From Opitutia bacterium (GTDB lineage Bacteria; Verrucomicrobiota; Verrucomicrobiia; Opitutales; Opitutaceae): 64,000 nucleotides of DNA. The DNA lies in NCBI GenBank assembly GCA_016187945.1, contig JACPIT010000013.1, positions 124,001 through 188,000 of the forward strand, written 5' to 3'. Made by a program: the position numbers and the translations under genes. This document shows, piece after piece, positions 1 through 64,000 of this stretch. Position 1 is the stretch's first letter. Every line of letters starts with the position of its first letter. A model generated the notes under the pieces. That model was not told the origin of the DNA, did not search any database, and worked only from the letters and a program-made list of their open reading frames with translations.

Positions 1-143
1 TGGGCACTCGCGATCAAGCTCGCTCCGCCCTCGTCAAAGATGTGGGAAATCGGCAGTTGGCGCATCGTGCAGTGGACACCGGAACCCGTCCGACGATAAA
101 CACGCTTTCGTCCGAGCGCCGAATCCCCGATAAACGAGCAACT

Positions 144-1088
144 GTGAATCGCCCGCCCCAAGTCGCGATCGTCATCCCGGCCTACAACGAAACGGAGGTG
201 CTGCCTCAGCTTTTCGCCCGGCTCGGCGCGCTGTTCGACGCCCATCCGGAGTGCGCGTGGCAGGCCGTGCTGATCGACGATGGCAGCCGCGACCGCACGG
301 CGGAATTCATCCTCGAGCAATGCCAACGCGACCGGCGCTTTCGCTTCGTCGCGCTGTCGCGCAATTTCGGATTTCAAAACGCTCTGGCGGCCGGCCTCGC
401 CCAATGCGCCAGCGTGGACGCAGTCGTCACGATGGACGCGGATTTGCAGGATCCGCCGGAGGTCATCCCCGAACTGGTGCGCGCGTGGCGCGAGGGTGCG
501 GAAGTGGTGCTCGCCGTGCGGCGCTCGCGCCAGGAACGCGGTTTGCGGCGGGTCGGCTTCGATTTGTTTCACCGTTGTTTCGGCGCGCTGGCTGATCTGC
601 CGATCGAGCGCAACACGGGGACGTTCGGCTTGCTCGGTCGCCAGGCGCTCGCCGCGTTCAACGATCTGCCGGAGGTTCACCGTTTTTTCCCCGGCCTGCG
701 GTCGTGGGTGGGATTCCCGCGCGCCGAAGTTTACTATGACCGGCTGGAGCGCGCGGCGGGCACGCCCGCGCAAAACCTGCGGCGGCTCGTCCGCTACGGA
801 CTCGACGGCGTTTTCAGTTTCTCGCGGCTGCCGTTGCGGATGCTCACCTACAGCGGGGTCGCGGTCGCGGGACTCGGCTTCAGCGTCGGCGTGTTCTTCA
901 TCGTGCGGCGCCTGCTGGGCATCGAGATCGCGCAGACCGGTTTCACCACGCTCGTGACGCTGGTGCTTTTTCTCGGCGGAGTGCAGTTGATCGGCATCGG
1001 GGTGCTCGGCGAATACCTCGGTCGCGTCTACGATGAAGTGAAGCGTCGCCCCAGCTACATCATCAAACAGCGTGTCGGCTTCGAGTAG
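144..1088 (+). CDS. GT2 family polyprenyl-phosphate glycosyltransferase (GtrB/Dpm1-like)
   Basis: A 314-residue GT2 enzyme predicted to move a sugar from a nucleotide donor to a polyprenyl-phosphate carrier at the inner membrane face. IPAYNE lies at residues 11-16, IDDGS near 44-48 and the metal-binding DADLQDP at 98-104. Two C-terminal membrane spans flank the end, with the typical GVLGEYLGR signature after the second. I chose GTG at 144 because it places the GT-A fold at the usual N-terminal distance; an upstream in-frame GTG at 42 would add 34 residues. It overlaps the next gene by 17 bases, which suggests co-translation with a GT-C type membrane protein that could use its lipid-linked sugar. 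Confidence 0.85.
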   Translation: MNRPPQVAIVIPAYNETEVLPQLFARLGALFDAHPECAWQAVLIDDGSRDRTAEFILEQCQRDRRFRFVALSRNFGFQNALAAGLAQCASVDAVVTMDADLQDPPEVIPELVRAWREGAEVVLAVRRSRQERGLRRVGFDLFHRCFGALADLPIERNTGTFGLLGRQALAAFNDLPEVHRFFPGLRSWVGFPRAEVYYDRLERAAGTPAQNLRRLVRYGLDGVFSFSRLPLRMLTYSGVAVAGLGFSVGVFFIVRRLLGIEIAQTGFTTLVTLVLFLGGVQLIGIGVLGEYLGRVYDEVKRRPSYIIKQRVGFE

Positions 1089-3279
1089 GACCATCGCCCG
1101 CTGCCTGCTGTTCGCCGCGCTGGCGCTCGCGCTCGCCCTGTGCGGCTACGCGCTGCTCACCACGCAGTTCATGGCCTACGACGACGAGGGCTACGTGCTC
1201 TTGTCCTACCGCAACTACGCGACGCAGGGGCACCTCTATCGCGAAGTCTTCAGCCAATACGGCCCGCTGCCCTATGTCTGGTATCATGCCCTCGCTTCCC
1301 TCGCGGGATTTCGATTGGACAGCGAACTCGTCCGCGCCGTGACGCTCGCCTGCTGGCTCGGCTGCGCAGCCGCGGCGGGGCGTTTTTTGTGGCAACAAAC
1401 CCGGCATCGCGGCATCGCCGCCGGCGCCGCGGTGCTGACGTTTCTCGCCCTGCTGCCGATGATCGACGAACCGGGTCACCCGGGCGGCTTGCTCGCGCTG
1501 CTCTCCGCCGCGGGAGCTGTCGCTGGCGCAACCGCGCTGACTCGCGGCCACTGGCGCGGCTTTGCCGTGGTCACGGCCCTGTGCGGCGCCGCCATGCTGC
1601 TGTGCAAAGTCAACGTCGGGCTCTTCTTTCTGGTCGCGGCGAGCTCATGGCTGGCCCTGCACACTCGCTGGTCGCGCGGAAGCGCGGCGGTGACGTGGTC
1701 GATCGCGCTCGGCTGCGCGATCTCGCCGCTGCTGCTGATGCAGCAGCTCTGGCACGAGCGATGGGTGCGGGAATTCGGCTTCGTTTTTGCCGGCGGATCA
1801 CTCGCGCTGTTGTTAGCGGCACTGCGGACACGCCGTGCCGAAGCCGGTGCGCGCGCCTGGCTCGATGCGGCGCTGGCCGTCGTCGCGGTCGTGTCGGCGG
1901 TCGTCGGGGCGGTGGCATTTCGCGGCACGACGTTTTCCGAGCTGTGGCAAGGCGTGGTGGCGGACCCTTTGCGCCATCCCTTGATCTACGCCCATGCGAC
2001 GCACTGGCCGGCGATCGCTCCGTGGCTGACGCTCGCCGGACTGGGGTGCGCCCTCGTCCTCGCGCGGCGACGCGGCGAGTCGACGGGGATGATCATCGCC
2101 CTTGCGATCCTGCGGCTTGCGGCGCTCGCCGGTTTTCTGATCGTCGCGCTGCGCGCCGAGGGCTTTTCCCTCCCGCTGTTCGGTCTGCATTTCGGCGCGC
2201 CGCTGGTGTGGCTCACGGCGGTGCCGCTCCGCGACAGCTCGCCCGGTGAAAATCGCGCGCGGCTTTGGCTCGCGTGGGTTTTTTCCTGGCAAACGCTTCA
2301 CGCCTATCCGGTCGCCGGCAGCCAGGTGGCTTGGGGCGGCTTTCTCTGGGTGCCGTTGGCCATCGCGGGTGGCTGGGAGGCGGTGCAGGTGCTCGGCGTG
2401 CACCTGTCGCGTCTCGCGACGCCGCTCCGCGTCCTCGGCGCGTTCGCCCTGGCGGTCGCGAGCGCGGTCGGTTTCGGTCGCATCGCTTCGACGGCCGCGC
2501 TGCGTTACAGCTTCCACGCACCGCTGGGAATTCCGGGCGCCGAGCACCTGCGGCTGAACGAGGATCAATCCGCCGATCTGCGCACGCTCACCCGCAACAT
2601 CGAGGCGCACGCCGGCACGCTGTTCAGCTATCCCGGCATGTTCAGTTTCAACATCTGGACCGAGCGCCCCACGCCCACGCTCGCCAACGCCACGCATTGG
2701 TTCTCGCTGCTCGACGAGCCCCGCCAGCGAGCGATCGTCGCCCGGCTGGAAAACGATCCGCGCGCCGTGATCGTCGTGCAGCGGGCGCTGGTCGGCTTCC
2801 TCCTTTCTTCGGGCATCGACCTCCAGGGACCGCTGCACGACTACCTGACGGCCAACTTCGCGCCAGCGTTGCGTGTCGGCACCTACGAACTCTGGACACG
2901 GCGGGGCCGCTCGATCGCTCCGCTGGGCACCGCGCAATTTGTCGAAGCCGATCCCGCGGCGCCGCGACTGGTCGTCGTCGCGTCGCAAGCGCGCGAGATC
3001 GCCAGTGTCGAAATCCAGCCGTTGTTCGGCTGGTCGCCGCCCCTGCGCCGCCTCGCGCCCTCGGCGAGCGCGCCGTGGACGATCACGCGATTGCTCGCGG
3101 ACGGCACCGCCGACTCCGCGTCCGCGAGCGTCTGCGCGCCAACGGCGATTTCGGGCATCACTCGCGTAGAAATCCCGCTCTCCGGCGGCACGGCGGACTG
3201 GCCGCCGCGGGAAATTCTGGCGGTCGCGCTGTTCGATCGCGCCGGCCGGCGCGTGGAAACGCTCCGCGTGATGCGCTAA
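1072..3279 (+). CDS. Large polytopic membrane protein, GT-C glycosyltransferase-like
   Basis: This 735-residue protein has a hydrophobic N-terminus, about ten predicted membrane spans and a hydrophilic C-terminal domain of about 230 residues. After the first span comes an acidic loop, YDDEGYVLL, then YREVFSQYGPL. The same D..[EH]DG...R[ED].FSQYG pattern occurs in the protein at 16163-17911, so the two look distantly paralogous. An acidic first periplasmic loop is typical of GT-C enzymes using polyprenyl-linked sugars. Starts at GTG inside the preceding GT2 gene, so the pair is probably one translational unit. Its 3' end overlaps the convergent methyltransferase gene by four bases. The acceptor is unknown. 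Confidence 0.7.
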   Translation: MSASSRTIARCLLFAALALALALCGYALLTTQFMAYDDEGYVLLSYRNYATQGHLYREVFSQYGPLPYVWYHALASLAGFRLDSELVRAVTLACWLGCAAAAGRFLWQQTRHRGIAAGAAVLTFLALLPMIDEPGHPGGLLALLSAAGAVAGATALTRGHWRGFAVVTALCGAAMLLCKVNVGLFFLVAASSWLALHTRWSRGSAAVTWSIALGCAISPLLLMQQLWHERWVREFGFVFAGGSLALLLAALRTRRAEAGARAWLDAALAVVAVVSAVVGAVAFRGTTFSELWQGVVADPLRHPLIYAHATHWPAIAPWLTLAGLGCALVLARRRGESTGMIIALAILRLAALAGFLIVALRAEGFSLPLFGLHFGAPLVWLTAVPLRDSSPGENRARLWLAWVFSWQTLHAYPVAGSQVAWGGFLWVPLAIAGGWEAVQVLGVHLSRLATPLRVLGAFALAVASAVGFGRIASTAALRYSFHAPLGIPGAEHLRLNEDQSADLRTLTRNIEAHAGTLFSYPGMFSFNIWTERPTPTLANATHWFSLLDEPRQRAIVARLENDPRAVIVVQRALVGFLLSSGIDLQGPLHDYLTANFAPALRVGTYELWTRRGRSIAPLGTAQFVEADPAAPRLVVVASQAREIASVEIQPLFGWSPPLRRLAPSASAPWTITRLLADGTADSASASVCAPTAISGITRVEIPLSGGTADWPPREILAVALFDRAGRRVETLRVMR

Positions 3280-4013
3280 GCTCGCCGCCGCGCGACCAGG
3301 ATCAGGCTCACGCCGAACGGAAACGGCAGCGGCCACGTCGCCGGCGCGACGAAGAGTGCACGCAGCACTTTGTTCGCGAACACCGACGGCATACGGTCCT
3401 CGGCGCGCGGCGCGTCCTTCGCGGCCGGAAACCATTTTCGCCAGCGCCGCAACAGCCACACCGCCGGATAAGCGAAGACGTTCGTGTAATTCACGTAGAC
3501 CAGCTCCCAGTCGCGCTCGCGGAACAGCCCGCGCAACTGCGGTCGCGCGTAGCGCCGGTAGTGGTGCAGCACCTCGTCCCAATCGCTCCACAGCGCCATG
3601 CTCGCCGGCACGGTCACGACCGCGAGCCCGCCGGGTTTGAGCAGACGGGCAAAACCGTCGACGACCGCCTGATCGTCCGGCACGTGCTCGAGCACGTCGA
3701 GCGCGGTGACGTATTCCAGCGACGCATCGGGCAAGGGCACGCGATCGCCCGCCAGACTCAGCACCTGCTCGCTGCGAAACTGCGCGCGCAGCAGCCGCAA
3801 CGCTTCCTCGTGATCGTCGAGCACGAGCACGCGGCAGAGGGCCTCCATCTCCTTCGCGAAACGTCCGGTGCCCGCGCCGCAATCGAGCAAGGTGTCGTCC
3901 GGCCGCACCGGCCGCGCGCGTGCGATCCAGCGGCGCACCAGCTCGCGCTTGCCGGCGTAATACCAGTGCTCCGCTTCGACGCGCGCGAGGTTCTCGTATT
4001 CGGAGGAGTTCAC
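3276..4013 (-). CDS. Class I SAM-dependent methyltransferase
   Basis: A 245-residue methyltransferase. SAM-binding motif I is LLDCGAGTGRF, followed by VLVLDDHEEAL (motif II region) and YVTALDVLEHVPDD (motif IV region). The N-terminal EYENL.RVE..HWYY is typical of methyltransferases found in polysaccharide clusters. A hydrophobic stretch near the C-terminus may associate with membrane. I chose GTG at 4013 because the family motif begins right after it. An ATG at 4067 preceded by a GGAGG-like sequence would add 18 residues and overlap the divergent gene. The substrate is unknown; modification of a surface glycan is plausible from context. Confidence 0.8.
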   Translation of the reverse strand: MNSSEYENLARVEAEHWYYAGKRELVRRWIARARPVRPDDTLLDCGAGTGRFAKEMEALCRVLVLDDHEEALRLLRAQFRSEQVLSLAGDRVPLPDASLEYVTALDVLEHVPDDQAVVDGFARLLKPGGLAVVTVPASMALWSDWDEVLHHYRRYARPQLRGLFRERDWELVYVNYTNVFAYPAVWLLRRWRKWFPAAKDAPRAEDRMPSVFANKVLRALFVAPATWPLPFPFGVSLILVARRRA

Positions 4014-4060
4014 GGCGGCTAGGTTGACGATTGTGCCGCCGGCTCCAAGCTCCGAGACGC

Positions 4061-6049
4061 ATGACATTTCGCCGGTCCCTCCCGTTTGCCCTGCTCGCGC
4101 TCGCCGCGTTCGCAGTCATGGCGGGCCTCGCGGCGCGGCACACCGGCATCACGTTCGACGAACCCGCGCACGTCACAGCCGGCCGTGCGTATTGGCAGGC
4201 GCACGACTACCGCTTCCAGCCGGAGAACGGACTGCTCCCGCAACGGCTCGAAGGATTGCCGGCGGAGTGGAGTCACGAGCCGTTCCCCGCCGCCGGAAAT
4301 GCATGGCGCGATGCCGACGTCTGGGGCGTCGCCCGCACGTATCTTTTCGGCCCCGGCGCCGACGCGATGCGCATCGTGTTTCCCGCGCGGCTGGTGAGCG
4401 TCGCGCTCGGCGTGCTGCTGCTGGCGCTCGCGTGGCGCTGGTCGGCTTCGCTCTGGGGCGAACGCGGCGGACTCGTGACGCTCGTGCTCGGCGCGTTTTG
4501 CCCGCACCTCCTCGCCCACGGATCGCTCGCCACGTCGGACCTCGCGGCTGCTCTCGGCTTCACGGCGGCGCTGCTCGCGTGGTGGCGTCTGCTCCATCGC
4601 GTGACGCCGGCGCGTCTCGCCGCCGCGGCGCTGGCGACGATGTTTCTCGCCCTCTCGAAGTATTCCGCCGCGCTGTTCGCGCCGATCGTCCTCGTGCTCG
4701 CGGCGCTCCGTCTCGCGAGACGCGCGGATTTGCCGGTGCGCTGCGGCGGGCACGTCTGGCGTTTGCGCGGCGTCTTTCGCGCGGCGGCGCTCGGAGGCGC
4801 GGCTCTCGTCGTGGCGTTGCTGACGTGGGCCGGCATCTGGGCCGGCTACGGCTTCCGCTACTCGGCCGCGCCCGGCGGTGGCGAGGCGCACTTCGCGATG
4901 CCGTGGGCGGAAGTGCTGATCGAGCACACGCGCCCGAGCGGATCGGTGATGGCGGACGGCGTCACCGCACGCGACGAAGTGGAGCTGCGGCCGGGGATCG
5001 TGCAACACGCCGTGCGCTGGGCGCGCGACCATCGCGTCTTGCCCGAGGCGTATCTCTACGGGTTGGCGTTCGTGGATCGCTTCTCGCGACACCGGCTGGC
5101 GTATTTCGCCGGAGAATTTCGCGAACGCGGTTGGATCGAGTTCTTCCCGGCCGCGTTTCTGTTGAAAACCACCCTGCCCGCGCTCGTCCTCGTCGTGCTG
5201 GCCTCGCTCGCGTGGAAGCGGCAGCCGCGGCGTGCGCGACTCGCTTATCGATTGGCGCCGCTCGCCGCGCTCACGGTCGCCTACTGGACCGCGGCGATCT
5301 TCAGCCACTTGAACATCGGGCATCGCCACCTGCTGCCGCTCTACCCGACACTCTACGTGTTTTGCGGCGCGGTCGCGGCACTCGCGTGGCGACGCTGGGG
5401 CGCACTCGCGATGGTTTTGGTCGCCTGGCATGTCGTCGACTCGCTCGCGGTGCGTCCGCATTACCTGACTTTTTTCAACGGCCTCGCCGGTGGGCCGGCG
5501 GGCGGCCATCGCTTCCTCGTCGACTCCTCGCTCGACTGGGGCCAGGGCCTGCCCGATCTGCGGCGCTGGCTCGATGCGAACGCCGGCAGCGCGCGCGTCT
5601 ATCTCTCGTATTTCGGCTCCGACGAGCCGGCGCGCTTCGCTCTTCGCGCCACCCGCATCGGCGATGGTTATTTCGATCACTCGCCCTCTCGCCAGGTGCT
5701 GCCCGCGCTCGAGTCCGGCCTTTATTGCATCAGTGCGACGATGCTGCATCGCGTCTACACGCAGGTGCGCGGGCCGTGGTCGGACGGCTACGAAGCCGAA
5801 TACCTCCGCCTCGCGCGCTGGGTCATCGCGCAACAAGCGAAACCGCTCGCCGAATGGCGCGGGTCCGACGGCAAACCGATCGACGATCTCAGTCGCAAAC
5901 TCGAACTCTCCCGGCTTGCGCAACTGCGCTTCGGCCGCCTCTGCCGCCACCTCGAACGCCGCGCGCCCGATGCCGTCGTGGCGAACAGCGTGTTCGTCTA
6001 TCGGTTGTCCGATGCAGAACTCGAACTCGCTCTCCGGATCGACCCGTAG
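4061..6049 (+). CDS. Polytopic membrane glycosyltransferase-like protein (GT39/ArnT-like)
   Basis: A 662-residue protein with about ten membrane spans. After the first span it reads GITFDEPAHVTAGRAYW and later ENGLLPQRLEGLP. The FDEPAH element resembles the catalytic first-loop acidic motif of GT39/GT83 protein and lipid A glycosyltransferases. HLNIGHRHLLPLYP near the middle resembles the histidine-rich loop often seen in this family. Start ATG at 4061, divergent from the methyltransferase. It ends 44 bases before the convergent GT-C operon. The acceptor is not evident. Confidence 0.7.
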   Translation: MTFRRSLPFALLALAAFAVMAGLAARHTGITFDEPAHVTAGRAYWQAHDYRFQPENGLLPQRLEGLPAEWSHEPFPAAGNAWRDADVWGVARTYLFGPGADAMRIVFPARLVSVALGVLLLALAWRWSASLWGERGGLVTLVLGAFCPHLLAHGSLATSDLAAALGFTAALLAWWRLLHRVTPARLAAAALATMFLALSKYSAALFAPIVLVLAALRLARRADLPVRCGGHVWRLRGVFRAAALGGAALVVALLTWAGIWAGYGFRYSAAPGGGEAHFAMPWAEVLIEHTRPSGSVMADGVTARDEVELRPGIVQHAVRWARDHRVLPEAYLYGLAFVDRFSRHRLAYFAGEFRERGWIEFFPAAFLLKTTLPALVLVVLASLAWKRQPRRARLAYRLAPLAALTVAYWTAAIFSHLNIGHRHLLPLYPTLYVFCGAVAALAWRRWGALAMVLVAWHVVDSLAVRPHYLTFFNGLAGGPAGGHRFLVDSSLDWGQGLPDLRRWLDANAGSARVYLSYFGSDEPARFALRATRIGDGYFDHSPSRQVLPALESGLYCISATMLHRVYTQVRGPWSDGYEAEYLRLARWVIAQQAKPLAEWRGSDGKPIDDLSRKLELSRLAQLRFGRLCRHLERRAPDAVVANSVFVYRLSDAELELALRIDP

Positions 6050-6093
6050 CACTCGACGTGCGCTCGTCCTTCGCCGTGGCCGGCGGCGGACGA

Positions 6094-8424
6094 TCACGGC
6101 GCCGCCGCGGCTTCCGGCAGCAGGTCGAAAATTTGAATGCGCGTGAAACGCGCCCAAATTTGCGCGGTGCGATCGAGCGCGACGACCTCCAGCATCCGCG
6201 GGCGATCGCTGACCGGCAGCTCGACCGTAAACAATTTCTCCTCCCATCCCGGCGTCATCGACCACCGCGCCACTGGCTGCCCTTCGACGCGGATCTCCAG
6301 CTCCAGATTTTGTCGCGACGGAGCGATATTCACGCCGCCGAGGCGCAAGCGAAGCGGCGTCGCTCGACCGGGACACAGGATTTGCGCGGTCGTCTGAGTC
6401 AGGTGCCGGAAGTCGAGCCTCCGGTGATCGACTTCCACCTGATCGAGCGTCGAAAATCCCGACGCCCAATCCCAGCCGCCAAATGCCGGCAACGCGTCGC
6501 CGAGCCCTGCCGCGATCACGCGATCGCGGCGCAGATAAAATCCATCTCCTTCGCTCCCCCCGACGAGGCGCCAGTCGCTGCGACCGAAGAAATCGCGATA
6601 CAAAGCGCACGGCGCGCCCCAAGCGAGAACCAGCACCGCCTCCGGCGGCTCGGCGGCTAGACGGCCCGCCGGCGCACCGGCGAACACGATGCCGGGGACG
6701 GCCGCACGCAACGAGCGCATCAATGGATACGCCATGTCGTGCACGTTGTGCAGGTAGACGGTGCGGACACCCGCGCGTTGCGCCAAGTGCACGAACGCCG
6801 CGTCCCGCGCAGCCGAGAGCGGTCGCGCGCCGTAGTAGCCGCTCTCGCGCGGAACGGTCCAGAACGTCGCTCCGGTCCAGAGCGGGCGCAGATCGTGATC
6901 CGCACCCGGGAACCAAGCTGCGAGGGCGCTCGCCAATGCCGCGCCGCCGAGCCAGCCGCGCTTTCGCGCAATCAGCGCTTCCCCACCCGCCACCGCGGCG
7001 GCGGCGCCCAATGCGAACAACGGAAGCTGCAGCCGCGTCGCCCACGGTTGCCATTTCAACGCCACACAGAAGGCCAGCCCGCCCACGAGTGCGAAGGCGG
7101 CGAGCCAGCGCACCGGTGGCGCGCCGTCGCGGCGTCGGGCCAGGACGAGCCAGCAGAGGAGCGGCAAACCGAGGAGGAAATGCGCCGGAGCTCCGGCGAT
7201 CATCTCCGCGGTCGGCGCGTAGTGCGGGTCGAATTTCGTGATCCAGAGCGTCGTGCGCGGATCGTCGATGTTCACGTTCAGCGCAGTGTGCGCGCGCCGC
7301 ACGGCGGCCAGCCAGGCTTCGTTCCAACCCGCGATCGGTATGAGCACGTGCAGAGTCGCTTCGCGCAGGACATTCGAGACGACGAGGCCCGGAGAAAAAC
7401 CCTGATTGAGCAGCGCGCCGCCTTCCTCCGCCCGATGCTCGCCCAGCGGCGAGCCATACCAGGCTTGGTTGCGCACGAAGAACGGCGTCATGAGCACAGC
7501 CCACGTCAGCGCGGCGATCGCGATCGGTTTCAACGCCGGGCTCCAACGCTCCTGCCATGCCCATTTCAGCAAACCCGCCGCGCAGAGCAGCGGCGCGTAG
7601 ATCAGCGCCGTGGACTTGGTGAGGCAGGCGAGCGCGACCAACACACCCAGCTCGACCGCGTCGCGTCTGCGCGCTCGCGCCGCGCCGCTCGTCCAAGCGA
7701 CGAGGCGCAACGCGACGAGCACCAGCAGGAACGTCACGAACAAATCGTTCTTCGCCACCGATGCCTCCTGATAGGCCATCGGAATCAGCAAACCCAGCGC
7801 GCCGGCCAGCAACGCCCCCGGGCGACTCGCCCCCAGCCGACGAGCGAGCACCGCCGAGCCCAGCCATAATCCCAGATACGCGAACCACTGCGGCAACGCC
7901 GACCAACGATCGTCGCCCGTCAGCGCGAGAAATTGCAGACCGGTCAGCTCGGCGAGCGGCGGCATCATGTTCTGCCGATCGTTGATGGTGTCGAAGGGAT
8001 CGATCCCACCTTGCTGCAGCCACATCACCTGACGGGGAAGGTGGTAGTTGAGCACGTCGACCGTGTTGGGCGGATACGCGATCGCGCGGACCAGCGTCAG
8101 AGTCAGCAACATGCCGGCGACCGCGACCAAAGCCCATTCCACCGCGCCGCTCGGTCGAGGCCACACAGCGCGCGAGCGGCGCGTCCTCACGAGGTAGACT
8201 CCCGCACCCGCCGCCAGCGCCAGCCATATGATGCGAAGCGGCTCGACCCGCAACGCGCCGAACGCACCGAGCAGATTGCTCAGCACCCAGATGAAGAGGA
8301 GAAATTGTCCGCAGGCACGGAGCCCGGCCTCGGCGCCGCCGCGCCCGCCGCGGACGTTCCACCGGTAGACCGCGAGCCAGACGAGCGGTGGCAGCAAGCC
8401 GGAACTTTCTCTCAGGATTTCCAT
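6094..8424 (-). CDS. Polytopic membrane protein, GT-C glycosyltransferase-like
   Basis: The 776-residue last gene of a four-gene minus-strand operon, overlapping the gene before it by 13 bases. It has about twelve predicted spans in its first two thirds and a soluble C-terminal part of about 250 residues. The first large loop has DVLNYHLPRQ, then an NDRQNMMPPLAEL segment; D...YHLPR is a common motif of bacterial GT39-type membrane proteins. ATG at 8424 was chosen because the following residues (MEILRESSGLL) lead straight into the first membrane span and the overlap fits coupling. Function beyond glycan transfer is inference. Confidence 0.65.
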   Translation of the reverse strand: MEILRESSGLLPPLVWLAVYRWNVRGGRGGAEAGLRACGQFLLFIWVLSNLLGAFGALRVEPLRIIWLALAAGAGVYLVRTRRSRAVWPRPSGAVEWALVAVAGMLLTLTLVRAIAYPPNTVDVLNYHLPRQVMWLQQGGIDPFDTINDRQNMMPPLAELTGLQFLALTGDDRWSALPQWFAYLGLWLGSAVLARRLGASRPGALLAGALGLLIPMAYQEASVAKNDLFVTFLLVLVALRLVAWTSGAARARRRDAVELGVLVALACLTKSTALIYAPLLCAAGLLKWAWQERWSPALKPIAIAALTWAVLMTPFFVRNQAWYGSPLGEHRAEEGGALLNQGFSPGLVVSNVLREATLHVLIPIAGWNEAWLAAVRRAHTALNVNIDDPRTTLWITKFDPHYAPTAEMIAGAPAHFLLGLPLLCWLVLARRRDGAPPVRWLAAFALVGGLAFCVALKWQPWATRLQLPLFALGAAAAVAGGEALIARKRGWLGGAALASALAAWFPGADHDLRPLWTGATFWTVPRESGYYGARPLSAARDAAFVHLAQRAGVRTVYLHNVHDMAYPLMRSLRAAVPGIVFAGAPAGRLAAEPPEAVLVLAWGAPCALYRDFFGRSDWRLVGGSEGDGFYLRRDRVIAAGLGDALPAFGGWDWASGFSTLDQVEVDHRRLDFRHLTQTTAQILCPGRATPLRLRLGGVNIAPSRQNLELEIRVEGQPVARWSMTPGWEEKLFTVELPVSDRPRMLEVVALDRTAQIWARFTRIQIFDLLPEAAAAP

Positions 8425-9647
8425 GCCAGCGCCCCCGATTGCCACCGGCGCCGCAGCCAACTCCACAGCATCCACGCGATCGCCACCGTCACGATCAGCA
8501 CCACGACATGCATGATGGTCGCCAGCACGGCCAGCACGTGCACGCGCCACGTCTTCCAGTTTGCCGCTTCAGCCGCCGCCGCCATTTGAAATGTCGGCCA
8601 CGCCAGCCACACCATGATGCCCATCAGCCAGCCCAATTGCCGGGCGGCGCGCGACGCATTTTCCGCGAACAGCACCGGCCAGATCAGGAAGAACAACACG
8701 GCGCGATACGCGTAGTTGAGCGCCGCCAGATAGCAGAAGACCCACGCGAGCCCGCCGATCAATGCCGCGCCCGTGCGCCAGCCGGCCGGCGCGATCGCCG
8801 CCGCGAGCTCGCCGCGCGCCCGCCAGAGCCACACCGCGCCCGCGGTCAAAGTCGGCACCGCCGCCATCAGGAGCCAGGCCCGCTCCTTGGCGAGAAGTGT
8901 CCACGCGAGTCCCGGCACCCGGATGCCGTAGGAAAAGACCGACGTAGGCTGCGGCGTGACACCCAACACCCGCGCGATCTCGACCCGCTGGAGATACCAC
9001 ATCGCCGCGAACACCACGGCGCCCAAAACGATCCACGCTCCGGAACGCCGGAGACCTCCGGAGAGCATCAGCAGCGCACCGAGACAGACCAGCGGATAGA
9101 ATTTCAACACCGCGGCCAACGTGAGCGCGGCCCACGCGAGCACCGTGCCGACACGGTCGTCGCGCCCGAGTCCGATCGCCCCGAGCGTCAGCAGGAAGAA
9201 AATGATCAGATCGTTGTTCGCCCTCTCGATGCCGAGCAGCATCGGCGGGCACAGCAGCAACAGCGCCGTGCCAATCGCCATCGGCAGCGTGCGCGGAGCC
9301 ATCAGAAAACTCGCGACCGCAACGAACGCGCCCACGAGCAACGCGCCGACCCACCACGCGTCCTCGGTCACCAAACCCAACCGGCCCACGAGCAGCCAGA
9401 GCGGCCCGTAGACGTGCGGACGCCCGAGCGGATCGAACGGATTGCCTTCGTAAACGTCGACGCCGCGCACATGCCCCTCCCCGGCCGCGAGCACGGCGCG
9501 GAGATCGAGGAAGATCGGCTTGAGCGAGAACACTCCCATCCGCGCGAACGCGTCGGGATGCGCGATCAGCGCGCTGATGCACGTCATCGCCAGCGCGACG
9601 GTCAGCAGAGTCCACTTCCAACGTTGCCACCTCGGTTGCATCGGCAT
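8412..9647 (-). CDS. Membrane protein, GT87/DUF2029-like glycosyltransferase
   Basis: A 411-residue polytopic protein with about nine or ten spans. Features recalling GT87 mannosyltransferase-like proteins are the N-terminal loop DLRAVLAAGEGHVRGVDVYE, the YGPLWLLV element after it, and GIERANNDLIIFFLL. It begins eight bases after the preceding gene of the operon and its end overlaps the next. The lipid donor could be supplied by one of the two GT2 enzymes in this region; this is inferred from neighbourhood only. Confidence 0.65.
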   Translation of the reverse strand: MPMQPRWQRWKWTLLTVALAMTCISALIAHPDAFARMGVFSLKPIFLDLRAVLAAGEGHVRGVDVYEGNPFDPLGRPHVYGPLWLLVGRLGLVTEDAWWVGALLVGAFVAVASFLMAPRTLPMAIGTALLLLCPPMLLGIERANNDLIIFFLLTLGAIGLGRDDRVGTVLAWAALTLAAVLKFYPLVCLGALLMLSGGLRRSGAWIVLGAVVFAAMWYLQRVEIARVLGVTPQPTSVFSYGIRVPGLAWTLLAKERAWLLMAAVPTLTAGAVWLWRARGELAAAIAPAGWRTGAALIGGLAWVFCYLAALNYAYRAVLFFLIWPVLFAENASRAARQLGWLMGIMVWLAWPTFQMAAAAEAANWKTWRVHVLAVLATIMHVVVLIVTVAIAWMLWSWLRRRWQSGALAWKS

Positions 9648-9654
9648 TCGTCGG

Positions 9655-11487
9655 TTACGGTGGCAGCGGTCCCCAAGCGCTACGAGGCAGTTTCGGCGCG
9701 AGCCGGATTTCGCGCACGCGACTCAACCGCGCGATGTGAGCGCCGAAACGCCGCTCCGCGAGCGGCTCGAGCACGTAGGAATCCGGCAAGCGGTCGGCGG
9801 GATCGAGCTGGAATCCGTTGTCCGGCCCGAGCGGGCGCAGCGATTGCCCGACGATGATTTCGTCGTAGGTGTGGTGATCGAGATGGAATTTCACCTGCGC
9901 CGCCCGCCAGCGCGCGCGGGGCAGTTGCACGGACGAGATTTGCCGCGGCACCCAGAAGAGCGCGGATTTGTTGGTGATGACGAGGCGGCGCGCGGGCGGC
10001 AGCGCATCCACGATTTCGCCCTCCCAGGCGATTTCGCGCATCTGGAGATTGAGCTGCCAATGCATGGCGTTCGCCCGCAGCCCCGTCGTGAGATAGGCGA
10101 ACAAGGCGCCCGTCAAAGCGAGCGTCAGGCCCGGTCGGCGCCAGCGCGCGGGCAGTCGATCGGTGGTGAGTGCAATGCACAGCGCGAGCAGCGCGCTGAA
10201 CGGCAAGCTGAGCCGCGAGACGATCGGGTCGTCGAGTTCGCCCCAGTAATAAAACATCAGCAGGCCGAGTCCGCCGCAAATCGCTCCGCCGAACCACACC
10301 AGCGCGACAGCCGGCGGGGGCGCCGTGCGCCAGCCGCGCAATCCGCGCGCGACCTTGAACCCGAGCCAGGCCAGCGCCGGCAGACCGGCGAGGCCGAGCC
10401 ACCACGAGTTCATCAACGTGCCGGAGAAATCGAAGAAGAACCGCGCCGCGTGGCGGAGATTGCCGAGGAAGAACTGCGCCGCGAAGCGCGCCTCGGCTCC
10501 TTCGCGCAGTTCCCAGAGCTGAGGCGTTCCCGAGAGATAGCTGTTGTGCAGCGCGTAGGGGACGAGCAACGCCGGCGCCAGCACGGCCGCCGCGGGCAGG
10601 ATCGGACGCGACTGGCGACGCCAGCCTTCCAACACGACCAATGCGGTCGGCAAAATGTAGAGCGCCGATTCGTAGCGCGACTGCGCCAGCAGCACCGCCG
10701 CCAGAATCAGAGCCGCGAGGCGCGGCTCGTCGGGCGCGTCGAGGTAGAACGCCGCCAGCAACACCGTGAAGAGCAGCATCGCGAGATTGATCATCTCCAT
10801 GCCGGCTCCCGTGGCGTTGTAGGCGAGAAGCGAAAACGCGCCCAGACACACCACCGCCACGCACGCCGCCGCATGCGTCATCAGCCGCCGCGCCAGGAAA
10901 TAGAGCAGCGCGAGGATCGCCGGCATCAGCGCGGTGTTCAGCGCAAATGCGTTGGCCTCGCGCAGGCCGGTGAGATCATGCAGCAGCGAGACGAGAAACG
11001 CGAAAAAGATCGGGCGCTTGTCGAGATACGAGCCAACGCCGCGAAACGCTCCCTCGACGTCGTAGCCTCGCGTCATCGCGCCGACTTCGCGCACTTCGTG
11101 GAGATTCTGCGCGGTGGCCTGCAGCACAAACTCGTCGTAAAGCACCTTGTAGGTATACGGCGCCGTCAGCACCGCGACGGCAGTCAGCGCGACCACGATC
11201 GCCGCCAGCGCCGCGATCTCGCGCGTCGTCATCGCCGGCCGCTCCCGCCACCACGCCGGCGCCAGACGGAACCAGGTGAGCAACGCCCAGGCAAACACGA
11301 GCGCCATCGCGTAGTAGCCGTAGCGTTGCACGAGTTGGCCCGCTTCCGCGGCGGTGTGGGCGAGAAAACCGAAAAACACCGACACCACGGCCACCGCACC
11401 AAACAGCAACAAGCGCACCGGAGTGCGACGGCCTTCGTCCGGTCGCGTCGGCCGGCGATCGCGCTCATCGCCCGGCGCGGTGATCAC
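9655..11487 (-). CDS. Polytopic membrane protein, GT-C-like, paralogue of the upstream gene
   Basis: A 610-residue protein clearly related to the gene just upstream. Both carry a first loop with DE..LQ/LG..........HE.REV, then [VL]DKRP.FF.FL.SL.HD.TG.R.ANAF..NT. Start GTG at 11487 was chosen because it overlaps the preceding TGA as GTGA and has AAGGAG six bases upstream, one of the clearest translation signals in the window. About ten spans are followed by a soluble C-terminal domain of about 130 residues that ends with an RLSRVREI-type tail similar to that of the paralogue. Probably a membrane glycosyltransferase; target unknown. Confidence 0.65.
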   Translation of the reverse strand: MITAPGDERDRRPTRPDEGRRTPVRLLLFGAVAVVSVFFGFLAHTAAEAGQLVQRYGYYAMALVFAWALLTWFRLAPAWWRERPAMTTREIAALAAIVVALTAVAVLTAPYTYKVLYDEFVLQATAQNLHEVREVGAMTRGYDVEGAFRGVGSYLDKRPIFFAFLVSLLHDLTGLREANAFALNTALMPAILALLYFLARRLMTHAAACVAVVCLGAFSLLAYNATGAGMEMINLAMLLFTVLLAAFYLDAPDEPRLAALILAAVLLAQSRYESALYILPTALVVLEGWRRQSRPILPAAAVLAPALLVPYALHNSYLSGTPQLWELREGAEARFAAQFFLGNLRHAARFFFDFSGTLMNSWWLGLAGLPALAWLGFKVARGLRGWRTAPPPAVALVWFGGAICGGLGLLMFYYWGELDDPIVSRLSLPFSALLALCIALTTDRLPARWRRPGLTLALTGALFAYLTTGLRANAMHWQLNLQMREIAWEGEIVDALPPARRLVITNKSALFWVPRQISSVQLPRARWRAAQVKFHLDHHTYDEIIVGQSLRPLGPDNGFQLDPADRLPDSYVLEPLAERRFGAHIARLSRVREIRLAPKLPRSAWGPLPP

Positions 11488-13358
11488 GGCAGCTCCTTGA
11501 TCCACTTTTCGAGGTATTGCGCCTTCGCTTTCTCGAGATCCTCTTTCGTCAGCGTTGGCCCCGCGGTCACCGGCGCGGCACCGTCGTGAGCCACGACGGC
11601 GCCCTTCTCCCGAATCGCCGTGATCCGGCTGATGCGTGCGAGATGGAGCGTCGCCACTCGGCGTTGCACGACCGGCTCCAACTCGAAATCGACACCGATG
11701 TCATCCGCGGGATCGATCGTCAGCGCGCCGGTCGTCTGATCGACGTTGAAGCGCTGGAAGACATACATCGCGGCGAAGCTGCGGTTGCGCAGGTGATAGG
11801 CGAGGCCGTCCTTGCGCGCGACCGCCTGCGCGATGGCGGTGGCCGGCACGCGATTCACGATCCAAAAGACCGAATCGCGATCGATGAAGAGATAGTCCTT
11901 CTGCGGATGTTCGCGGAGAAAATTCTGCCGCCACGCCATCTCGATCCCGGGAGTGTATTCCCAAGCGTAGGCTTGGCGCGCCATCGAGGGGATGCCTTGC
12001 AGCACCAACGCCAGCACCGCGGCGCCGCACGCCCATTGCCAGCCGCGAGCGGAGCGGAACATCCGCGCTCCCACCGCCACCGCGGCCACCGCCATCAGCA
12101 GGTGCACCGGCAAGCTGAGCCGGCGGATCACGGGATGGTCGAACTGCCCCCAGAAATACGCCATGAGCAGCGCGCCGATCACGAACCAGCCTACCGCGAC
12201 GACGCCGAGCACCCAATCTGCCGACGGCGTCGCCCGACCGCCGCGCAGCGCCCGCGAAATCAGCAGCGCGAAAAACGGCAGCGCGGCGAGGCCGACCGCG
12301 CCGAAGAAGACCGAGTTCGGTTGGTAGCCGGAAACATCGAAGAAAAAGCCGAGGGCGTGTCCGAGATTGTCCGGCACGTAATGCAGAGCGAACGGCACCC
12401 CCGCCTCCGGCTTGCTGGCGAGTTCCCACGCCGACTGATTGGCCTCGAACACCCGGTTCTGCAGCACATACGGCAGCAGGAAAACGGGAGCGATGACGAC
12501 CGGCCATGTCAGGATCACTCGCCCCGCCCGGCTCCAACCCCACAGCACCACGCCGGCGACCGGCAAAATCATGAGGACCGACTCGTAGCGCGCAAACGCC
12601 AGCAGGATGGCCGCCAGACAAAGCGCTTCCAGCGAACTCTCGTCCGGTGCGTCCGCGTAGCGCCACGCCAGCAACAGCACGACCGACAGCATCACGAGGT
12701 TGAGCAATTCAAATCCTCCTCCCGCCGCCTGCTGCGCCATCAACGGCAGTCCGCCGAACAGCAGCACCGCAAAAATTCCCGCCCACCGCTCGCGCGCGAT
12801 GCGCCAGCCCAGCAGGTAGACCAACCCGAGAAACACGAACCCCAGCACCGTGTTCACATAAAAGGCATTCGCGGCGCGGTAGCCAGTGACGTCGTGGACC
12901 AGCGACGTCAGAAACGGAAAGAAGAACGGCCGTTTATCGACCACGCGATGCGTGAACTCGAACGGCCCGCGCACGTCGGTCGCGCGCGCCGGATAGGCGA
13001 CCTCGCGCTCCTCGTGCATCACCATCGACGTGCCGAGCAGGAGCACTTCGTCCGCCAATATCTTGAAACCTTGCCGCTCGTGCGCGAGCCACACCCCGCC
13101 GCACAAGACGACGACGGTCACCGCTCCGTAGTCGCTCCGGCTGGGCCGCCAGCCAGTGACGACCGGCCGCACCACCACCCAGAGCGCCCGCACGAACAGC
13201 ACGAAGGCCGCCAACATCACCCAATAACCCGTCTTGGCCACCACTTCGACGGCCGCCGTCGAGGGGATCAGCCACCTGCCGGCGAGCAAGGCGCCGCAGC
13301 CGAGGACGCCGATCAGCCAGACCCGCCGGTCATGCAGAATGAACTTCCACTGGGGCAT
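11484..13358 (-). CDS. Polytopic membrane protein, GT-C-like, first gene of a four-gene operon
   Basis: A 624-residue protein with about ten to eleven spans and a C-terminal soluble part. The loop after the first spans reads LADEVLLLGTSM, then VDKRPFFFPFLTSLVHDVTG; it shares this architecture with the next gene. I chose ATG at 13358 because the sequence just upstream is the transcription terminator of the pilin gene at 13417-13773. No Shine-Dalgarno sequence is visible. Because the operon starts right at that terminator, it may depend on read-through from the pilin genes. That arrangement hints that pilin could be an acceptor, which is untested. Confidence 0.65.
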   Translation of the reverse strand: MPQWKFILHDRRVWLIGVLGCGALLAGRWLIPSTAAVEVVAKTGYWVMLAAFVLFVRALWVVVRPVVTGWRPSRSDYGAVTVVVLCGGVWLAHERQGFKILADEVLLLGTSMVMHEEREVAYPARATDVRGPFEFTHRVVDKRPFFFPFLTSLVHDVTGYRAANAFYVNTVLGFVFLGLVYLLGWRIARERWAGIFAVLLFGGLPLMAQQAAGGGFELLNLVMLSVVLLLAWRYADAPDESSLEALCLAAILLAFARYESVLMILPVAGVVLWGWSRAGRVILTWPVVIAPVFLLPYVLQNRVFEANQSAWELASKPEAGVPFALHYVPDNLGHALGFFFDVSGYQPNSVFFGAVGLAALPFFALLISRALRGGRATPSADWVLGVVAVGWFVIGALLMAYFWGQFDHPVIRRLSLPVHLLMAVAAVAVGARMFRSARGWQWACGAAVLALVLQGIPSMARQAYAWEYTPGIEMAWRQNFLREHPQKDYLFIDRDSVFWIVNRVPATAIAQAVARKDGLAYHLRNRSFAAMYVFQRFNVDQTTGALTIDPADDIGVDFELEPVVQRRVATLHLARISRITAIREKGAVVAHDGAAPVTAGPTLTKEDLEKAKAQYLEKWIKELP

Positions 13359-13388
13359 AAAAAAGCCGTCCACGGAAGTGAACGGCTT
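13358..13388 (-). terminator. Rho-independent terminator of the downstream pilin gene
   Basis: On the minus strand a 10-bp stem with one mismatch (AAGCCGTTCA/TGGACGGCTT) and a 6-base loop is followed by six T residues. It lies 28 bases after the stop of the pilin gene at 13417 and runs into the start codon of the GT-C operon. Confidence 0.85.
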
Positions 13389-13416
13389 GGCAAGCTAGGA
13401 TGCTTAAAAGTTTCGC

Positions 13417-13773
13417 TTAATTGCTGTAGGTGATCGTGCGCGCACCAGCCACGCCCGTCGCCGTCACCGCCTGGCCTTGGACGATGTCCGAGTAGGTTTC
13501 GCCCGCCACGCGCGACACATTTTTGATGTATTGCGTGCTGTTCGTGCCGACGAGGTCGGCCGAGGAGGCGGAGCTGACGCCCTTCTCGAGGAAGTATTGG
13601 TCAGCCGCCGCCGAGATCTGGCGGAGATTGTTCGTGACCGCCTTGTCCTGCGAGCTGGCGCGAACCTTCTGGAACGCGGGGATCGCCATGGCGGCCAGCA
13701 GGCCGATGATGACGACGACGATCATGATTTCAACGAGGGTGAAGCCCTTGGTGGAACGATTCTGGGTATTCAT
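13417..13773 (-). CDS. Type IV pilin (second tandem copy)
   Basis: A 118-residue prepilin. A short basic leader ends in STKG and is followed by FTLVEIMIVVVIIGLLAAMA, so prepilin peptidase should cut after Gly10 and N-methylate Phe. Glu5 of the mature protein is present. The mature protein of about 108 residues has no cysteine, so there is no C-terminal disulfide loop. It differs from the copy at 14099-14455 at only about eight mature positions, mostly in the variable middle (SSASSAD versus SSVQSVD; NVSRV versus NVTPV). It has its own terminator downstream. ATG at 13773 is the start that gives a normal prepilin leader. Confidence 0.93.
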   Translation of the reverse strand: MNTQNRSTKGFTLVEIMIVVVIIGLLAAMAIPAFQKVRASSQDKAVTNNLRQISAAADQYFLEKGVSSASSADLVGTNSTQYIKNVSRVAGETYSDIVQGQAVTATGVAGARTITYSN

Positions 13774-14008
13774 GTGTATTTTTGGATTATTAATCACTCC
13801 GCGAAAAGTCCGCGGAATAACGGATATTAGGCCGAAAAGACCCGCTCGGAACAAGTCCAAATCCAGAGCCGCCTGCCTCCCCTCGCCGTGCGGCGAAGTC
13901 CGACAGCGCCGCGCTCGCGCTGCACTCCGTCGCAGCGCGGTTGTGCAATCTCCTGCGAAGCCCGTCACCGGGAATCGACGAGGGCTCCGGCGGAGATCGT
14001 CATTCAAT

Positions 14009-14028
14009 CGACTGAGCCGGCTCAGTCG
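14009..14028. repeat. Perfect 20-bp palindrome between the pilin genes
   Basis: CGACTGAGCC followed directly by GGCTCAGTCG. It lies about 240 bases upstream of the second pilin start. It could bind a dimeric regulator or be a remnant of a small repeat; there is no further evidence. Confidence 0.4.
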
Positions 14029-14046
14029 GCGTTCGTGAGAACTCCC

Positions 14047-14079
14047 AAAAAAAGACCGCTCCGGGGTGGAGCGGTCTCG
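14047..14079 (-). terminator. Rho-independent terminator of the first pilin gene
   Basis: On the minus strand GACCGCTCC pairs perfectly with GGAGCGGTC around a five-base loop and is followed by seven T residues. It lies 20 bases after the stop of the pilin at 14099. Confidence 0.93.
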
Positions 14080-14098
14080 AAGCGGAGGGAACGTCGGA

Positions 14099-14455
14099 TC
14101 AGTTGCTGTAGGTGATGGTGCGCGCGCCGGCGACACCCGTCGCGGTCACGGCATTGCCCTGGAGGACGTCCGAATACGTTTCGCCGGCCACCGGCGTGAC
14201 GTTCTTGATGTATTGCGTGCTGTTCGTGCCGACGAGATCGACCGACTGCACCGAGCTGACGCCCTTCTCGAGGAAGTATTGGTCAGCGGCCGCCGAGATC
14301 TGGCGGAGGTTGTTCGTCACGGCTTTGTCTTGCGACGAAGCGCGGACCTTCTGGAACGCCGGGATCGCCATGGCGGCCAACAGGCCGATGATGACGACGA
14401 CGATCATGATTTCAACGAGCGTGAAGCCCCTGGAGGCGCGGATGTTTTTATTCAT
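14099..14455 (-). CDS. Type IV pilin (first tandem copy)
   Basis: A 118-residue prepilin with leader MNKNIRASRG and mature start FTLVEIMIVV. The long N-terminal helix and the DKAVTNNLRQISAAADQYF segment are identical to the copy downstream. It lacks cysteine. With about 93% identity between the two mature proteins, this is a recent tandem duplication or a pair kept alike by gene conversion. Each copy has its own strong terminator, so they are probably transcribed separately. The rest of the pilus machinery (PilB, PilC, PilQ) is not in the window. Confidence 0.93.
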   Translation of the reverse strand: MNKNIRASRGFTLVEIMIVVVIIGLLAAMAIPAFQKVRASSQDKAVTNNLRQISAAADQYFLEKGVSSVQSVDLVGTNSTQYIKNVTPVAGETYSDVLQGNAVTATGVAGARTITYSN

Positions 14456-14563
14456 GGTATGACTGAGGTTTGATTTACGGCTCTGACGAGCGGGGCGCAG
14501 CTAAGCCATCCCTGTCGGCCGCGGCAAGGCCCCAACTGCAAAGGAAACGTAAAGTTCCGCGCG

Positions 14564-15016
14564 CTAGAGCAGCGCCGGGAGCGGCACCACCTGCGCGTCG
14601 CGCCACAAAAGTTCGAGGCGATACTTCTCGCGGTTCTCCGGCGTGAAGAGGTGCACCATCACATCGAACGCATCGACCACGGTCCAACCGCTGCCTTTGC
14701 TCGTGTCGATACCGAGGATTTTCGCGCCTTCGGCGTCGATAACCTTCTCGAGTTCGACGCGCAACGCGCGCAGGTGCGGATCGGAAGTCGCAGTGCCGAC
14801 GACCAGAAAATCGGTGATGCTCGACAATTCGCCGACGTGGAGCACTTGGACGTTCTCGGCCTTCTTGGCGTCCAGGGCGCGGACGATCTGGGTGAGGAGC
14901 CGCGGATAGGCGGCGGCTTTCGACGCGGCGGGCTTGGGCGCGCGGGGGGCGGTGGTCTTCTTGCGCGGCGCCGCCGGCTTCCTGGCGGCGGGCTTCTTCG
15001 TTTTGCGAGTGGTCAT
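14564..15016 (-). CDS. rsfS: Ribosomal silencing factor RsfS
   Basis: A 150-residue protein whose last 110 residues match RsfS/Iojap, which binds ribosomal protein uL14 and blocks subunit joining under starvation. Diagnostic segments are ITDFLVVGTATSDPHLRAL, the GSGWTVVDAFDVMVHLF segment and REKYRLELLW. The first 35 residues are an extra Lys/Ala/Pro-rich basic tail, possibly an rRNA-binding extension. It starts seven bases after nadD, the usual bacterial gene pair. Confidence 0.93.
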   Translation of the reverse strand: MTTRKTKKPAARKPAAPRKKTTAPRAPKPAASKAAAYPRLLTQIVRALDAKKAENVQVLHVGELSSITDFLVVGTATSDPHLRALRVELEKVIDAEGAKILGIDTSKGSGWTVVDAFDVMVHLFTPENREKYRLELLWRDAQVVPLPALL

Positions 15017-15023
15017 TGCGGCG

Positions 15024-15602
15024 TCAGCGATAAAGTCGTTTCGCCTCGATGTAGGCGATGACTTTCTGCGGGCAAAAATAATTCAGCGACAGGCCGCGCT
15101 GGATGCGCCCGCGAAGCTCGCTCGAGCTGATCTCGATGAGATGGCCGTCACAACGATGCAGCACGAGGCCCGGGATTTCCGGGTGCGGCTTGGCGGGATG
15201 CTTCGGCCGCTCGAGGAAGATGAACTCGATAAGCTTGGCCAGTTCGTCGATGTCCTTCCACTTGTGCAGCAGCGGCAACTGATCGCCGCCGATGATCCAG
15301 TAGAGCTGGTCGCGCGGGAACATCGCCTGGAAATGCCGCACGGAGTCGATCGTGTAGCTGATGCCGCCCTTGTTCAGCTCGTAGTCTGAAATTTCCAGGC
15401 GGTGGTCCCACTCGATCGCGGCGCGCAGCATCGCCAGCCGATCCTCGGAGGTCGATTGCACATCGCTCGGCTTCAACGGCGCCTGCGCGGCCGGCACGAG
15501 GATCAGCCGGTCGAGATGGAATTGCTCCAGCACGTCCTGAGCGGCGATCAGGTGGCCGAAATGCACGGGGTCGAAGGAGCCACCGAGGAAACCGATTTTC
15601 AT
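15024..15602 (-). CDS. nadD: Nicotinate-nucleotide adenylyltransferase
   Basis: A 192-residue enzyme that makes deamido-NAD from nicotinate mononucleotide and ATP. The N-terminus FLGGSFDPVHFGH holds the nucleotidyltransferase [HT]xGH motif. The C-terminal ISSSELRGRI is the second ATP-binding signature. ATG at 15602 gives MKIGFLGGSF, the normal start. Forms an operon with rsfS. Confidence 0.95.
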   Translation of the reverse strand: MKIGFLGGSFDPVHFGHLIAAQDVLEQFHLDRLILVPAAQAPLKPSDVQSTSEDRLAMLRAAIEWDHRLEISDYELNKGGISYTIDSVRHFQAMFPRDQLYWIIGGDQLPLLHKWKDIDELAKLIEFIFLERPKHPAKPHPEIPGLVLHRCDGHLIEISSSELRGRIQRGLSLNYFCPQKVIAYIEAKRLYR

Positions 15603-15715
15603 GCGCGGAGCGACACCTGTGCCCGCTGGCGCGAGCGCGCGCAAGGCGATTCCCGAGCGAGGAACGACGAAGATTTGCTGGCCTCCCATCGCGATTTGCA
15701 AAGTCTGCCCGCAGC

Positions 15716-15801
15716 GCCCGGGTGGCGGAATGGTAGACGCAGGGGACTTAAAATCCCCTTTTCGCAAGGAAGTGCGGGTTCGAGTCCCGCCCCGGGCACC
15801 A
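15716..15801 (+). tRNA. tRNA-Leu (anticodon TAA)
   Basis: The acceptor arm GCCCGGG pairs with CCCGGGC; the anticodon stem GGGGA/TCCCC encloses CTTAAAA with anticodon TAA. There is a long variable arm as expected for class II tRNA-Leu, GTTCGAGTC in the T arm and an encoded CCA end. A run of T residues follows immediately. Confidence 0.96.
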
Positions 15802-16162
15802 TATTTTTTCGCGAGGCGGGAGAAAGGTGTCCGCCGAAGCCTCCGCGAGGGCGGACGCTCGCGGTAAACCGGAGCGAGCAAGACTGCGGAGGCTGCCGTC
15901 CGGAGCTTCAGCGCCGGACGGCCGACTTCGGCGCGGCCGCGCCGTCAGTTTCTTGTGAAACTGCGCGCTCCATCGCGCGGCCGTGCGTTCTCGGCGCGGC
16001 GCGGTCTCCATCGTCCTTGACCGCCGCGGCCTTCCCCGGAGACGCTGTGCGTGGTTTGGCGGGCGCTCCGTGCATCGCTGAACTACCTCGCGTGTCCCTT
16101 CCGCCCCAACGCTCCGCCGTTTCGTCGCGATGCTCTTTGCCGCCTCGCAGAACGGCGCTGAT
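15802..16162. other. Gene-free stretch after tRNA-Leu with two hairpins
   Basis: These 361 bases carry no convincing gene. There is a T-run right after the tRNA, a hairpin with GTCCGCC/GGCGGAC arms (15829-15856) and one with GCCGTCCGG/CCGGACGGC arms (15895-15922). The rest is GC-rich without a recognisable motif. The promoter of the membrane protein at 16163 should lie near its 3' end. Confidence 0.5.
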
Positions 16163-17911
16163 ATGAAACATCGCGATCTCGTTTGTGCGAGTTCGGTCGC
16201 TTTGCTGTTCGTGGCCGCGACCTGGCCCGCTGCGAGCATGGGCATCGACACGCATCATGACGGCGTGATGCTGAAGCCCGCGCTGGATGTGCTTTCGGGC
16301 CAAGTTCTCTTTCGCGACACATTCAGCCAATATGGCGCGCTGACGACTTATTTGCATGCCGTGGTGCTGTGGTTTTCGCCGACGTTGCTCGCGTTGAAAT
16401 GGTTCACGATCGCGGTCTACGGAATGGCGCTGTTTTTCCTGTTTTTGGCGTGGCGCACCTTCCTGCCGTTGTCGCTCACGATCTTCGCCAGTGTGCTTTT
16501 CTTTGTTTTGTTGCCGGTCTACGAACGGATTTGGGCCGGCGGCGTTACGGCACTGCTGCCATGGTCGTCGGTCGTCGCGCTGCTCTTTCAAGCCATCGGT
16601 TTGCTCGCGTTGCTGCGTCTCGTGCGGGGCGAGCGTTCTGTCGGCTGGAGCGCCGCGCTGGGGACAGCTTGCGCGTGCGTGTTTTGGTGTCGAATGCCGG
16701 TCGGCGTAACAATGGCCGGTGGCCTCGTGATCTGTGGGCTGTGCCTGAGTTGGCTGCGCGGCCGTCCCTCCCCCGAGACAGTCAAATGCACCGTGTTGCC
16801 CGCTTTGGTAGCTTTCACGGCGATCAACCTGGCCATGCTCGGCGGCATTCTGCTCAACGGCGCTGGCGGCGATTGGTGGTATCAGAATTTCGTGTGGCCT
16901 GGGAAGTGGGCGCAAAGCACCACCGGCCACGCCGCGCCGGTCACCTGGCGGGTGTTTTTCCCCGCACCGGAGAGCATCGCGCTGCTTCTGCTGGCGATCG
17001 CAACGGGCGCTGCGTCGGCGCACTGGCATCGCAGCGACCGCCCGAGCGTCCGTCGGATTGCCGTGGTCGCAGCCATCGGGTTTGTCGGCCTGTTGCTGTG
17101 GAAACGCGACGTGCTTTTCGCGCTTTTCGTCGCGCGCCAGGGCAGTTGGGCGGTGCTCGTGCCGCTGGCGATCGTCATCCAGGCGATCGTCGCCACGGTC
17201 CGCTGTTTTCGCGCCAAGGCCGGCAGTAACGACTTCGTGCTGGCCGCGGCTGGAGGCTTCGCCCTCACCTCGCTGCCGCAGTATTTTCCGCTCGCCGATC
17301 CGTGGCATGCGCTGTGGGCAATGGCGCCGGGCATCGGTGTGGCGGCGGCGGCGTTTGGGAAGTGCCTTCCCTGGCGGCCGGGCGTCGTCGCCGCCGCTCT
17401 CGCCGTGCTGCTCGTGCCGGCATTCGTTCGCAAAGTGCGGGCGGAGGTCCACGCCATCCGCAGCCCGTGGGTGAGGTTGACCGAGCCCGCTGTCTTGCGC
17501 GGCATGCGTGTGCAACCGGTCGATGCCCGTTATTTTCAGGCCATCACGGCAGCGATCAAGCGCGTGGTGGTCCATCGCCCCGATCTTTCCGCCGTCGTCG
17601 TTTCCGGCGATCCGTTGCCGCTGTGCCTCGTGCCCAATCTCGAAAATCCGACGCCGCTGTTCGTGGCCTGGCCGGGGCTGATCGACGCCGTTTCCGAACA
17701 GCGTCGCTGGAGCTATATCCACGCCGTGCGCCCGCTCGTAATTGTCCATAACGCCCACTGGGAGATCGTCGACGAGTTCTACCGCAAGGCTCGCTACGCG
17801 CCGCTGCTCTATTATCATGAGAACGCGCTGGAACTCGCCGCGCCGATCGAACTCCTCGAAGCCGCCGGCGTCCCGAAAGGCGGCATCCCGCTCCCGGCTG
17901 TGTCCCCATGA
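16163..17911 (+). CDS. Polytopic membrane protein, GT-C glycosyltransferase-like
   Basis: A 582-residue protein with about ten to eleven predicted spans. After the first span it reads MGIDTHHDGVMLKPAL and then LFRDTFSQYGALTTY, echoing YREVFSQYGPL in the protein at 1072-3279. The last 130 residues are soluble. Start ATG at 16163 (MKHRDLVCASS) was preferred over an upstream ATG at 16130 because it leads directly into the first span. Its stop overlaps the next start as ATGA, so it is coupled to a GT2 enzyme. This mirrors the GT2/membrane-protein pair at the start of the window, in reverse order. Confidence 0.7.
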   Translation: MKHRDLVCASSVALLFVAATWPAASMGIDTHHDGVMLKPALDVLSGQVLFRDTFSQYGALTTYLHAVVLWFSPTLLALKWFTIAVYGMALFFLFLAWRTFLPLSLTIFASVLFFVLLPVYERIWAGGVTALLPWSSVVALLFQAIGLLALLRLVRGERSVGWSAALGTACACVFWCRMPVGVTMAGGLVICGLCLSWLRGRPSPETVKCTVLPALVAFTAINLAMLGGILLNGAGGDWWYQNFVWPGKWAQSTTGHAAPVTWRVFFPAPESIALLLLAIATGAASAHWHRSDRPSVRRIAVVAAIGFVGLLLWKRDVLFALFVARQGSWAVLVPLAIVIQAIVATVRCFRAKAGSNDFVLAAAGGFALTSLPQYFPLADPWHALWAMAPGIGVAAAAFGKCLPWRPGVVAAALAVLLVPAFVRKVRAEVHAIRSPWVRLTEPAVLRGMRVQPVDARYFQAITAAIKRVVVHRPDLSAVVVSGDPLPLCLVPNLENPTPLFVAWPGLIDAVSEQRRWSYIHAVRPLVIVHNAHWEIVDEFYRKARYAPLLYYHENALELAAPIELLEAAGVPKGGIPLPAVSP

Positions 17912-18837
17912 AGCATCTCACGATCGTCAGCGGCTGCTACAACGAGGCGTCCAATCTCCCCGAGTTTCTGCGCCGCGTTTGGGCCGTGACCGCCCGCTTT
18001 CCCGACTTCCAGTGGAACGTGCTCCTCATCGACAACGCTTCCACCGACGACTCGGAAAAAATCCTGCGTGCAGCCGCCGCCGCCGAGCCGCGCCTGAAGG
18101 TCATTTTCAACGCCCGCAACTTCGGCCACATCCGCTCGCCCTACCATGGCATCCTGCAGGCGCCGGGCGACGCGGTGATCTTCCTCGCCTCCGACCTCCA
18201 GGATCCGCCCGAGTTGATCGAGCAGTTCATTCCGCTATGGGAAAAGGGCGCGCAGGTCGTCGCCGCGGTGAAAAACGAGAGCGAGGAATCCCCGCTGTTT
18301 TTCCTCGTCCGCAAAATCTACTACCGCCTCGTCGCGCGGCTCGCCGATGTCGACCTGCTGCGCAACTTCACCGGTTTCGGCCTCTACGACCGGCGGCTCG
18401 TCGAATACCTGCGCGCGAGCGAGGATCCTTATCCGTATCTGCGCGGGCAGATTTCCGAGATCGGACTTCCCGTCACCCGTGTGCCGTTCGTGCAGCCCCG
18501 CCGCAAACGCGGTTTTTCGAAGAACAATTTCTACACGCTCTACGACATCGCGATGCTCGGCTTCACCAATCACACGAAGGTGCCGCTGCGCCTCGCGACG
18601 ATCGCCGGGTTCACGATGGCGCTCTTCTGCTTTGGAGTGAGCCTCGGCTACTTGATCTACAAGCTGCTAAACTGGGAAAGTTTTCAGCTCGGACTCGCGC
18701 CGATTGTGGTCGGGTTGTTCTTCATCGGCTCGGTGCAGCTCTTCTTCATCGGCGTGCTCGGCGAATACATCGGCGCGATCCACACCAAGGTCACGAAGCG
18801 TCCGCTCGTCGTCGAGCGCGAGCGCCTAAACTTCTGA
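17908..18837 (+). CDS. GT2 family polyprenyl-phosphate glycosyltransferase (GtrB-like)
   Basis: A 309-residue GT2 enzyme with two C-terminal membrane spans and the closing GVLGEYIGAIHTKV signature. N-terminal features are VSGCYNEASNL and IDNAST at 41-46. The metal-site region reads LASDLQDPPE at 93-102, where the first Asp of the usual DAD is Ala; the Asp that normally aligns with the metal-coordinating residue (96) is kept. Coupled by ATGA overlap to the membrane protein upstream. Probably loads a sugar onto undecaprenyl phosphate for that partner. Confidence 0.85.
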   Translation: MKHLTIVSGCYNEASNLPEFLRRVWAVTARFPDFQWNVLLIDNASTDDSEKILRAAAAAEPRLKVIFNARNFGHIRSPYHGILQAPGDAVIFLASDLQDPPELIEQFIPLWEKGAQVVAAVKNESEESPLFFLVRKIYYRLVARLADVDLLRNFTGFGLYDRRLVEYLRASEDPYPYLRGQISEIGLPVTRVPFVQPRRKRGFSKNNFYTLYDIAMLGFTNHTKVPLRLATIAGFTMALFCFGVSLGYLIYKLLNWESFQLGLAPIVVGLFFIGSVQLFFIGVLGEYIGAIHTKVTKRPLVVERERLNF

Positions 18838-18856
18838 ACTGCGCGACCCGGCCGGC

Positions 18857-20650
18857 TCAGCGCATTTCCTGCGCTAGCTGTTCCGGCGAAAGGAGGGGAT
18901 ACATCTCGTGCAGCGGCTTGGACTGCATCCGGCCGTCCTCGAGCCGCACCGAGGTCACACAGGGCACGAAGTCCTGTTGCTCGCCGGTGAATACCTCGCA
19001 CAGCACCGGACCCTCGTGCGCGAGGAACCGCTGCATCAGGCCGCTCAGTTCGCTCCGTTTCGCCGTCGTCAAGTGGGGCAATCCGTAGGCCGCGCACAGC
19101 TTCGGCAGGTCCGGGAAACTCAGGCCGGATTTCACGGTGGTGCCGGAGTAATGCCCGCCGAAATAATTCCGCTGGGTGTTGGCGATGCACGAGTAGCCGT
19201 GGTTGTTAATGACGAGAATCTTGGCGTTCAGCTTGTGGTGCACGATCACCCCGAGTTCGTGGATGTTCGTCTGCAAGGAGCCGTCGCCCGTGATGCCCAC
19301 GATCGTGCGCCCGGGAGCGCCCAAGCAGGCACCCGTTACCGCCGGCAACGTGTAGCCCATCTGGGCCAGCGCGCCGCTGAAGATCAGCCGCTGGCCGGGC
19401 TTGCTGCGAAACGCCTGGCCCGTGATGAAGAACGCGCAGCCGGCGTCGGCGATGATGGTCTCCTCGCCCCGACACGCATCGGAGAGCTGGTCGATCACGT
19501 CGTAATAATTCAGGTCGTCATCGCCGCGCCGATGCGCCTCGGCCGCCACCGGGTAGGTCTTTTTCCACCGCTGCGTGCGCGCCGTCCATGCCGCGCCTCC
19601 GAACCGGAGGTCGCGCGTGGTCGCGATCTCGTTCGCCGCGCGAATGAAGGCGCCGACGCAGGACCGGATCTTCGTCTGGATGCCCACCCGGGTGCTGTCG
19701 AGGACGGGCTGGTCGGGATCCACGTGGATTTTCCGCGCGGCGGGCGCGAAGTCCGCGAGTTCGTAGCCTGTCATCTGTGCCCGCACGCTCGAGCCGACGA
19801 TCAACACGACGTCTGCCGTCTGGATGCTGAAATTCCCTGCGCGGTCGCCTTTGACTCCGGGGTGGCCGATGTAGAGCGGATGGTCGTGCGGGATCAGGTC
19901 GGCCGCCATCGGCGTCGTAACGACCGGGATGCCGAGCTTCTCGACCAGCCGCAAAAATCCAGCCGCTTCCTTGGCGCAGCGGATACCGTGGCCAGCGAAG
20001 ATGAGCGGTCGTTGCGCCGCCAGCAGGAGATCCAGCACCTCGCCGACCTCGGTCCGGCTCGCGACCGGCACCGCCGGCGGTGTCTCATCCCAAGGGCGAA
20101 GCGTGGCGGGGTCGATCGGCGCGCCCTGCACGTCCACCGGCACTTCGAAGTAAACCGGGCCGGGACGACCGGTCGTGGCGAGGTGATAGGCCTTCTCCAG
20201 CTCGAAGCGGACCCGTTGCGGATCCTTCAGGAAAACCGCATACTTGGTGACGGACTGGACGATCGGCACCATGTCGATTTCGAAAGTGCCCAACTGTCGG
20301 AGCCCCACCTGGCCCGTGCCCCGGATCGTGTCGGACACCTTCGCTTGGCCGGCGATAACGATCAGCGGCGACGAATCCTGGTAGGCGCTGACGATTCCGG
20401 TGATGGTGTTGGAAGCGCCCGGGCCGCTGGTGGCGTAGCACACCCCAATGGACTCGCGCTGGCGGCCATAAGCCTCCGCCGCGAAGGTGCACGCCTGCTC
20501 GTGGTGGTTACAGATATACTTGAGCTTCTTGCGCCGACTGAGGGCGTCCTGTAGATGCATCATGCCGCCGCCCGAAAGCATGAAGGCGCAGTCCACTCCC
20601 TTTTGCTCCAGAAATTCGGCGATGAAATCGCCAACGCGAATCGTGGCCAT
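18857..20650 (-). CDS. TPP-dependent acetolactate-synthase-like enzyme, YerE-like candidate
   Basis: A 597-residue enzyme of the acetohydroxyacid-synthase/pyruvate-oxidase type. The catalytic Glu of the N-terminal TPP domain is in NHHEQACTFAAEAYGR (Glu51). SGPGASNTITGIVSAYQDSS follows, and the C-terminal TPP motif runs from GDGS (about 455) to INNHG (about 483). It is the last gene of the CDP-sugar operon, eleven bases after the panB-like gene, with no regulatory ilvN/ilvH subunit nearby. Known context: in yersiniose A biosynthesis YerE, a TPP/FAD enzyme, adds the acetyl unit of pyruvate to C-4 of CDP-3,6-dideoxy-4-keto-glucose, the product of RfbF/G/H chemistry. I infer a similar ketol-type addition. 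Ordinary acetolactate synthesis is the alternative. Confidence 0.8.
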   Translation of the reverse strand: MATIRVGDFIAEFLEQKGVDCAFMLSGGGMMHLQDALSRRKKLKYICNHHEQACTFAAEAYGRQRESIGVCYATSGPGASNTITGIVSAYQDSSPLIVIAGQAKVSDTIRGTGQVGLRQLGTFEIDMVPIVQSVTKYAVFLKDPQRVRFELEKAYHLATTGRPGPVYFEVPVDVQGAPIDPATLRPWDETPPAVPVASRTEVGEVLDLLLAAQRPLIFAGHGIRCAKEAAGFLRLVEKLGIPVVTTPMAADLIPHDHPLYIGHPGVKGDRAGNFSIQTADVVLIVGSSVRAQMTGYELADFAPAARKIHVDPDQPVLDSTRVGIQTKIRSCVGAFIRAANEIATTRDLRFGGAAWTARTQRWKKTYPVAAEAHRRGDDDLNYYDVIDQLSDACRGEETIIADAGCAFFITGQAFRSKPGQRLIFSGALAQMGYTLPAVTGACLGAPGRTIVGITGDGSLQTNIHELGVIVHHKLNAKILVINNHGYSCIANTQRNYFGGHYSGTTVKSGLSFPDLPKLCAAYGLPHLTTAKRSELSGLMQRFLAHEGPVLCEVFTGEQQDFVPCVTSVRLEDGRMQSKPLHEMYPLLSPEQLAQEMR

Positions 20651-20661
20651 AGCGGATGGGC

Positions 20662-21525
20662 TTACTTCTTCCCGTGCTTCGCAACGATCTCGGCCAAGGC
20701 CTCGGGAGCGATCGGGTAGAGATGGTCCTTTGCCGGAAAGGCGCCGGACCTGACCTCGGCCGCGTAGCTTCGCAGCGCCTCGGTGATCAGCCTGCGACCT
20801 TCGAGATAGCGTTTGGCGAACTTCGGCTCGATGTCGCCCACGAACGTGCCGAGCACGTCGTGCATGATGAGCAGTTGGCCGTCGAGTTTGCCACCCGCGC
20901 CAATGCCGTAGACCGGGATGGACAGGGCGTCGCGGATCATGCCGGCCGGCTCATCGGGCATGGCTTCGAGCAGCAGGAACGACGCACCAGCCTCCTCGAC
21001 GGCCATCGCGTCGGCCAGCAGGCTGTCGTATTCCTTGAGATTCTTGCCGTAAACCTTGTAGCCCCCCTGCAGCGAGATGCTTTGCGGCGTCAGGCCGAGG
21101 TGCCCCATGACCGCGATGCCGGCATCCACGATTGCCTTGATGCGTCCGCACACCGCAATACCGCCCTCGAGTTTCACCGCCTCGCAACCGCCCTCGGCCA
21201 GAAAGCGGCTAGCATTGAGCACCGCCGATTCGTTGGAAAGCTGGTATGACATGAAGGGCATGTCGCCGATCAGCATCGCCGTCTTGACGCCGCGCGCGAC
21301 CGCCTTCGAAAACTGGAGCATCTCATCCATCGTCACCGGAAGAGTGTTCTTGTAGCCGAGCATCGTCATGCCGCCGCTATCCCCCACCAGGATCCAGTCC
21401 ATGCCGGCTTCATCGGCGAAAACCGCCGAAGGGTAGTCGTAGGCCGTGATCGCGGAGGCCGGGATACCCTTGCTCTTCAATTGGCGCAGGGCGCCGAGGT
21501 TCATCTTTTTTCGACCAGCGGTCAT
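20662..21525 (-). CDS. panB: 3-methyl-2-oxobutanoate hydroxymethyltransferase-like (PanB family)
   Basis: A 287-residue PanB-family enzyme that transfers a hydroxymethyl group from methylene-tetrahydrofolate to a 2-oxo acid. Metal ligands and active-site residues are present: Asp49 in VGDSGGM, Asp88 in IGDMPF, Lys118 and Glu120 in VKLEGG, Glu187 in LLLEAMP, plus MGHLGLTPQS. The loop VGDSGGM has Gly where most PanB have Leu. panC does not follow, and the gene sits inside a sugar operon between an SDR enzyme and a TPP enzyme. It may serve pantothenate synthesis, or it may make a hydroxymethylated 2-oxo acid as donor for the neighbouring TPP enzyme. Confidence 0.88.
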   Translation of the reverse strand: MTAGRKKMNLGALRQLKSKGIPASAITAYDYPSAVFADEAGMDWILVGDSGGMTMLGYKNTLPVTMDEMLQFSKAVARGVKTAMLIGDMPFMSYQLSNESAVLNASRFLAEGGCEAVKLEGGIAVCGRIKAIVDAGIAVMGHLGLTPQSISLQGGYKVYGKNLKEYDSLLADAMAVEEAGASFLLLEAMPDEPAGMIRDALSIPVYGIGAGGKLDGQLLIMHDVLGTFVGDIEPKFAKRYLEGRRLITEALRSYAAEVRSGAFPAKDHLYPIAPEALAEIVAKHGKK

Positions 21526-21644
21526 GGGCTTGTGGGACTTTTCGTCCGGCAGCCAGACGACAGGCCATTAATTCCCAATCCGCACGGACAGGACAAGGGG
21601 AATAACCGGCACACCGGGTCCGGCGCGGTCTTAAAACGTCGTTT

Positions 21645-22673
21645 TTACCGGTGCCAGGCCGCCGTGCGTCTGAGCGCATCGTCGAGGGGAATCCGCGCTT
21701 GCAGCCCCAATTCCTGTCCGGCGCGACGCACCGACGGCACATAACGCATCGGCACTGCTCCAGGCACTGCGTGTCGCGCGATCCTGATCGTCGCGCCCGG
21801 CGCGATCGTCGCGCGCACGCGATCTGCCGTCTCGGCGATCGTCAGCGCGTCGCCGGAACCCACGTTGTAGGCTCGGCCGTTTTCCGCGCGGAACAGCAAC
21901 GTCCAGAGCCACACCGCCAGGTCAGCAGCATATAGATAGCTGCGCTGCGGCGTGCCGTCACCCGCCACCTGGATCGGCCCGCCGCACAGCGCATCGCCAA
22001 TGAAATTGCCAACGGCAAAATGCGCGTCGAGCGGGAGGTGCGGGCCGACGAAGGCGAAACAGCGGGCGATCTTCACTTCGAATCCGCCAGCGGACGCGCG
22101 TTCGCGGCACAACTCCTCGCCGGCCAACTTTCCCTGGCCGTAACCCGTGACCGGACACGCCGGCATCTCCTCTGGAATATGCGTCACCTCCACGGGCTGG
22201 ACGCCATATACCGCACCGGAACTCGTCAGGAGAAATTTGCGCGCACCGGTTTGCGCGGCGAAATCCAACACGCGGCGTGTGCCGTCAACAATGGCGGACC
22301 TGACCGGTTCGGGATCGGCGCCGGCCGGCGCGACGACGGTGTCGCCCGCGGCGTGGACGACGTAAGGGAACCGGCCGATCGGGAACGGAAACGATTTCAC
22401 GTCGCCGGCGACAAATTCCAAATCGCCGCGCGTCGCCAGATGCGGCGCTTTGCGCGCGAATGCTTCCGGGCTCCGCGACAACACCGTCGCCCGCATCCCG
22501 AGCCGCCACGTGTCGTTCGCCCGCGCGAAACTCTCCAGCAGCCACATGCCGAAGAAACCCGTGCCGCCGGTGATGAAGAACCGCGCGCCAGCCGCGCCGC
22601 GCCAGAGTTCGCGAGTGTGCGCCAGCACGTGCTCGAGATCCTCGTCGGGCAGCGGTGGCAGCGGCGCGGTCAT
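21645..22673 (-). CDS. NAD(P)-dependent sugar epimerase/dehydratase/reductase (extended SDR)
   Basis: A 342-residue extended SDR. The nucleotide-binding glycine motif FITGGTGFFG is at 33-42, SSGAVYG at 151-157 and the catalytic Y178..K182 in GYGQGKLAG. It starts by ATGA overlap with rfbH. In this position it could reduce the keto group of the branched or unbranched CDP-3,6-dideoxy-4-keto sugar (a YerF-, paratose- or abequose-synthase-like role). The exact reaction cannot be told from sequence. A 119-base gap separates it from panB, the only sizeable gap in the operon. Confidence 0.85.
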   Translation of the reverse strand: MTAPLPPLPDEDLEHVLAHTRELWRGAAGARFFITGGTGFFGMWLLESFARANDTWRLGMRATVLSRSPEAFARKAPHLATRGDLEFVAGDVKSFPFPIGRFPYVVHAAGDTVVAPAGADPEPVRSAIVDGTRRVLDFAAQTGARKFLLTSSGAVYGVQPVEVTHIPEEMPACPVTGYGQGKLAGEELCRERASAGGFEVKIARCFAFVGPHLPLDAHFAVGNFIGDALCGGPIQVAGDGTPQRSYLYAADLAVWLWTLLFRAENGRAYNVGSGDALTIAETADRVRATIAPGATIRIARHAVPGAVPMRYVPSVRRAGQELGLQARIPLDDALRRTAAWHR

Positions 22674-24166
22674 GGCCGGGAGCGGACGAACTCGTGCAGC
22701 ACTTCGAGTTCGTAGGCGAGCATCGCCGGCGTCAGGCCGGGGAAAGTGCCGAGGAACAGCGCGCGCTCCATCAACTCGTCGGCACCGGTCATTTCGCCGG
22801 CAACGCGCAGCGCCTGCGGGCGCTCCCGACGCAACTGCACGAAGGCCGGTTGCCGCAGCAGATTTCCGCCGAACAGCCGGCGATGCCCGATCTTCCGCGC
22901 GTCGAGGTGCCGCGCGAGGTCGGTGCTCGTGAACGGCGCGTCCGCGCGCACCCGCAGCATGAAACCGAACCAGCTCGGGTCGGCGCGCGCGCCACTGTCG
23001 TCCCATTCGAACTCGCCGCGCTGCCAGCGGCGCGCGTGCGTCGGCAGCGTGAACTCGAAAAATCCCTCCAAGTCCGCGAGCCCGTCGCGGAGCGCCTGCC
23101 AGTGCCGCTTCCGCGCGATCGTGAAGCCGGGCAGCTTCCGCAATTGCGCGCGCCCGATCGCCGCCTGCAGGTCGAGCGGTTTCAGGTTATAGCCGAGATG
23201 GCTGTAGATGTATTTGTGGTCGTAGCCGCGCGGCAGTTCGCCGAGCTGCCACTGGAAACGCTTGCCGCACGTGTCGTCCTTGCCGCTCGCGCACCAGCAG
23301 TCGCGCCCCCAGTCGCGGAAGCTCTCCGCGTAGGTCTTCAGTGGCGGACGCTGCACGATGTTGACCGCACCACCTTCGCCCATCGTCAGGTGATGCGGCG
23401 GATAAAACGACTGCGTCGAGAGATCGCCCCAAGTTCCGGTGTAGCGCGTGATGTGCACGCCGTCCGACGGCAGCCCAGGCGAGTTCTCCGAGAAACCCAG
23501 CGCCTGCGCGCGCTCGCGCGGGAGCGAGTAGGTCGACCCGAGCGCGTCGCAGTTGTCCTCGATCAGCCACAAGTCGTGCCGCCGGCAAAACTCCAGCACC
23601 GCGCCGAGGTCGAACGGATTGCCCAGCGTGTGGGCCATCATCACCGCTTTTGTGCGGCCGGCGGCGAAGGCCGATTCGAGTTGGTCGACGCGCACGTTGC
23701 CGGTGACGGGATCGTTGTCGATGAACACCGGCACCGCACCGCATTGAATGATCGGCGCCACCGTAGTCGGAAAACCGGCCGCCACCGTGATCACCTCGTC
23801 GTCCGGCAGGAGTCGTCGCGCGGCGGGCAGCTTCGGCGAAGTCAGCGTGGCGACGGCAACGAGATTGGCCGACGAGCCGGAGTTCACGAGCAACGTGTGC
23901 TTCACGCCCAAGCCGGCGGCGAACTCCCGCTCGAATGCCTCGCCTTCGGGGCCGAGCGTCAGCCAGAAATCGAGCGCGGAGCCGACCGCCGCCGTCACTT
24001 CCTCGGCGTCGAACACGCGCGCCGCGTAGGGCACCGGAGTCGTCCCGGGCACGAACGGCGCGTCGTTCTCCTCGCTCGGGCGATTCGCGCCGTGCTGGAG
24101 TGCGGCGAATTCCCGCGTGAGTCGCAGGATCTCGGCTTTGAGCGCTTCGGCGGACGGTTTAGTCAT
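22670..24166 (-). CDS. rfbH: CDP-4-keto-6-deoxy-glucose 3-dehydrase (E1, RfbH)
   Basis: A 498-residue PLP enzyme that, with an iron-sulfur reductase, removes the C-3 hydroxyl from CDP-4-keto-6-deoxyglucose. The PLP lysine of aminotransferases is replaced by His258 in SFYPPHHLTMGEGG, the E1 hallmark. The [2Fe-2S] ligands fit C290-W-C292-x7-C300 with Cys206 upstream. In the known enzyme the first two cysteines are 57 residues apart; here 83 residues intervene, so about 26 residues (roughly 216-241, LPRERAQALGFSENSPGL...) appear inserted. This explains the length above the usual 440 or so. ATG at 24166 overlaps rfbG by eight bases. No reductase (E3, ascD/ddhD-like) is encoded in the window. Confidence 0.93.
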   Translation of the reverse strand: MTKPSAEALKAEILRLTREFAALQHGANRPSEENDAPFVPGTTPVPYAARVFDAEEVTAAVGSALDFWLTLGPEGEAFEREFAAGLGVKHTLLVNSGSSANLVAVATLTSPKLPAARRLLPDDEVITVAAGFPTTVAPIIQCGAVPVFIDNDPVTGNVRVDQLESAFAAGRTKAVMMAHTLGNPFDLGAVLEFCRRHDLWLIEDNCDALGSTYSLPRERAQALGFSENSPGLPSDGVHITRYTGTWGDLSTQSFYPPHHLTMGEGGAVNIVQRPPLKTYAESFRDWGRDCWCASGKDDTCGKRFQWQLGELPRGYDHKYIYSHLGYNLKPLDLQAAIGRAQLRKLPGFTIARKRHWQALRDGLADLEGFFEFTLPTHARRWQRGEFEWDDSGARADPSWFGFMLRVRADAPFTSTDLARHLDARKIGHRRLFGGNLLRQPAFVQLRRERPQALRVAGEMTGADELMERALFLGTFPGLTPAMLAYELEVLHEFVRSRP

Positions 24167-25286
24167 GAGCCCACTCCACGCGGTTACTGCGCGCCGCTTC
24201 GACATACTCGTCGATCTGCCGGCGCGTCGCCGTCCCGGCGGCGGATGGCTCCGCGGCGACCTCGCGATACCACGCCGCCGTGTGCGCGATCGTCGTTTCA
24301 AAATCCCACACCGGTCGCCACCCGAGGACGCGTCGCGCCCGCTCGACGTCCAAGCCGAGCTGCGCCGCCTCGTGCACCGCGCCGGGTTCACTGCGTTCCT
24401 CCGCGCGCCCCGGCCAGTGTTTCAAGAATTCCGCAACCAGCGCGGCTACTGGACGCGCCGCGTCGGCTTCCGGGCCGAAGTTGAACGCCGCCCAATCGCC
24501 CCCGTCCGCTCCGACGCCGCGCAATCGTGCCGCAAGCCAGAGATAACCCGCGAGCGGCTCGAGCACGTGCTGCCAGGGGCGCGTAGCGTGCGGATTGCGC
24601 ACCGCCACCGGCGCGGCGCGCTGCAACGCCCGCACGCAGTCGGGCACGATGCGATCGAGCGCCCAATCGCCCCCGCCGACGACGTTGCCGGCGCGCGCGG
24701 CGACGACTCGCACCGGCGAGTCCGCCGTCGCAAAATACGAGCGACGGTAAGCGGCCACTGCCATCTCCGCCGCCGCCTTCGAAGCGCTGTAGGGATCGTG
24801 CCCGCCGAGCGGCTCGTCTTCGCGGTAGCGATGCGGCCGGCCGTGATTTTCGTAGACCTTGTCGGTCGTCGCCACGACCACGGTGGACGGACGACCCGCG
24901 GCGCGCACGGCTTCGAGCACGTTGATCGTGCCCATGACGTTCGTCGAAAACGTCTCCACCGGGTCCGCATACGACCGCCGCACGAGCGGCTGCGCCGCGA
25001 GGTGGAACACAAACTCCGGCTGCGCCGCCTCGATCGCCGCGCGCACCGCGGCGGCATCGCGCACGTCTCCGCGCCGGTCGCTCACGCGCGCGGCGAGCCC
25101 CAGTTGCTCGAACAAAGCCGGCTGCGTCGGCAACGCCGGCAGCGCGAGGCCCGCGACGTCGGCGCCGAGAGCCAGCAGCCATTCGCACAGCCACGCGCCT
25201 TTGAATCCCGTGTGTCCGGTCACGAGCACGCGCCGCGCGGCGAACGCGCCCCCGAAGGCCGCCCGAGTTGGGTTCGCAACGTTCAC
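24159..25286 (-). CDS. rfbG: CDP-glucose 4,6-dehydratase
   Basis: A 375-residue extended SDR that turns CDP-glucose into CDP-4-keto-6-deoxyglucose. NAD-binding VTGHTGFKGAW is at 22-32; ATTDKVYENHG is at 139-149 and the catalytic Y166..K170 is in DPYSASK. FKGAW and DKVYEN are characteristic of CDP- rather than dTDP-glucose dehydratases. GTG at 25286 overlaps the rfbF stop as GTGA. Confidence 0.94.
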   Translation of the reverse strand: MNVANPTRAAFGGAFAARRVLVTGHTGFKGAWLCEWLLALGADVAGLALPALPTQPALFEQLGLAARVSDRRGDVRDAAAVRAAIEAAQPEFVFHLAAQPLVRRSYADPVETFSTNVMGTINVLEAVRAAGRPSTVVVATTDKVYENHGRPHRYREDEPLGGHDPYSASKAAAEMAVAAYRRSYFATADSPVRVVAARAGNVVGGGDWALDRIVPDCVRALQRAAPVAVRNPHATRPWQHVLEPLAGYLWLAARLRGVGADGGDWAAFNFGPEADAARPVAALVAEFLKHWPGRAEERSEPGAVHEAAQLGLDVERARRVLGWRPVWDFETTIAHTAAWYREVAAEPSAAGTATRRQIDEYVEAARSNRVEWAHD

Positions 25287-26065
25287 CAGACTTTCCACGG
25301 CGCGCGGCCCTCCGCCCAGAGCCGATTGAGGTGCTGCGTTTCCTGATAGGTGTCCATCGGCTGCCAGAAGCCCTCGTGACGATAGGCGTTCAACTGCCCG
25401 TCGCGCACGAGTGACTGCATCGGTTGTTGTTCGAGCATCACGTGCGGGTCGTCGGAGAGGTAGTCGAACAATTTGTGCTCGCAGACCATGAAGCCGCCGT
25501 TGACCTGCGCCTGCTCGAACTGAGGCTTCTCGATGAACGTCTGGATTTTTCCGTCCCGGGCGATGCGCAGCGCGCCGAAGCGGCCGGCCGGGTGCACCGC
25601 CGAGATTGTGCAAACCTTCCCCGCCGTCCGATGCGAGGCGGTGAGCGCGGCGAGGTCGATCGTCGCCAAGCCGTCGCCGTAGGTGAGCATGAACGGTTCG
25701 CCAGCGGGGATGTAGCGTTGGATGCGCTTCACGCGCGCCGCAGTCATCGTGTCTTCACCGGTGTTCGCGAGCGTCACGGTCCAGTTTTCCTCGGCGTGGC
25801 CGTCGTGCACTTGCAACCGATCGTTCTGCCCGAGGCTGAGCGTGACGTCGCAGGTGTTCCACAGGTAGTTGCGGAAATAGTCTTTGATCATCTCGCCCTT
25901 GTAGCCGAGGCAGAGCACGAAATCGCGGCAGCCGTGGTGCGCGTAGATTTTCATGATGTGCCACAGGATCGGCTGGCCTCCGATCGGCACCATGGGCTTC
26001 GGCCGGTATTCGGTTTCCTCGCGCAACCGGGTGCCTTTGCCACCGCAAAGTATCACGACTTTCAT
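25283..26065 (-). CDS. rfbF: Glucose-1-phosphate cytidylyltransferase
   Basis: A 260-residue enzyme forming CDP-glucose from CTP and glucose-1-phosphate. LCGGKGTRLREET is the nucleotidyltransferase signature; RPKPMVPIGGQPILWHIM and LGYKGEMIKDYF match RfbF closely. It is the first gene of the six-gene minus-strand operon. Confidence 0.95.
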   Translation of the reverse strand: MKVVILCGGKGTRLREETEYRPKPMVPIGGQPILWHIMKIYAHHGCRDFVLCLGYKGEMIKDYFRNYLWNTCDVTLSLGQNDRLQVHDGHAEENWTVTLANTGEDTMTAARVKRIQRYIPAGEPFMLTYGDGLATIDLAALTASHRTAGKVCTISAVHPAGRFGALRIARDGKIQTFIEKPQFEQAQVNGGFMVCEHKLFDYLSDDPHVMLEQQPMQSLVRDGQLNAYRHEGFWQPMDTYQETQHLNRLWAEGRAPWKVW

Positions 26066-26380
26066 CCGCTCAAGGAGGACAGATTTGATTTGGACTGCCC
26101 AACCAAATTTTCAGAACCGCGCCGCCGCCGCTGCCGTTGCGGCACGCCGCCGCGCCGTTTTACCCGGATTTGAAGCGCGAACGCCCGCACCCGGGCCTCG
26201 AGCCGTGCTCAGCCGGACTCATGCGGTCGCCCGCGAATTTCGCGAATTAGCGCGAATGAAAATCGTCGATCTCTGGGTCGATCGATCGGTGCGCTCGATT
26301 AAGCGGACGGGAGGGAGACTTGCCCTCTGAATTCGCGACAATTCGCGCCATTCGCGGGAGGTCCTCTGAATGAGCCGCGC
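26066..26380. other. Gap between rfbF and the porin gene
   Basis: These 315 bases hold no convincing gene. The rfbF promoter should lie at the left edge. Most of the rest is an inverted pair of CGCGAAT-unit repeats (26230-26358). Confidence 0.5.
26230..26358. repeat. Inverted pair of triple CGCGAAT units
   Basis: The left arm has CCCGCGAAT-TT-CGCGAAT-TAG-CGCGAAT. The right arm has the complementary ATTCGCG-ACA-ATTCGCG-CC-ATTCGCGGG. About 70 bases lie between. Same design as the elements at 28688-28746 (CGCGGAT units) and 32533-32594 (CACGGAT units). Confidence 0.75.
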
Positions 26381-27583
26381 TCAGAACACGACCTGCAACC
26401 GCGTCAACAACCGTCCACCGTCGTTCGCCGCGCCGGGCACGTGGCCGTCGAGATAATCGATCATCAGCCGCAGATCGTCGCCCTTGATGAGGTAGTTCAG
26501 GCCGAAGAGCGTCGTGTGATACGTGTTGCCGCCGATCGCTGTGTTCGGGTCGAACGCGTCGTAGCGCAGCACGCCCTGCAGCTTCCCGGGGACGAGGAAA
26601 AACGCCGCCGTCGCCTGCCAGCCTTCCGCATGCAGCTTCGCGCGCGGCGTGGCGTTAGCCGGCTCGAACGTCCCGCGCAGCCACTCCGCGCTCAGGTCCA
26701 GCCGCTGCCAGCTCCACTGCGCGTCGAGACCGCTCATCGCGCGTTTGCCGGTGAAGGAATTTCCCGTGAAACCGAAATCGTTCTTCGCGACCGCGACGTC
26801 CGTCGTCCACAAGCCGTCCGCGCCGAGCGTGAGTTTGCCCGCCGTCTTCGGCAGCGCCGGCGACCACGTCACGCGCGCGGATTTCTGAAACTTCGAGTTG
26901 TCGTTCGCGCTCACGTTCGCGCCGTTGCCGTTCGCCGCGACGACGTAGTAGCCGAGTTGCTTCTCGAAAAACGTGCCCGCGACGCCGAGCGACATCTGGC
27001 GACCGTCTGCGAGGCGATCGTTTGCGAGAGTGCGCTCGATCGCCACGGTCTTCGTGTCGCCCACGAGCGCCTCGGCGCCGAACGCGGGCTTGAGCTGGCC
27101 GAAGCGCACGTTCGCCGCCTCGTAGCGGTGCCAGTTGACGAAAATTTCGTTGCCGCGCGCGAGATTGCCGGTCGACGCACCGACCGTGTTGCCCTGGAGA
27201 TCGAGCTCCGCCTTGAAGTCGAACTGCTCCGCGAACGAGCCCGCGACGAAGATGCGCGCCCGCCGAAAATAAAACCGATCGCGCACCGCCGCGCCGCCGC
27301 TCGCGAACCGCGTATCCGACGCCCGGCCGAATTCGCCCTGCGCCTGCAGAAATCCGCCCACGCTCAGGCTCGTCTCCTTGCCCGACGGCTTCGCGAGCAC
27401 CGGCGCGGGCGCGTCTTTTTTCAGTCCGAGTTTGTCGCGCAGCTCCGCGTTTTCGCGCGAGAGCGTCTGCACTTTTTGTTCGAGCGCATTGAGACGCTCC
27501 TCGAGCGAGACGGGCGCGGATTGCGCGCGCAACGCGAGCGGCGCAGCGAGCATCAGGATCGGAAAAACGGAACGCAGCAGCAT
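26381..27583 (-). CDS. Outer-membrane porin, phosphate-selective porin O/P type
   Basis: A 400-residue predicted beta-barrel. The signal peptide LLRSVFPILMLAAPLALRAQ is followed by a short coiled coil (LEERLNALEQKVQTLSRENA, then ELRDKLG), a Pro/Ala linker and a barrel with many alternating strands. The chain ends in Phe (LLTRLQVVF), as needed for insertion by the BAM machinery. The N-terminal coiled coil before the barrel suggests a trimeric porin anchored to the cell wall. ATG at 27583 gives the signal peptide. It is divergent from prpB, and a functional link with propionate use is not shown. Confidence 0.85.
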   Translation of the reverse strand: MLLRSVFPILMLAAPLALRAQSAPVSLEERLNALEQKVQTLSRENAELRDKLGLKKDAPAPVLAKPSGKETSLSVGGFLQAQGEFGRASDTRFASGGAAVRDRFYFRRARIFVAGSFAEQFDFKAELDLQGNTVGASTGNLARGNEIFVNWHRYEAANVRFGQLKPAFGAEALVGDTKTVAIERTLANDRLADGRQMSLGVAGTFFEKQLGYYVVAANGNGANVSANDNSKFQKSARVTWSPALPKTAGKLTLGADGLWTTDVAVAKNDFGFTGNSFTGKRAMSGLDAQWSWQRLDLSAEWLRGTFEPANATPRAKLHAEGWQATAAFFLVPGKLQGVLRYDAFDPNTAIGGNTYHTTLFGLNYLIKGDDLRLMIDYLDGHVPGAANDGGRLLTRLQVVF

Positions 27584-27836
27584 GGTGGAGGCGGCCGACC
27601 GTCGCAGACCGGAGCGGCGACAGCAAGCCACTCTCCTCCTACGACACGCCGGCGCCGTTCTGAAACGCCAGCCGGGAAATCCGCCGCGCACGCCGCACCT
27701 TTAGCACGACAGACCCCCTCATAACGCTCGCAACTAACCCGTTGCACCCGCGCCCGCCGCCCTCGACAGCGCGAAAAGCAGTGTCATAGGTTCCAGCCAC
27801 CCCAACGGCGCGCGCACGCGTCGTGTCTTCACCGCC

Positions 27837-28685
27837 ATGTCCATGCCTACGCCTGGTCAAAACTTCCGCGCCGCTCTCGCCGCCGAGTCGCCGCTTCAAA
27901 TCGCCGGCGCCCTCAACGCCTACGCCGCCCTGCTCGCCGAGCGGGCCGGCTTCCGCGCGCTCTACCTCTCCGGCGCCGGCGTCGCCAACCACTCCTACGG
28001 CTGGCCCGACATCGGCCAAACCGCCCTCGCCGACGTCCTGATCGACGCCCGCCGCATCGCGCGCCGCGTCGCGCTGCCGCTGCTCGTCGACATCGACACC
28101 GGTTGGGACGACCCCGCCGGGGCCGTGCACGAACTCGCCCTCGCCGGCGTCGCCGCCGTCCACATCGAAGACCAGGTCGCCGCGAAAGTCTGCGGCCACC
28201 TCCCCGGCAAACACCTCGTCTCCACCGGCGAAATGGTCGACCGCGTCCGCGCCGCCGTCTCCGGCAAACCCGACGCGAGCTTCGTCGTCATGGCCCGCAC
28301 CGACGCCGCCGCGAACGAAGGCCTCTCCGGCGCCATCACCCGCGCCCACGCCTACGTCGATGCCGGCGCCGACATGATTTTCGCCGAAGCGCTGCACACG
28401 CTCGACGACTACCGCGCGTTCACCGCCGCGATCGACGTGCCCGTGCTCGCGAACCTCACCGAGTTCGGCAAGACGCCTCTGTTCACCGTCGACCAGCTCC
28501 GCTCCGCCGGCATCGCGATGGCGCTCTACCCGCTCGGCGCCTCGCGCGCCGCCGCGGCCGCCGCGCAGGATTTCTACACCACGCTCCGCCGCGACGGCAC
28601 GCAGCAAGCCGTCGTGCCGAAAATGCAAACCCGCTCCGACCTCTACACCACCCTCGGCTACACACCGCCGAAGGAAACGAGATAG
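27837..28685 (+). CDS. prpB: Methylisocitrate lyase (isocitrate lyase/PEP mutase family)
   Basis: A 282-residue enzyme that cleaves 2-methylisocitrate to succinate and pyruvate. [20 protein letters not shown] and the metal site VDIDTGWDD lead to [18 protein letters not shown], which holds the catalytic Cys in the KxCGH-type loop. The family normally has KRCGH; here it is KVCGH, within family variation. The neighbours prpC and prpD settle the assignment over PEP mutase. Confidence 0.9.
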
Positions 28686-28687
28686 CC

Positions 28688-28746
28688 CCGCGGATCACGC
28701 GGATTTCGCGGATCAGTCTATCCGCGTCCATCCGCGCCATCCGCGG
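28688..28746. repeat. Hairpin of triple CGCGGAT units between prpB and prpC
   Basis: Three CGCGGAT units at 9-base spacing on the left face three ATCCGCG units at 9-10-base spacing on the right around a very short centre. The transcript would fold into a long imperfect hairpin between the two coding regions. Confidence 0.8.
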
Positions 28747-28762
28747 AAAACATAACTCCACG

Positions 28763-29950
28763 ATGAGCATCGATACCCCCGCCTCCGCTCAACCGCCCGC
28801 GCCGAAAGGCAAAAAATCCGTCGCGCTCTCCGGCGTCGTCGCCGGCAACACCGCCATCTGCACCGTCGGCCACTCGGGCAACGACCTGCATTACCGCGGC
28901 TACGACATCGCCGACCTCGCGCGCGAAGCGACCTACGAGGAGATCGCGCACCTCCTCATCCACGAGCGCCTGCCCAACCGCGCCGAACTCGCCGCTTACC
29001 AAAAACACCTCGCCTCGCTCCGCGGCCTCTCCGCGCCGCTGCGCACGATCCTCGAGCAACTCCCCGCGCGTTCGCACCCGATGGGCGTGTTGCGCACCGG
29101 CTGCTCCGCCCTCGGCGCGATGGACACCGAGCCCTCCGCGCCCGACGGCAGCGGCCCGAAAGATCCCGTCGTCGCGCGCCGCATCGCCGACACGCTCATC
29201 GCCTGCTTCCCGTCGATGCTGCTCTATTGGCACCACTTCGCCACGACCGGCAAACGCATCGACGTCGAGACCGACGACCCGACGATCGCCGCACATTTCC
29301 TCCGCCTGCTCCACCAACGCGCCCCGCAACCCTCGCACGTCCGCGCGCTCGATCGCTCGCTGATCCTCTACGCCGAACACGAGTTCAACGCCTCGACGTT
29401 CACCGCGCGCGTCATCGCCGGCACCGGCTCCGGCCTCTACGGCTGCGTCACCGGCGCCATCGGCGCCCTCCGCGGCCCGAAACACGGCGGCGCCAACGAA
29501 GTCGCCTTCGAAATCCAGCGCCGCTACCGCACGCCCGACGAAGCCGAGGCCGACCTCCGCGTCCGACTGGCGCGCAAGGAAATCGTCATCGGCTTCGGTC
29601 ACCCGGTCTACACCGTCAGCGATCCGCGCAACGCCATCATCAAGGAAATCGCCCGCGAACTCTGCACCGAAGCCGGCACGCTCACGCGCTTCCAAGTCGC
29701 CGAGCGCATCGAGCAGGTGATGTGGTCCGAGAAAAAAATGTTTCCCAACCTCGATTGGTTCAGCGCCGTCGCCTACCACGAGATGGGCGTGCCCACCGCG
29801 ATGTTCACGCCGCTCTTCGTCATCGCCCGCACCGCCGGCTGGGCCGCGCACGTGATCGAGCAACGCGCCGACGGCAAAATCATCCGCCCGTCAGCCAACT
29901 ACACCGGCCCCGCCGACCGCCCGCTCCCGCCGCTGGCGCAACGCGCCTAA
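28763..29950 (+). CDS. prpC: 2-methylcitrate synthase / citrate synthase
   Basis: A 395-residue citrate-synthase-family enzyme joining propionyl-CoA and oxaloacetate. Catalytic regions are GPKHGGANE, the signature [13 protein letters not shown] and [16 protein letters not shown], giving His, His and Asp. The N-terminal region [20 protein letters not shown] is typical of short-type methylcitrate synthases. The ATG at 28763 is 16 bases after a hairpin repeat. Co-directional with prpB and prpD. Confidence 0.93.
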
Positions 29951-29956
29951 TCTCTT

Positions 29957-30029
29957 TCCTCTTTCTCTTAATCTTTCTCCCCGCACCGAGTCGCCAGCAG
30001 GAGAAAGAGAAAGATTAAGAGAAAGAGGA
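29957..30029. repeat. Long perfect pyrimidine/purine inverted repeat
   Basis: A 23-base pyrimidine-rich arm (29957-29979, TCCTCTTTCTCTTAATC...) is exactly complementary to 30007-30029 across a 27-base loop. It begins six bases after the prpC stop. It could slow or end transcription, or protect the 3' end of the prpBC message. Confidence 0.85.
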
Positions 30030-30061
30030 GGGAATCCGCTGTTCGCGCAAACGCTCCCCGC

Positions 30062-30096
30062 CTACTCGCTACCCGCTACTCACTACTCGCTACTTT
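30062..30096. repeat. Five tandem heptads CTACTCG just upstream of prpD
   Basis: Units CTACTCG, CTACCCG, CTACTCA, CTACTCG and CTACTTT follow one another and end eight bases before the prpD GTG. They take the place where a ribosome binding site would lie. Confidence 0.75.
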
Positions 30097-30104
30097 CCCG
30101 TCCC

Positions 30105-31583
30105 GTGTCCTCCCACATCTCCAACGTCCGCCCCGCTCCCGACCAACTCCTCGTCGACCTCGCCGACTACGCGCTCAACGCGCAGATCGCCAGCGACGAA
30201 GCCTACGACACCGCGCGCTGGTGCCTCGCCGACACGCTCGCGTGCGGCATCATGGCCCTCGCCTACCCGGCGTGCACGAAGCTCCTCGGCCCCGTCGTCC
30301 CCGGCACGGCGATCGTCAACGGCGCGCGCGTCCCCGGCACCAGCTACGAACTCGATCCCGTGCAAGCCGCGTTCAACATCGGCGCGATCGTCCGCTGGCT
30401 CGACTTCAACGACACCTGGCTCGCCGCCGAATGGGGCCACCCCTCGGATAATCTCGGAGCGATTCTCGCGACATCCGACTGGATCAGTCGCAATCTTGCG
30501 GCCGGCGTCCAGCCGGCTGCGTTCGGCTCTCAGCTCTCAGCTCTCAACTCTCAACTGAAGGTCAGGGACCTCCTGACCTTCATGATCAAAGCCCACGAAA
30601 TCCAAGGCGTCCTCGCCCTCGCCAACTCCTTCAACCGCGTCGGCCTCGATCACGTCCTCCTCGTCCGCGTCGCCTCCACCGCCGTCACCGCCGCGATGCT
30701 CGGCGGCACGCGCGACCAAGTCATCAACGCCATTTCGCACGCCTGGCTCGACGGCTCCGCGCTGCGCACTTACCGCCACGCGCCCAACACCGGCTCGCGC
30801 AAATCGTGGGCCGCCGGCGACGCCACCAGCCGCGCCGTCCGCCTCGCCCTCATCGCGCTCACCGGCGAAATGGGTTACCCCTCCGTCCTCACCGCCAAGA
30901 CCTGGGGCTTTCAAGACGTCTCCTTCAAAGGCAACCCGGTGAAACTCGCGCGCCCGCTCGGCAGCTACGTGATGGAGCACGTCCTCTTCAAAATCTCCTT
31001 CCCCGCCGAATTCCACGCGCAGACCGCCGTCGAGTGCGCCCTCCAACTCCACCCCGAAGTTCGCGACCGCCTCGACCAGATCGAGCGCATCGAGATGACG
31101 ACGCACGAGTCGGCCATCCGCATCATCGACAAGACCGGCCCGCTCCACAACCCGGCCGACCGCGACCACTGCCTCCAATACATGGCCGCCATCGGCCTGA
31201 TCTTCGGCGAACTCACCGCCGACCACTACGAGGACAAAATCGCCGCCGACCCGCGCATCGACGCCCTCCGCGCGAAGATGGTCGTCACCGAGGACAAGCA
31301 ATACAGCCGCGACTACCTCGACCCGGAGAAGCGCTCCATCGCCAACGCGATCCAAGTCTTCTTCCGCGACGGCACCCATACCGAGCACATCGAAGTCCAC
31401 TACCCCCTCGGCCACCGCCGCCGCCGGAAGGAAGGCATCCCCGTCCTCCAACAAAAAGCCCGCGACGCCTTCACCGCCCACTACGGCAAGGACAAGGCCG
31501 CGCAGCTCATGGCCCTCTTCGCCGACCGCACAAAACTCGAGACGATGCCCGTGCACGAGTTCGTGAGCGCATTCATGAAGTAA
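30105..31583 (+). CDS. prpD: 2-methylcitrate dehydratase (MmgE/PrpD family)
   Basis: A 492-residue enzyme dehydrating 2-methylcitrate. Family blocks are seen throughout: [71 protein letters not shown] and [19 protein letters not shown]. Start GTG at 30105 follows a heptad repeat with no Shine-Dalgarno sequence. Between ISRN and [11 protein letters not shown] the protein carries about ten extra residues ([11 protein letters not shown]) encoded by GCTCTCA heptads, followed by a perfect hairpin; a repeat has been absorbed in frame. The surrounding motifs are intact, so the enzyme is probably active. Confidence 0.93.
30526..30581. repeat. Heptad array plus hairpin inside prpD
   Basis: GCTCTCA occurs three times and ACTCTCA once in tandem (30526-30553). 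Right after it lies a perfect inverted repeat GAAGGTCAGG/CCTGACCTTC around GACCT (30557-30581). All of it is translated in the prpD frame. Confidence 0.8.
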
Positions 31584-31610
31584 GCCTCACGTCCAACTCT
31601 CCTCTCCAGC

Positions 31611-31639
31611 AAGGCGCGGCTTCCCACCCGCGCTTTTTT
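31611..31639 (+). terminator. Rho-independent terminator after prpD
   Basis: GCGCGG pairs with CCGCGC around a seven-base loop and is followed by six T residues, 28 bases after the prpD stop. It should end the prpBCD transcript. Confidence 0.85.
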
Positions 31640-31681
31640 CATGCACATCTACGGCACGGGCCAATTCTACTTTGCTTAAAT

Positions 31682-32494
31682 ATGAAACGGCTCCTCATTT
31701 TCTCCGCAATAGCTCTCGCCGCCGCCCTTGTGGCCATCGCCGGCGCGATCTGGCTCAGCGGCTCACACGGGCGCAAAGCTCTTCATAGCCTCCAAGGCAC
31801 CTGCGAAGCGCGCATTGTTATCCAATTCGAGAACGATGATCCCGCGGTTTTCGACGGCTCACTACACTGTGGCGGACCGGACCCTCAAACTTACGCGAGA
31901 ATGCTCAGCAGCAGCAAAATCAGTGAGCGCACAATGGCCACATTCTCCCCTGACGAACTCCGTCGCATATTCGGGAATAACTTCTTCCAAACAGGCCTCA
32001 CCCCTTTCAGCGGAGTGCACGTCGAAACAAGCCGTGATGACCGACAGCTCCTTTCGATCAGCTCCAATCACTCTGATCCCGTCGCAGCACGACTCGTCGT
32101 CGAACGTCTCTACTCGGAGGTCATCAGGACCCAGCGCGATTTTCACTTGGACGCCAACGAGGACGCGATGCGACTCCTTCGCGACAAAAGAGCCGAACTG
32201 ATCGCCCGCACGCAGAAGGCCGAAACGCAGATGAACGAAGCTCAACACTCCCACGTCTCCGCCGCGATGCGGGATGCCGAAATCGCCTTCGCCACCAGCC
32301 GCGAACTTCTGCGCAACATCGAAGACCGCCTCGCAACATCAGCAGCCTCAGCCAAAATAGTTCCTCCCTTGCCTTTTCACGTCACCGAAGCCCGCGTCAC
32401 TAGCGGTCCATTTTGGAATCGAACCAAAACGGACTTCACTTCCGAAGTCGCACGCATGGAAGGGGACTCGAAGGGATCGTGGGTTGACTCTTGA
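31682..32494 (+). CDS. Membrane-anchored coiled-coil protein, Wzz/GumC-like, orphan
   Basis: A 270-residue protein with one N-terminal span (LLIFSAIALAAALVAIAGAI), an extracytoplasmic domain and a helical stretch rich in Arg/Glu/Ala (about 165-225). The order (anchor, domain with FFQTGLTPFSG and DPVAARLVVERLYSEVI, then coiled coil) recalls chain-length determinant proteins, but there is no C-terminal span or kinase domain. The coding sequence is visibly less GC-rich than its neighbours, with codons such as ATA, AAA and TTC/TTT in unbiased use, which suggests later acquisition. I do not recognise a specific family. Confidence 0.6.
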   Translation: MKRLLIFSAIALAAALVAIAGAIWLSGSHGRKALHSLQGTCEARIVIQFENDDPAVFDGSLHCGGPDPQTYARMLSSSKISERTMATFSPDELRRIFGNNFFQTGLTPFSGVHVETSRDDRQLLSISSNHSDPVAARLVVERLYSEVIRTQRDFHLDANEDAMRLLRDKRAELIARTQKAETQMNEAQHSHVSAAMRDAEIAFATSRELLRNIEDRLATSAASAKIVPPLPFHVTEARVTSGPFWNRTKTDFTSEVARMEGDSKGSWVDS

Positions 32495-32532
32495 CTGGCT
32501 TCCGACGCGCGCCGCGCTCGACGCCGATCTTT

Positions 32533-32594
32533 AACCACGGATCGCACGGATCACGCTGTCAGGTTCATCCGTGTTATCCGAGCAATCCGTGGTT
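32533..32594. repeat. Hairpin of CACGGAT units
   Basis: AACCACGGAT-CG-CACGGAT on the left is complementary to CATCCGTG and ATCCGTGGTT on the right; the outer ten bases match perfectly. Third member of the element family described at 26230 and 28688. Confidence 0.8.
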
Positions 32595-32641
32595 CATTGC
32601 TTCCCGCCCGCCCGCCCGCGGCACGCGCCTCAATCGCGATT

Positions 32642-32668
32642 TCCTCCGTGTCCTCTGCGTCCTCTGTG
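32642..32668. repeat. Three tandem 9-mers TCCTCYGYG
   Basis: TCCTCCGTG, TCCTCTGCG and TCCTCTGTG follow directly on each other, 17 bases before the start of the small membrane protein. The 9-base period matches that of the nearby hairpin elements. Confidence 0.7.
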
Positions 32669-32685
32669 TTAAACGTCTTCCCCGC

Positions 32686-33045
32686 ATGACCTCCGCCCGC
32701 ACCGTCCTCGTCTTTGGCCTATATCTCCTGCTCGTCGGGCTCGGGTTGGCGCTCGCGCCGGATTCCGTGCTCGAGTTGCTCCGTCTCCCGCCGGCGCAGG
32801 ATTTCTGGCCGCGCATCGTGGGGGTGTTGGCGCTCGTGCTCGCGTGCTACTACTTCGTCGCGGCGCGCGCGAATCTCCTGCCGCTCATCCGCGCGTCGGT
32901 GTTCATGCGCTTCGCGGTTTTCGGGCTCTTCGGCACGCTCGTCATCCTGAAGCTCGCGCCGCGCGAGCTGAACCTCGTCGGCCTCGTCGACTTCGCCGGC
33001 GCGCTCTGGACCGCCTTCGCCCTCAAGCGCGAGCGCGCCGCTTGA
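32686..33045 (+). CDS. Small membrane protein, four spans, unknown function
   Basis: A 119-residue protein that is almost entirely hydrophobic. Predicted spans are at about 6-24, 40-60, 70-90 and 95-112. The third segment contains FAVFGLFGTLVILKLAP. No family is recognised with confidence. ATG at 32686 follows a 9-mer repeat. Confidence 0.65.
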   Translation: MTSARTVLVFGLYLLLVGLGLALAPDSVLELLRLPPAQDFWPRIVGVLALVLACYYFVAARANLLPLIRASVFMRFAVFGLFGTLVILKLAPRELNLVGLVDFAGALWTAFALKRERAA

Positions 33046-33076
33046 CACGTCTCGTTATCGGCTTCTTATCGGCTTT
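33042..33076 (+). promoter_or_regulatory. Probable promoter/operator of the toxin-antitoxin pair
   Basis: TTGACA (33042-33047) has two direct copies of TTATCGGCTT (33055-33064 and 33066-33075) downstream, the second ending one base before the antitoxin ATG. A -10 hexamer near TTATCG at 18-base spacing would put the transcription start at or beside the ATG, so the message may be leaderless. The direct repeats are the likely antitoxin binding sites. Confidence 0.5.
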
Positions 33077-33355
33077 ATGAAGACGCTCACGGCCACCGAA
33101 GCTCGCAAGAACCTCACGCACTGGCTCAAGGCCGCCAAGAACGGGCAGGAGATCGGCATCGTCTACGGCGCCGACGTTTTCGCCCTGCGCCCCGTGCCAA
33201 TCCAGGCCGCCGACTACGCGCAGCACGAATACGGAGCCACGCCCGAACAACTGGCGGGCTTCGCCGCGCGCACCGATGCCGAAATCGCCCGCGAGCGGAA
33301 ATCCGGCCGCATGACCGTATTCAGCGGCAAGCTGCCCAAGCGCCGTGCCGGTTGA
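33077..33355 (+). CDS. Antitoxin, Phd/YefM-like
   Basis: A 92-residue protein. The N-terminal TATEARKNLTHWLKAAKNGQ is the Phd/YefM DNA-binding pattern (T...AR.N....L..A..G), followed by a beta hairpin (IVYGADVFALRPV). The acidic/basic C-terminal tail DAEIARERKSGRM would wrap the toxin. It overlaps the toxin gene by eleven bases, the usual type II arrangement. Confidence 0.85.
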   Translation: MKTLTATEARKNLTHWLKAAKNGQEIGIVYGADVFALRPVPIQAADYAQHEYGATPEQLAGFAARTDAEIARERKSGRMTVFSGKLPKRRAG

Positions 33356-33626
33356 GCTGCGCCTTTCGAAACGCTTTCTCAAATCGCTCCAGAAGCTGAG
33401 CGACGAGGAACACGCGCGCGTCGAGGACGCCTTGATTCGCCTCCAAAAGATCTGGGGCGCGCCGCATCAACACACCGGCCTTTCGATTCGCCGCCTGCAT
33501 TCCGGTTATTTCGAGTGCCGTGCCGGCCTGGATCTGCGCATCGTTTACCGCATCAGCCTCGATGGCCTCGAAATCGTCCTCGCGGGCAACCACGACGACG
33601 TGCGCCGCCTGCTCCGCAACGAATAG
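33345..33626 (+). CDS. Toxin, RelE/ParE-like
   Basis: A 93-residue basic protein. ELRLSKRFLKSLQKL is the first helix; IRRLHSGYFECRAGLDLRIVYRI and VLAGNHDDVRRLL form the RelE/YafQ-type sheet with conserved Arg and His near the end. Starts at GTG within the antitoxin gene. It is probably an mRNA endonuclease or gyrase inhibitor; sequence alone cannot decide. Confidence 0.85.
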   Translation: MPVELRLSKRFLKSLQKLSDEEHARVEDALIRLQKIWGAPHQHTGLSIRRLHSGYFECRAGLDLRIVYRISLDGLEIVLAGNHDDVRRLLRNE

Positions 33627-33741
33627 CCTCCCGCGCCCCGTCGCCCGGACGTCCCCCCATGACTTCCGGCTGCGACCATGACTTCTGGCGCAAGCAACGC
33701 CGTTGACCGGATCGCAGCAACTCGGCATCCATGAGCCTCGC

Positions 33742-34983
33742 ATGAGCGCACCGCAGCCTCGCTTGGAAGACTTGCGCATTCACCGGGACAAAAACCCCGC
33801 GGCACCGCGCCGCACCGGCCCGTTGATCGTCGGTATCGCGGCGCTTGCCGTCGTCGCCGCCATCGCGTGGTGGCTCGCGCGTCCGAAGGCGCCCGAAGTC
33901 CGCACCGTCGCCGCGCGCGAAGTCGCCGCCGCCGGCCCGGGCGCCGTGCGCACCGTGCTCAACGCTTCCGGCTACGTCACCGCGCGTCGCGAGGCCACTG
34001 TCTCCTCGAAGATCACCGGCAAAGTCGTCGAAGTGCTCATCGAGGAAGGCGTCAAGGTCACCGCCGGCCAGCTCCTCGCCCGCCTCGACGACGCCAACAC
34101 CCGCGCCTCGCTCCAACTCGCCCACGCCCAGCTCGACGCCGCGAAAAGCGCGCTCGAGGAAACGCGCGTGCGCGTCGGCGAGGCCGAGCGCGAGCAGACG
34201 CGTCAGCAGCAGCTCGTCTCGCGCGGCGTCGCCACCACCGCCGACTACGATCGCGCCGAGTCGACGACGAAAGCCCTCAACGCGCGCCTCGCGCAGCTCG
34301 CCACCGAAATCACCGTCGCCGAACGCGGCGTCGCGCTCTGGCAACAGCAGCTCGACGACACCGTCATCCGCGCGCCGTTCGCCGGCATCGTCACCTCGAA
34401 GAACGCGCAGCCAGGCGAGATGATTTCGCCGATGTCGTCGGGCGGTTTCACGCGCACCGGCATCTGCACGATCGTCGACATGGATTCGCTCGAGATCGAA
34501 ATCGACGTCAACGAGAGCTACATCAACCGCGTCGCGCCTGGCCAGCCCGTCGAGGCCACGCTCGATGCCTACGCCGATTGGAAAATTCCCTGCAAGGTCA
34601 TCGCCATCATCCCGACGGCCGACCGCCAGAAATCCACCGTGCGCGTCCGCGTCGGCTTCGACCAACCCGACGCGCGCATCCTCCCGGAAATGTCCGTGAA
34701 AGTCGCGTTTCGCGAAACCGCCGCTGGCGCCACCGCCGCCGCGAGCGCCGGCCCGACCGCGCGCAACGTCGTCGTGCCCGCCGCCGCGCTGCGGCAGGAA
34801 GGCGGACGCGATGTCGTGTTCGTCGTCGCGAGCGGACGCCTCGAACGCCGCGCCGTGACGGTCGCCGGCACGCGCACGGGAGAAACCGAATTGAGCGCCG
34901 GCATCGGCGCCGGTGAACGCGTCGTCGTCGAGGCCCCGGCGGGGCTGACCGACGGCGCCAACGTGACGGAGAAAAAATTATGA
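33742..34983 (+). CDS. HlyD/MacA-type membrane fusion protein
   Basis: A 413-residue periplasmic adaptor with one N-terminal span (about 27-45). The lipoyl-like first half is SGYVTARREATVSSKITGKV; a coiled-coil hairpin (about 110-200) follows, and the second half contains IRAPFAGIVTSKNAQPGE. Beta-barrel and membrane-proximal domains follow. It should bridge an ABC transporter to an outer-membrane channel. ATG at 33742 is chosen over an upstream start at 33703 because of the compact cytoplasmic tail. Overlaps the ATPase gene as ATGA. Confidence 0.88.
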   Translation: MSAPQPRLEDLRIHRDKNPAAPRRTGPLIVGIAALAVVAAIAWWLARPKAPEVRTVAAREVAAAGPGAVRTVLNASGYVTARREATVSSKITGKVVEVLIEEGVKVTAGQLLARLDDANTRASLQLAHAQLDAAKSALEETRVRVGEAEREQTRQQQLVSRGVATTADYDRAESTTKALNARLAQLATEITVAERGVALWQQQLDDTVIRAPFAGIVTSKNAQPGEMISPMSSGGFTRTGICTIVDMDSLEIEIDVNESYINRVAPGQPVEATLDAYADWKIPCKVIAIIPTADRQKSTVRVRVGFDQPDARILPEMSVKVAFRETAAGATAAASAGPTARNVVVPAAALRQEGGRDVVFVVASGRLERRAVTVAGTRTGETELSAGIGAGERVVVEAPAGLTDGANVTEKKL

Positions 34984-35687
34984 GCGAAGCAACTGCGAAC
35001 AACGGCGCGCTGGTGCGCGTCGACGGCGTGGAAAAAATCTTCCACCGCGGCTCGGAGGAGATCCACGTGCTCTCGAACCTGAACCTGCACGTGCCCGCGG
35101 GCGAGTTCCTCGCGTTGATGGGCCCGTCGGGCTCCGGCAAGAGCACGCTGCTCAACCTCCTCGGCGGCCTCGACCGCCCGACGCGCGGCGCGGTGAGCGT
35201 CGCCGGCGAAAACATCGGCGACCTCTCCGACCACGAGCTCGCCGGCTGGCGCGCGCGGCACATCGGTTTCGTGTTCCAGCTCTACAACCTCATGCCCGTG
35301 CTCACCGCCGAGCACAACGTCGAGCTGCCGCTGCTCCTCACGCACCTCTCGAAGGCCGAGCGCAAGAAGCACGTCGAGACCGCGCTTGCGATGGTCGGCA
35401 TGTCGCATCGCGCAACGCATTACCCGCGCACGCTCTCCGGCGGCGAGCAGCAGCGCGTCGGCATCGCGCGCGGCATCGTCACCGATCCGACGCTCCTGCT
35501 CTGCGACGAGCCGACGGGCGACCTCGACCGCAAATCCGGCGACGAGATCCTGAATCTCCTGCAAGCGCTCAACCGCGAGCACGGCAAAACGATCATCATG
35601 GTCACGCACGACCCGCACGCCTCGGCGCGCGCCGCGCGGACGGTTTACCTGAACAAGGGCCAGCTCTCGGCCCAACCGGTGTCATGA
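34980..35687 (+). CDS. ABC transporter ATP-binding protein (MacB/LolD type)
   Basis: A 235-residue ATPase. Walker A is GPSGSGKST, the Q-loop is in FVFQLYNLMP, the signature is LSGGEQQRVGIARG and Walker B is LLLCDEPTGDLD, with His in VTHDPHA. It pairs with the two permeases downstream in a macrolide-exporter or lipoprotein-release type complex. A REP-like hairpin separates it from the first permease. Confidence 0.93.
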   Translation: MSEATANNGALVRVDGVEKIFHRGSEEIHVLSNLNLHVPAGEFLALMGPSGSGKSTLLNLLGGLDRPTRGAVSVAGENIGDLSDHELAGWRARHIGFVFQLYNLMPVLTAEHNVELPLLLTHLSKAERKKHVETALAMVGMSHRATHYPRTLSGGEQQRVGIARGIVTDPTLLLCDEPTGDLDRKSGDEILNLLQALNREHGKTIIMVTHDPHASARAARTVYLNKGQLSAQPVS

Positions 35688-35726
35688 AAGCCGCACTCGA
35701 ATTCCGTCCGCACGCGCCTCAGCAAC

Positions 35727-35793
35727 CTGTAGCGGCGGTCTATGACCGCCGATTGGCTGCGTGGCGCTCGGCGGTCATAGACCGCCGCTACAG
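35727..35793. repeat. REP-like element with 26-bp perfect arms
   Basis: CTGTAGCGGCGGTCTATGAC... (35727-35752) is exactly complementary to 35768-35793 across a 15-base centre. Each arm also contains its own small palindrome GGCGGTC-TAT-GACCGCC. It lies between the ATPase and permease genes of one operon, so it is transcribed. Confidence 0.9.
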
Positions 35794-35817
35794 GGCACTC
35801 GCCACCGGAGGCTCCGC

Positions 35818-36969
35818 ATGAAATTCCTCCACCTCATCTGGGGCAATCTACTGCGCAAAAAATTGCGCACGTCGCTCACGCTGCTCTCGATCGTCGTCGC
35901 GTTCGTGCTCTTCGGCTTCCTCTGCGCGATCAAGCAGGCGCTCGTCGGCGGTGTCGAACTCGCCGGCGCCGACCGCCTCATCGTCCGTCACAAGGTTTCG
36001 ATCATCCAGCTCCTGCCCGAGAACTACCAGGCGCGCATGCTGCGCGTGCCCGGCGTCGCCGCCGCGGTGCACCAGACGTGGTTCGGCGGCATTTACCAGG
36101 ATCCGAAAAACTTTTTCATGCAGTGCCCGGTCGTGCCCGAGGAATTCATGGCGATGTTTCCGGAGTTCATCCTGCCGCCCGAGCAGATGAAGGCCTGGCT
36201 CGCCACGCGCACCGGCGCGATCGTCGGCCGCAAGACCGCCGAACGCTTCGGATGGAAAATCGGCGACAAGATCCCGATCATGTCGCCCATCTGGATGCGC
36301 AAGACCTGGGAGTTCGACCTCGTCGGCATCTTCGACGGCCGCGAAAAAGGCACCGACACCACTGCGATGTTTTTCCGCTACGACTACTTCGAGGAAGTGC
36401 GCAAAGCCCAGCATTGGGGCCAGGGTCTCGTCGGCTGGTATACGATCCGCGTGAAAGACCCCGCCCAGGCCGCCGAGGTCGCGCGGCGCGTCGACGAGGA
36501 ATTCGCCAACTCGCCCGCGGAGACGAAGACCGAGCCCGAGGGCGCGTTCGTGCAAGGCTGGGCCAACCAGATCGGCAACATCGCGCTGATCGTCGCCGCG
36601 ATTCTCGGCGCAGTGTTCTTCACCATCCTGCTCGTGACTGGCAGCACGATGTCGCAGGCCGTGCGCGAGCGCATCGGCGAACTCGGCGTGCTGAAAGCCA
36701 TCGGCTTCACCAACGGCCAGGTGCTCGGCCTCGTGCTCGCCGAGTCGTGCGCGCTCACCGTCGCGGGTGGCGTCGCTGGACTCGGTTTCGCGTGGCTCAT
36801 CATCTCGCGCGGCGATCCGACCGGCGGCTTGCTGCCGATGTTTTTCTTCCCGCTGCGCGACCTGCTCATCGGCCTCGGCCTGAGCGTCGCGCTCGGCTTC
36901 GTCACGGGCATCCTGCCCGCCCAACAAGCCATGCGCCTCCGCGTGGCCGACGCCCTCCGGAGGATGTAG
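35818..36969 (+). CDS. ABC transporter permease 1 (FtsX/MacB type)
   Basis: A 383-residue permease with one N-terminal span (about 20-40), a periplasmic domain of about 230 residues and three C-terminal spans. RERIGELGVLKAIGFTNGQVLGLVLAE is the FtsX coupling region, here split by a conserved KAIGF. GGAGG lies nine bases before ATG 35818. It works with the other permease and the ATPase upstream. Confidence 0.88.
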   Translation: MKFLHLIWGNLLRKKLRTSLTLLSIVVAFVLFGFLCAIKQALVGGVELAGADRLIVRHKVSIIQLLPENYQARMLRVPGVAAAVHQTWFGGIYQDPKNFFMQCPVVPEEFMAMFPEFILPPEQMKAWLATRTGAIVGRKTAERFGWKIGDKIPIMSPIWMRKTWEFDLVGIFDGREKGTDTTAMFFRYDYFEEVRKAQHWGQGLVGWYTIRVKDPAQAAEVARRVDEEFANSPAETKTEPEGAFVQGWANQIGNIALIVAAILGAVFFTILLVTGSTMSQAVRERIGELGVLKAIGFTNGQVLGLVLAESCALTVAGGVAGLGFAWLIISRGDPTGGLLPMFFFPLRDLLIGLGLSVALGFVTGILPAQQAMRLRVADALRRM

Positions 36970-36972
36970 TAG

Positions 36973-36991
36973 CGCCGGTCTCCGACCGGCG
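36973..36991. repeat. Half REP-like hairpin
   Basis: GTAG is followed by CGCCGGTC-TCC-GACCGGCG right after the permease stop. It matches one arm of the element at 35727 but with paired base changes that keep the hairpin. Confidence 0.65.
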
Positions 36992-37071
36992 TTGACATTC
37001 CGCCTACCACACCGTCGCTCCGATCACCCGCTTTCCTCTCCCCTTCTCTTTCACCCTCACTCTTCCCTCCC

Positions 37072-38262
37072 ATGCTGAACTGGCTCTCGCAGATCGTCGC
37101 CATCACCCGCTTCGGGTTGATGAGCATCCCGCAGCGCCGCGGCTCCGTCGGCGCCACCGTCTTCGGCATCGCCGGTGTGGTCGCGGTGTTCGTCGGCGTG
37201 CTGTCCATCGCCGCGGGATTTCGTCGTGCCATGACGGCGTCCGGCTCGGCCGACTCCGCCATCGTGCTCCGCAGCGGCTCGGATTCCGAGATGGTCAGCG
37301 GCTTCGCTCGCCCCGAAACGCGCCTCATCGCCGACGCGCCCGGCGTGGCGCGCAACGACCGCGGCCCGCTCGCGTCCGCCGAGTTGTTCGTGATCATCAA
37401 TCTCCCGAAACGCTCCACCGGCACCGATGCCAACGTGCCGCTGCGCGGCGTCGAGGGCGCGGCGCCCTCCGTGCGCGACAACCTGCAAATCGTCTCCGGC
37501 CGCATGTTCGAGTGGGGCAAAAACGAGGTGATCGTCGGCGCCGGCGCCGCGCAGGAATTCGCCGGCCTCGATGTCGGCGGCAAGATCAAGGTCGGCTCCG
37601 CCGAGTGGCCGGTCGTCGGCGTGTTCACCGCCAACGGCGGCGTCGCCGAGTCCGAAATCTGGTCCGACGCGAAAGTGCTCCAGGATGCCTACCACCGCGG
37701 CGACTCGTTCCAGTCGGTCTACGTGCGCCTCGCGTCGGCCGGTTCGTTCCAGGAATTCAAGGACGCGCTGACGACCAACCCGCAACTCAGCGTGAAGGTG
37801 CTGCGGCAGTCCGACCACTACGCGGAGCAATCCGAGGCGATGACGCGCCTGATCACGACGCTCGGCTTTCTGATCGCGGCCATGATGGCGATCGGCGCCG
37901 TCTTCGGCGCGTTGAACACGATGTATAGCGCCGTCGCCACGCGCACGCGCGAGATCGCGACGCTGCGCGCGCTCGGTTTCGGCCGCACCGCGATCATCCT
38001 CGGATTGATGATCGAATCGCTCGCGCTCGCTCTCGTCGGCGGCGCCGTCGGCGGCGGGCTGGCCTACGTCGCCTTCAACAATTTTCACGCCGCGACGATG
38101 AACTGGCAGAGTTTCAGCCAAGTGACGTTCGCGTTCGCCGTGACGCCGCAACTGCTCGGGCAAGGCGTAATCTGGGCCACGCTCATCGGCCTCGTCGGCG
38201 GCCTGCTGCCGGCGATCCGCGCCGCGCGCCTGCCGATCGCGAACGCGCTGCGCGAACTGTGA
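37072..38262 (+). CDS. ABC transporter permease 2 (FtsX/MacB type)
   Basis: A 396-residue paralogue of permease 1. It has an N-terminal span (FGIAGVVAVFVGVLSIAAGF), a large periplasmic domain and three C-terminal spans. RTREIATLRALGFGRTAIILG is the FtsX-type cytoplasmic coupling segment. The chain ends LPAIRAARLPIANALREL. Last gene of the export operon; two permease polypeptides suggest a heterodimer. Confidence 0.88.
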   Translation: MLNWLSQIVAITRFGLMSIPQRRGSVGATVFGIAGVVAVFVGVLSIAAGFRRAMTASGSADSAIVLRSGSDSEMVSGFARPETRLIADAPGVARNDRGPLASAELFVIINLPKRSTGTDANVPLRGVEGAAPSVRDNLQIVSGRMFEWGKNEVIVGAGAAQEFAGLDVGGKIKVGSAEWPVVGVFTANGGVAESEIWSDAKVLQDAYHRGDSFQSVYVRLASAGSFQEFKDALTTNPQLSVKVLRQSDHYAEQSEAMTRLITTLGFLIAAMMAIGAVFGALNTMYSAVATRTREIATLRALGFGRTAIILGLMIESLALALVGGAVGGGLAYVAFNNFHAATMNWQSFSQVTFAFAVTPQLLGQGVIWATLIGLVGGLLPAIRAARLPIANALREL

Positions 38263-38286
38263 TCATCCGCCGCCGCCGAAAAGGTG

Positions 38287-38310
38287 GAGCGCATTGACCT
38301 CAATGCGCTC
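38287..38310. repeat. Short hairpin GAGCGCATTGA-CC-TCAATGCGCTC
   Basis: An 11-bp perfect stem with a two-base centre, preceded by AGGTG. A relative lies at 48140-48165 in the opposite orientation. Confidence 0.75.
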
Positions 38311-38331
38311 GGCTCGATTCGGGACGAACCC

Positions 38332-38409
38332 TGGAGGGCCGAGCTCCCGCGAGGCCGCGAACGCGATGCGCGTTAACGGCCGCCGGCCTCGCGGGAGCTC
38401 GGCCCTCCA
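38332..38409. repeat. REP-like element with 26-bp perfect arms
   Basis: TGGAGGGCCGAGCTCCCGCG... (38332-38357) is exactly complementary to 38384-38409 across a 26-base centre. It lies after the export operon, in the gap before the convergent DUF488 gene, and could end transcription from either side. Confidence 0.9.
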
Positions 38410-38493
38410 TTCGCAGCCAAGTCAGTTCGGGAATGCAGGGCGAATTCGCCGTCGAACCGCTCCAACTTTGGCCCGGCTGAAGCCGAGCCTACT

Positions 38494-38886
38494 TCACCCG
38501 CACTCCTTCTCGATCAGCTTTTGCAGTTCGAACCGGTGGCACTGCGTCGAGTCCTCGGCGCAGTGGCAGAGCAGCGTGACGTTCTGTTCCTCCGATAGCT
38601 TCGCGATCAGTCGCAGCGTGAACTTCTGGCCGTGGTTCTTAATCGTGGCGTTGTCGCTGTCGAACACGGCGGGCGTAAACAGCTCCTCGCGGTAGCGTTT
38701 CAGGAATTCGCGCCACGTGATCTCCTCGGCGAGCACCGCCTTTAGCAGCTTCTCGCTCGGGCCGAGGTTCGCCATCCACACGTCGTAACGATCCGCCGGC
38801 AGCCCGCGGCCGCGGAAGCGCGCCACGAGCAACCGCAGGCCGTCGCTCGGCTCGATCGGCGAGTGGACGGATTTCGTTTTCAGCAT
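38494..38886 (-). CDS. DUF488 family protein
   Basis: A 130-residue protein. RFRGRGLPADRYDVWMANLGPS near the N-terminus, the middle ITWREFLKRYREEL and the C-terminal LLCHCAEDSTQCHR are typical of DUF488 (YeaO-like). The conserved Cys and His cluster is present. The biochemical role of the family is unclear. It follows mgsA by nine bases, so the two are probably co-transcribed. Confidence 0.82.
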   Translation of the reverse strand: MLKTKSVHSPIEPSDGLRLLVARFRGRGLPADRYDVWMANLGPSEKLLKAVLAEEITWREFLKRYREELFTPAVFDSDNATIKNHGQKFTLRLIAKLSEEQNVTLLCHCAEDSTQCHRFELQKLIEKECG

Positions 38887-38895
38887 GCCGCGCCC

Positions 38896-39387
38896 TCAGC
38901 TCGTCTTCGGCAACACGATCGCCGCCTCGGTCGCATTGCGCGCGCGGCGATATGCTTCGTAATCCGGCACGCGGCGCTCGTAGCTGCCGTGCATGAGCGG
39001 CGACGAGATGAGAAAATCCGCCGTCGCGCGATCGCACGCCGTCGGCACGTTCCAGACCGACGCCATGCGCAGCAACGCCTTCACGTCGGGATCGTGCGGC
39101 TGCGCTTCGAGCGGATCCCAGAAGAAAATCAGGAAATCGATCTTCCCTTCGACGATCATCGCGCCCACCTGCTGGTCGCCGCCGAGCGGGCCGCTGTAGA
39201 GTTTGTTCACGGTCAGGCCGGTCGCCGGCTCGAGGAGCGCGCCGGTCGTGCCGGTGGCCCAGAGCTCGTGACCGACGAGCGTGCCGCGATTGAACTTCGC
39301 CCACTCGAGCAGGTTCGTCTTCTGCGCGTCGTGGGCGACCAGCGCGATATGCTTCTGCGCGGGCATCGTGATCGTCTTGTAAACCAT
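38896..39387 (-). CDS. mgsA: Methylglyoxal synthase
   Basis: A 163-residue enzyme turning dihydroxyacetone phosphate into methylglyoxal and phosphate. Catalytic positions line up with those of the E. coli enzyme without shift: His19 in VAHD, Gly66 in SGPLGGDQQ, Asp71, Asp91 in FFWDP, His98 and Asp101 in PHDPD. ATG at 39387 gives a normal N-terminus. It is divergent from the tetR gene with about 100 bases between them. Confidence 0.94.
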
Positions 39388-39463
39388 GCGGCGAGATTCA
39401 CGCGCCGGCCGCTCGGCGGCAAGCCGGCGCTCCGTCACCGGGAAAATCGCCGCTTGACGTTTC

Positions 39464-39483
39464 TGGAACGCTCGTTCTTCTAC
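39464..39483 (+). promoter_or_regulatory. Probable TetR operator upstream of its own gene
   Basis: TGGAACGCTCGTTCTTCTAC holds the perfect inverted repeat GAACG-CT-CGTTC. It lies 5 bases before the tetR start and downstream of TTGACG (39454-39459). A near copy lies before the SDR gene at 40085. Confidence 0.6.
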
Positions 39484-39488
39484 ATCGC

Positions 39489-40067
39489 ATGCCCCGCGCC
39501 AAGGAGTTCGACGAAGCCGAAGTGCTCGACCAAGCACTGGAGCTGTTCCGCGCGCGCGGTTTCAAGCACACGTCGTTCAACGATCTCGTCGAGGAGCTCG
39601 GCGTCAGCCGTCAGAGCCTCTACGACACCTACGGCGACAAGCAGGCGCTCTACCATGCGGCGTTGAAACGCTATCTGACCCGCGGGCTCGACGGCATGCG
39701 CCGCAAACTCGAGGGCGACCAACCGGTGCGCGAGGGCTTCGCCGAGCTTTTCGACGCGATGATCGAAGGCCAGTGCTCGAATGGATCTTCCGGTTGCCTG
39801 ATGGTCAATTCCATGGTCGAGCTGTCGCCGCACGATCCCGACACGCGCGCCCTTGCGCAGGAGCATGCGCGCACGCTCGAGGGTCTGTTCGCCTCGCGCC
39901 TCAGCGCGGCGCAGCGGCGCGGCGACCTCGCCAAGAGCAAAGATCCGGTCGCGCTCGCTCGTTTCCTCTACCACACGCTGCTCGGCCTCGCCGTCGCTTC
40001 ACGCGCCCTCGGCGACAAGGAGAGCCTGCGCCAAACCGTCCGCTTAGCCTTGCAGGCGCTCGATTGA
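39489..40067 (+). CDS. TetR/AcrR family transcriptional regulator
   Basis: A 192-residue repressor. The N-terminal helix-turn-helix is [20 protein letters not shown] then [11 protein letters not shown]. The C-terminal domain (about 60-190) is ligand-binding and has two cysteines in [12 protein letters not shown]. It is followed after 46 bases by an SDR gene. A repeated GGAACG-N3-GTTCT element before both genes points to autoregulation and control of the SDR. Confidence 0.92.
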
Positions 40068-40084
40068 TTTCCTTTTCGCCGTTT

Positions 40085-40101
40085 TGGAACGAATGTTCTA
40101 C
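40085..40101 (+). promoter_or_regulatory. Probable TetR operator upstream of the SDR gene
   Basis: TGGAACGAATGTTCTAC matches TGGAACGCTCGTTCT...CTAC before tetR in its conserved outer bases. It sits 13 bases before the SDR ATG. Confidence 0.55.
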
Positions 40102-40113
40102 TTCACCCTTTCC

Positions 40114-40857
40114 ATGAAAAACCAAACCCTCCTCATCACTGGCGGCACCACGGGCATCGGCCTCGCCACCGCACAACTCCTCGCGGCCGACGGCGCGCGT
40201 GTCATCGTCACGGGTCGCAACCCCGAGACCCTCGCGGCCGCCCGCGGACAGCTCCCCGCCACCGCCATCGTGGTCAAATCCGATTCCGGCAGCATCGTAG
40301 ACGCTCAGGCGCTCGGCGCCGAGTTGTCGAAGCACGGCGTCACGCGCCTCGACGGCGCGTTCTTCAACGCCGGCATCGGCCAGTTCGGGCCGATCGAAGC
40401 CATGACGCCAAAGAACTTCGACGACATGTTCAACGTGAATGTCCGCGGTCTGTTCTTCCAGCTCCAGTCCGTGCTCCCGCTGCTCGCGAATCCCTCGGCG
40501 GTTTTGTTCAACGCCTCCGTCGTCGCCGAACTCGGGTTCCCGACCACGTCGATCTACTCGGCCACGAAGGCGGCGGTCGTCTCGCTCGGCAAATCGCTCG
40601 CCGTCGAACTCGCGCCGCGCGGCATCCGCGTGAACACGCTCAGCCCCGGCCCGATCAAGACGCCCATCTACAACAAGCTCGGCTTCCCGGCCGAAGCGCA
40701 GAAAGGCTTCGAGGACTCGATGGCCGCTCAATCGCTCTTCAAGCGCTTCGGCGAAGCCGACGAAGTCGCGAAACTCGCGCGCTTCCTCCTGTCTGCGGAT
40801 TCCAGCTACGTCATCGGTGAAAACATCACCATCGACGGCGGCGTCCGTCTCACCTGA
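40114..40857 (+). CDS. Short-chain dehydrogenase/reductase (classical SDR)
   Basis: A 247-residue oxidoreductase. The cofactor motif is TGGTTGIG at 9-16, NAG is in FFNAGIG, and the catalytic Ser, Tyr and Lys lie in NASVVAELG and YSATKAAV. Arg in VTGRNPE suggests NADP preference. The C-terminal ending ITIDGGVRLT is typical. Probable target of the TetR regulator upstream; substrate unknown. Confidence 0.9.
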   Translation: MKNQTLLITGGTTGIGLATAQLLAADGARVIVTGRNPETLAAARGQLPATAIVVKSDSGSIVDAQALGAELSKHGVTRLDGAFFNAGIGQFGPIEAMTPKNFDDMFNVNVRGLFFQLQSVLPLLANPSAVLFNASVVAELGFPTTSIYSATKAAVVSLGKSLAVELAPRGIRVNTLSPGPIKTPIYNKLGFPAEAQKGFEDSMAAQSLFKRFGEADEVAKLARFLLSADSSYVIGENITIDGGVRLT

Positions 40858-40879
40858 TCGCCCGTAACTCTTCCACGCC

Positions 40880-40954
40880 ATGCTCGCTGGAGTCATCGTC
40901 ATCGCCGCCCTCACCGTTCTCGTCGCGCTCGAGTCGTCGATGAGCACCGACTGA
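40880..40954 (+). CDS. Possible 24-residue membrane microprotein
   Basis: ATG-initiated frame encoding a hydrophobic helix AGVIVIAALTVLVAL followed by ESSMSTD. It lies 22 bases after the SDR gene. It has no Shine-Dalgarno sequence and could be chance. Confidence 0.25.
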   Translation: MLAGVIVIAALTVLVALESSMSTD

Positions 40955-40999
40955 GGTTCCGCGCCTTGCCGCGGTCGTCGCTCTGGCTACGATCGCGGC

Positions 41000-41422
41000 A
41001 TGCCACGCTCTCGCCAACCGCTCTCGGCGCCCGACGCCGTCATTCCGGTGCGCGCGCTGGACTTCGTGATGTATAACACGAAGGACATGCACGGCACCCG
41101 CGCCTTCTACCAAAAACTCTTTGGCTTCCGACCCGGTGAGGAGTGGGAGGATTTCTGGAGCGAGTTCGCCACCGAGCCGCTCACGCTCTGCCTGAACGAC
41201 GGCACCTCGCGCACCGACGACCCGAAGTGGAACTGGGAAGGCGCCGCCTGCGTCGCCCTCGCCGTCGACGACGTCCCCGCCGCGATCGCGAAATGCCGCG
41301 AGCACGGCGTGAAGGTTCTCATCGAGCCGGTCGAGACGCGCGTCTGCTGGATGGCGTGGATCGCCGACCCCGCCGGCAACCGCCTCTGCCTCCACTCGCG
41401 CAAAGACGGCACGGCAGGCTGA
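41000..41422 (+). CDS. VOC (glyoxalase/bleomycin-resistance) family protein
   Basis: A 140-residue protein with the VOC beta-alpha-beta-beta-beta repeats: RALDFVMYNTKDMHGTRAFY, LFGF, and the second half CVALAVDDVPAAIAKCREHG ending in ADPAGNRLCLHSR. Metal ligands are not certain. It may be a dioxygenase-like or resistance protein; no partner is visible, although mgsA lies nearby. Confidence 0.85.
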   Translation: MPRSRQPLSAPDAVIPVRALDFVMYNTKDMHGTRAFYQKLFGFRPGEEWEDFWSEFATEPLTLCLNDGTSRTDDPKWNWEGAACVALAVDDVPAAIAKCREHGVKVLIEPVETRVCWMAWIADPAGNRLCLHSRKDGTAG

Positions 41423-41463
41423 GCGTCGGCGCGACAGCGCGACAGCTCTGCGTTTGGGCAAAT

Positions 41464-41540
41464 TGTAGGAGCGGCTTTATGCCGCGATTGGTTGCGTCGC
41501 GCGCGCCGCGCTCGGATCGCGGCATAAAGCCGCTCCTACA
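41464..41540. repeat. REP-like element with 25-bp perfect arms
   Basis: TGTAGGAGCGGCTTTATGCC... (41464-41488) is exactly complementary to 41516-41540 across 27 bases. The inner part of each arm, CGGC-TTTAT-GCCG, forms its own small hairpin. The arm resembles REP sequences known from other bacteria. It separates two convergent genes. Confidence 0.9.
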
Positions 41541-41569
41541 GTTTTCGCGAGCGCGGGCGGCGGCGTTTT

Positions 41570-42415
41570 TCAGTGCGTCGCGGGCGCTTCGGGTGTGGCG
41601 CTCGTGAAGAAGCGCACGACGTAGTAGGTCGCCGGTTTGTCGCCGGCGAGCCGCCAGACGAATTCCTGATTCGACGCCACGAAGAACAAATCGCCGGGGC
41701 TGACGCGGTGCGCCTCACCGCCGACCACCGCTTCCATCTCGCCGTCCTTCATCACGAAAAACTGCTCTTCCGGATGCTTGCCGCCGTGCGTCTTCGCACC
41801 GGGCCGCAGCGTCGTGACGTGCATTTCGAAGCGCCGCATCGTGCGCGTGGGGCCGTCGACGAGGTTGCGGCGATCGGTGTCGGGGGATGCCTTTACCGGC
41901 AGCTTGTCCCAATCCCACACGGTCGACGGCAGTGGCGTCTTGCTCGTCGCGTCCGCCGCCGGCTCGTCGCGTTTCGCGGGCGGCACGTAGAAACTCAGGA
42001 CGAGATACGTCGCCGGTGTTTCGCCGATGTTCGTGACGCCGTGGAGATCGTTCGACGCCATGAAAAACACCGAGCCTTCGCTCGACGGCGTCTTCTTCTC
42101 CTCGAGCAGCGCCTCGAACCGGCCGTGCAGCACGATCATCATCTCCTCGCGCTCGTGCCGGTGCGCCGCGTGCGGCATGCGGCCGGGCAGCAGCGTCGTG
42201 CGATGCACCTCGAAGCGCGCGAGCGTGGGCGTCGCTTGATCGACGTAGTCGGCGCGTGCGCCGTTCGGCGTCGGTTTTTCCTTCGCCTCCGCCGCGTGGA
42301 CGACGAACGAGCCACCGGCAATCATGTGCGCGACGCTGGCGGGCGTTTCGGCGGAGAGAGCGGTGGCCATGGCGACAGCGCAGGCGGGCAGGAGGAGGGG
42401 GACGCGACGGATCAT
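41570..42415 (-). CDS. Secreted bicupin protein
   Basis: A 281-residue protein with a signal peptide (VPLLLPACAVAMATALSAE) and two cupin domains. Domain 1 has HRTTLLPGRMPHAAHRHERE with metal-binding His residues and SNDLHGVTNIG. Domain 2 has HVTTLRPGAKTHGGKHPEEQ and SNQEFVWRLAG, lacking the last His. So domain 1 looks metal-competent and domain 2 partial. One base separates it from the glycerate kinase gene, so they form one operon. Function unknown. Confidence 0.85.
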   Translation of the reverse strand: MIRRVPLLLPACAVAMATALSAETPASVAHMIAGGSFVVHAAEAKEKPTPNGARADYVDQATPTLARFEVHRTTLLPGRMPHAAHRHEREEMMIVLHGRFEALLEEKKTPSSEGSVFFMASNDLHGVTNIGETPATYLVLSFYVPPAKRDEPAADATSKTPLPSTVWDWDKLPVKASPDTDRRNLVDGPTRTMRRFEMHVTTLRPGAKTHGGKHPEEQFFVMKDGEMEAVVGGEAHRVSPGDLFFVASNQEFVWRLAGDKPATYYVVRFFTSATPEAPATH

Positions 42416-42416
42416 T

Positions 42417-43607
42417 TTAAGAGGAGAAAACCGTGCGCACGGCGGCGGCGAGGTTCGCGGGCGTGCCGTGCAGCGCCGTCGTGAGGTCCGCGCCGGGCGG
42501 CGTGATCGGATGCGCGACGAAACCCTCCGGCGGTGTCGCGACGCGACCGGCGAACACGTGGACTTTCTTCCCGAGCGCCAGCGCGCGACGCGCGACCTCC
42601 CCCGGCGCTTTGCCGGCGAGCGAACTCGCGTCGAAACTCCCCTCGCCCGTTATCACGACGTCCGCCGCCGCGAGTCGTGCCTCGAGTCCGAGCCAGGCCG
42701 ACACGAGATTGAAGCCGGGCAACAGCTTCGCGCCGGCCGCGCAGTGCAACCCGAACGCGAGCCCGCCCGCCGCGCCGCAGCCCGGCGTTTCGCAGAGCAG
42801 CGGATGCTTGCCGGCGTGCGCGCAGAGCATCGCGGCGACGCGGCCGGTCATATACTCGAGCCGCGTGAAATCCTCCTCGAGCAATCCCTTCTGCGGCGCG
42901 AAGACGCTCGCGGCGCCGAAGGTGCCCATGAGCGGATTCGTCACGTCGGTCGCGATGTATATCGGCGGGAGCGATGCGGCGAGCGCGCCGCCGACTCGCG
43001 CGAGCGCGGCCCAGGTTTCGGGAATGGGATTGGCGATCGCGGCCCCGTCCGCCGCGTGCGCAGTCAGGCCGAGCGCGGCGAGCGCTCCGAGGCCGACGTC
43101 GTGCGTCGCACTGCCACCGACGCCGAGGAGGATCGCGGAAACGTTTTCGCGCGCGGCGGCGAGGAGGAGTTCGCCGGTGCCGCGCGTCGTCGTGCGCCAA
43201 GGGTTGCGCTCGGCGGGCGGCACGAGGGCGAGGCCGGAGGCTTGCGCCATCTCGACGACGGCGACCGGCGGCGAATTTTCGATTTCGGATGGCTGAGGCC
43301 CTGCGGGCCGGACTCGATTTTCGATTTCCAGCAAAGCGCGAGCGGCGGAAGTGAGATTTGCGATCGGGACGATGCCGTAGGTCGCTTCGACCGGCGCGCC
43401 GAGGGGGCCGGTGACTTTTGCGCGGCGGAGCGCGCCGCGCGCGGCGCGCGTGAGCAGCTCAGCGAAGCCGTCGCCGCCGTCGGCGAGTGGGCAGAGGTCG
43501 AGTTGCCAGCCGGGTTGGACGACGCGCAGGGCGTCGGCGGCGACGCGACACGCCTCGGCGGCGGCGAGCGCATCCTTGAATTTGTCGAAGGCGATCAGCG
43601 CGCGCAT
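42417..43607 (-). CDS. Glycerate kinase (GK-I type)
   Basis: A 396-residue kinase of the GarK/GlxK family that phosphorylates glycerate. IAFDKFKDALAAAEACRVAA at the N-terminus, PLADGGDGFAELLTRA, VGGSATHDVGLGALAALG and VVITGEGSFDASSLAGKAPG are all family blocks. It follows gpsA by 64 bases on the minus strand and precedes the bicupin. Confidence 0.93.
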   Translation of the reverse strand: MRALIAFDKFKDALAAAEACRVAADALRVVQPGWQLDLCPLADGGDGFAELLTRAARGALRRAKVTGPLGAPVEATYGIVPIANLTSAARALLEIENRVRPAGPQPSEIENSPPVAVVEMAQASGLALVPPAERNPWRTTTRGTGELLLAAARENVSAILLGVGGSATHDVGLGALAALGLTAHAADGAAIANPIPETWAALARVGGALAASLPPIYIATDVTNPLMGTFGAASVFAPQKGLLEEDFTRLEYMTGRVAAMLCAHAGKHPLLCETPGCGAAGGLAFGLHCAAGAKLLPGFNLVSAWLGLEARLAAADVVITGEGSFDASSLAGKAPGEVARRALALGKKVHVFAGRVATPPEGFVAHPITPPGADLTTALHGTPANLAAAVRTVFSS

Positions 43608-43671
43608 GGGGGGATCGAACTCGGGAAACCTGGTTTGTCTGCGAGCGCGACGGCCGGTTCCGCGGCGGGCT

Positions 43672-44715
43672 TCAGCTCTTCGCCGCGAAGGGCGCGTGCG
43701 TCTCGCGTTTCAGCTCGCGCGTCATGAGCGCGTAGAGCGCGTCGGCGGGCTTTTTCCCCTCGTAGAGGATCGAGCGCACCTCGGCCATGATCGGCGCGGT
43801 GATGCCGCGCTGCTGGCAGAGGCCGTAAAACGCCTCCGTCGAACGGTGGCCTTCGACGACGGTTTTGCGACCGGCCATGAGTTCCTCGACGGATTTGCCC
43901 TCGCCGATGCGTTGGCCGAACTCGCGGTTGCGGCTCCAGGCGCCGTGGCAGGTCGCGACGAGATCGCCGAAACCGGAGAGGCCGTAGAAGGTCTCGCGTT
44001 GCGCGCCGAGCGCTTCGCCGACGCGGACCATCTCGGTGAGCGCGCGGGTGAGGAGCGCGGCCTTGGCGTTGTCGCCGAGCTTCAGACCGTCGCAAAAACC
44101 GGAGGCGATCGCGTAGATGTTTTTCAGGCACGCGCCGTATTCGGCGCCGGCAAGGTCGTCGCTGGTGTAGAGGCGCAGCGAGGGGCTGCTCATCGCGGCT
44201 TGCACGCGATCGACGAACGGCCCCGGCGTGCGCGCGGCGAGCACCATCGCGGCGGGCAGGCCGCGCGCGACTTCGGCGGCGTTGGTCGGGCCGGTGAGCG
44301 TGGCGACGTTCGCGCCGGGCAAGACTTCCGCCATCACCTCGCTCGGGCGGAGATGCGTGCCGACTTCGAGGCCTTTGACGAGGCTGATGAACAACTGGAG
44401 CCGGCGCGCGTCGGCGAGCACTTCCTTGATCTGCTCGCACCAGGCGCGCAACGCGTGCGACGGGCTCGCGACGAGCGCGACGTCGGCTTCGAGCAGCGCG
44501 GCGCGGAGGTCGGAGGTGACGGTGAGATTTTCCGGGAGCTTGATGCCGGGCAGGTAGTCGCGGTTCTCGCGCGCGAGCTGCATCGCGACGGCGTGCTCGG
44601 AGCGGCGCGTGACGAGTGCGGCGGTCTGCCCGCAGCGCGCGAGGTGCGCCGCGATCGCGGTGCCCCAGGCACCGGCGCCGACGACGGCGAAACGGACTGA
44701 CGGTTCTTCAGCCAA
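43672..44715 (-). CDS. gpsA: Glycerol-3-phosphate dehydrogenase [NAD(P)+]
   Basis: A 347-residue enzyme making sn-glycerol-3-phosphate for phospholipids. The NAD-binding motif is VVGAGAWGTAIA, the middle has TGPTNAAEVARGLPAA, and the catalytic Lys is in GACLKNIYAIASG. YGLSGFGDLVATC is another family block. It is 13 bases after lysA. Confidence 0.95.
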   Translation of the reverse strand: MAEEPSVRFAVVGAGAWGTAIAAHLARCGQTAALVTRRSEHAVAMQLARENRDYLPGIKLPENLTVTSDLRAALLEADVALVASPSHALRAWCEQIKEVLADARRLQLFISLVKGLEVGTHLRPSEVMAEVLPGANVATLTGPTNAAEVARGLPAAMVLAARTPGPFVDRVQAAMSSPSLRLYTSDDLAGAEYGACLKNIYAIASGFCDGLKLGDNAKAALLTRALTEMVRVGEALGAQRETFYGLSGFGDLVATCHGAWSRNREFGQRIGEGKSVEELMAGRKTVVEGHRSTEAFYGLCQQRGITAPIMAEVRSILYEGKKPADALYALMTRELKRETHAPFAAKS

Positions 44716-44728
44716 GCAACGGGGTAGT

Positions 44729-46036
44729 TCAGCTCTTCAAGAAACCGGGAATCTTCTCTCCGGCGAACATGTTTTCGTAGGCTTCGCGCGCGTTCACGAG
44801 TTCGAAGCGCGCGCCGCTCACGAGCACCTCGGCCGGCATCGGGCGGGTGTTGTAGCGGCTGGCCATGGTGTAGCCGTAGGCGCCGGCGCTCATGAACGCG
44901 ACGAGTTCGCCCTCGCGCACTTCCTGCAGCGTGCGGTCCTTCGCGAAACAATCTCCGCTTTCGCACACCGGGCCGACGATGTCGGCTGCGAGGGCCGCGC
45001 GGGTCGTGTCGCGCGCGACGGGCACGATCTCGTGGTAGGCCTCATACATCGCGGGGCGCACGAGGTCGTTCATCGCGGCGTCGAGGATGAAGAAGTTTTT
45101 CCCCTGACCGCGCTTCACGTATTCGATGCGCGAGACGAGCACGCCGGCGTTGCCGACGAGGAAGCGCCCCGGCTCGAGGAGAATTTTCAGACCGAGCGGC
45201 GCGAGCAACGGCTTCAACGCGGCGCCGTAAGCCTCGGGCGTGAGCGGGCGCTCGCCCTCGGGCTTCGCGTCCCACCAAGCGGCGTCGCCGCTCGCAAGCG
45301 CGTCCTGATAGACGATGCCGATGCCGCCTCCGACGGAGAAGTAGCGGATGCCGTAGAGTTTTTTCAGTTCCTCGACGAACGGCAGCACCTTCTGCACGGC
45401 CTCGACGAACGGGCCGACCTTCGTGAGCTGCGAGCCGATGTGCATCTGGACGCCCTTCAGCTCGACGTGCGGGTATTTCGCGGCGGCGGCGTAGGCGGCG
45501 GCGGCGGCCTTCAGCGGGATGCCGAATTTGTTTTCGCTCTTGCCGGTGGTGATCTTCGCGTGGGTGTGCGCGTCGACGTCGGGGTTGATGCGGATGGCGA
45601 TGGGCGCCTTTTTGCCGAGCTGGCCGGCGAGGCGATCGATGCGCGCGAGCTCGGGCTCGCTCTCGACGTGGAAACCGTAGACGCCCGTCTCGAGCGCGAA
45701 GCGGATCTCCGCCTCGGACTTGCCGACGCCCGCGAAGACGCTTTCGCCTGGCGCGCCGCCGGCGGCGACGACGCGGCGCAACTCGCCGCCGCTGACGAGA
45801 TCGAACGCCGCGCCGAGGTTCGCGAAGTGCCGCAGCACGGCGAGCGTGGAGTTCGCCTTCATCGCGTAGCAGATTTTCAGGTCGAGGTCGGCGAGGCTGG
45901 CGGCGAGGCGGCGGTAGTTGTCCGCGATGGTCTGCTCGCTGTAGACGTAGGTCGGGGTGCCGTGGAGGCCGGCGATCGTGGCGAGGTCGACGCCGTCGGC
46001 GTGGAGCTGATTCCCGACGTAACGGAAGTGGTGCAT
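44729..46036 (-). CDS. lysA: Diaminopimelate decarboxylase
   Basis: A 435-residue PLP enzyme for the last lysine step. The PLP lysine is Lys60 in CYAMKANS. HIGSQLTKVGPF, VGGGIGIVY and GPVCESGDCF supply substrate and cofactor contacts, the Cys coming from the partner subunit. ATG at 46036 (MHHFRYVGNQLHADGV) gives the usual start; an earlier frame start would add 16 residues. First gene of a lysA-gpsA-glycerate kinase-bicupin operon. Confidence 0.95.
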   Translation of the reverse strand: MHHFRYVGNQLHADGVDLATIAGLHGTPTYVYSEQTIADNYRRLAASLADLDLKICYAMKANSTLAVLRHFANLGAAFDLVSGGELRRVVAAGGAPGESVFAGVGKSEAEIRFALETGVYGFHVESEPELARIDRLAGQLGKKAPIAIRINPDVDAHTHAKITTGKSENKFGIPLKAAAAAYAAAAKYPHVELKGVQMHIGSQLTKVGPFVEAVQKVLPFVEELKKLYGIRYFSVGGGIGIVYQDALASGDAAWWDAKPEGERPLTPEAYGAALKPLLAPLGLKILLEPGRFLVGNAGVLVSRIEYVKRGQGKNFFILDAAMNDLVRPAMYEAYHEIVPVARDTTRAALAADIVGPVCESGDCFAKDRTLQEVREGELVAFMSAGAYGYTMASRYNTRPMPAEVLVSGARFELVNAREAYENMFAGEKIPGFLKS

Positions 46037-46242
46037 GGCGACTTGGCCGCGAAATTGGGCGTTTCGTGCGGAAAAACCACCCAATTCTTCCGCGGGCGGC
46101 GGGCGCTTCCGGCATAGTCGTCGCGATCTCGACGCGCGCGCGAGCCCGGCGCGAAAGGAAGCGCGGCTACTCGCGACGGTAAACCCTCGTCAAAGGTCGG
46201 AGTTTCTCCGGAAATCACTTGAAGGTGCGTGCGAGTTGGCGA

Positions 46243-46518
46243 ATGAATGCGCACGTGAGCCGCTTCCTGCGTCAATTGCTGCAACGCATCCCGTCCCGCA
46301 CTCCGCGGCGGCTGGATCAGCGGCTGCGCACGACGCGTTCGCGGCACGCGCAGTTCGCGAGCTTCCTCCAATCGAGCGGCTCGCGCATGCGGCACGTCGA
46401 CACCTACGAACGCTCGTTGCAGCGCCGGCGGTTCGCGAAAGCGGTGTGCATGTGGGCGGCGGCGTTCGCGGTCGCCTGGGTCGTGATCGAGAGTGCGCGG
46501 GCGGTCTCGATTTTCTGA
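46243..46518 (+). CDS. Small basic protein with a C-terminal membrane span
   Basis: A 91-residue protein that is very rich in Arg up to about residue 70, then has one span (AVCMWAAAFAVAWVVIESA). Other starts (TTG at 46219, GTG at 46225) are possible. No family is recognised; a tail-anchored membrane protein is the plain reading. Confidence 0.5.
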   Translation: MNAHVSRFLRQLLQRIPSRTPRRLDQRLRTTRSRHAQFASFLQSSGSRMRHVDTYERSLQRRRFAKAVCMWAAAFAVAWVVIESARAVSIF

Positions 46519-46571
46519 GCGGCGAACGCGGCGAACGCGCAAAGTAAGTTGCGCGCCACCGGCAGGGGCGC

Positions 46572-47240
46572 TTGTTTGCCCGCGTGCATATCGACGCCGA
46601 GCTGTATCCTTGGTTTTCCGTGGCCGCCATCGTGTGGGGGCTGCTCGACTGCTTTTTCGGCTACAAGGTTTTCAAGCTGACGATCGCGCTGCTCGGCGCG
46701 GTGGTCGGCGCGCTCCTCGCGCAAGCCGGTGCGCAGGCCGCGGGGCTCGGCAGCGGCGGAGAACTCGCCGCCCTCGTCGTGGGCGCGCTGCTCGGCGCGG
46801 GGCTGGCGTTCCTCGCGTATATCGCGGCGGTGTTCGTGGCGGGCTTCGGTTTCGGTGCGACGCTGGCGATGCTGTTGCTGTCGCATTTTCACCACATGGT
46901 CGCGTTGTTCGGCGCGCTCGTGGTCGGCGTGATCGGCGGCATCGCGGCGGTGAAGCTGCAGCGCGTGGTGATCATCCTGGCGACGGCGCTGATGGGCTCG
47001 TTTCGCGCGATCTTCGCCCTGATGTATTTCACGAGCCAGTTGGACTGGCTCTACTACTTCCGGCAGCCGCAGCAGATCCCGGCGGTGATCGACACGAACG
47101 CGTGGGTGTTCCCCTCGGTGCTCGTGCTCGCGGCGGTGGGAGCGATCGCGCAATTCGAGATCGGCGGAGGCAAGGGCAAGAGCAACGGCGGCAGCGGCGC
47201 GAAGAAGAAGGACAAAAAGGAAAAGCCGGCCAAAGAGTAA
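46572..47240 (+). CDS. Polytopic membrane protein (DUF4203/TMEM198-like)
   Basis: A 222-residue protein with about seven spans full of small residues (ALLGAVVGALLAQAGAQAAG). The chain ends in a Lys-rich tail, KKKDKKEKPAKE. The pattern of Gly/Ala helices with GFGFGATLA resembles DUF4203 proteins. The start at TTG 46572 has a GGGG-type sequence upstream; GTG at 46584 is an alternative. Confidence 0.65.
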   Translation: MFARVHIDAELYPWFSVAAIVWGLLDCFFGYKVFKLTIALLGAVVGALLAQAGAQAAGLGSGGELAALVVGALLGAGLAFLAYIAAVFVAGFGFGATLAMLLLSHFHHMVALFGALVVGVIGGIAAVKLQRVVIILATALMGSFRAIFALMYFTSQLDWLYYFRQPQQIPAVIDTNAWVFPSVLVLAAVGAIAQFEIGGGKGKSNGGSGAKKKDKKEKPAKE

Positions 47241-47282
47241 CGCCTTGCCGCGCGCGCGGCCGGCGGCAGACTGCGCTTCCCC

Positions 47283-47699
47283 ATGAAAAATACCCTGCTG
47301 GCGCTGTGCGCCGCCGTCGCGTTGGTCGTGTCGTTTTCCGCGTGCAGTTCGCAAATGCCGGTCGGACTCGGCATCGAGCTGGTGTCGCTGGACGCGGGCG
47401 CGGGCAAGGCCACGGTGCGCTACTTGAACCCGTCGGTCGTCGCCTATAACGTCGAGCACTCGTCGCACCGCGTGTTCCTCGACGGCAAGCTCGCCGGCAC
47501 GATCGAGATCAAGGCGCCGCTCGGCATCCCGCAGCAGCGCAACCTGGAGCAGAGCGGGACGTTCGTGGCGGGAAAAGGCGCGGGCGTTCCGGCAGGCTCG
47601 GCGAGCTACCGACTCGAGTCGACGCTCACGCTCGTGCTCTACGGCGACAATTTGCAGACCTCGAAACTGAGCGGCAGCGGCACCGTGGTGCTGAAATAA
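47283..47699 (+). CDS. Lipoprotein, LEA14-like domain
   Basis: A 138-residue precursor. The signal peptide ends in the lipobox VSFSAC, so Cys21 should be lipidated. The mature part has a beta-sandwich-like pattern, ATVRYLNPSVVAYNVEHSSH and GTIEIKAPLGIPQQ, resembling water-stress (LEA14/WHy) domains. Function unknown. Confidence 0.75.
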   Translation: MKNTLLALCAAVALVVSFSACSSQMPVGLGIELVSLDAGAGKATVRYLNPSVVAYNVEHSSHRVFLDGKLAGTIEIKAPLGIPQQRNLEQSGTFVAGKGAGVPAGSASYRLESTLTLVLYGDNLQTSKLSGSGTVVLK

Positions 47700-47729
47700 A
47701 AAGCGGCGCCGGATCGCTCCAGCGCCGCT
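47697..47729 (-). terminator. Terminator of the small gene at 47749
   Basis: On the minus strand AGCGGCGC pairs with GCGCCGCT around a 12-base loop and is followed by five T residues, 19 bases after the stop of the gene at 47749. Confidence 0.8.
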
Positions 47730-47748
47730 GCCCGAAATCCAGTCGCCC

Positions 47749-47988
47749 TCAGGCGGCGAGCCGGCCGACTCGCAGCGCGGAGTGACGGACTCCGAGCGGC
47801 GCCGGGAGGCGGATGGGCCGGGCAAGCGTCAGCGAACGATCCTCGCGGCTGTATTGCGCGAGCGTCCAGGCCGCGAGGCCCGCGGCGAAGAAGAGAGTGG
47901 AGAATTCGGCGGCGTCGAGGGCACCGCTCGCGAAGGAAACGAGACCGAAGGCGGTCGCGGCGAGGAAGGAGATCAGAGCGGTTTTCAT
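47749..47988 (-). CDS. Small membrane protein of unknown function
   Basis: A 79-residue protein with a signal or membrane segment (ALISFLAATAFGLVSFASG) and a second span (FSTLFFAAGLAAWTLAQY), then a basic tail with RPIRLPAPLG. The strong terminator right after its stop supports it as a real gene. No named family is recognised. Confidence 0.65.
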   Translation of the reverse strand: MKTALISFLAATAFGLVSFASGALDAAEFSTLFFAAGLAAWTLAQYSREDRSLTLARPIRLPAPLGVRHSALRVGRLAA

Positions 47989-48139
47989 GGGAGTGAATCG
48001 GTTGATGCCATGAAAACCCGGCAGCGGCGGAAAAGTTACAGCCGGTGACCGAACGGCTGAGGCGCGGGATGGACGGCGAGGGGCCGCCGCGCGCGCCGGG
48101 GACGCGAAGTCCGTCGATCTTCCACGCGCGCGAGGCTTC

Positions 48140-48165
48140 GAGGGCGTTGAGGTCAACGCGCCCCA
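48140..48165. repeat. Hairpin related to the one at 38287
   Basis: On the minus strand AGGTGGGGCGCGTTGACCTC... matches AGGTGGAGCGCATTGACCTC... at 38283. The core is GCGTTGA-GG-TCAACGC. Confidence 0.65.
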
Positions 48166-48189
48166 CCTACCGGCGGCGGACACCGGCGG

Positions 48190-48933
48190 TCAGTTTTTCG
48201 GGCGCGGGTTTGCCAGTTCGACGAGCGAGCGGATCGTGAGCTTGTAGTCGATCCAGAGCTCGACTTCGCGCTCGCTGGCGGCGCGCACCTGGATCGCGCC
48301 GTCGAGACCGGTCGGCATGATTTCGAAGCCGGCACTGAGGTTTTCCTTGAGGAAAGCGATGTCGGTGAAGATCGCGGCGAGCAGCTCCTTCCGGAATTGC
48401 TCGGGCCGCTCGATCATGAGGTAGACGGCGCCGTCGAGCACCTTGGTGTCGTTCGTCGCGGGGATTTTCGCGATCACGCCGCGCATGCGATCGACGAGCG
48501 CGAACAGGTCGGCGTCGGACGCGAGCGGCGCGACGACGGCGACGTTGGCGTAGGACGTGATGCTCGAGCGGCTGAAGATCGTCTTGCGGCGGGCTTCGCC
48601 GCGGAGCTGGATTTCGCGGCGCTCGAATTTCAGGCCGCTCTCGGCTTTCACGGCGCGTTCGAGCGCGCGGATCGCGAGCACGACTTCGCGGTTCTTGTCT
48701 TCGACCTTGTCGCTGGAGTTGACGATCGTGACGTCCATCACGACGGCGGTGGCGGGTTTGCGGAGCGTGATGGCGACGTTCGGGCGCGGGGCTTGCTGCG
48801 GCGTGTAGCCACGATCGGCGCTGCCGGTCACGGAAAACGAGCTGAGCTCGACGTAGTCCGACTCTTTGTCCTGGGCGAAAACGACGCTGGCGAGTGCAGC
48901 GATCAACGGGAATGCTTTGCGGAGAATTTTCAT
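48190..48933 (-). CDS. Secreted SIMPL-like protein with TonB-plug-like N-terminus
   Basis: A 247-residue protein with a signal peptide (ILRKAFPLIAALASVVFAQ). Next comes YVELSSFSVTGSADRGY, a string very like the N-terminal motif of TonB-dependent receptors in Opitutaceae (ELSPFxV...D.GY). The rest is not a receptor: KPATAVVMDVTIVNSSDKVE and the repeated Ala/Arg/Glu helices fit a SIMPL (DUF541)-like fold. No barrel follows. Probably periplasmic. Confidence 0.65.
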   Translation of the reverse strand: MKILRKAFPLIAALASVVFAQDKESDYVELSSFSVTGSADRGYTPQQAPRPNVAITLRKPATAVVMDVTIVNSSDKVEDKNREVVLAIRALERAVKAESGLKFERREIQLRGEARRKTIFSRSSITSYANVAVVAPLASDADLFALVDRMRGVIAKIPATNDTKVLDGAVYLMIERPEQFRKELLAAIFTDIAFLKENLSAGFEIMPTGLDGAIQVRAASEREVELWIDYKLTIRSLVELANPRPKN

Positions 48934-49108
48934 GGTTTGAGATGCGGCGGCCCGGAATCCGCGGTTTGAAGGAAGCGACCGCGATCGGCCCGGGCAACGT
49001 CGGATTGCCACGAGGGCACGTTCGAGCGCGCGAATCGCGAGCGTCACGGGCACAGCAGGACTGCGCCCCTACATCGCTTCGCTCGGCGCGCGGAAAAGGC
49101 ACGGTCGC

Positions 49109-49139
49109 AAAAAACGGCGCAGCTTCGTGTGCTGCGCCG
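49109..49139 (-). terminator. Terminator of the sdh operon
   Basis: On the minus strand CGGCGCAGC pairs perfectly with GCTGCGCCG around a seven-base loop and is followed by six T residues, 22 bases after the sdhB stop. Confidence 0.9.
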
Positions 49140-49160
49140 CAGGAAAACGGTCCGTGCCGC

Positions 49161-49976
49161 TCAGCCAGCGCCGCCGCCGGAGGCGTTGGAGACGGGACTG
49201 AATTGCGTCCTCACGACGGCGCGGAGGTATTCGCGGTTCAGGCGGGCGATGAAGTCGTGGGTGATGTTCTTCGGGCACACGGCGCTGCACTCGTATTGGT
49301 TGGTGCAGTTGCCGAAGCCGAGATCGTCCATCGTCTTCACCATCGCGAGCACGCGGCGCTCGCGCTCGGGCTGGCCTTGCGGGAGGAGCGAGAACTGCGA
49401 GACCTTGGCGGCGACGAAGAGCATCGCGGAAGCGTTCTTGCAGGCGGCGACGCAGGCACCGCAACCGATGCACGCCGCGGCGTCCATCGCGAGGTCGGCG
49501 TCTTCCTTCGGCACGGGAATCGAGTTCGCATCGGGCGCGGCGCCGGTGCGCACGGAGATGAAGCCGCCGGCTTGCTGGATTTTGTCGAAGGCCGAGCGGT
49601 CCGTCATGAGATCCTTTTGGATCGCGAAGGCGCGGGCGCGGAAGGGTTCGACGAGGATCGTGTCACCGTCCTTGAAGCTGCGCATGTAGGTCTGGCAGGT
49701 GGCGATGCCTTTGCCGGGACCGTGCGGCTTGCCGTTGATCGTGCAGGAGCAGGTGCCGCAGATGCCTTCGCGGCAATCGTGGGCGAAGGCGATGGGGTCC
49801 TCGCCTTTCTTCGTCAGCTCGTCGTTCACGACGTCGAGCAGCTCGAGGAAGGACATGTCGGGGTTCACGTCTTTGGCCGGGTAATCGACGAACTTGCCCG
49901 GCGCGGACGGACCGTCCTGACGCCACACGCGAAGCGTGACGTTGAAGAGTTTTTTGCTGGTGGTGTGAGCGACCAT
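49161..49976 (-). CDS. sdhB: Succinate dehydrogenase/fumarate reductase iron-sulfur subunit
   Basis: A 271-residue subunit. [2Fe-2S] ligands are in [11 protein letters not shown], [4Fe-4S] in [13 protein letters not shown] and [3Fe-4S] in [14 protein letters not shown]. It passes electrons from the flavoprotein to the membrane cytochrome. It lies 5 bases after an ORF6N gene rather than directly after sdhA, which is unusual. Confidence 0.95.
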
Positions 49977-49981
49977 GAGAG

Positions 49982-50539
49982 TCAGCCTTTCGATTTGGCG
50001 GGAGCTGGTTTTTTGAGAGTGGTGTGGAAGCCCATCTCGCGGACTTCGTCAGCGGTGGGCGGCGTCATGAGTTCGCGGATGGCGTCGAAGACGACTTTGA
50101 ACTGCGCGTCGTATTTCTTCTCGATCACGGAGAGCTTGCGCGCGAGGTCGGCATGGCCGGCGATCATCTGGCGCAGGCGGACGAAGGTGCGCATGATCTC
50201 GATGTTCACGGCGACGGCGCGCGGGGAGTTGAGTAGGCCGGAGAGCATGGCGATGCCCTGCTCGGTGAAAGCATACGGACGGGAACGCCGTCCACCATGG
50301 CCCGAACTTGAAATCACAGATTGTGATTTCAAGATGGCAACCTCTTGGTGATTAAGCTGAAACAGAAAATCATCCGGGAACCTTTCCGCATTTCTCTTCA
50401 CGGCTTGGATCAAGGTGCGCAACTCCACGCCGTAGAGAATGGCAAGGTGCTCATCGAGTAATACCTTTTGTCCGCGAATCAGCAGGATGCGCGAATCCAC
50501 GTGAGTGACCACTGAGATTTCGCCAGCAGATGCGGGGGA
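49982..50539 (-). CDS. ORF6N domain protein inside the sdh operon
   Basis: A 185-residue DNA-binding protein of the KilA-N/ORF6N type. The domain covers about 15-105: [43 protein letters not shown] (helix-turn-helix region) and [17 protein letters not shown] helical C-terminal part follows ([20 protein letters not shown]). Such proteins are phage antirepressor-like and often occur alone in bacterial genomes. Start ATG at 50539 or 50569; the later one leaves a palindrome as upstream operator. It sits between sdhA and sdhB, only 5 bases before sdhB. Confidence 0.88.
50307..50333. promoter_or_regulatory. Palindrome with TCACA-N3-TGTGA core inside the ORF6N gene
   Basis: CTTGAAATCACA-GAT-TGTGATTTCAAG has perfect 12-base arms. 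It lies in the part of the gene coding for [10 protein letters not shown]. Same core and spacing as the two palindromes upstream of the gene. Confidence 0.6.
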
Positions 50540-50561
50540 CATGCGCGGTGATCTCGGCGAT

Positions 50562-50582
50562 GATGTCACAATTTGTGATATC
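50562..50582. promoter_or_regulatory. Palindrome with TCACA-N3-TGTGA core at the ORF6N start
   Basis: GATGTCACA-ATT-TGTGATATC with one mismatch in nine base pairs. Possible operator for autoregulation. Confidence 0.6.
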
Positions 50583-50615
50583 CTCTTGGGAAGTGGTGGC
50601 GGCGAAATGAGTCAC

Positions 50616-50638
50616 TGAGGTCACAAACTGTGACCTCA
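50616..50638. promoter_or_regulatory. Palindrome with TCACA-N3-TGTGA core between sdhA and ORF6N
   Basis: TGAGGTCACA-AAC-TGTGACCTCA has perfect ten-base arms. It lies eight bases after the sdhA stop and 55 bases, centre to centre, from the previous palindrome. Confidence 0.65.
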
Positions 50639-50645
50639 AATTGGC

Positions 50646-52568
<1,923 letters not shown>

Positions 52569-52580
52569 GGCGGGAAAGGT

Positions 52581-53273
52581 TCAGAGGTGGACGTAGCCGC
52601 TCAGCACCGCGATCGGGATGAGGGCGTTGAGGAGGAAGTAGGCCCAGGAGTAGGCCTTCGCGAAACCGTCGAGGCCGCGCGACCAGCTCTCGTTCTTCAG
52701 GCCGAACGTCTGGAACATCGACGAGATGCCGTGCGAGAGGTGGTAGCTGAGCAAGCCGACCGCGATGATGTAGAACACCGAGACCGGCACACTGCTGAAG
52801 CCCTGCACGACCATCTTGAAGACGTCGCGCACCATCGTGCCGTCGTGGAGCTGGTAGGTGTGCTGGCTCCACTCCGGATGCTGCGCGCGGATCGTGAAGT
52901 GCAGGAGGTGGTAAATGATGAACGCGAGCACCACGATGCCGGTTTGCGCCATCACCCGCGACGCGAGCGTGGCGCGGTTGGTCTTGTCGACCCCGTAGCG
53001 ATCGGGGCGCGCGGCGCGATTTTCAAGCGTGAGCGAAATCGCCGCCCACACGTGCACGACCGTGCACACGAGCAAGAAGGCCCGGATCAGCCACAGCGCC
53101 GAGCCGAGCGACTCGAGGAAGTGCCCGTAGTGGTTGATTTTCTCCGGCGGGAGAAAAATCTGCAGATTGCCGATCAAGTGCCCCGTGACGAAGCCGAACA
53201 AAACGAGTCCGGTGAATGCCATGAGGAACTTTCGGCCAATAGAGGACGTGAAGAGCGAGCCGAGGAGGTTCAT
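52581..53273 (-). CDS. sdhC: Succinate dehydrogenase cytochrome b subunit, single-chain type
   Basis: A 230-residue membrane anchor with five spans that binds haem and quinone. His residues in FGFVTGHLIGN, VVHVWAA, IIYHLLHF and SYHLSHGISS are in or near spans, as in type B complexes. ATG at 53273 gives MNLLGSLFTSSIGRKFLMA, the usual start. First gene of the operon. Confidence 0.93.
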   Translation of the reverse strand: MNLLGSLFTSSIGRKFLMAFTGLVLFGFVTGHLIGNLQIFLPPEKINHYGHFLESLGSALWLIRAFLLVCTVVHVWAAISLTLENRAARPDRYGVDKTNRATLASRVMAQTGIVVLAFIIYHLLHFTIRAQHPEWSQHTYQLHDGTMVRDVFKMVVQGFSSVPVSVFYIIAVGLLSYHLSHGISSMFQTFGLKNESWSRGLDGFAKAYSWAYFLLNALIPIAVLSGYVHL

Positions 53274-53481
53274 CGCGTAAAAAGAGTCGAAGCGCGTGGA
53301 GGGGTGACGCTGAAGCGGTCCGCAAGAAACCAACGCCCCTCCCGGATGTAAAGTGCGCCTCCCGAGGCGTGCGCACGCTCGACGGTTTATTAGGCCCCCT
53401 AACCCGCGCGAGAAGCCCGATGCCATCGGCCGGCGAAGCGCTCAAGTGCAGTGGCTCCCGTGTCGATACCCTCGCCAGCGG

Positions 53482-54630
53482 TTGAACTCTCCAGCGCCAT
53501 GTCCTTTCCGACTCGGCCCACTTCTTTGCGTCGTGGGTGCACTGGCGTGCGCGATCACGGCACCGGCTCAGGTCGCCATCACCGGCGTCGACTACGGCAC
53601 CACGACCAACGGCACCGATCGCACGGCCGACAATCTGACGTTTTTGAATCAGTTCGCCCCCGTCGACTACGTCGACTCGGCGCTCGGCACCTACAGCATC
53701 AACGGCTCGCTCGCGTCGTCCGTCTCCTTTCGCCGCAACACCAGCTCCGGCAACGCGAACTCCGCGAACGTCTACTATCAATACTCCTCGACCAATGACG
53801 GTAACGCCACCGTCATCGGCAAAGGCGATAGCTCGCCCACTCTCTCCGAGGTGATGCTCAGCGGCGATCTCTCGCAGGGTATCCGCAACCCGTTCGCGAA
53901 CGGCACGAGCAAATACGAATCGAACATCGAGCGCATCGATTTCTATTTTTCCGGCGGCTACACGGTGCGCGAAGGCGACGCCATCGTCCTCTTCGACCTC
54001 GAGAACTACGGTGACCATGGCGATGGCTTTCGCATCGCCGCCTTCACAGGTGTCGGCACCGTCAACGGCGCGAGCAACGCGCCCACCGCTTACGCCAACT
54101 CCGGTTTGCTGATCGACCCCGGCGCGATGGGCGACCCGATCGCGACGCCCAATGGCACGAACGCCCGCTACCTCGTCTCGAGCACGACCGCCGGCGACAA
54201 CCTCGCCAGCAGCCAGTCGCTGACTTCCCTCGACGCCAACTCCGGCACGCCGGGATCGAGCGATCTCTATCTGGTCGGCTTGCTCATCCGATTCACCGAC
54301 CTCGGTCTTTCCGTCGGGCAGACGATATACGGCTACTCGCTGATGGCGGGGGATGTCTCGACATCGAGCGGCTCCGATTTGGTGAACTGGAACAACACCT
54401 TCGTCTACAGCACGACCACCGACTCGAGCACGTGGGGGAATGCTGACTTCGCCGGCTTCGGCGCCCAAATCGCCCGCCCCGTGCCCGAATCCCGCCTCTA
54501 CGGCGCTCTGCTGTTCGCGGTTGGGGGAGCTCTGGCATTGTTTCAACAATGGCGACGAAATCTCGTAAACTCTTACGAAAAAGAAAATAGCAGCAACACC
54601 CGCGCGCGCCGAAATTCAGCGTCGGCCTGA
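53482..54630 (+). CDS. PEP-CTERM-type surface protein with degraded motif
   Basis: A 382-residue secreted protein paralogous to the next gene, with long shared blocks such as DYGTTTNGTDRTADNLTF, GKGDSSPTLSEVMLSGDLSQ, ERIDFYFSGGYT and DLYLVGLLIRFTDLGLSVGQ. The C-terminus reads PVPESRLYGALLFAVGGALA plus an Arg-rich stretch and then 20 further residues; PEP has become PES. The start is uncertain: TTG at 53482 gives a good signal peptide (LGPLLCVVGALACAI), while an ATG at 53499 is in another frame, so a frameshift near the start is possible. Confidence 0.7.
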   Translation: MNSPAPCPFRLGPLLCVVGALACAITAPAQVAITGVDYGTTTNGTDRTADNLTFLNQFAPVDYVDSALGTYSINGSLASSVSFRRNTSSGNANSANVYYQYSSTNDGNATVIGKGDSSPTLSEVMLSGDLSQGIRNPFANGTSKYESNIERIDFYFSGGYTVREGDAIVLFDLENYGDHGDGFRIAAFTGVGTVNGASNAPTAYANSGLLIDPGAMGDPIATPNGTNARYLVSSTTAGDNLASSQSLTSLDANSGTPGSSDLYLVGLLIRFTDLGLSVGQTIYGYSLMAGDVSTSSGSDLVNWNNTFVYSTTTDSSTWGNADFAGFGAQIARPVPESRLYGALLFAVGGALALFQQWRRNLVNSYEKENSSNTRARRNSASA

Positions 54631-54666
54631 TCGTCGAGCACTTCGGCCCCAATTACCCCGGTAGAT

Positions 54667-54684
54667 ATAGGTGTTTTCACCTAT
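54667..54684. promoter_or_regulatory. Palindrome upstream of the second PEP-CTERM paralogue
   Basis: ATAGGTG-TTTT-CACCTAT with perfect seven-base arms, about 40 bases before the ATG at 54725. TTGACT occurs a few bases later (54690-54695). Could be an operator. Confidence 0.45.
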
Positions 54685-54724
54685 TCAATTGACTCTGCCA
54701 AATGGCCGGGCATTGACTAGGGCC

Positions 54725-55825
54725 ATGAATCCCAAAGGCTCCTGCCGCCGCCTTTCCCGCACGTTCCTGGTGTGCGCGGTCGCGAGCGCATGTGCCGCCC
54801 GATTGCTCGCGCAGACCGCCGTCACCGCAGTCGACTACGGCACCGCCACCGACACGACTAACCGCACCGTCGGCAACATCACTTACAACAACACCTACAC
54901 GCCGGTGGAATACATCTCCACCGCGCTCGGAACCTACAACTTCAACGGCCCGCTCGCGAGCGCCGTCAATTTCCGCCGCAACACCTCGTCCGGAAACCCG
55001 AACAACTCGACCGTCTTCTACCAATACGCCTCGACGGGCAGCGGCACCGCGACGGTCCTCGGCAAAGGCGACAGTTCTCCCACGCTCTCCGAGGTGATGC
55101 TGAGCAACGACCTCACGCAAGGCCTGCGCAATCCCTTCGCGAACGGCTCCAGCAGCTCGCTCAACACGAACATGGAGCGCATCGATTTCTATTTCTCCGG
55201 CGGCTACACCGTGCAAGCCGGGGACGCCGTGGTGTTCTTCGATCTCGAAAACGTCGGCAACTTCGGCGACGGCTTCCGCATCGCCGCGTTCAACTCCGTC
55301 GGCACCGTCAACGGCGTCGGTAACGCTCCCACCGCCTACGCCAGCACCGGTCTGCTCGTCGCCCCCGACACCTTCGGCAACTCCGTCGCCACCCCCGACG
55401 GCTCCAACGCCAAATACATCCGCTCCACCACGACCAACGGTGACAATCTCGCCAGCAGCCAATCGATCGCCACGCTCGACTCCAACTCCGGCACGCCCAA
55501 CAGCAGCGATCTCTACCTCGTCGGCATCCTCATCCGCTTCACCGATCTGGGCCTGAACGTCGGCGACACCATCTACGGCTATTCGCTCATGGCCGGCGAC
55601 GTCACCGCGAGCACTTCGTCGGACCTGGTGAACTGGAACAACTCCTCCGTTTACCTCACGAACACCGACCCGACCACGTGGGGCAACATGGACTTCATGG
55701 GCTTCGGCGCGCAAATCTCGCGTCCCGTTCCCGAGCCGTCCACCTACGGCGCGCTCCTCCTCGGCGCGGGCCTCGCGCTCTTCGGCATTCGCCGCTGGCG
55801 CATGCACCGCGTGGCAACGGCCTGA
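54725..55825 (+). CDS. PEP-CTERM sorting-domain protein
   Basis: A 366-residue secreted protein. The signal peptide includes FLVCAVASACAARLLA. A Ser/Thr/Asn-rich beta-type domain follows, and it ends in the canonical sorting tail VPEPSTYGALLLGAGLALFG plus IRRWRMHR. Exosortase should recognise the tail and release the protein to the surface; no exosortase gene is present here. About two thirds of positions appear shared with the gene before it, so the pair is a tandem duplication. Confidence 0.88.
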   Translation: MNPKGSCRRLSRTFLVCAVASACAARLLAQTAVTAVDYGTATDTTNRTVGNITYNNTYTPVEYISTALGTYNFNGPLASAVNFRRNTSSGNPNNSTVFYQYASTGSGTATVLGKGDSSPTLSEVMLSNDLTQGLRNPFANGSSSSLNTNMERIDFYFSGGYTVQAGDAVVFFDLENVGNFGDGFRIAAFNSVGTVNGVGNAPTAYASTGLLVAPDTFGNSVATPDGSNAKYIRSTTTNGDNLASSQSIATLDSNSGTPNSSDLYLVGILIRFTDLGLNVGDTIYGYSLMAGDVTASTSSDLVNWNNSSVYLTNTDPTTWGNMDFMGFGAQISRPVPEPSTYGALLLGAGLALFGIRRWRMHRVATA

Positions 55826-55879
55826 GCTTCCCTCCGCACCTGGGTGCAATCGCGGGCGGAGACGGCGACGCCAGTCGCC

Positions 55880-57151
55880 TTACTTCGCGAGCGGCTTCAG
55901 CAACGCGAATTTCCCGCTCGCCGCCGGCTGAATGAATTTCCGGCGAAACAGCGTCACGCGCGCACCGTCACCGAGCACCGCGGCGATTTTTTCCGCGAAA
56001 CCATCCGGCGCGACCGTGTCGGCCACGTATTGCAGCTCCCAACGCTGCTCGGAAACCTGCACGAGACTCCAGTGCCAGCATTGGAAATCTGCCGGCATCA
56101 CCTGATCGATCTCGAACGCCGACACGACGGCGCCATCCGTGCGCGTGTGCAGATCTTTTTCGCGACCGAGAATCCGGTAGCCCGCCGACGTGCGGCGCAC
56201 GATGTCGCCGGTGTGATATCGCAGCAGCGGCATCGCCACGCGATCGCGCGTCGTCACGTAGATCTGAAACGCCTCCGGATCGTTTTCGCGCCACGGCACG
56301 AGTTCGATGAAGCAGTTCGCATCGATCACGCGCAGGTTGTCCCGAAACGCGTCGCCGACGAAAAGATAACCCGCCTCGGTCGAGCCGTAGAGATCGACCT
56401 GCGCCGCGCCGGGGAACGCCTCCGCGATGCGCCGGCTGTGTTGCAGGCTCGCTTTGCCGTAGGTGAGGATGACCGTCTTCACGCTCGGCACCACGACGTG
56501 ACGCTTCTTCAGCGCGCGCGCCAGCAACGAAAGATAAACCGGCTCGCCCTCGATCACCTCGGGCTGCACCGCCTGCAACTCGCGCGCGATGCGCTCCCAC
56601 TCGCCCTCCGGAAACGCGAACGGATCGCTCGAAAGATTGAGATAAACCGTGCCGTCGAAATAGCGGTGCGGAAACGGATGATCCTCGTAGGGGCACAAAT
56701 TGCTCGAGCACCCGACCGGCGCGAGGACGCACTTGCGATACGGGCGATCGACATACTGCGCGAGCACCGGATGCGCGAGGTAGGCACGACGCGTCTGCGC
56801 GTTCCACCAGCCGTCCTCCATCACGACGGTCATCGGTCCACTCGTGGTGCCGGACGTGTGTTCGTATTCGAACTTCTTCTGCGCGAAGCCGCGCTCGATC
56901 TCGCGGTAATCGGCGAAGAACGCCGTGTGGCCGCGCTGCACGATCTCCTGCTTCGTCAGCACGGGAATCTCGCGGTAGCAGGCCCACTGCAACGGCTCAC
57001 GGTGCAGCGGAAACCGCTGCGGATAAAGCGGGCTGCGCTCGTAGATGGCGCGGATTTCGGTTTCGAGCGTCGCCGGCAGGCGACACTCGTCCACCTCGCC
57101 GAGCGTGTCGGGCGAGTTGGCAAACGCGGGCGTGGAGACGGCGCTTTCCAT
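55880..57151 (-). CDS. Phenylacetate-CoA ligase-like adenylate-forming enzyme
   Basis: A 423-residue protein of the PaaK-like group. The ATP-binding motif is EHTSGTTSGPM, followed by DLYGSTEAGYLF and MPLLRYHTGDIVRR, then the C-terminal domain with LGREKDLHTRTDG. Unusual: two Cys in LAPVGCSSNLCPYE. ATG at 57151. It stands alone, so the acid it activates is unknown. Confidence 0.82.
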   Translation of the reverse strand: MESAVSTPAFANSPDTLGEVDECRLPATLETEIRAIYERSPLYPQRFPLHREPLQWACYREIPVLTKQEIVQRGHTAFFADYREIERGFAQKKFEYEHTSGTTSGPMTVVMEDGWWNAQTRRAYLAHPVLAQYVDRPYRKCVLAPVGCSSNLCPYEDHPFPHRYFDGTVYLNLSSDPFAFPEGEWERIARELQAVQPEVIEGEPVYLSLLARALKKRHVVVPSVKTVILTYGKASLQHSRRIAEAFPGAAQVDLYGSTEAGYLFVGDAFRDNLRVIDANCFIELVPWRENDPEAFQIYVTTRDRVAMPLLRYHTGDIVRRTSAGYRILGREKDLHTRTDGAVVSAFEIDQVMPADFQCWHWSLVQVSEQRWELQYVADTVAPDGFAEKIAAVLGDGARVTLFRRKFIQPAASGKFALLKPLAK

Positions 57152-57285
57152 CGGGGATGGCGCAGTAAACCTGCGCATCCGGCAAAGTCAAACGGCCGGC
57201 CGAGCATATCTTCCGACGGAGGATTCAGGTGTTGTCGCCGCCGACCATGACACTTTCCTGCGCGGCCATTTCGGCGCGCGCCGCG

Positions 57286-57855
57286 TCAATGCGACCGCAG
57301 CTTTTCCCAGATCGGTCGGAACAGCAGCAGCCCGTCGAGCACGAGCGCATGCGTGATCTCGCCGCGAAACGCGCGCGCGTAAACCTCGTCAACCGGCAGC
57401 GCGAGAATTTCGAACTCCTCGTTCGGATCCCAGGCGAGTTCCTTCGTGCGGTGCGCGTTCTCGACGAGCACGAGATGGCAGCGATTCGTCTGCATCGCCG
57501 GATTCGGGTGCACCGAGCCGAGCATGCGCGCGTTTTCACCGACGTAGCCGGTTTCCTCCGCCAGCTCGCGCACGGCCGCCGTCACGGGATCTTCGCCCTT
57601 TTCCATCACGCCGCCGGGAATCTCGAGCGAGATGTCGTTCGTTCCGAAGCGGAATTGCCGCACGAGCACAATCTCGCGCGCGGGCGTGATCGCGACGACG
57701 TTCACCCAATCCGGCGCATTGATCAGAAAAAAATCCCGCGGCGTCGGATGCTGCGGGTGCTGAAAATCCACGCTCTGCACGTCGAAGATGCGCGTGTGCG
57801 CGACCGGGCGCGCTCCGAGTTTTTTCCAGCGCTGCGGTTTTTCCGAAGAACTCAT
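57286..57855 (-). CDS. NUDIX hydrolase, ADP-ribose pyrophosphatase-like
   Basis: A 189-residue enzyme. The Nudix box begins GGVMEKGEDPVTAAVRELAE and ends ETGYV, with all the Glu and Arg metal ligands. The preceding IVLVRQFRFGTNDISLEIPG is typical of ADP-sugar pyrophosphatases. ATG at 57855 gives a normal length. Confidence 0.92.
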   Translation of the reverse strand: MSSSEKPQRWKKLGARPVAHTRIFDVQSVDFQHPQHPTPRDFFLINAPDWVNVVAITPAREIVLVRQFRFGTNDISLEIPGGVMEKGEDPVTAAVRELAEETGYVGENARMLGSVHPNPAMQTNRCHLVLVENAHRTKELAWDPNEEFEILALPVDEVYARAFRGEITHALVLDGLLLFRPIWEKLRSH

Positions 57856-57954
57856 GCGCGCACATAAGAGCCCCGCGCAGAGACTGACAAGTGACGAGTG
57901 CGCGCCATGCGGTCGCACACCCCGCCGCGCTCCGCTTTCCGTTCCGCCGAAAAG

Positions 57955-57985
57955 CAAAAAGCCCCCGCTCGCGCGGAGGCTTTTT
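57955..57985. terminator. Bidirectional terminator between NUDIX and LysM genes
   Basis: AAAAAGCCCCCGC and GCGGAGGCTTTTT form a stem with one mismatch and a small loop, with A and T runs on either side. On the minus strand it ends the LysM gene at 58013. Confidence 0.88.
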
Positions 57986-58012
57986 CGGGAAACTCTGTTT
58001 TCGAAGAGTCGA

Positions 58013-58555
58013 TTACTTGCCAGCCGGCAGCTTGATCTTCTGGCCGATGTGCATCTTGTTCGGATTCAGGCCGGGATTCTCGGCGAGGAGCGCGTCGACG
58101 CTCGTGCCGAACTTGCGCGCGATCTTGCTGAGACCGTCGCCCGCGGCGACCGTGTAGGTGCCGTCGGCGTTCTTCACGCCCGTCGGGGCGGCTTTGCCAC
58201 CCTTCGCACCGGCGGTCGCAGCAGGCTTCTTCATCGCCTCTTCCATCTTGGTGAGCTGCGCCTGCATCTGGCCGATGCTCGCGCTGACTTTGTCGAACGC
58301 CCCTTGGATGCCATCGCGCAAGTTCTTGAGATCGGTGGCCGCCGTGTCGGCCTTGGAAGAGGCCGAGCGGACCTCGTTCTCGATCGTGGCGATCTTGGCG
58401 ACTTCATCGCCTTGCGTGGCCAAGGTCTTCTTGACCGTGGAAAGTTGCACGAGGGCAACGATGGCCAAGAGGAGGCCGATGACGCCGGTGAACGCACCGA
58501 TCATCGGCACGATGTTGCTAGAGCTGGAGCTGCTGTCGCGGGAAAGAGTGTCCAT
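58013..58555 (-). CDS. LysM domain protein with one span and coiled coil
   Basis: A 180-residue protein. A short Ser-rich N-terminus precedes one span (IGAFTGVIGLLLAIVALVQL). Next is a coiled coil (about 45-110) and a linker rich in Lys/Ala/Gly. The C-terminal LysM domain reads YTVAAGDGLSKIARKFGTSV and then NPNKMHIGQKIKLP, expected to bind peptidoglycan. It looks like a cell-wall tether. ATG at 58555. Confidence 0.88.
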   Translation of the reverse strand: MDTLSRDSSSSSSNIVPMIGAFTGVIGLLLAIVALVQLSTVKKTLATQGDEVAKIATIENEVRSASSKADTAATDLKNLRDGIQGAFDKVSASIGQMQAQLTKMEEAMKKPAATAGAKGGKAAPTGVKNADGTYTVAAGDGLSKIARKFGTSVDALLAENPGLNPNKMHIGQKIKLPAGK

Positions 58556-58790
58556 TTGGTGAGAGATTGAGAAAACTTGTGTAGGGAGCGCTTCCGAGTG
58601 AGGCAAGAAGCATTTGTTCACGAAATGGCCGCCAAAGCCGCTGACCTTCCGCCACCTGCACAAACCCGCGGCATGTCCGCCAAAAAGCGAGCACGCCAAA
58701 CCCGTCCCGGCTTGCCTGTCCGGACCGGCAAGCCGGCTCAACGCGCGCGTTGACAGTCGCCGGAAAGGCTCGTCCTCTGTCGGCCATCAA

Positions 58791-58867
58791 CGGGGTGTAG
58801 CTTAGCCTGGTAGAGCGCCTGGTTTGGGACCAGGAGGTCGAGAGTTCGAATCTCTCCGCCCCGACCA
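58791..58867 (+). tRNA. tRNA-Pro (anticodon TGG)
   Basis: The acceptor CGGGGTG pairs with CGCCCCG; the anticodon stem CCTGG/CCAGG holds the loop TTTGGGA with anticodon TGG. TTCGAAT is in the T loop and CCA is encoded at the end. Confidence 0.96.
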
Positions 58868-58941
58868 CTTTCCGGAGCTGACTTCCGGCTTGCGTCGATC
58901 GACGGATCAAGCCCTCCTACGCGGCACGGGCCTTCATCGCG

Positions 58942-59619
58942 ATGAATGCCCGTATTCTTTTTTTGGCCTTGGCGCTGACCTCCGCGGCTACTGCGCCTCG
59001 CGCGCAGGCCCAACTCGTCACTTACACGTTCGGATCCAGCGCCTCGCCGACAACCGCCGCGAACTCGGTCGCAACCAACCTGGGTGCGAGCGCATTCTCG
59101 GGCAGCCTCGGTTCGCCCACCACCGGATCAGGAACACCCGTTTATTCGGCAGGGAGCGGCGGCAGTTTCTTTACGGCCTCGGCATGGACCGGCTCGGCTC
59201 CGGGAAGCAACTACTTCGAGTTCACGCTGACGCCGACGAACGGATACCGGTTCGACGTAACCTCGATCTCCTTCGGGTATCGCGCCACGGGCACTGGCCC
59301 CACCGCTATCGCCATCCGTTCGACCAACGACGGCTACGCCTCCAACCTCGCGAGCAGCACGCTCACAAACGACGGAACTTGGCACGCGAGCGGAGCGATC
59401 TCCATCACTCTGTCCGCGTTGTCGTCGGCCACGACGATTCGCGTGTATGGTTCAGGCGCATCGGCGAGCGGTGGCACGCTACGCCTCGACGATGTCACGC
59501 TCAATGGCACGGTCTCCGCCGTGCCTGAGCCGGCTGCCATCGCCGCATTCGGCGGGATGGCAGCGCTCCTCGCCGTGATCGTGCATCGCCGCCGCCAGCG
59601 CTTCGCGACCAAGGTCTGA
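58942..59619 (+). CDS. PEP-CTERM sorting-domain protein
   Basis: A 225-residue secreted protein with a signal peptide (ARILFLALALTSAATAPRAQ). The body is rich in Ser, Thr, Gly and Ala and contains FEFTLTPTNGYRFDVTSISF, a beta-sandwich-like segment. The tail VPEPAAIAAFGGMAALLAVI plus VHRRRQRF is a clear PEP-CTERM signal. Not closely related to the pair at 53-56 kb. Confidence 0.88.
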   Translation: MNARILFLALALTSAATAPRAQAQLVTYTFGSSASPTTAANSVATNLGASAFSGSLGSPTTGSGTPVYSAGSGGSFFTASAWTGSAPGSNYFEFTLTPTNGYRFDVTSISFGYRATGTGPTAIAIRSTNDGYASNLASSTLTNDGTWHASGAISITLSALSSATTIRVYGSGASASGGTLRLDDVTLNGTVSAVPEPAAIAAFGGMAALLAVIVHRRRQRFATKV

Positions 59620-59721
59620 GCGATCCATCCTCGCTCATTTCACCCGCTGAATCTTCGGCGGCTGTGCACTGCTTTTTCGCGCATCGCGTTGCGGCAGTTA
59701 CAAACGCGCGACTTGCCACAC

Positions 59722-59750
59722 TTCTATGTGTTCTAGTAACCATAGAACAC
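59722..59750 (+). promoter_or_regulatory. Operator of the GntR/YtrA-type regulator
   Basis: Two overlapping inverted repeats, TTCTATG-N12-CATAGAA and GTGTTCTA-N7-TAGAACAC, end one base before the GTG start at 59752. A leaderless message or a later start is implied. Confidence 0.7.
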
Positions 59751-59751
59751 C

Positions 59752-60129
59752 GTGCTGCCTTTCTCCGTCGAGTTCCGTCCCGGTGAGCCTGCTTCCGAGC
59801 AGGTCATCTACGCCGTGAAGAAGGCGCTCGTGTCGGGGCAACTCGCGCCGGGCGACCGTTTCCCGTCGGTGCGCGTGCTCAGCCAGGAGTTGCGCATCAA
59901 CCCGAACACGGCCCACAAGATCGTCGCGGCCCTCACCGCCGACGGCGTCCTCGCCGTCCAGCCCGGCATCGGCACGATCGTCGCCGCGCCCGTCACCGGT
60001 TCGCTCGTCGATCGCACCGCGCTGCTGAACGACGAACTCGAGCGCCTCATCGTCGAGGCACGCCGTCTCGGCGTGAACGAAGACCAGGTGCTCGCCGCCG
60101 TCCGCAAGCACTGGCGCAAACTTTCTTAG
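59752..60129 (+). CDS. GntR family regulator, YtrA subfamily
   Basis: A 125-residue repressor. The winged helix-turn-helix is QVIYAVKKALVSGQLAPGDR then FPSVRVLSQELRINPNTAHK. The short C-terminal dimerisation helices are typical of YtrA and there is no ligand domain. The start GTG lies right after an operator-like palindrome without a ribosome binding site. It is 3 bases before the ABC ATPase gene, so it probably controls the transporter and itself. Confidence 0.92.
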   Translation: MLPFSVEFRPGEPASEQVIYAVKKALVSGQLAPGDRFPSVRVLSQELRINPNTAHKIVAALTADGVLAVQPGIGTIVAAPVTGSLVDRTALLNDELERLIVEARRLGVNEDQVLAAVRKHWRKLS

Positions 60130-60132
60130 CCC

Positions 60133-61050
60133 ATGAACGCCATCGAATGCGAGGAGCTCACGCGCCGTTTCGGCCGCACGATCGCCCTCGACCGCCTCAC
60201 GCTCGCCGTGCCCGCCGGCAGCATCTTCGCCCTGCTCGGCCCGAACGGCGCCGGCAAGAGCACCACGCTCAAACTCCTCCTCGGTCTCCTGCGCCCGACC
60301 TCCGGCCGCTCGCGCGTGCTCGGCCACGACAGCACCGCGCTGCGCCCCGCCGACTTCGAGCGCATCGGCTACGTCACCGAGGAGCAGATCCTCCCCGACT
60401 GGATGACGACTGCGCAGCTCCTCGCGTTCTGCCGTCCTCTCTACCCGCAATGGGACAACGCCCTCGCCACGCGCCTCCAACAACTCTTCGCGCTCCCCGC
60501 CGATCGTCCGCTGAAAAAACTCTCGCGCGGCATGCGCATGAAGGCCGCGCTGCTCTCCACCCTCGCCTACCGCCCCGAGCTGCTCGTGCTCGACGAACCG
60601 TTCAGCGGTCTCGACCCGCTCACGCGCGACGAGTTCGTCCAAGGCCTGCTCGAACTGCCGGGCGACGACCGCCCGCGCACCGTGATCGTCTGCACGCACG
60701 ACATCGACGACGTCGAACGCCTCGCCGACCGCGTCGGCTTCCTCACCGAGTCGCACCTGCTGCTCAACGAACCCGCCGACGATCTCCGCGCGCGTTTCCG
60801 CCGCGTCGAAATCCTCGGCGACGGCGCCGCCGAGCGCGCCGCGACGCATGCCACACCCGACTGGCTCGCGCTCGAAAAACCCGCCGCGCACACGGCGCGT
60901 TTTGTGCACCGCGCCTTCGACGCTTCGCGCGCCCCCGCGGAGCTCGCCGCGCAATTCCCCGGCGCCCGCATCGACTTCCGCCCGCTCACGCTCCGCGAAA
61001 TCTTTCTCGTCCTCGCCCGCCAAACCCGCACCGCGCAGGAGGCCGCATGA
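60133..61050 (+). CDS. ABC transporter ATP-binding protein (YtrB-like)
   Basis: A 305-residue ATPase. Walker A is GPNGAGKST, the Q-loop region is GYVTEEQILP, the signature is KLSRGMRMKAALL in place of LSGGQ, Walker B is LLVLDEPFSGLDP and the switch His is in CTHDIDD. A C-terminal domain of about 90 residues follows. It pairs with the permease downstream through an ATGA overlap. Confidence 0.92.
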   Translation: MNAIECEELTRRFGRTIALDRLTLAVPAGSIFALLGPNGAGKSTTLKLLLGLLRPTSGRSRVLGHDSTALRPADFERIGYVTEEQILPDWMTTAQLLAFCRPLYPQWDNALATRLQQLFALPADRPLKKLSRGMRMKAALLSTLAYRPELLVLDEPFSGLDPLTRDEFVQGLLELPGDDRPRTVIVCTHDIDDVERLADRVGFLTESHLLLNEPADDLRARFRRVEILGDGAAERAATHATPDWLALEKPAAHTARFVHRAFDASRAPAELAAQFPGARIDFRPLTLREIFLVLARQTRTAQEAA

Positions 61051-62705
61051 AACAAGTTCTTCACCTCGCCAAGAAAGACCTCACGCATCGTTGGCTGCTC
61101 GCGCTGCTTGTCGTCCTCACGATCGTGCTCGATGCGGGCGACACGCGCTTCGGACTGTTTTCCACCTCTTACCGACAGGTTTTCGACGGACTGCTCGGTT
61201 CGTTGCTCAAGTGGCCGCTTTGCTTCCTCTTCATTGCGGCCATCGTGCAGGATGACAAAATCGTAGGTGTCGCGTCACATTGGTTGACGCGACCGATCCA
61301 TCCGGCCGCGCTCTTCGCATCCAAACTCCTGACGACCCTCGCCGTCGTCGTTATTCCTCAAACGCTGGCCCACGGCGCGAACGCCCATTTTCTCGGCCTC
61401 GAAGGCGGCGACATCCTGCTCGTCGGTGGAGAAACATTCTGCATCGCGCTGGTGCTGGTGATGACCGCAATCATGATCAGCGCGCACACCCGATCGATCC
61501 TCGAGGCCGGCGTGTGTATTTTGTTCGGCCTTCTCGGCTACATGGCGGCGATGACGATCTGGTCCGACCTCCCCGCGGGCGTGCGCAGCGCGATCCCCTA
61601 CGCCTCGAACATCTCCGGTGCGTCGCGCCTCGTCGTGGCCTTCGCGTGCGGGCTTCCCGCTGCGGTCGGCCTGACGATCCTTCACTACCACCGGCGCTCC
61701 CGCACCATTGCGCTGACCGCCACCGCGGCGGTCGGGACGCTGATCTTCGCGGTTGGACATCAGTTCCCTTGGGAACTGGTCGCGACTTCCACCTTCGCCA
61801 AGCGCCCGCAAGCAAAAGCTCCCGGGCCGGACTACGTGCCCAGTCACATCGAGATCAACGCCAGCGGCGACGCGCGCTTCAGCATGGGAGAATTCCTCTA
61901 CAATCCCGACACGCGCACCAGCAAGCGGGGACGCACGGTGACCGTTCGCGCCAAGTGCATGCTCGACCACCCGGATCGTGTGGTCCGCAATTCTCGCGTC
62001 ACGAGCACGCTCACCTTTCCGGACGGCTCGCAGAGAAAATTCGCTCCCGTCCTCGCATCGCTTGATCGCGCCGTGTCGCAACAAACCTTGCGCGCCGGGC
62101 TGGGCATGCCCTCACAAACCGAGACGGTGACCACGCCGCTCACTTTACTCGGGCTCCCCTACGGCGCGCCTGTCTTTCAGCAGCCCGCGCAAGTTTCGGC
62201 TGAACTCTCCTACGAGGAACACGCGGTTCGTCTCGTCGCGAAGTTTTCTCCCGACAAAGATATCCTGTTCCGCGCGGGCTACGTTTACCGCGCCGCCCGG
62301 CCGGAGTATCGCCCCCGCGAAGGCGATTTCGCGCTCTCGCTTCGGCTGCTCACGCAGACCAGCTTCCTCCGCCCCGACGGCTATTTTTCGGCTGACGCTC
62401 CACAGCTCTGGAACCTCGGCTTCGTGCTTCATCATCCGCGGCTGCACGAATACGGCGTCAGTGCGCGCCAAAACTACGGCAGCAGCAACTCCGTGGGGCA
62501 GGTCCGCATTCATCGCGCCGAGTTCATCTTCCGCAATCGGCTGGATCAGGCCGGCAAGGTGATCGGCGAGATTACGCCGGAGTGGCTCGCGGAAGCGGAA
62601 GTCCTCGTTTTTCGCACCCAGTTTCTCGGCATGGCCCACCAGACGATCGCCATTCGCGACCTGACCCTTCCTCCCGAGGGACAGACCACAACGGACATTT
62701 GGTAG
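61047..62705 (+). CDS. ABC-2 type permease with a large soluble C-terminal domain
   Basis: A 552-residue protein. The first 235 residues hold about six spans and look like an ABC-2 permease (MKQVLHLAKKDLTHRWLLAL). The remaining 315 residues are soluble, rich in beta-type segments such as GRTVTVRAKCMLDHPDRVVR and EIHA-like Tyr/Arg stretches. Such an extension is not usual for a YtrC/D-like permease. Coupled to the ATPase gene. The substrate is unknown; related transporters answer cell-envelope stress. Confidence 0.82.
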   Translation: MKQVLHLAKKDLTHRWLLALLVVLTIVLDAGDTRFGLFSTSYRQVFDGLLGSLLKWPLCFLFIAAIVQDDKIVGVASHWLTRPIHPAALFASKLLTTLAVVVIPQTLAHGANAHFLGLEGGDILLVGGETFCIALVLVMTAIMISAHTRSILEAGVCILFGLLGYMAAMTIWSDLPAGVRSAIPYASNISGASRLVVAFACGLPAAVGLTILHYHRRSRTIALTATAAVGTLIFAVGHQFPWELVATSTFAKRPQAKAPGPDYVPSHIEINASGDARFSMGEFLYNPDTRTSKRGRTVTVRAKCMLDHPDRVVRNSRVTSTLTFPDGSQRKFAPVLASLDRAVSQQTLRAGLGMPSQTETVTTPLTLLGLPYGAPVFQQPAQVSAELSYEEHAVRLVAKFSPDKDILFRAGYVYRAARPEYRPREGDFALSLRLLTQTSFLRPDGYFSADAPQLWNLGFVLHHPRLHEYGVSARQNYGSSNSVGQVRIHRAEFIFRNRLDQAGKVIGEITPEWLAEAEVLVFRTQFLGMAHQTIAIRDLTLPPEGQTTTDIW

Positions 62706-62765
62706 GCTTCCACCTACGGCGTCTTTCTTGTCGCCCGCGCCGGCCGGTTGCGTAGCGTCCGCGGC

Positions 62766-64000
62766 ATGTTGCCCCGTATCGTCTCCACGCTCGCGGCGCT
62801 CGTGTTCGCCGCTTCGTTCGCCGCCGCTGTTTCCGCCTCCGCCGCCGAACTCTCCGCTCAACAAAAAGCCTGGCTCGCCCAGGCGCACCGGCACGAGAAG
62901 GCCGGTTGGATTTATCTCCACATCGAGGGCGAGCCGCGCGCTCGCGGTTTCCAGCACGGCTACTTGCTCGCGCACGAAATCGCCGAGGGCATCCGCGTCA
63001 CCGCCGCGCAGTGGGAGCACGACAGCAGCTTCGACTGGACGTGGCTCAAGGAGCAGACCAACGGCTTCATCTCCAACGGCGTCGATGCCGAGTGCGCCGC
63101 CGAGATGGAAGGCATCGCCGAGGGCATGAACGCCGCTGGCGTCGCCACCACCTACGCCGACATCCTCGCCTACAACGCCTCCATCGAGACCACCGGCTAT
63201 TGGTGGCCCGAGGTCTCGTCGAAGTTCTCCGGCAGCGCCACCGTCGTCACCGTGCCGAAGGAAATGTGCTCCGCGTTCATCGCCACCGGCCGCATGACGC
63301 GCGACGGCAAAATCGTGCTCGGGCACAACACCATGTCCGACTTCACGCTCGCGAACTACAACGTCGTGCTCGATCTCGTCCCCGCCCGCGGCCACCGCAT
63401 CCTCATGCAGACGCAGCCGGGCTGGATTCACAGCGGCACGGATTTCTTCCTCACCGACGCCGGCCTCGTCGGCTGCGAGACGACCATCGGCAACTTCAAA
63501 GGCTTCTCCGAAAAAGGCACGCCGGAGTTCATCCGCTTCCGCCGCGCCACGCAGGACGCCGGCTCGCTCGACGAGTGGTGCGAGATCATGAAGCGCGGCA
63601 ACAACGGCGGCTACGCCAACGCCTGGCTCGTCGGCGACGTGAACACCAACGAGATCGTCCGCCTCGAACTCGGCCTGAAATACATCGGCTTCGAACGCAC
63701 GACGGACGGCTACTTCATCGGCTCCAACATCGCCGAGAACCTGAAAATCCTCCGCCTCGAAACCGAGACGCACGACACCGACATCCGCACCTCGCCCGTC
63801 GCGCGCCGCGTGCGCTGGAAGCAACTCATGAAAGCCAACGTCGGCCAGATCGACGTCGCGAAGGCGAAGGAGTTCGAGGCCGACTGCACCGACGTGTGCT
63901 TCGACACCACCGACCGCCCCGCCGCGCTCGGCCTCAACGCCCGCGGCGATCTCGGCACGCAGCTCATCAACCCGCACCGCGAACCCTTCAAACCCGCCGG
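62766..64000 (+). CDS. C45-like Ntn hydrolase / phospholipase B-like protein, 3' end missing
   Basis: At least 411 residues, open at the window end. A signal peptide (IVSTLAALVFAASFAAAVSA) is followed by YLHIEGEPRARGFQHGYLLA, a common start of C45/phospholipase B-like proteins. A probable autocatalytic Cys is in KEMCSAFIATGRMTRDGKIV, then GHNTMSDF. After self-cleavage Cys would be the N-terminal nucleophile. The later TDAGLVGCETTIGNF and NNGGYANAWLVGDVNTNEIV also fit. Probably exported; substrate (acyl amide or phospholipid) unknown. Confidence 0.8.
   Translation, partial: MLPRIVSTLAALVFAASFAAAVSASAAELSAQQKAWLAQAHRHEKAGWIYLHIEGEPRARGFQHGYLLAHEIAEGIRVTAAQWEHDSSFDWTWLKEQTNGFISNGVDAECAAEMEGIAEGMNAAGVATTYADILAYNASIETTGYWWPEVSSKFSGSATVVTVPKEMCSAFIATGRMTRDGKIVLGHNTMSDFTLANYNVVLDLVPARGHRILMQTQPGWIHSGTDFFLTDAGLVGCETTIGNFKGFSEKGTPEFIRFRRATQDAGSLDEWCEIMKRGNNGGYANAWLVGDVNTNEIVRLELGLKYIGFERTTDGYFIGSNIAENLKILRLETETHDTDIRTSPVARRVRWKQLMKANVGQIDVAKAKEFEADCTDVCFDTTDRPAALGLNARGDLGTQLINPHREPFKPA

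Follow-up and report, generated by a model that had tools for sequence, protein, structure and literature searches.

A vitamin B5 enzyme apparently borrowed for building the branch of an unusual bacterial sugar

Why should a complete PanB, an enzyme of vitamin B5 (pantothenate) synthesis, be encoded in the middle of a CDP-sugar operon? In the window (the whole stretch of 64,000 nucleotides of Opitutia DNA that was analysed here), six genes run head to tail on the minus strand in the order rfbF, rfbG, rfbH, SDR, panB and a gene for a thiamine-diphosphate (TPP) enzyme. The yersiniose pathway combines genes of the RfbFGH type with a final reductase, and we know of no PanB in it. An earlier note on this DNA had suggested that PanB hydroxymethylates a 2-oxo acid and that the TPP enzyme then adds a larger acyl unit to C-4 of the sugar. 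The comparisons described below point in the same direction: this bacterium appears to have put a vitamin B5 enzyme to work on the side chain of an unusual, branched sugar.

Profile searches and coordinates (Table 1) confirmed the identity and places of the six genes that had been noted. The CDP-3,6-dideoxyhexose set is complete for the cytidylyltransferase, the 4,6-dehydratase and RfbH, all three of which score above a curated cut-off, and RfbH contains a CXCX7C stretch (CWCASGKDDTC). Its reductase partner (E3, flavin/iron-sulfur) is absent from the operon, and none was found in the genome with one divergent query, which is a weak test; among 113 TPP loci (80 of 93 non-window places of one set, 32 of 34 loci of a second set, and the window), the same query matched within 6 kb of the TPP gene in 5, its own source included. 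The description of the genes as ‘tightly packed’ holds for the rfbF-rfbG, rfbG-rfbH and rfbH-SDR junctions, where neighbouring genes share 4, 8 and 4 bases, and for the panB-TPP junction, where the reported spacing of 11 bases was recovered, but it is slightly too strong between the SDR gene and panB because that gap measures 119 bases. A simple scan of the gap found no terminator-like site on the minus strand. The notion of a foreign PanB-TPP block was rejected on base composition (GC of 62-65%, against 66% for the window).

Table 1. Features of the operon and its neighbours, with positions in the window
Feature	Position	Strand	Evidence
RfbF, glucose-1-phosphate cytidylyltransferase	25283..26065	-	TIGR02623 341.7 bits, cut-off 300.25
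RfbG, CDP-glucose 4,6-dehydratase	24159..25286 (assumes the chosen GTG start)	-	TIGR02622 442.9 bits, cut-off 278.45
RfbH, CDP-4-keto-6-deoxyglucose 3-dehydrase (E1)	22670..24166	-	NF011936 619.5 bits, cut-off 423
SDR, extended epimerase/dehydratase type	21645..22673	-	PF01370 8.2e-33; no listed NCBIfam cut-off reached
PanB of a separate subfamily (‘PanB-S’, name coined here)	20662..21525	-	TIGR00222 292.7 bits, cut-off 207.55
YerE-like TPP lyase	18857..20650	-	8rph best PDB match; tree clade
GT2, convergent family-2 glycosyltransferase	17908..18837	+	PF00535 84 bits; NF047588 143 bits, under cut-off 500
Large protein, hydrophobic by eye	16163..17911	+	overlaps GT2 start by 4 bases

The SDR probably reduces a keto group, either on the branch or on the sugar; homologues of it (at least 40% identity) occur in 41 of the 113 TPP loci, window included. 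Homologues of the convergent GT2 (at least 38%), for which the nearest curated models are PgfS and ArnC-type and both score under cut-off, occur in 59, again counting the window. The large hydrophobic protein, which matched no Pfam family and has a homologue in 2 of the 113 loci (one being the window), is proposed as an operon partner by position only.

The possibility that the TPP protein is simply the IlvB of its lineage was ruled out by a sub-cut-off score, a separate true IlvB and its placement in a tree. It reaches 339.3 bits against TIGR00118 (IlvB; cut-off 538.35) and stays under every cut-off among the 25 listed of 53 NCBIfam families, whereas a true IlvB, scoring 736.9 bits, lies on contig 12 of the same genome. 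The best PDB match is 8rph (371 bits over residues 4-596), as compared with 247 bits for the best AHAS, and in a tree rooted on the genome’s own IlvB, 8rph falls inside the TPP set. By sequence, then, the protein groups with YerE-like enzymes and is closer to 8rph than to AHAS. The 8rph entry, which we take to be JanthE because it has the CDG motif given for that enzyme in a review (PMC12247030), is the sole characterised YerE-like row in this tree, YpYerE and ErwE having been left out. The window protein forms a clade (support 100/100) with the DmpFG-linked TPP enzymes of three loci (L103, L104 and L106); the 8rph row also groups with DmpFG-linked loci, in another clade. Linkage to the genes for CDP-4-keto-3,6-dideoxyglucose is direct in the window, where RfbF, RfbG and RfbH share the operon; across the 113 loci, tblastn found at least one of the three in 71 and all three in 55, and some of these matches are only distant kin because identities down to 25% were counted. 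Among the plasmid matches listed by tblastn, the best to the TPP protein reached 32.2%, and such matches were annotated as acetolactate synthase or glyoxylate carboligase wherever any feature was named; the best listed panB match on a plasmid (52.7%) adjoins panC.

The PanB of the operon has the marks of its family: it scores above the cut-off of both NCBIfam models and, in agreement with what had been noted, keeps D49, D88, K118, E120, H142 and E187, which we take to be the catalytic residues and which are present in 68 of 68 comparison PanBs. It also belongs to a separate clade, PanB-S, that unites it with four PanBs of Elusimicrobia (support 100/99, in a tree against 44 other PanBs). The clade has residues of its own (G51, F/L72, A/L138, P193, Y206 and I220), and at none of these six signature positions does more than one of 92 other PanBs agree (none at all at G51, Y206 and I220); conversely, PanB-S lacks the H72 and P138 that are found in 89 and 91 of those 92. 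At a threshold of E 1e-61, a PanB was found in 215 of the 387 genomes sampled from the phylum; the signature is missing from the 24 nearest that were compared after the window’s own (47-56% identity). A sample of 252 genomes of the family gave a match at the PanB-S level only in the window’s own genome; one further match (E 1e-60, 42%) was counted among ordinary PanBs. A Nitrospirae panB (54-55%) that was also considered lies among unrelated genes and has 1 of the 10 signature letters. The identity of the window PanB is nevertheless 55-57% to ordinary PanBs of its own phylum and 53% to the PanB of an Elusimicrobia locus (L107), and by tree path an ordinary PanB is as near as a PanB-S mate (1.71 versus 1.72) despite the support for the clade. 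This nearness to ordinary enzymes weakens the reading favoured here and strengthens the view that the gene arrived by chance.

Is the window gene nonetheless the pantothenate gene of this bacterium? The check that had been suggested, a search for a second panB beside panC elsewhere in the genome, found one of the ordinary kind on contig 14, and the idea that the window PanB is the only one of a prototroph was rejected on that ground. The panC genes lie on contigs 14 and 15 and the window on contig 1, so that PanB-S is unlinked to panC; one of the two panC genes has no panB match nearby. The search for panB-TPP pairs in other genomes was likewise productive. The L107 locus has the order reductase-PanB-TPP-SDR-GT2; panB and the TPP gene are ordered as in the window, the intervals flanking panB measure 11 and 48 bases, and the genome also has a second panB beside panC. 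The TPP enzymes of these two loci are not sisters in the tree. A looser pair, with a divergent PanB-like protein, was found in the Elusimicrobiota sample (G605). The arrangement is rare: PanB stands beside the TPP gene in 2 of the 113 loci (the window and one other), and a by-eye comparison of 105 TPP places in the Elusimicrobiota sample had it adjacent in 2 (the L107 genome, and a divergent PanB-like protein) and 7.6 kb away in one. By a hand estimate (about 3500 genes per genome; the window left out, as it was chosen for its pair; two locus sets that overlap slightly), roughly 0.1 cases of PanB directly next to a TPP gene on the same strand would be expected in roughly 210 loci, versus the two that were seen (L107 and G605). 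In three of the four Elusimicrobia cases, all orthologues of the L107 PanB, the PanB-S gene is not next to a TPP gene; those three genomes (G510, G652 and G475) do have TPP relatives and gave no match to panC (PF02569), which was present in all five ordinary-panB genomes that were picked from that sample.

A broader survey of the genes beside the TPP relatives places this pair in context. An enzyme that forms a 2-oxo acid lies within 6 kb of the TPP gene in 72 of the 113 loci, as the logic of the earlier note predicts, and the nearest such enzyme shares the TPP strand in 70 of the 72. The types found were NeuB-type synthases (32 loci), HpcH/HpaI aldolases (25), DmpG (14), aminotransferases (6) and PanB (2). 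In 27 of the remaining loci the queries used found no donor enzyme, and the other 14 are truncated by the end of a contig. Among control genes, NadD was near the TPP gene in 2 loci (one being the window, the source of the query) and PrpB, PrpD and PanC in 0. In the three closest relatives found for the window TPP enzyme (L103, L104 and L106), the TPP gene is accompanied by DmpF, DmpG and an aldolase of the HpcH/HpaI type (that of L104 detected by tblastn only), and in L103 and L106 the aldolase occupies the place of PanB, directly upstream of the TPP gene. Since they carry DmpFG as well as the aldolase, their donors may be longer than a PanB product. The window pair would be one case of a wider pattern, in which the TPP enzyme that branches the sugar is accompanied by various enzymes that probably make its building block.

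The reading that we consider moderately probable is that the product of the operon is a CDP sugar branched at C-4. PanB-S would form a 4-hydroxy-2-oxo acid, which would be decarboxylated by the TPP enzyme and added to C-4 of CDP-4-keto-3,6-dideoxyglucose. RfbF, RfbG and RfbH, judged by their curated families, would supply CDP-4-keto-3,6-dideoxy-D-glucose. PanB-S, a paralogue that would no longer serve pantothenate synthesis, would hydroxymethylate a 2-oxo acid; the usual C1 donor of PanB is 5,10-methylene-tetrahydrofolate. Its product would depend on the acceptor: 4-hydroxy-2-oxobutanoate from pyruvate, 4-hydroxy-3-methyl-2-oxobutanoate from 2-oxobutanoate, or ketopantoate from 3-methyl-2-oxobutanoate. 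Ketopantoate would be a crowded donor for the TPP enzyme, which counts against this reading. The YerE-like enzyme would then decarboxylate the acid and transfer a 3-hydroxyacyl unit to the C-4 ketone, leaving a tertiary alcohol (a step with precedent in ErwE), after which the SDR may reduce the new ketone and GT2 may pass the sugar on. PanB-S would hold the place that an HpcH/HpaI aldolase has in some close TPP relatives, and that DmpFG, NeuB-type synthases or an aminotransferase fill in other loci, making PanB one more exchangeable donor module. The proposal draws its support from the distinct IlvB and the second panB of the genome, the further panB-TPP pair, the PanB-S clade and its genomes without a panC match, the 72 loci with donor enzymes, the aldolases of the closest TPP relatives and the donors of ErwE (PMC12247030). 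Against it count the rarity of panB-TPP pairs, the three Elusimicrobia PanB-S genes that lie apart from a TPP gene, the lack of other PanB-S matches in the family, the two PanB-linked TPP enzymes that are not sisters, the DmpFG of the closest TPP relatives and the RfbH reductase that one query did not find.

Three other explanations have to be weighed against this one. The first, which we judge unlikely, is that the operon uses pyruvate to produce a sugar resembling yersiniose, PanB being a spare pantothenate enzyme landed by chance. Such an enzyme might well keep every presumed catalytic residue, pass the PanB equivalog cut-off and be as near to ordinary PanBs as this one is, and the panC gene without a nearby panB match could pair with the window panB. 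Loci without a donor enzyme also exist (the 27 counted above), and YerE does use pyruvate (PMC12247030). However, the genome has its ordinary panB-panC pair, in another phylum a PanB-S gene immediately precedes one for a YerE-like TPP enzyme, close relatives of the window TPP enzyme are linked to aldolases, and PanB-S is a clade apart, marked by residues of its own, with three genomes that carry it giving no panC match.

The other two explanations keep PanB-S within the pathway. The TPP enzyme might add acetyl, with PanB-S acting afterwards to hydroxymethylate the methyl ketone of the branched sugar; the same genes would then give the same final branch, an alpha-hydroxy ketone could conceivably bind metal as a 2-oxo acid does, and the signature changes may mean another acceptor. 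We regard this order as improbable, for the enzymes seen beside TPP in relatives (HpcH/HpaI, DmpG, NeuB type and aminotransferase) are of families that produce or liberate free 2-oxo acids, and the hydroxy acid that ErwE takes is already complete (PMC12247030). Alternatively, PanB-S might be an aldolase or lyase, taking some other aldehyde in place of the folate C1 unit and making a different 4-hydroxy-2-oxo acid that still feeds the TPP enzyme. Such a role would fit its place in the operon, which in four loci (L103, L106, L105 and L132) is taken by an HpcH/HpaI aldolase, and the several residues at which it differs from 92 other PanBs; this is very unlikely in our judgement, given that all the presumed catalytic residues are those of PanB and that both NCBIfam PanB models score above cut-off.

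If the favoured reading holds, it would explain a full PanB in a sugar operon and would represent a cofactor-synthesis enzyme with a second job in surface-sugar chemistry. The generalization is one to which we give about even credence: recruited out of vitamin B5 synthesis, PanB would make donors for TPP enzymes that branch sugars, and the resulting 3,6-dideoxy sugars would bear at C-4 a 3-hydroxyacyl or 1,3-dihydroxyalkyl branch; more generally, donor modules in YerE-like loci would be exchangeable (NeuB type, HpcH/HpaI, DmpFG, aminotransferase or PanB). With modules of this kind, the gene beside the TPP gene could predict the branch and point to a substrate for testing, and tertiary alcohols bearing a hydroxymethyl arm would be accessible with just two enzymes, PanB and a ketone-accepting TPP enzyme.

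How does the operon compare with known systems? With the PanB of pantothenate synthesis the window protein has in common its family, the NCBIfam cut-offs and the presumed catalytic residues; it differs in not lying beside panC and in falling in the separate 100/99 clade with its own residues. The titles and abstract openings that were searched held no report of a PanB in such a sugar operon, and mentions within texts (e.g. PMC7610986) are possible. According to the review cited above, YerE joins pyruvate to CDP-3,6-dideoxy-4-keto-glucose (PMC12247030), so that the yersiniose pathway, likened here by description, would share its acceptor and class of TPP enzyme with the window operon and would differ in its pyruvate donor, the window having PanB beside the TPP gene. 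JanthE (8rph), described there as YerE-like and accepting long donors, has the CDG cofactor motif where the window protein has GDG, and belongs to a different clade. The mycobacterial caryophyllose and gastriose enzymes MMAR_2332 and MygE, of the same YerE-like class by the description in the review, use hydroxylated or long donors (PMC12247030). For erwiniose, no PanB is mentioned in section 6 of the review, unlike the situation in the window; ErwE of Pectobacterium atrosepticum, as described there, is a YerE-like TPP enzyme that uses 4-hydroxy-2-oxo acids rather than pyruvate, with 4-hydroxy-2-oxobutanoate among its preferred donors, and that adds such a hydroxylated acid to CDP-4-keto-3,6-dideoxyglucose, as is proposed for the enzyme of the window (PMC12247030).

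The operon's minus-strand gene order, RfbF, RfbG, RfbH, SDR, PanB and the YerE-like thiamine-diphosphate lyase ('TPP'), is as the earlier note had described it, and RfbF, RfbG, RfbH and PanB each pass their curated family cut-offs. Within this 5.47-Mb, 16-contig assembly, the first three junctions of the operon are overlaps of 4, 8 and 4 bases, followed by 119 bases ahead of PanB and 11 ahead of TPP. A family-2 glycosyltransferase (GT2) gene converges on the TPP gene, with the two stops 19 bases apart, and a large protein overlapping GT2 matched no Pfam family. Upstream, beyond a porin-like gene, lie PrpB-, citrate synthase- and PrpD-like genes of the methylcitrate cycle (all named by eye), for which no link to the operon was shown.

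Locations of the features discussed
Feature	Location	Strand
CDP-sugar operon	window 18857-26065	minus
Methylcitrate-cycle-like genes	window 27837-31583	
Second panC of the window's genome	G000:C15:13890-14714	
Divergent PanB-like protein after a TPP relative	L246:9226-12022 (G605:C73)	
Protein of cluster c10	L101:8504-9103	

Two housekeeping explanations, both foreseen by the earlier note, were weighed. Were the TPP protein the lineage's true IlvB, it should score as an acetolactate synthase; its 339 bits fall short of the 538-bit cut-off, and a separate IlvB on another contig of the same genome reaches 737. The window TPP contains a GDG-X24-NN stretch, which we take (in part from a review) to be the TPP cofactor motif. 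Its best solved relative is 8rph (371 bits), with AHAS next (247 bits), and rooting the trees on the genome's own IlvB places 8rph among the TPP relatives (homologues in other genomes). The PDB names 8rph only 'thiamine pyrophosphate-binding protein'; because CDG stands in the cofactor motif of its aligned sequence, and review PMC12247030 gives this as a mark of the YerE-like enzyme JanthE, it is taken to be that enzyme. As for PanB, a second copy beside panC was indeed found, an ordinary panB lying immediately ahead of panC on contig 14, and by this gene content the window PanB is predicted to be unneeded for vitamin B5 synthesis. A second panC, on contig 15 and with no panB match nearby, could nevertheless pair with the window PanB.

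Together with the PanB of L107 (an Elusimicrobia contig) and three further Elusimicrobia orthologues, the window protein forms a clade, here termed PanB-S, that is separated (support 100/99) from 44 other PanBs, among which are 23 of the 24 nearest sequences retrieved for the window's phylum, and also from 35 others in a first set. All five members carry G51, Y206 and I220 (window numbering), found in none of 92 other PanBs; they have F or L at position 72 (H in 89 of the 92), A or L at 138 (P in 91) and P at 193 (L in 73), and keep every catalytic residue of PanB. In plain identity, two ordinary phylum PanBs (55-57%) are nearer to the window protein than that of L107 (53%), and in tree path an ordinary one is level with the clade mates (1.71 versus 1.72), because the branch to the four Elusimicrobia proteins is long.

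The panB-TPP pairing that the earlier note suggested seeking elsewhere recurs at L107, where an E3-like reductase, PanB, TPP, SDR and GT2 follow one another, with 11 and 48 bases flanking PanB. No RfbFGH is visible there because the contig starts just before the reductase; relatives of that reductase (82-85%) adjoin RfbH in two genomes (G475 and G510), and the L107 genome has another panB, beside panC. The remaining three orthologues (78-80% to the L107 PanB) do not adjoin a TPP gene, which counts against the pairing, though one of them lies 7.6 kb from such a gene. Their genomes also hold TPP relatives, numbering two, one and two, which score 358-545 bits with the L107 TPP and are not among the rows of the tree; RfbH-type genes stand near a TPP relative in two of the three. 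No panC match was found in any of these three genomes, while five chosen genomes of the same sample with ordinary panB have one each; assembly loss could account for this, though less probably with all three genomes lacking it. Another genome, G605, likewise combines a panB-panC pair with a PanB-like protein that is divergent (39%), follows another TPP relative and keeps the catalytic residues and 4 of 10 signature letters; radical-SAM-like and nucleotidyltransferase-like genes (named by eye) share the cluster of this protein, and RfbFGH is absent from the surrounding 19.9 kb.

In some related TPP loci an aldolase holds the position that PanB has here. The window TPP groups (100/100) with those of two Bdellovibrionota loci (L103, L104) and one Pedobacter locus (L106). 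Each of the three has DmpF, DmpG and an HpcH/HpaI aldolase, the L104 copy lying downstream of TPP and resting on a tblastn match alone; the aldolase occupies the slot directly upstream of TPP in L103, L106, L105 and L132, and PanB occupies it in the window. PanB chemistry, like that of HpcH/HpaI and DmpG, yields 4-hydroxy-2-oxo acids. The L107 TPP is not sister to that of the window and groups instead (100/100) with its nearest kin, those of L063, L070, L085 and L087, in which a class I/II aminotransferase lies 0-9 bases from TPP (tblastn ends) and may convert an amino acid into the donor acid; PanB-S thus joined, or was kept by, two TPP lineages.

Across 387 genomes of the phylum, TPP relatives reaching E 1e-80 or better turned up at 94 places; 80 of the 93 outside the window were fetched with flanks of up to 10 kb, together with 34 loci from a one-genome-per-species collection; after one duplicate and one fragment were dropped, the counted set was 113 loci, window included. 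Representatives of the neighbouring enzymes were assigned to 2-oxo-acid-forming families with Pfam or NCBIfam, which gives putative substrates, and served as tblastn queries for the count within 6 kb of TPP; divergent members are therefore missed. This gave NeuB type 32 (L083, L088, L089, L093 and L101 among them), HpcH/HpaI 25, DmpG 14, class I/II aminotransferase 6 and PanB 2. At least one such enzyme was present in 72 loci, none in 27, and contig ends cut 14; the nearest was on the TPP strand in 70 of the 72 and within 300 bases in 43. Three window genes, identified by eye, served as controls: NadD matched at 2 loci, of which one is the window, and PrpB and PrpD at 0; PanC also gave 0. A second set of 36 short Elusimicrobiota loci with 1.5-kb flanks (L250 and L251 duplicate loci already fetched, and L228 and L231 are one and the same locus) gave HpcH 18, NeuB 5, DmpG 5, PanB 1 and none 10. 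On a 116-row TPP tree, labelled from a narrower count in which 'none', 'cut' and the outgroup also served as labels, the donor labels require 33 changes; 200 shuffles averaged 71 and none came out as low, which shows only that the labels are clustered.

Several TPP loci hold further genes. A protein of about 200 residues (cluster c10; no Pfam family for the one representative tested) occurs near TPP at L101 and eight other loci, 9 of the 113, mostly between a NeuB-type gene and TPP. L245 (G605:C34), G698:C42 and G638:C318 each hold a pair of YerE-like TPP genes, arranged in tandem or no more than about 3 kb apart. Methyltransferase and radical-SAM genes, likely for further sugar decoration, lie near TPP at L101, L121 and L123, with a B12-domain type at the first two. 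If NeuB-type enzymes make long 3-deoxy-2-ulosonic acids, TPP would link an entire sugar-like chain to C-4, and this could account for branched sugars of very large size.

In G001, of the same genus, TPP (38%) directly follows the SDR, with no PanB between them, RfbH is 74% identical and TPP has a NeuB-like match (36%) at a distance of 1.9 kb; among 252 genomes of the family, PanB-S occurs only in the window's own. For these reasons the PanB-TPP pair is best seen as a putative swapped-in cassette, whose base composition would match its surroundings either through age or because its donor had a similar one.

Sequence establishes gene content, families, kinships and neighbourhoods, and from these we infer every reaction step. 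RfbFGH would supply CDP-4-keto-3,6-dideoxyglucose, and PanB-S a 4-hydroxy-2-oxo acid, which TPP would decarboxylate, attaching the acyl unit at C-4, with the SDR reducing and GT2 transferring the product. Our guess for the acceptor acid of PanB-S is pyruvate or 2-oxobutanoate, since ketopantoate would be a crowded donor. Among the literature titles and abstract openings listed, none reports PanB as a donor maker or counts donor modules as exchangeable. Prior knowledge covers the TPP class, the CDP pathway and hydroxylated donors, and review PMC12247030 offers precedent for the proposed mechanism.
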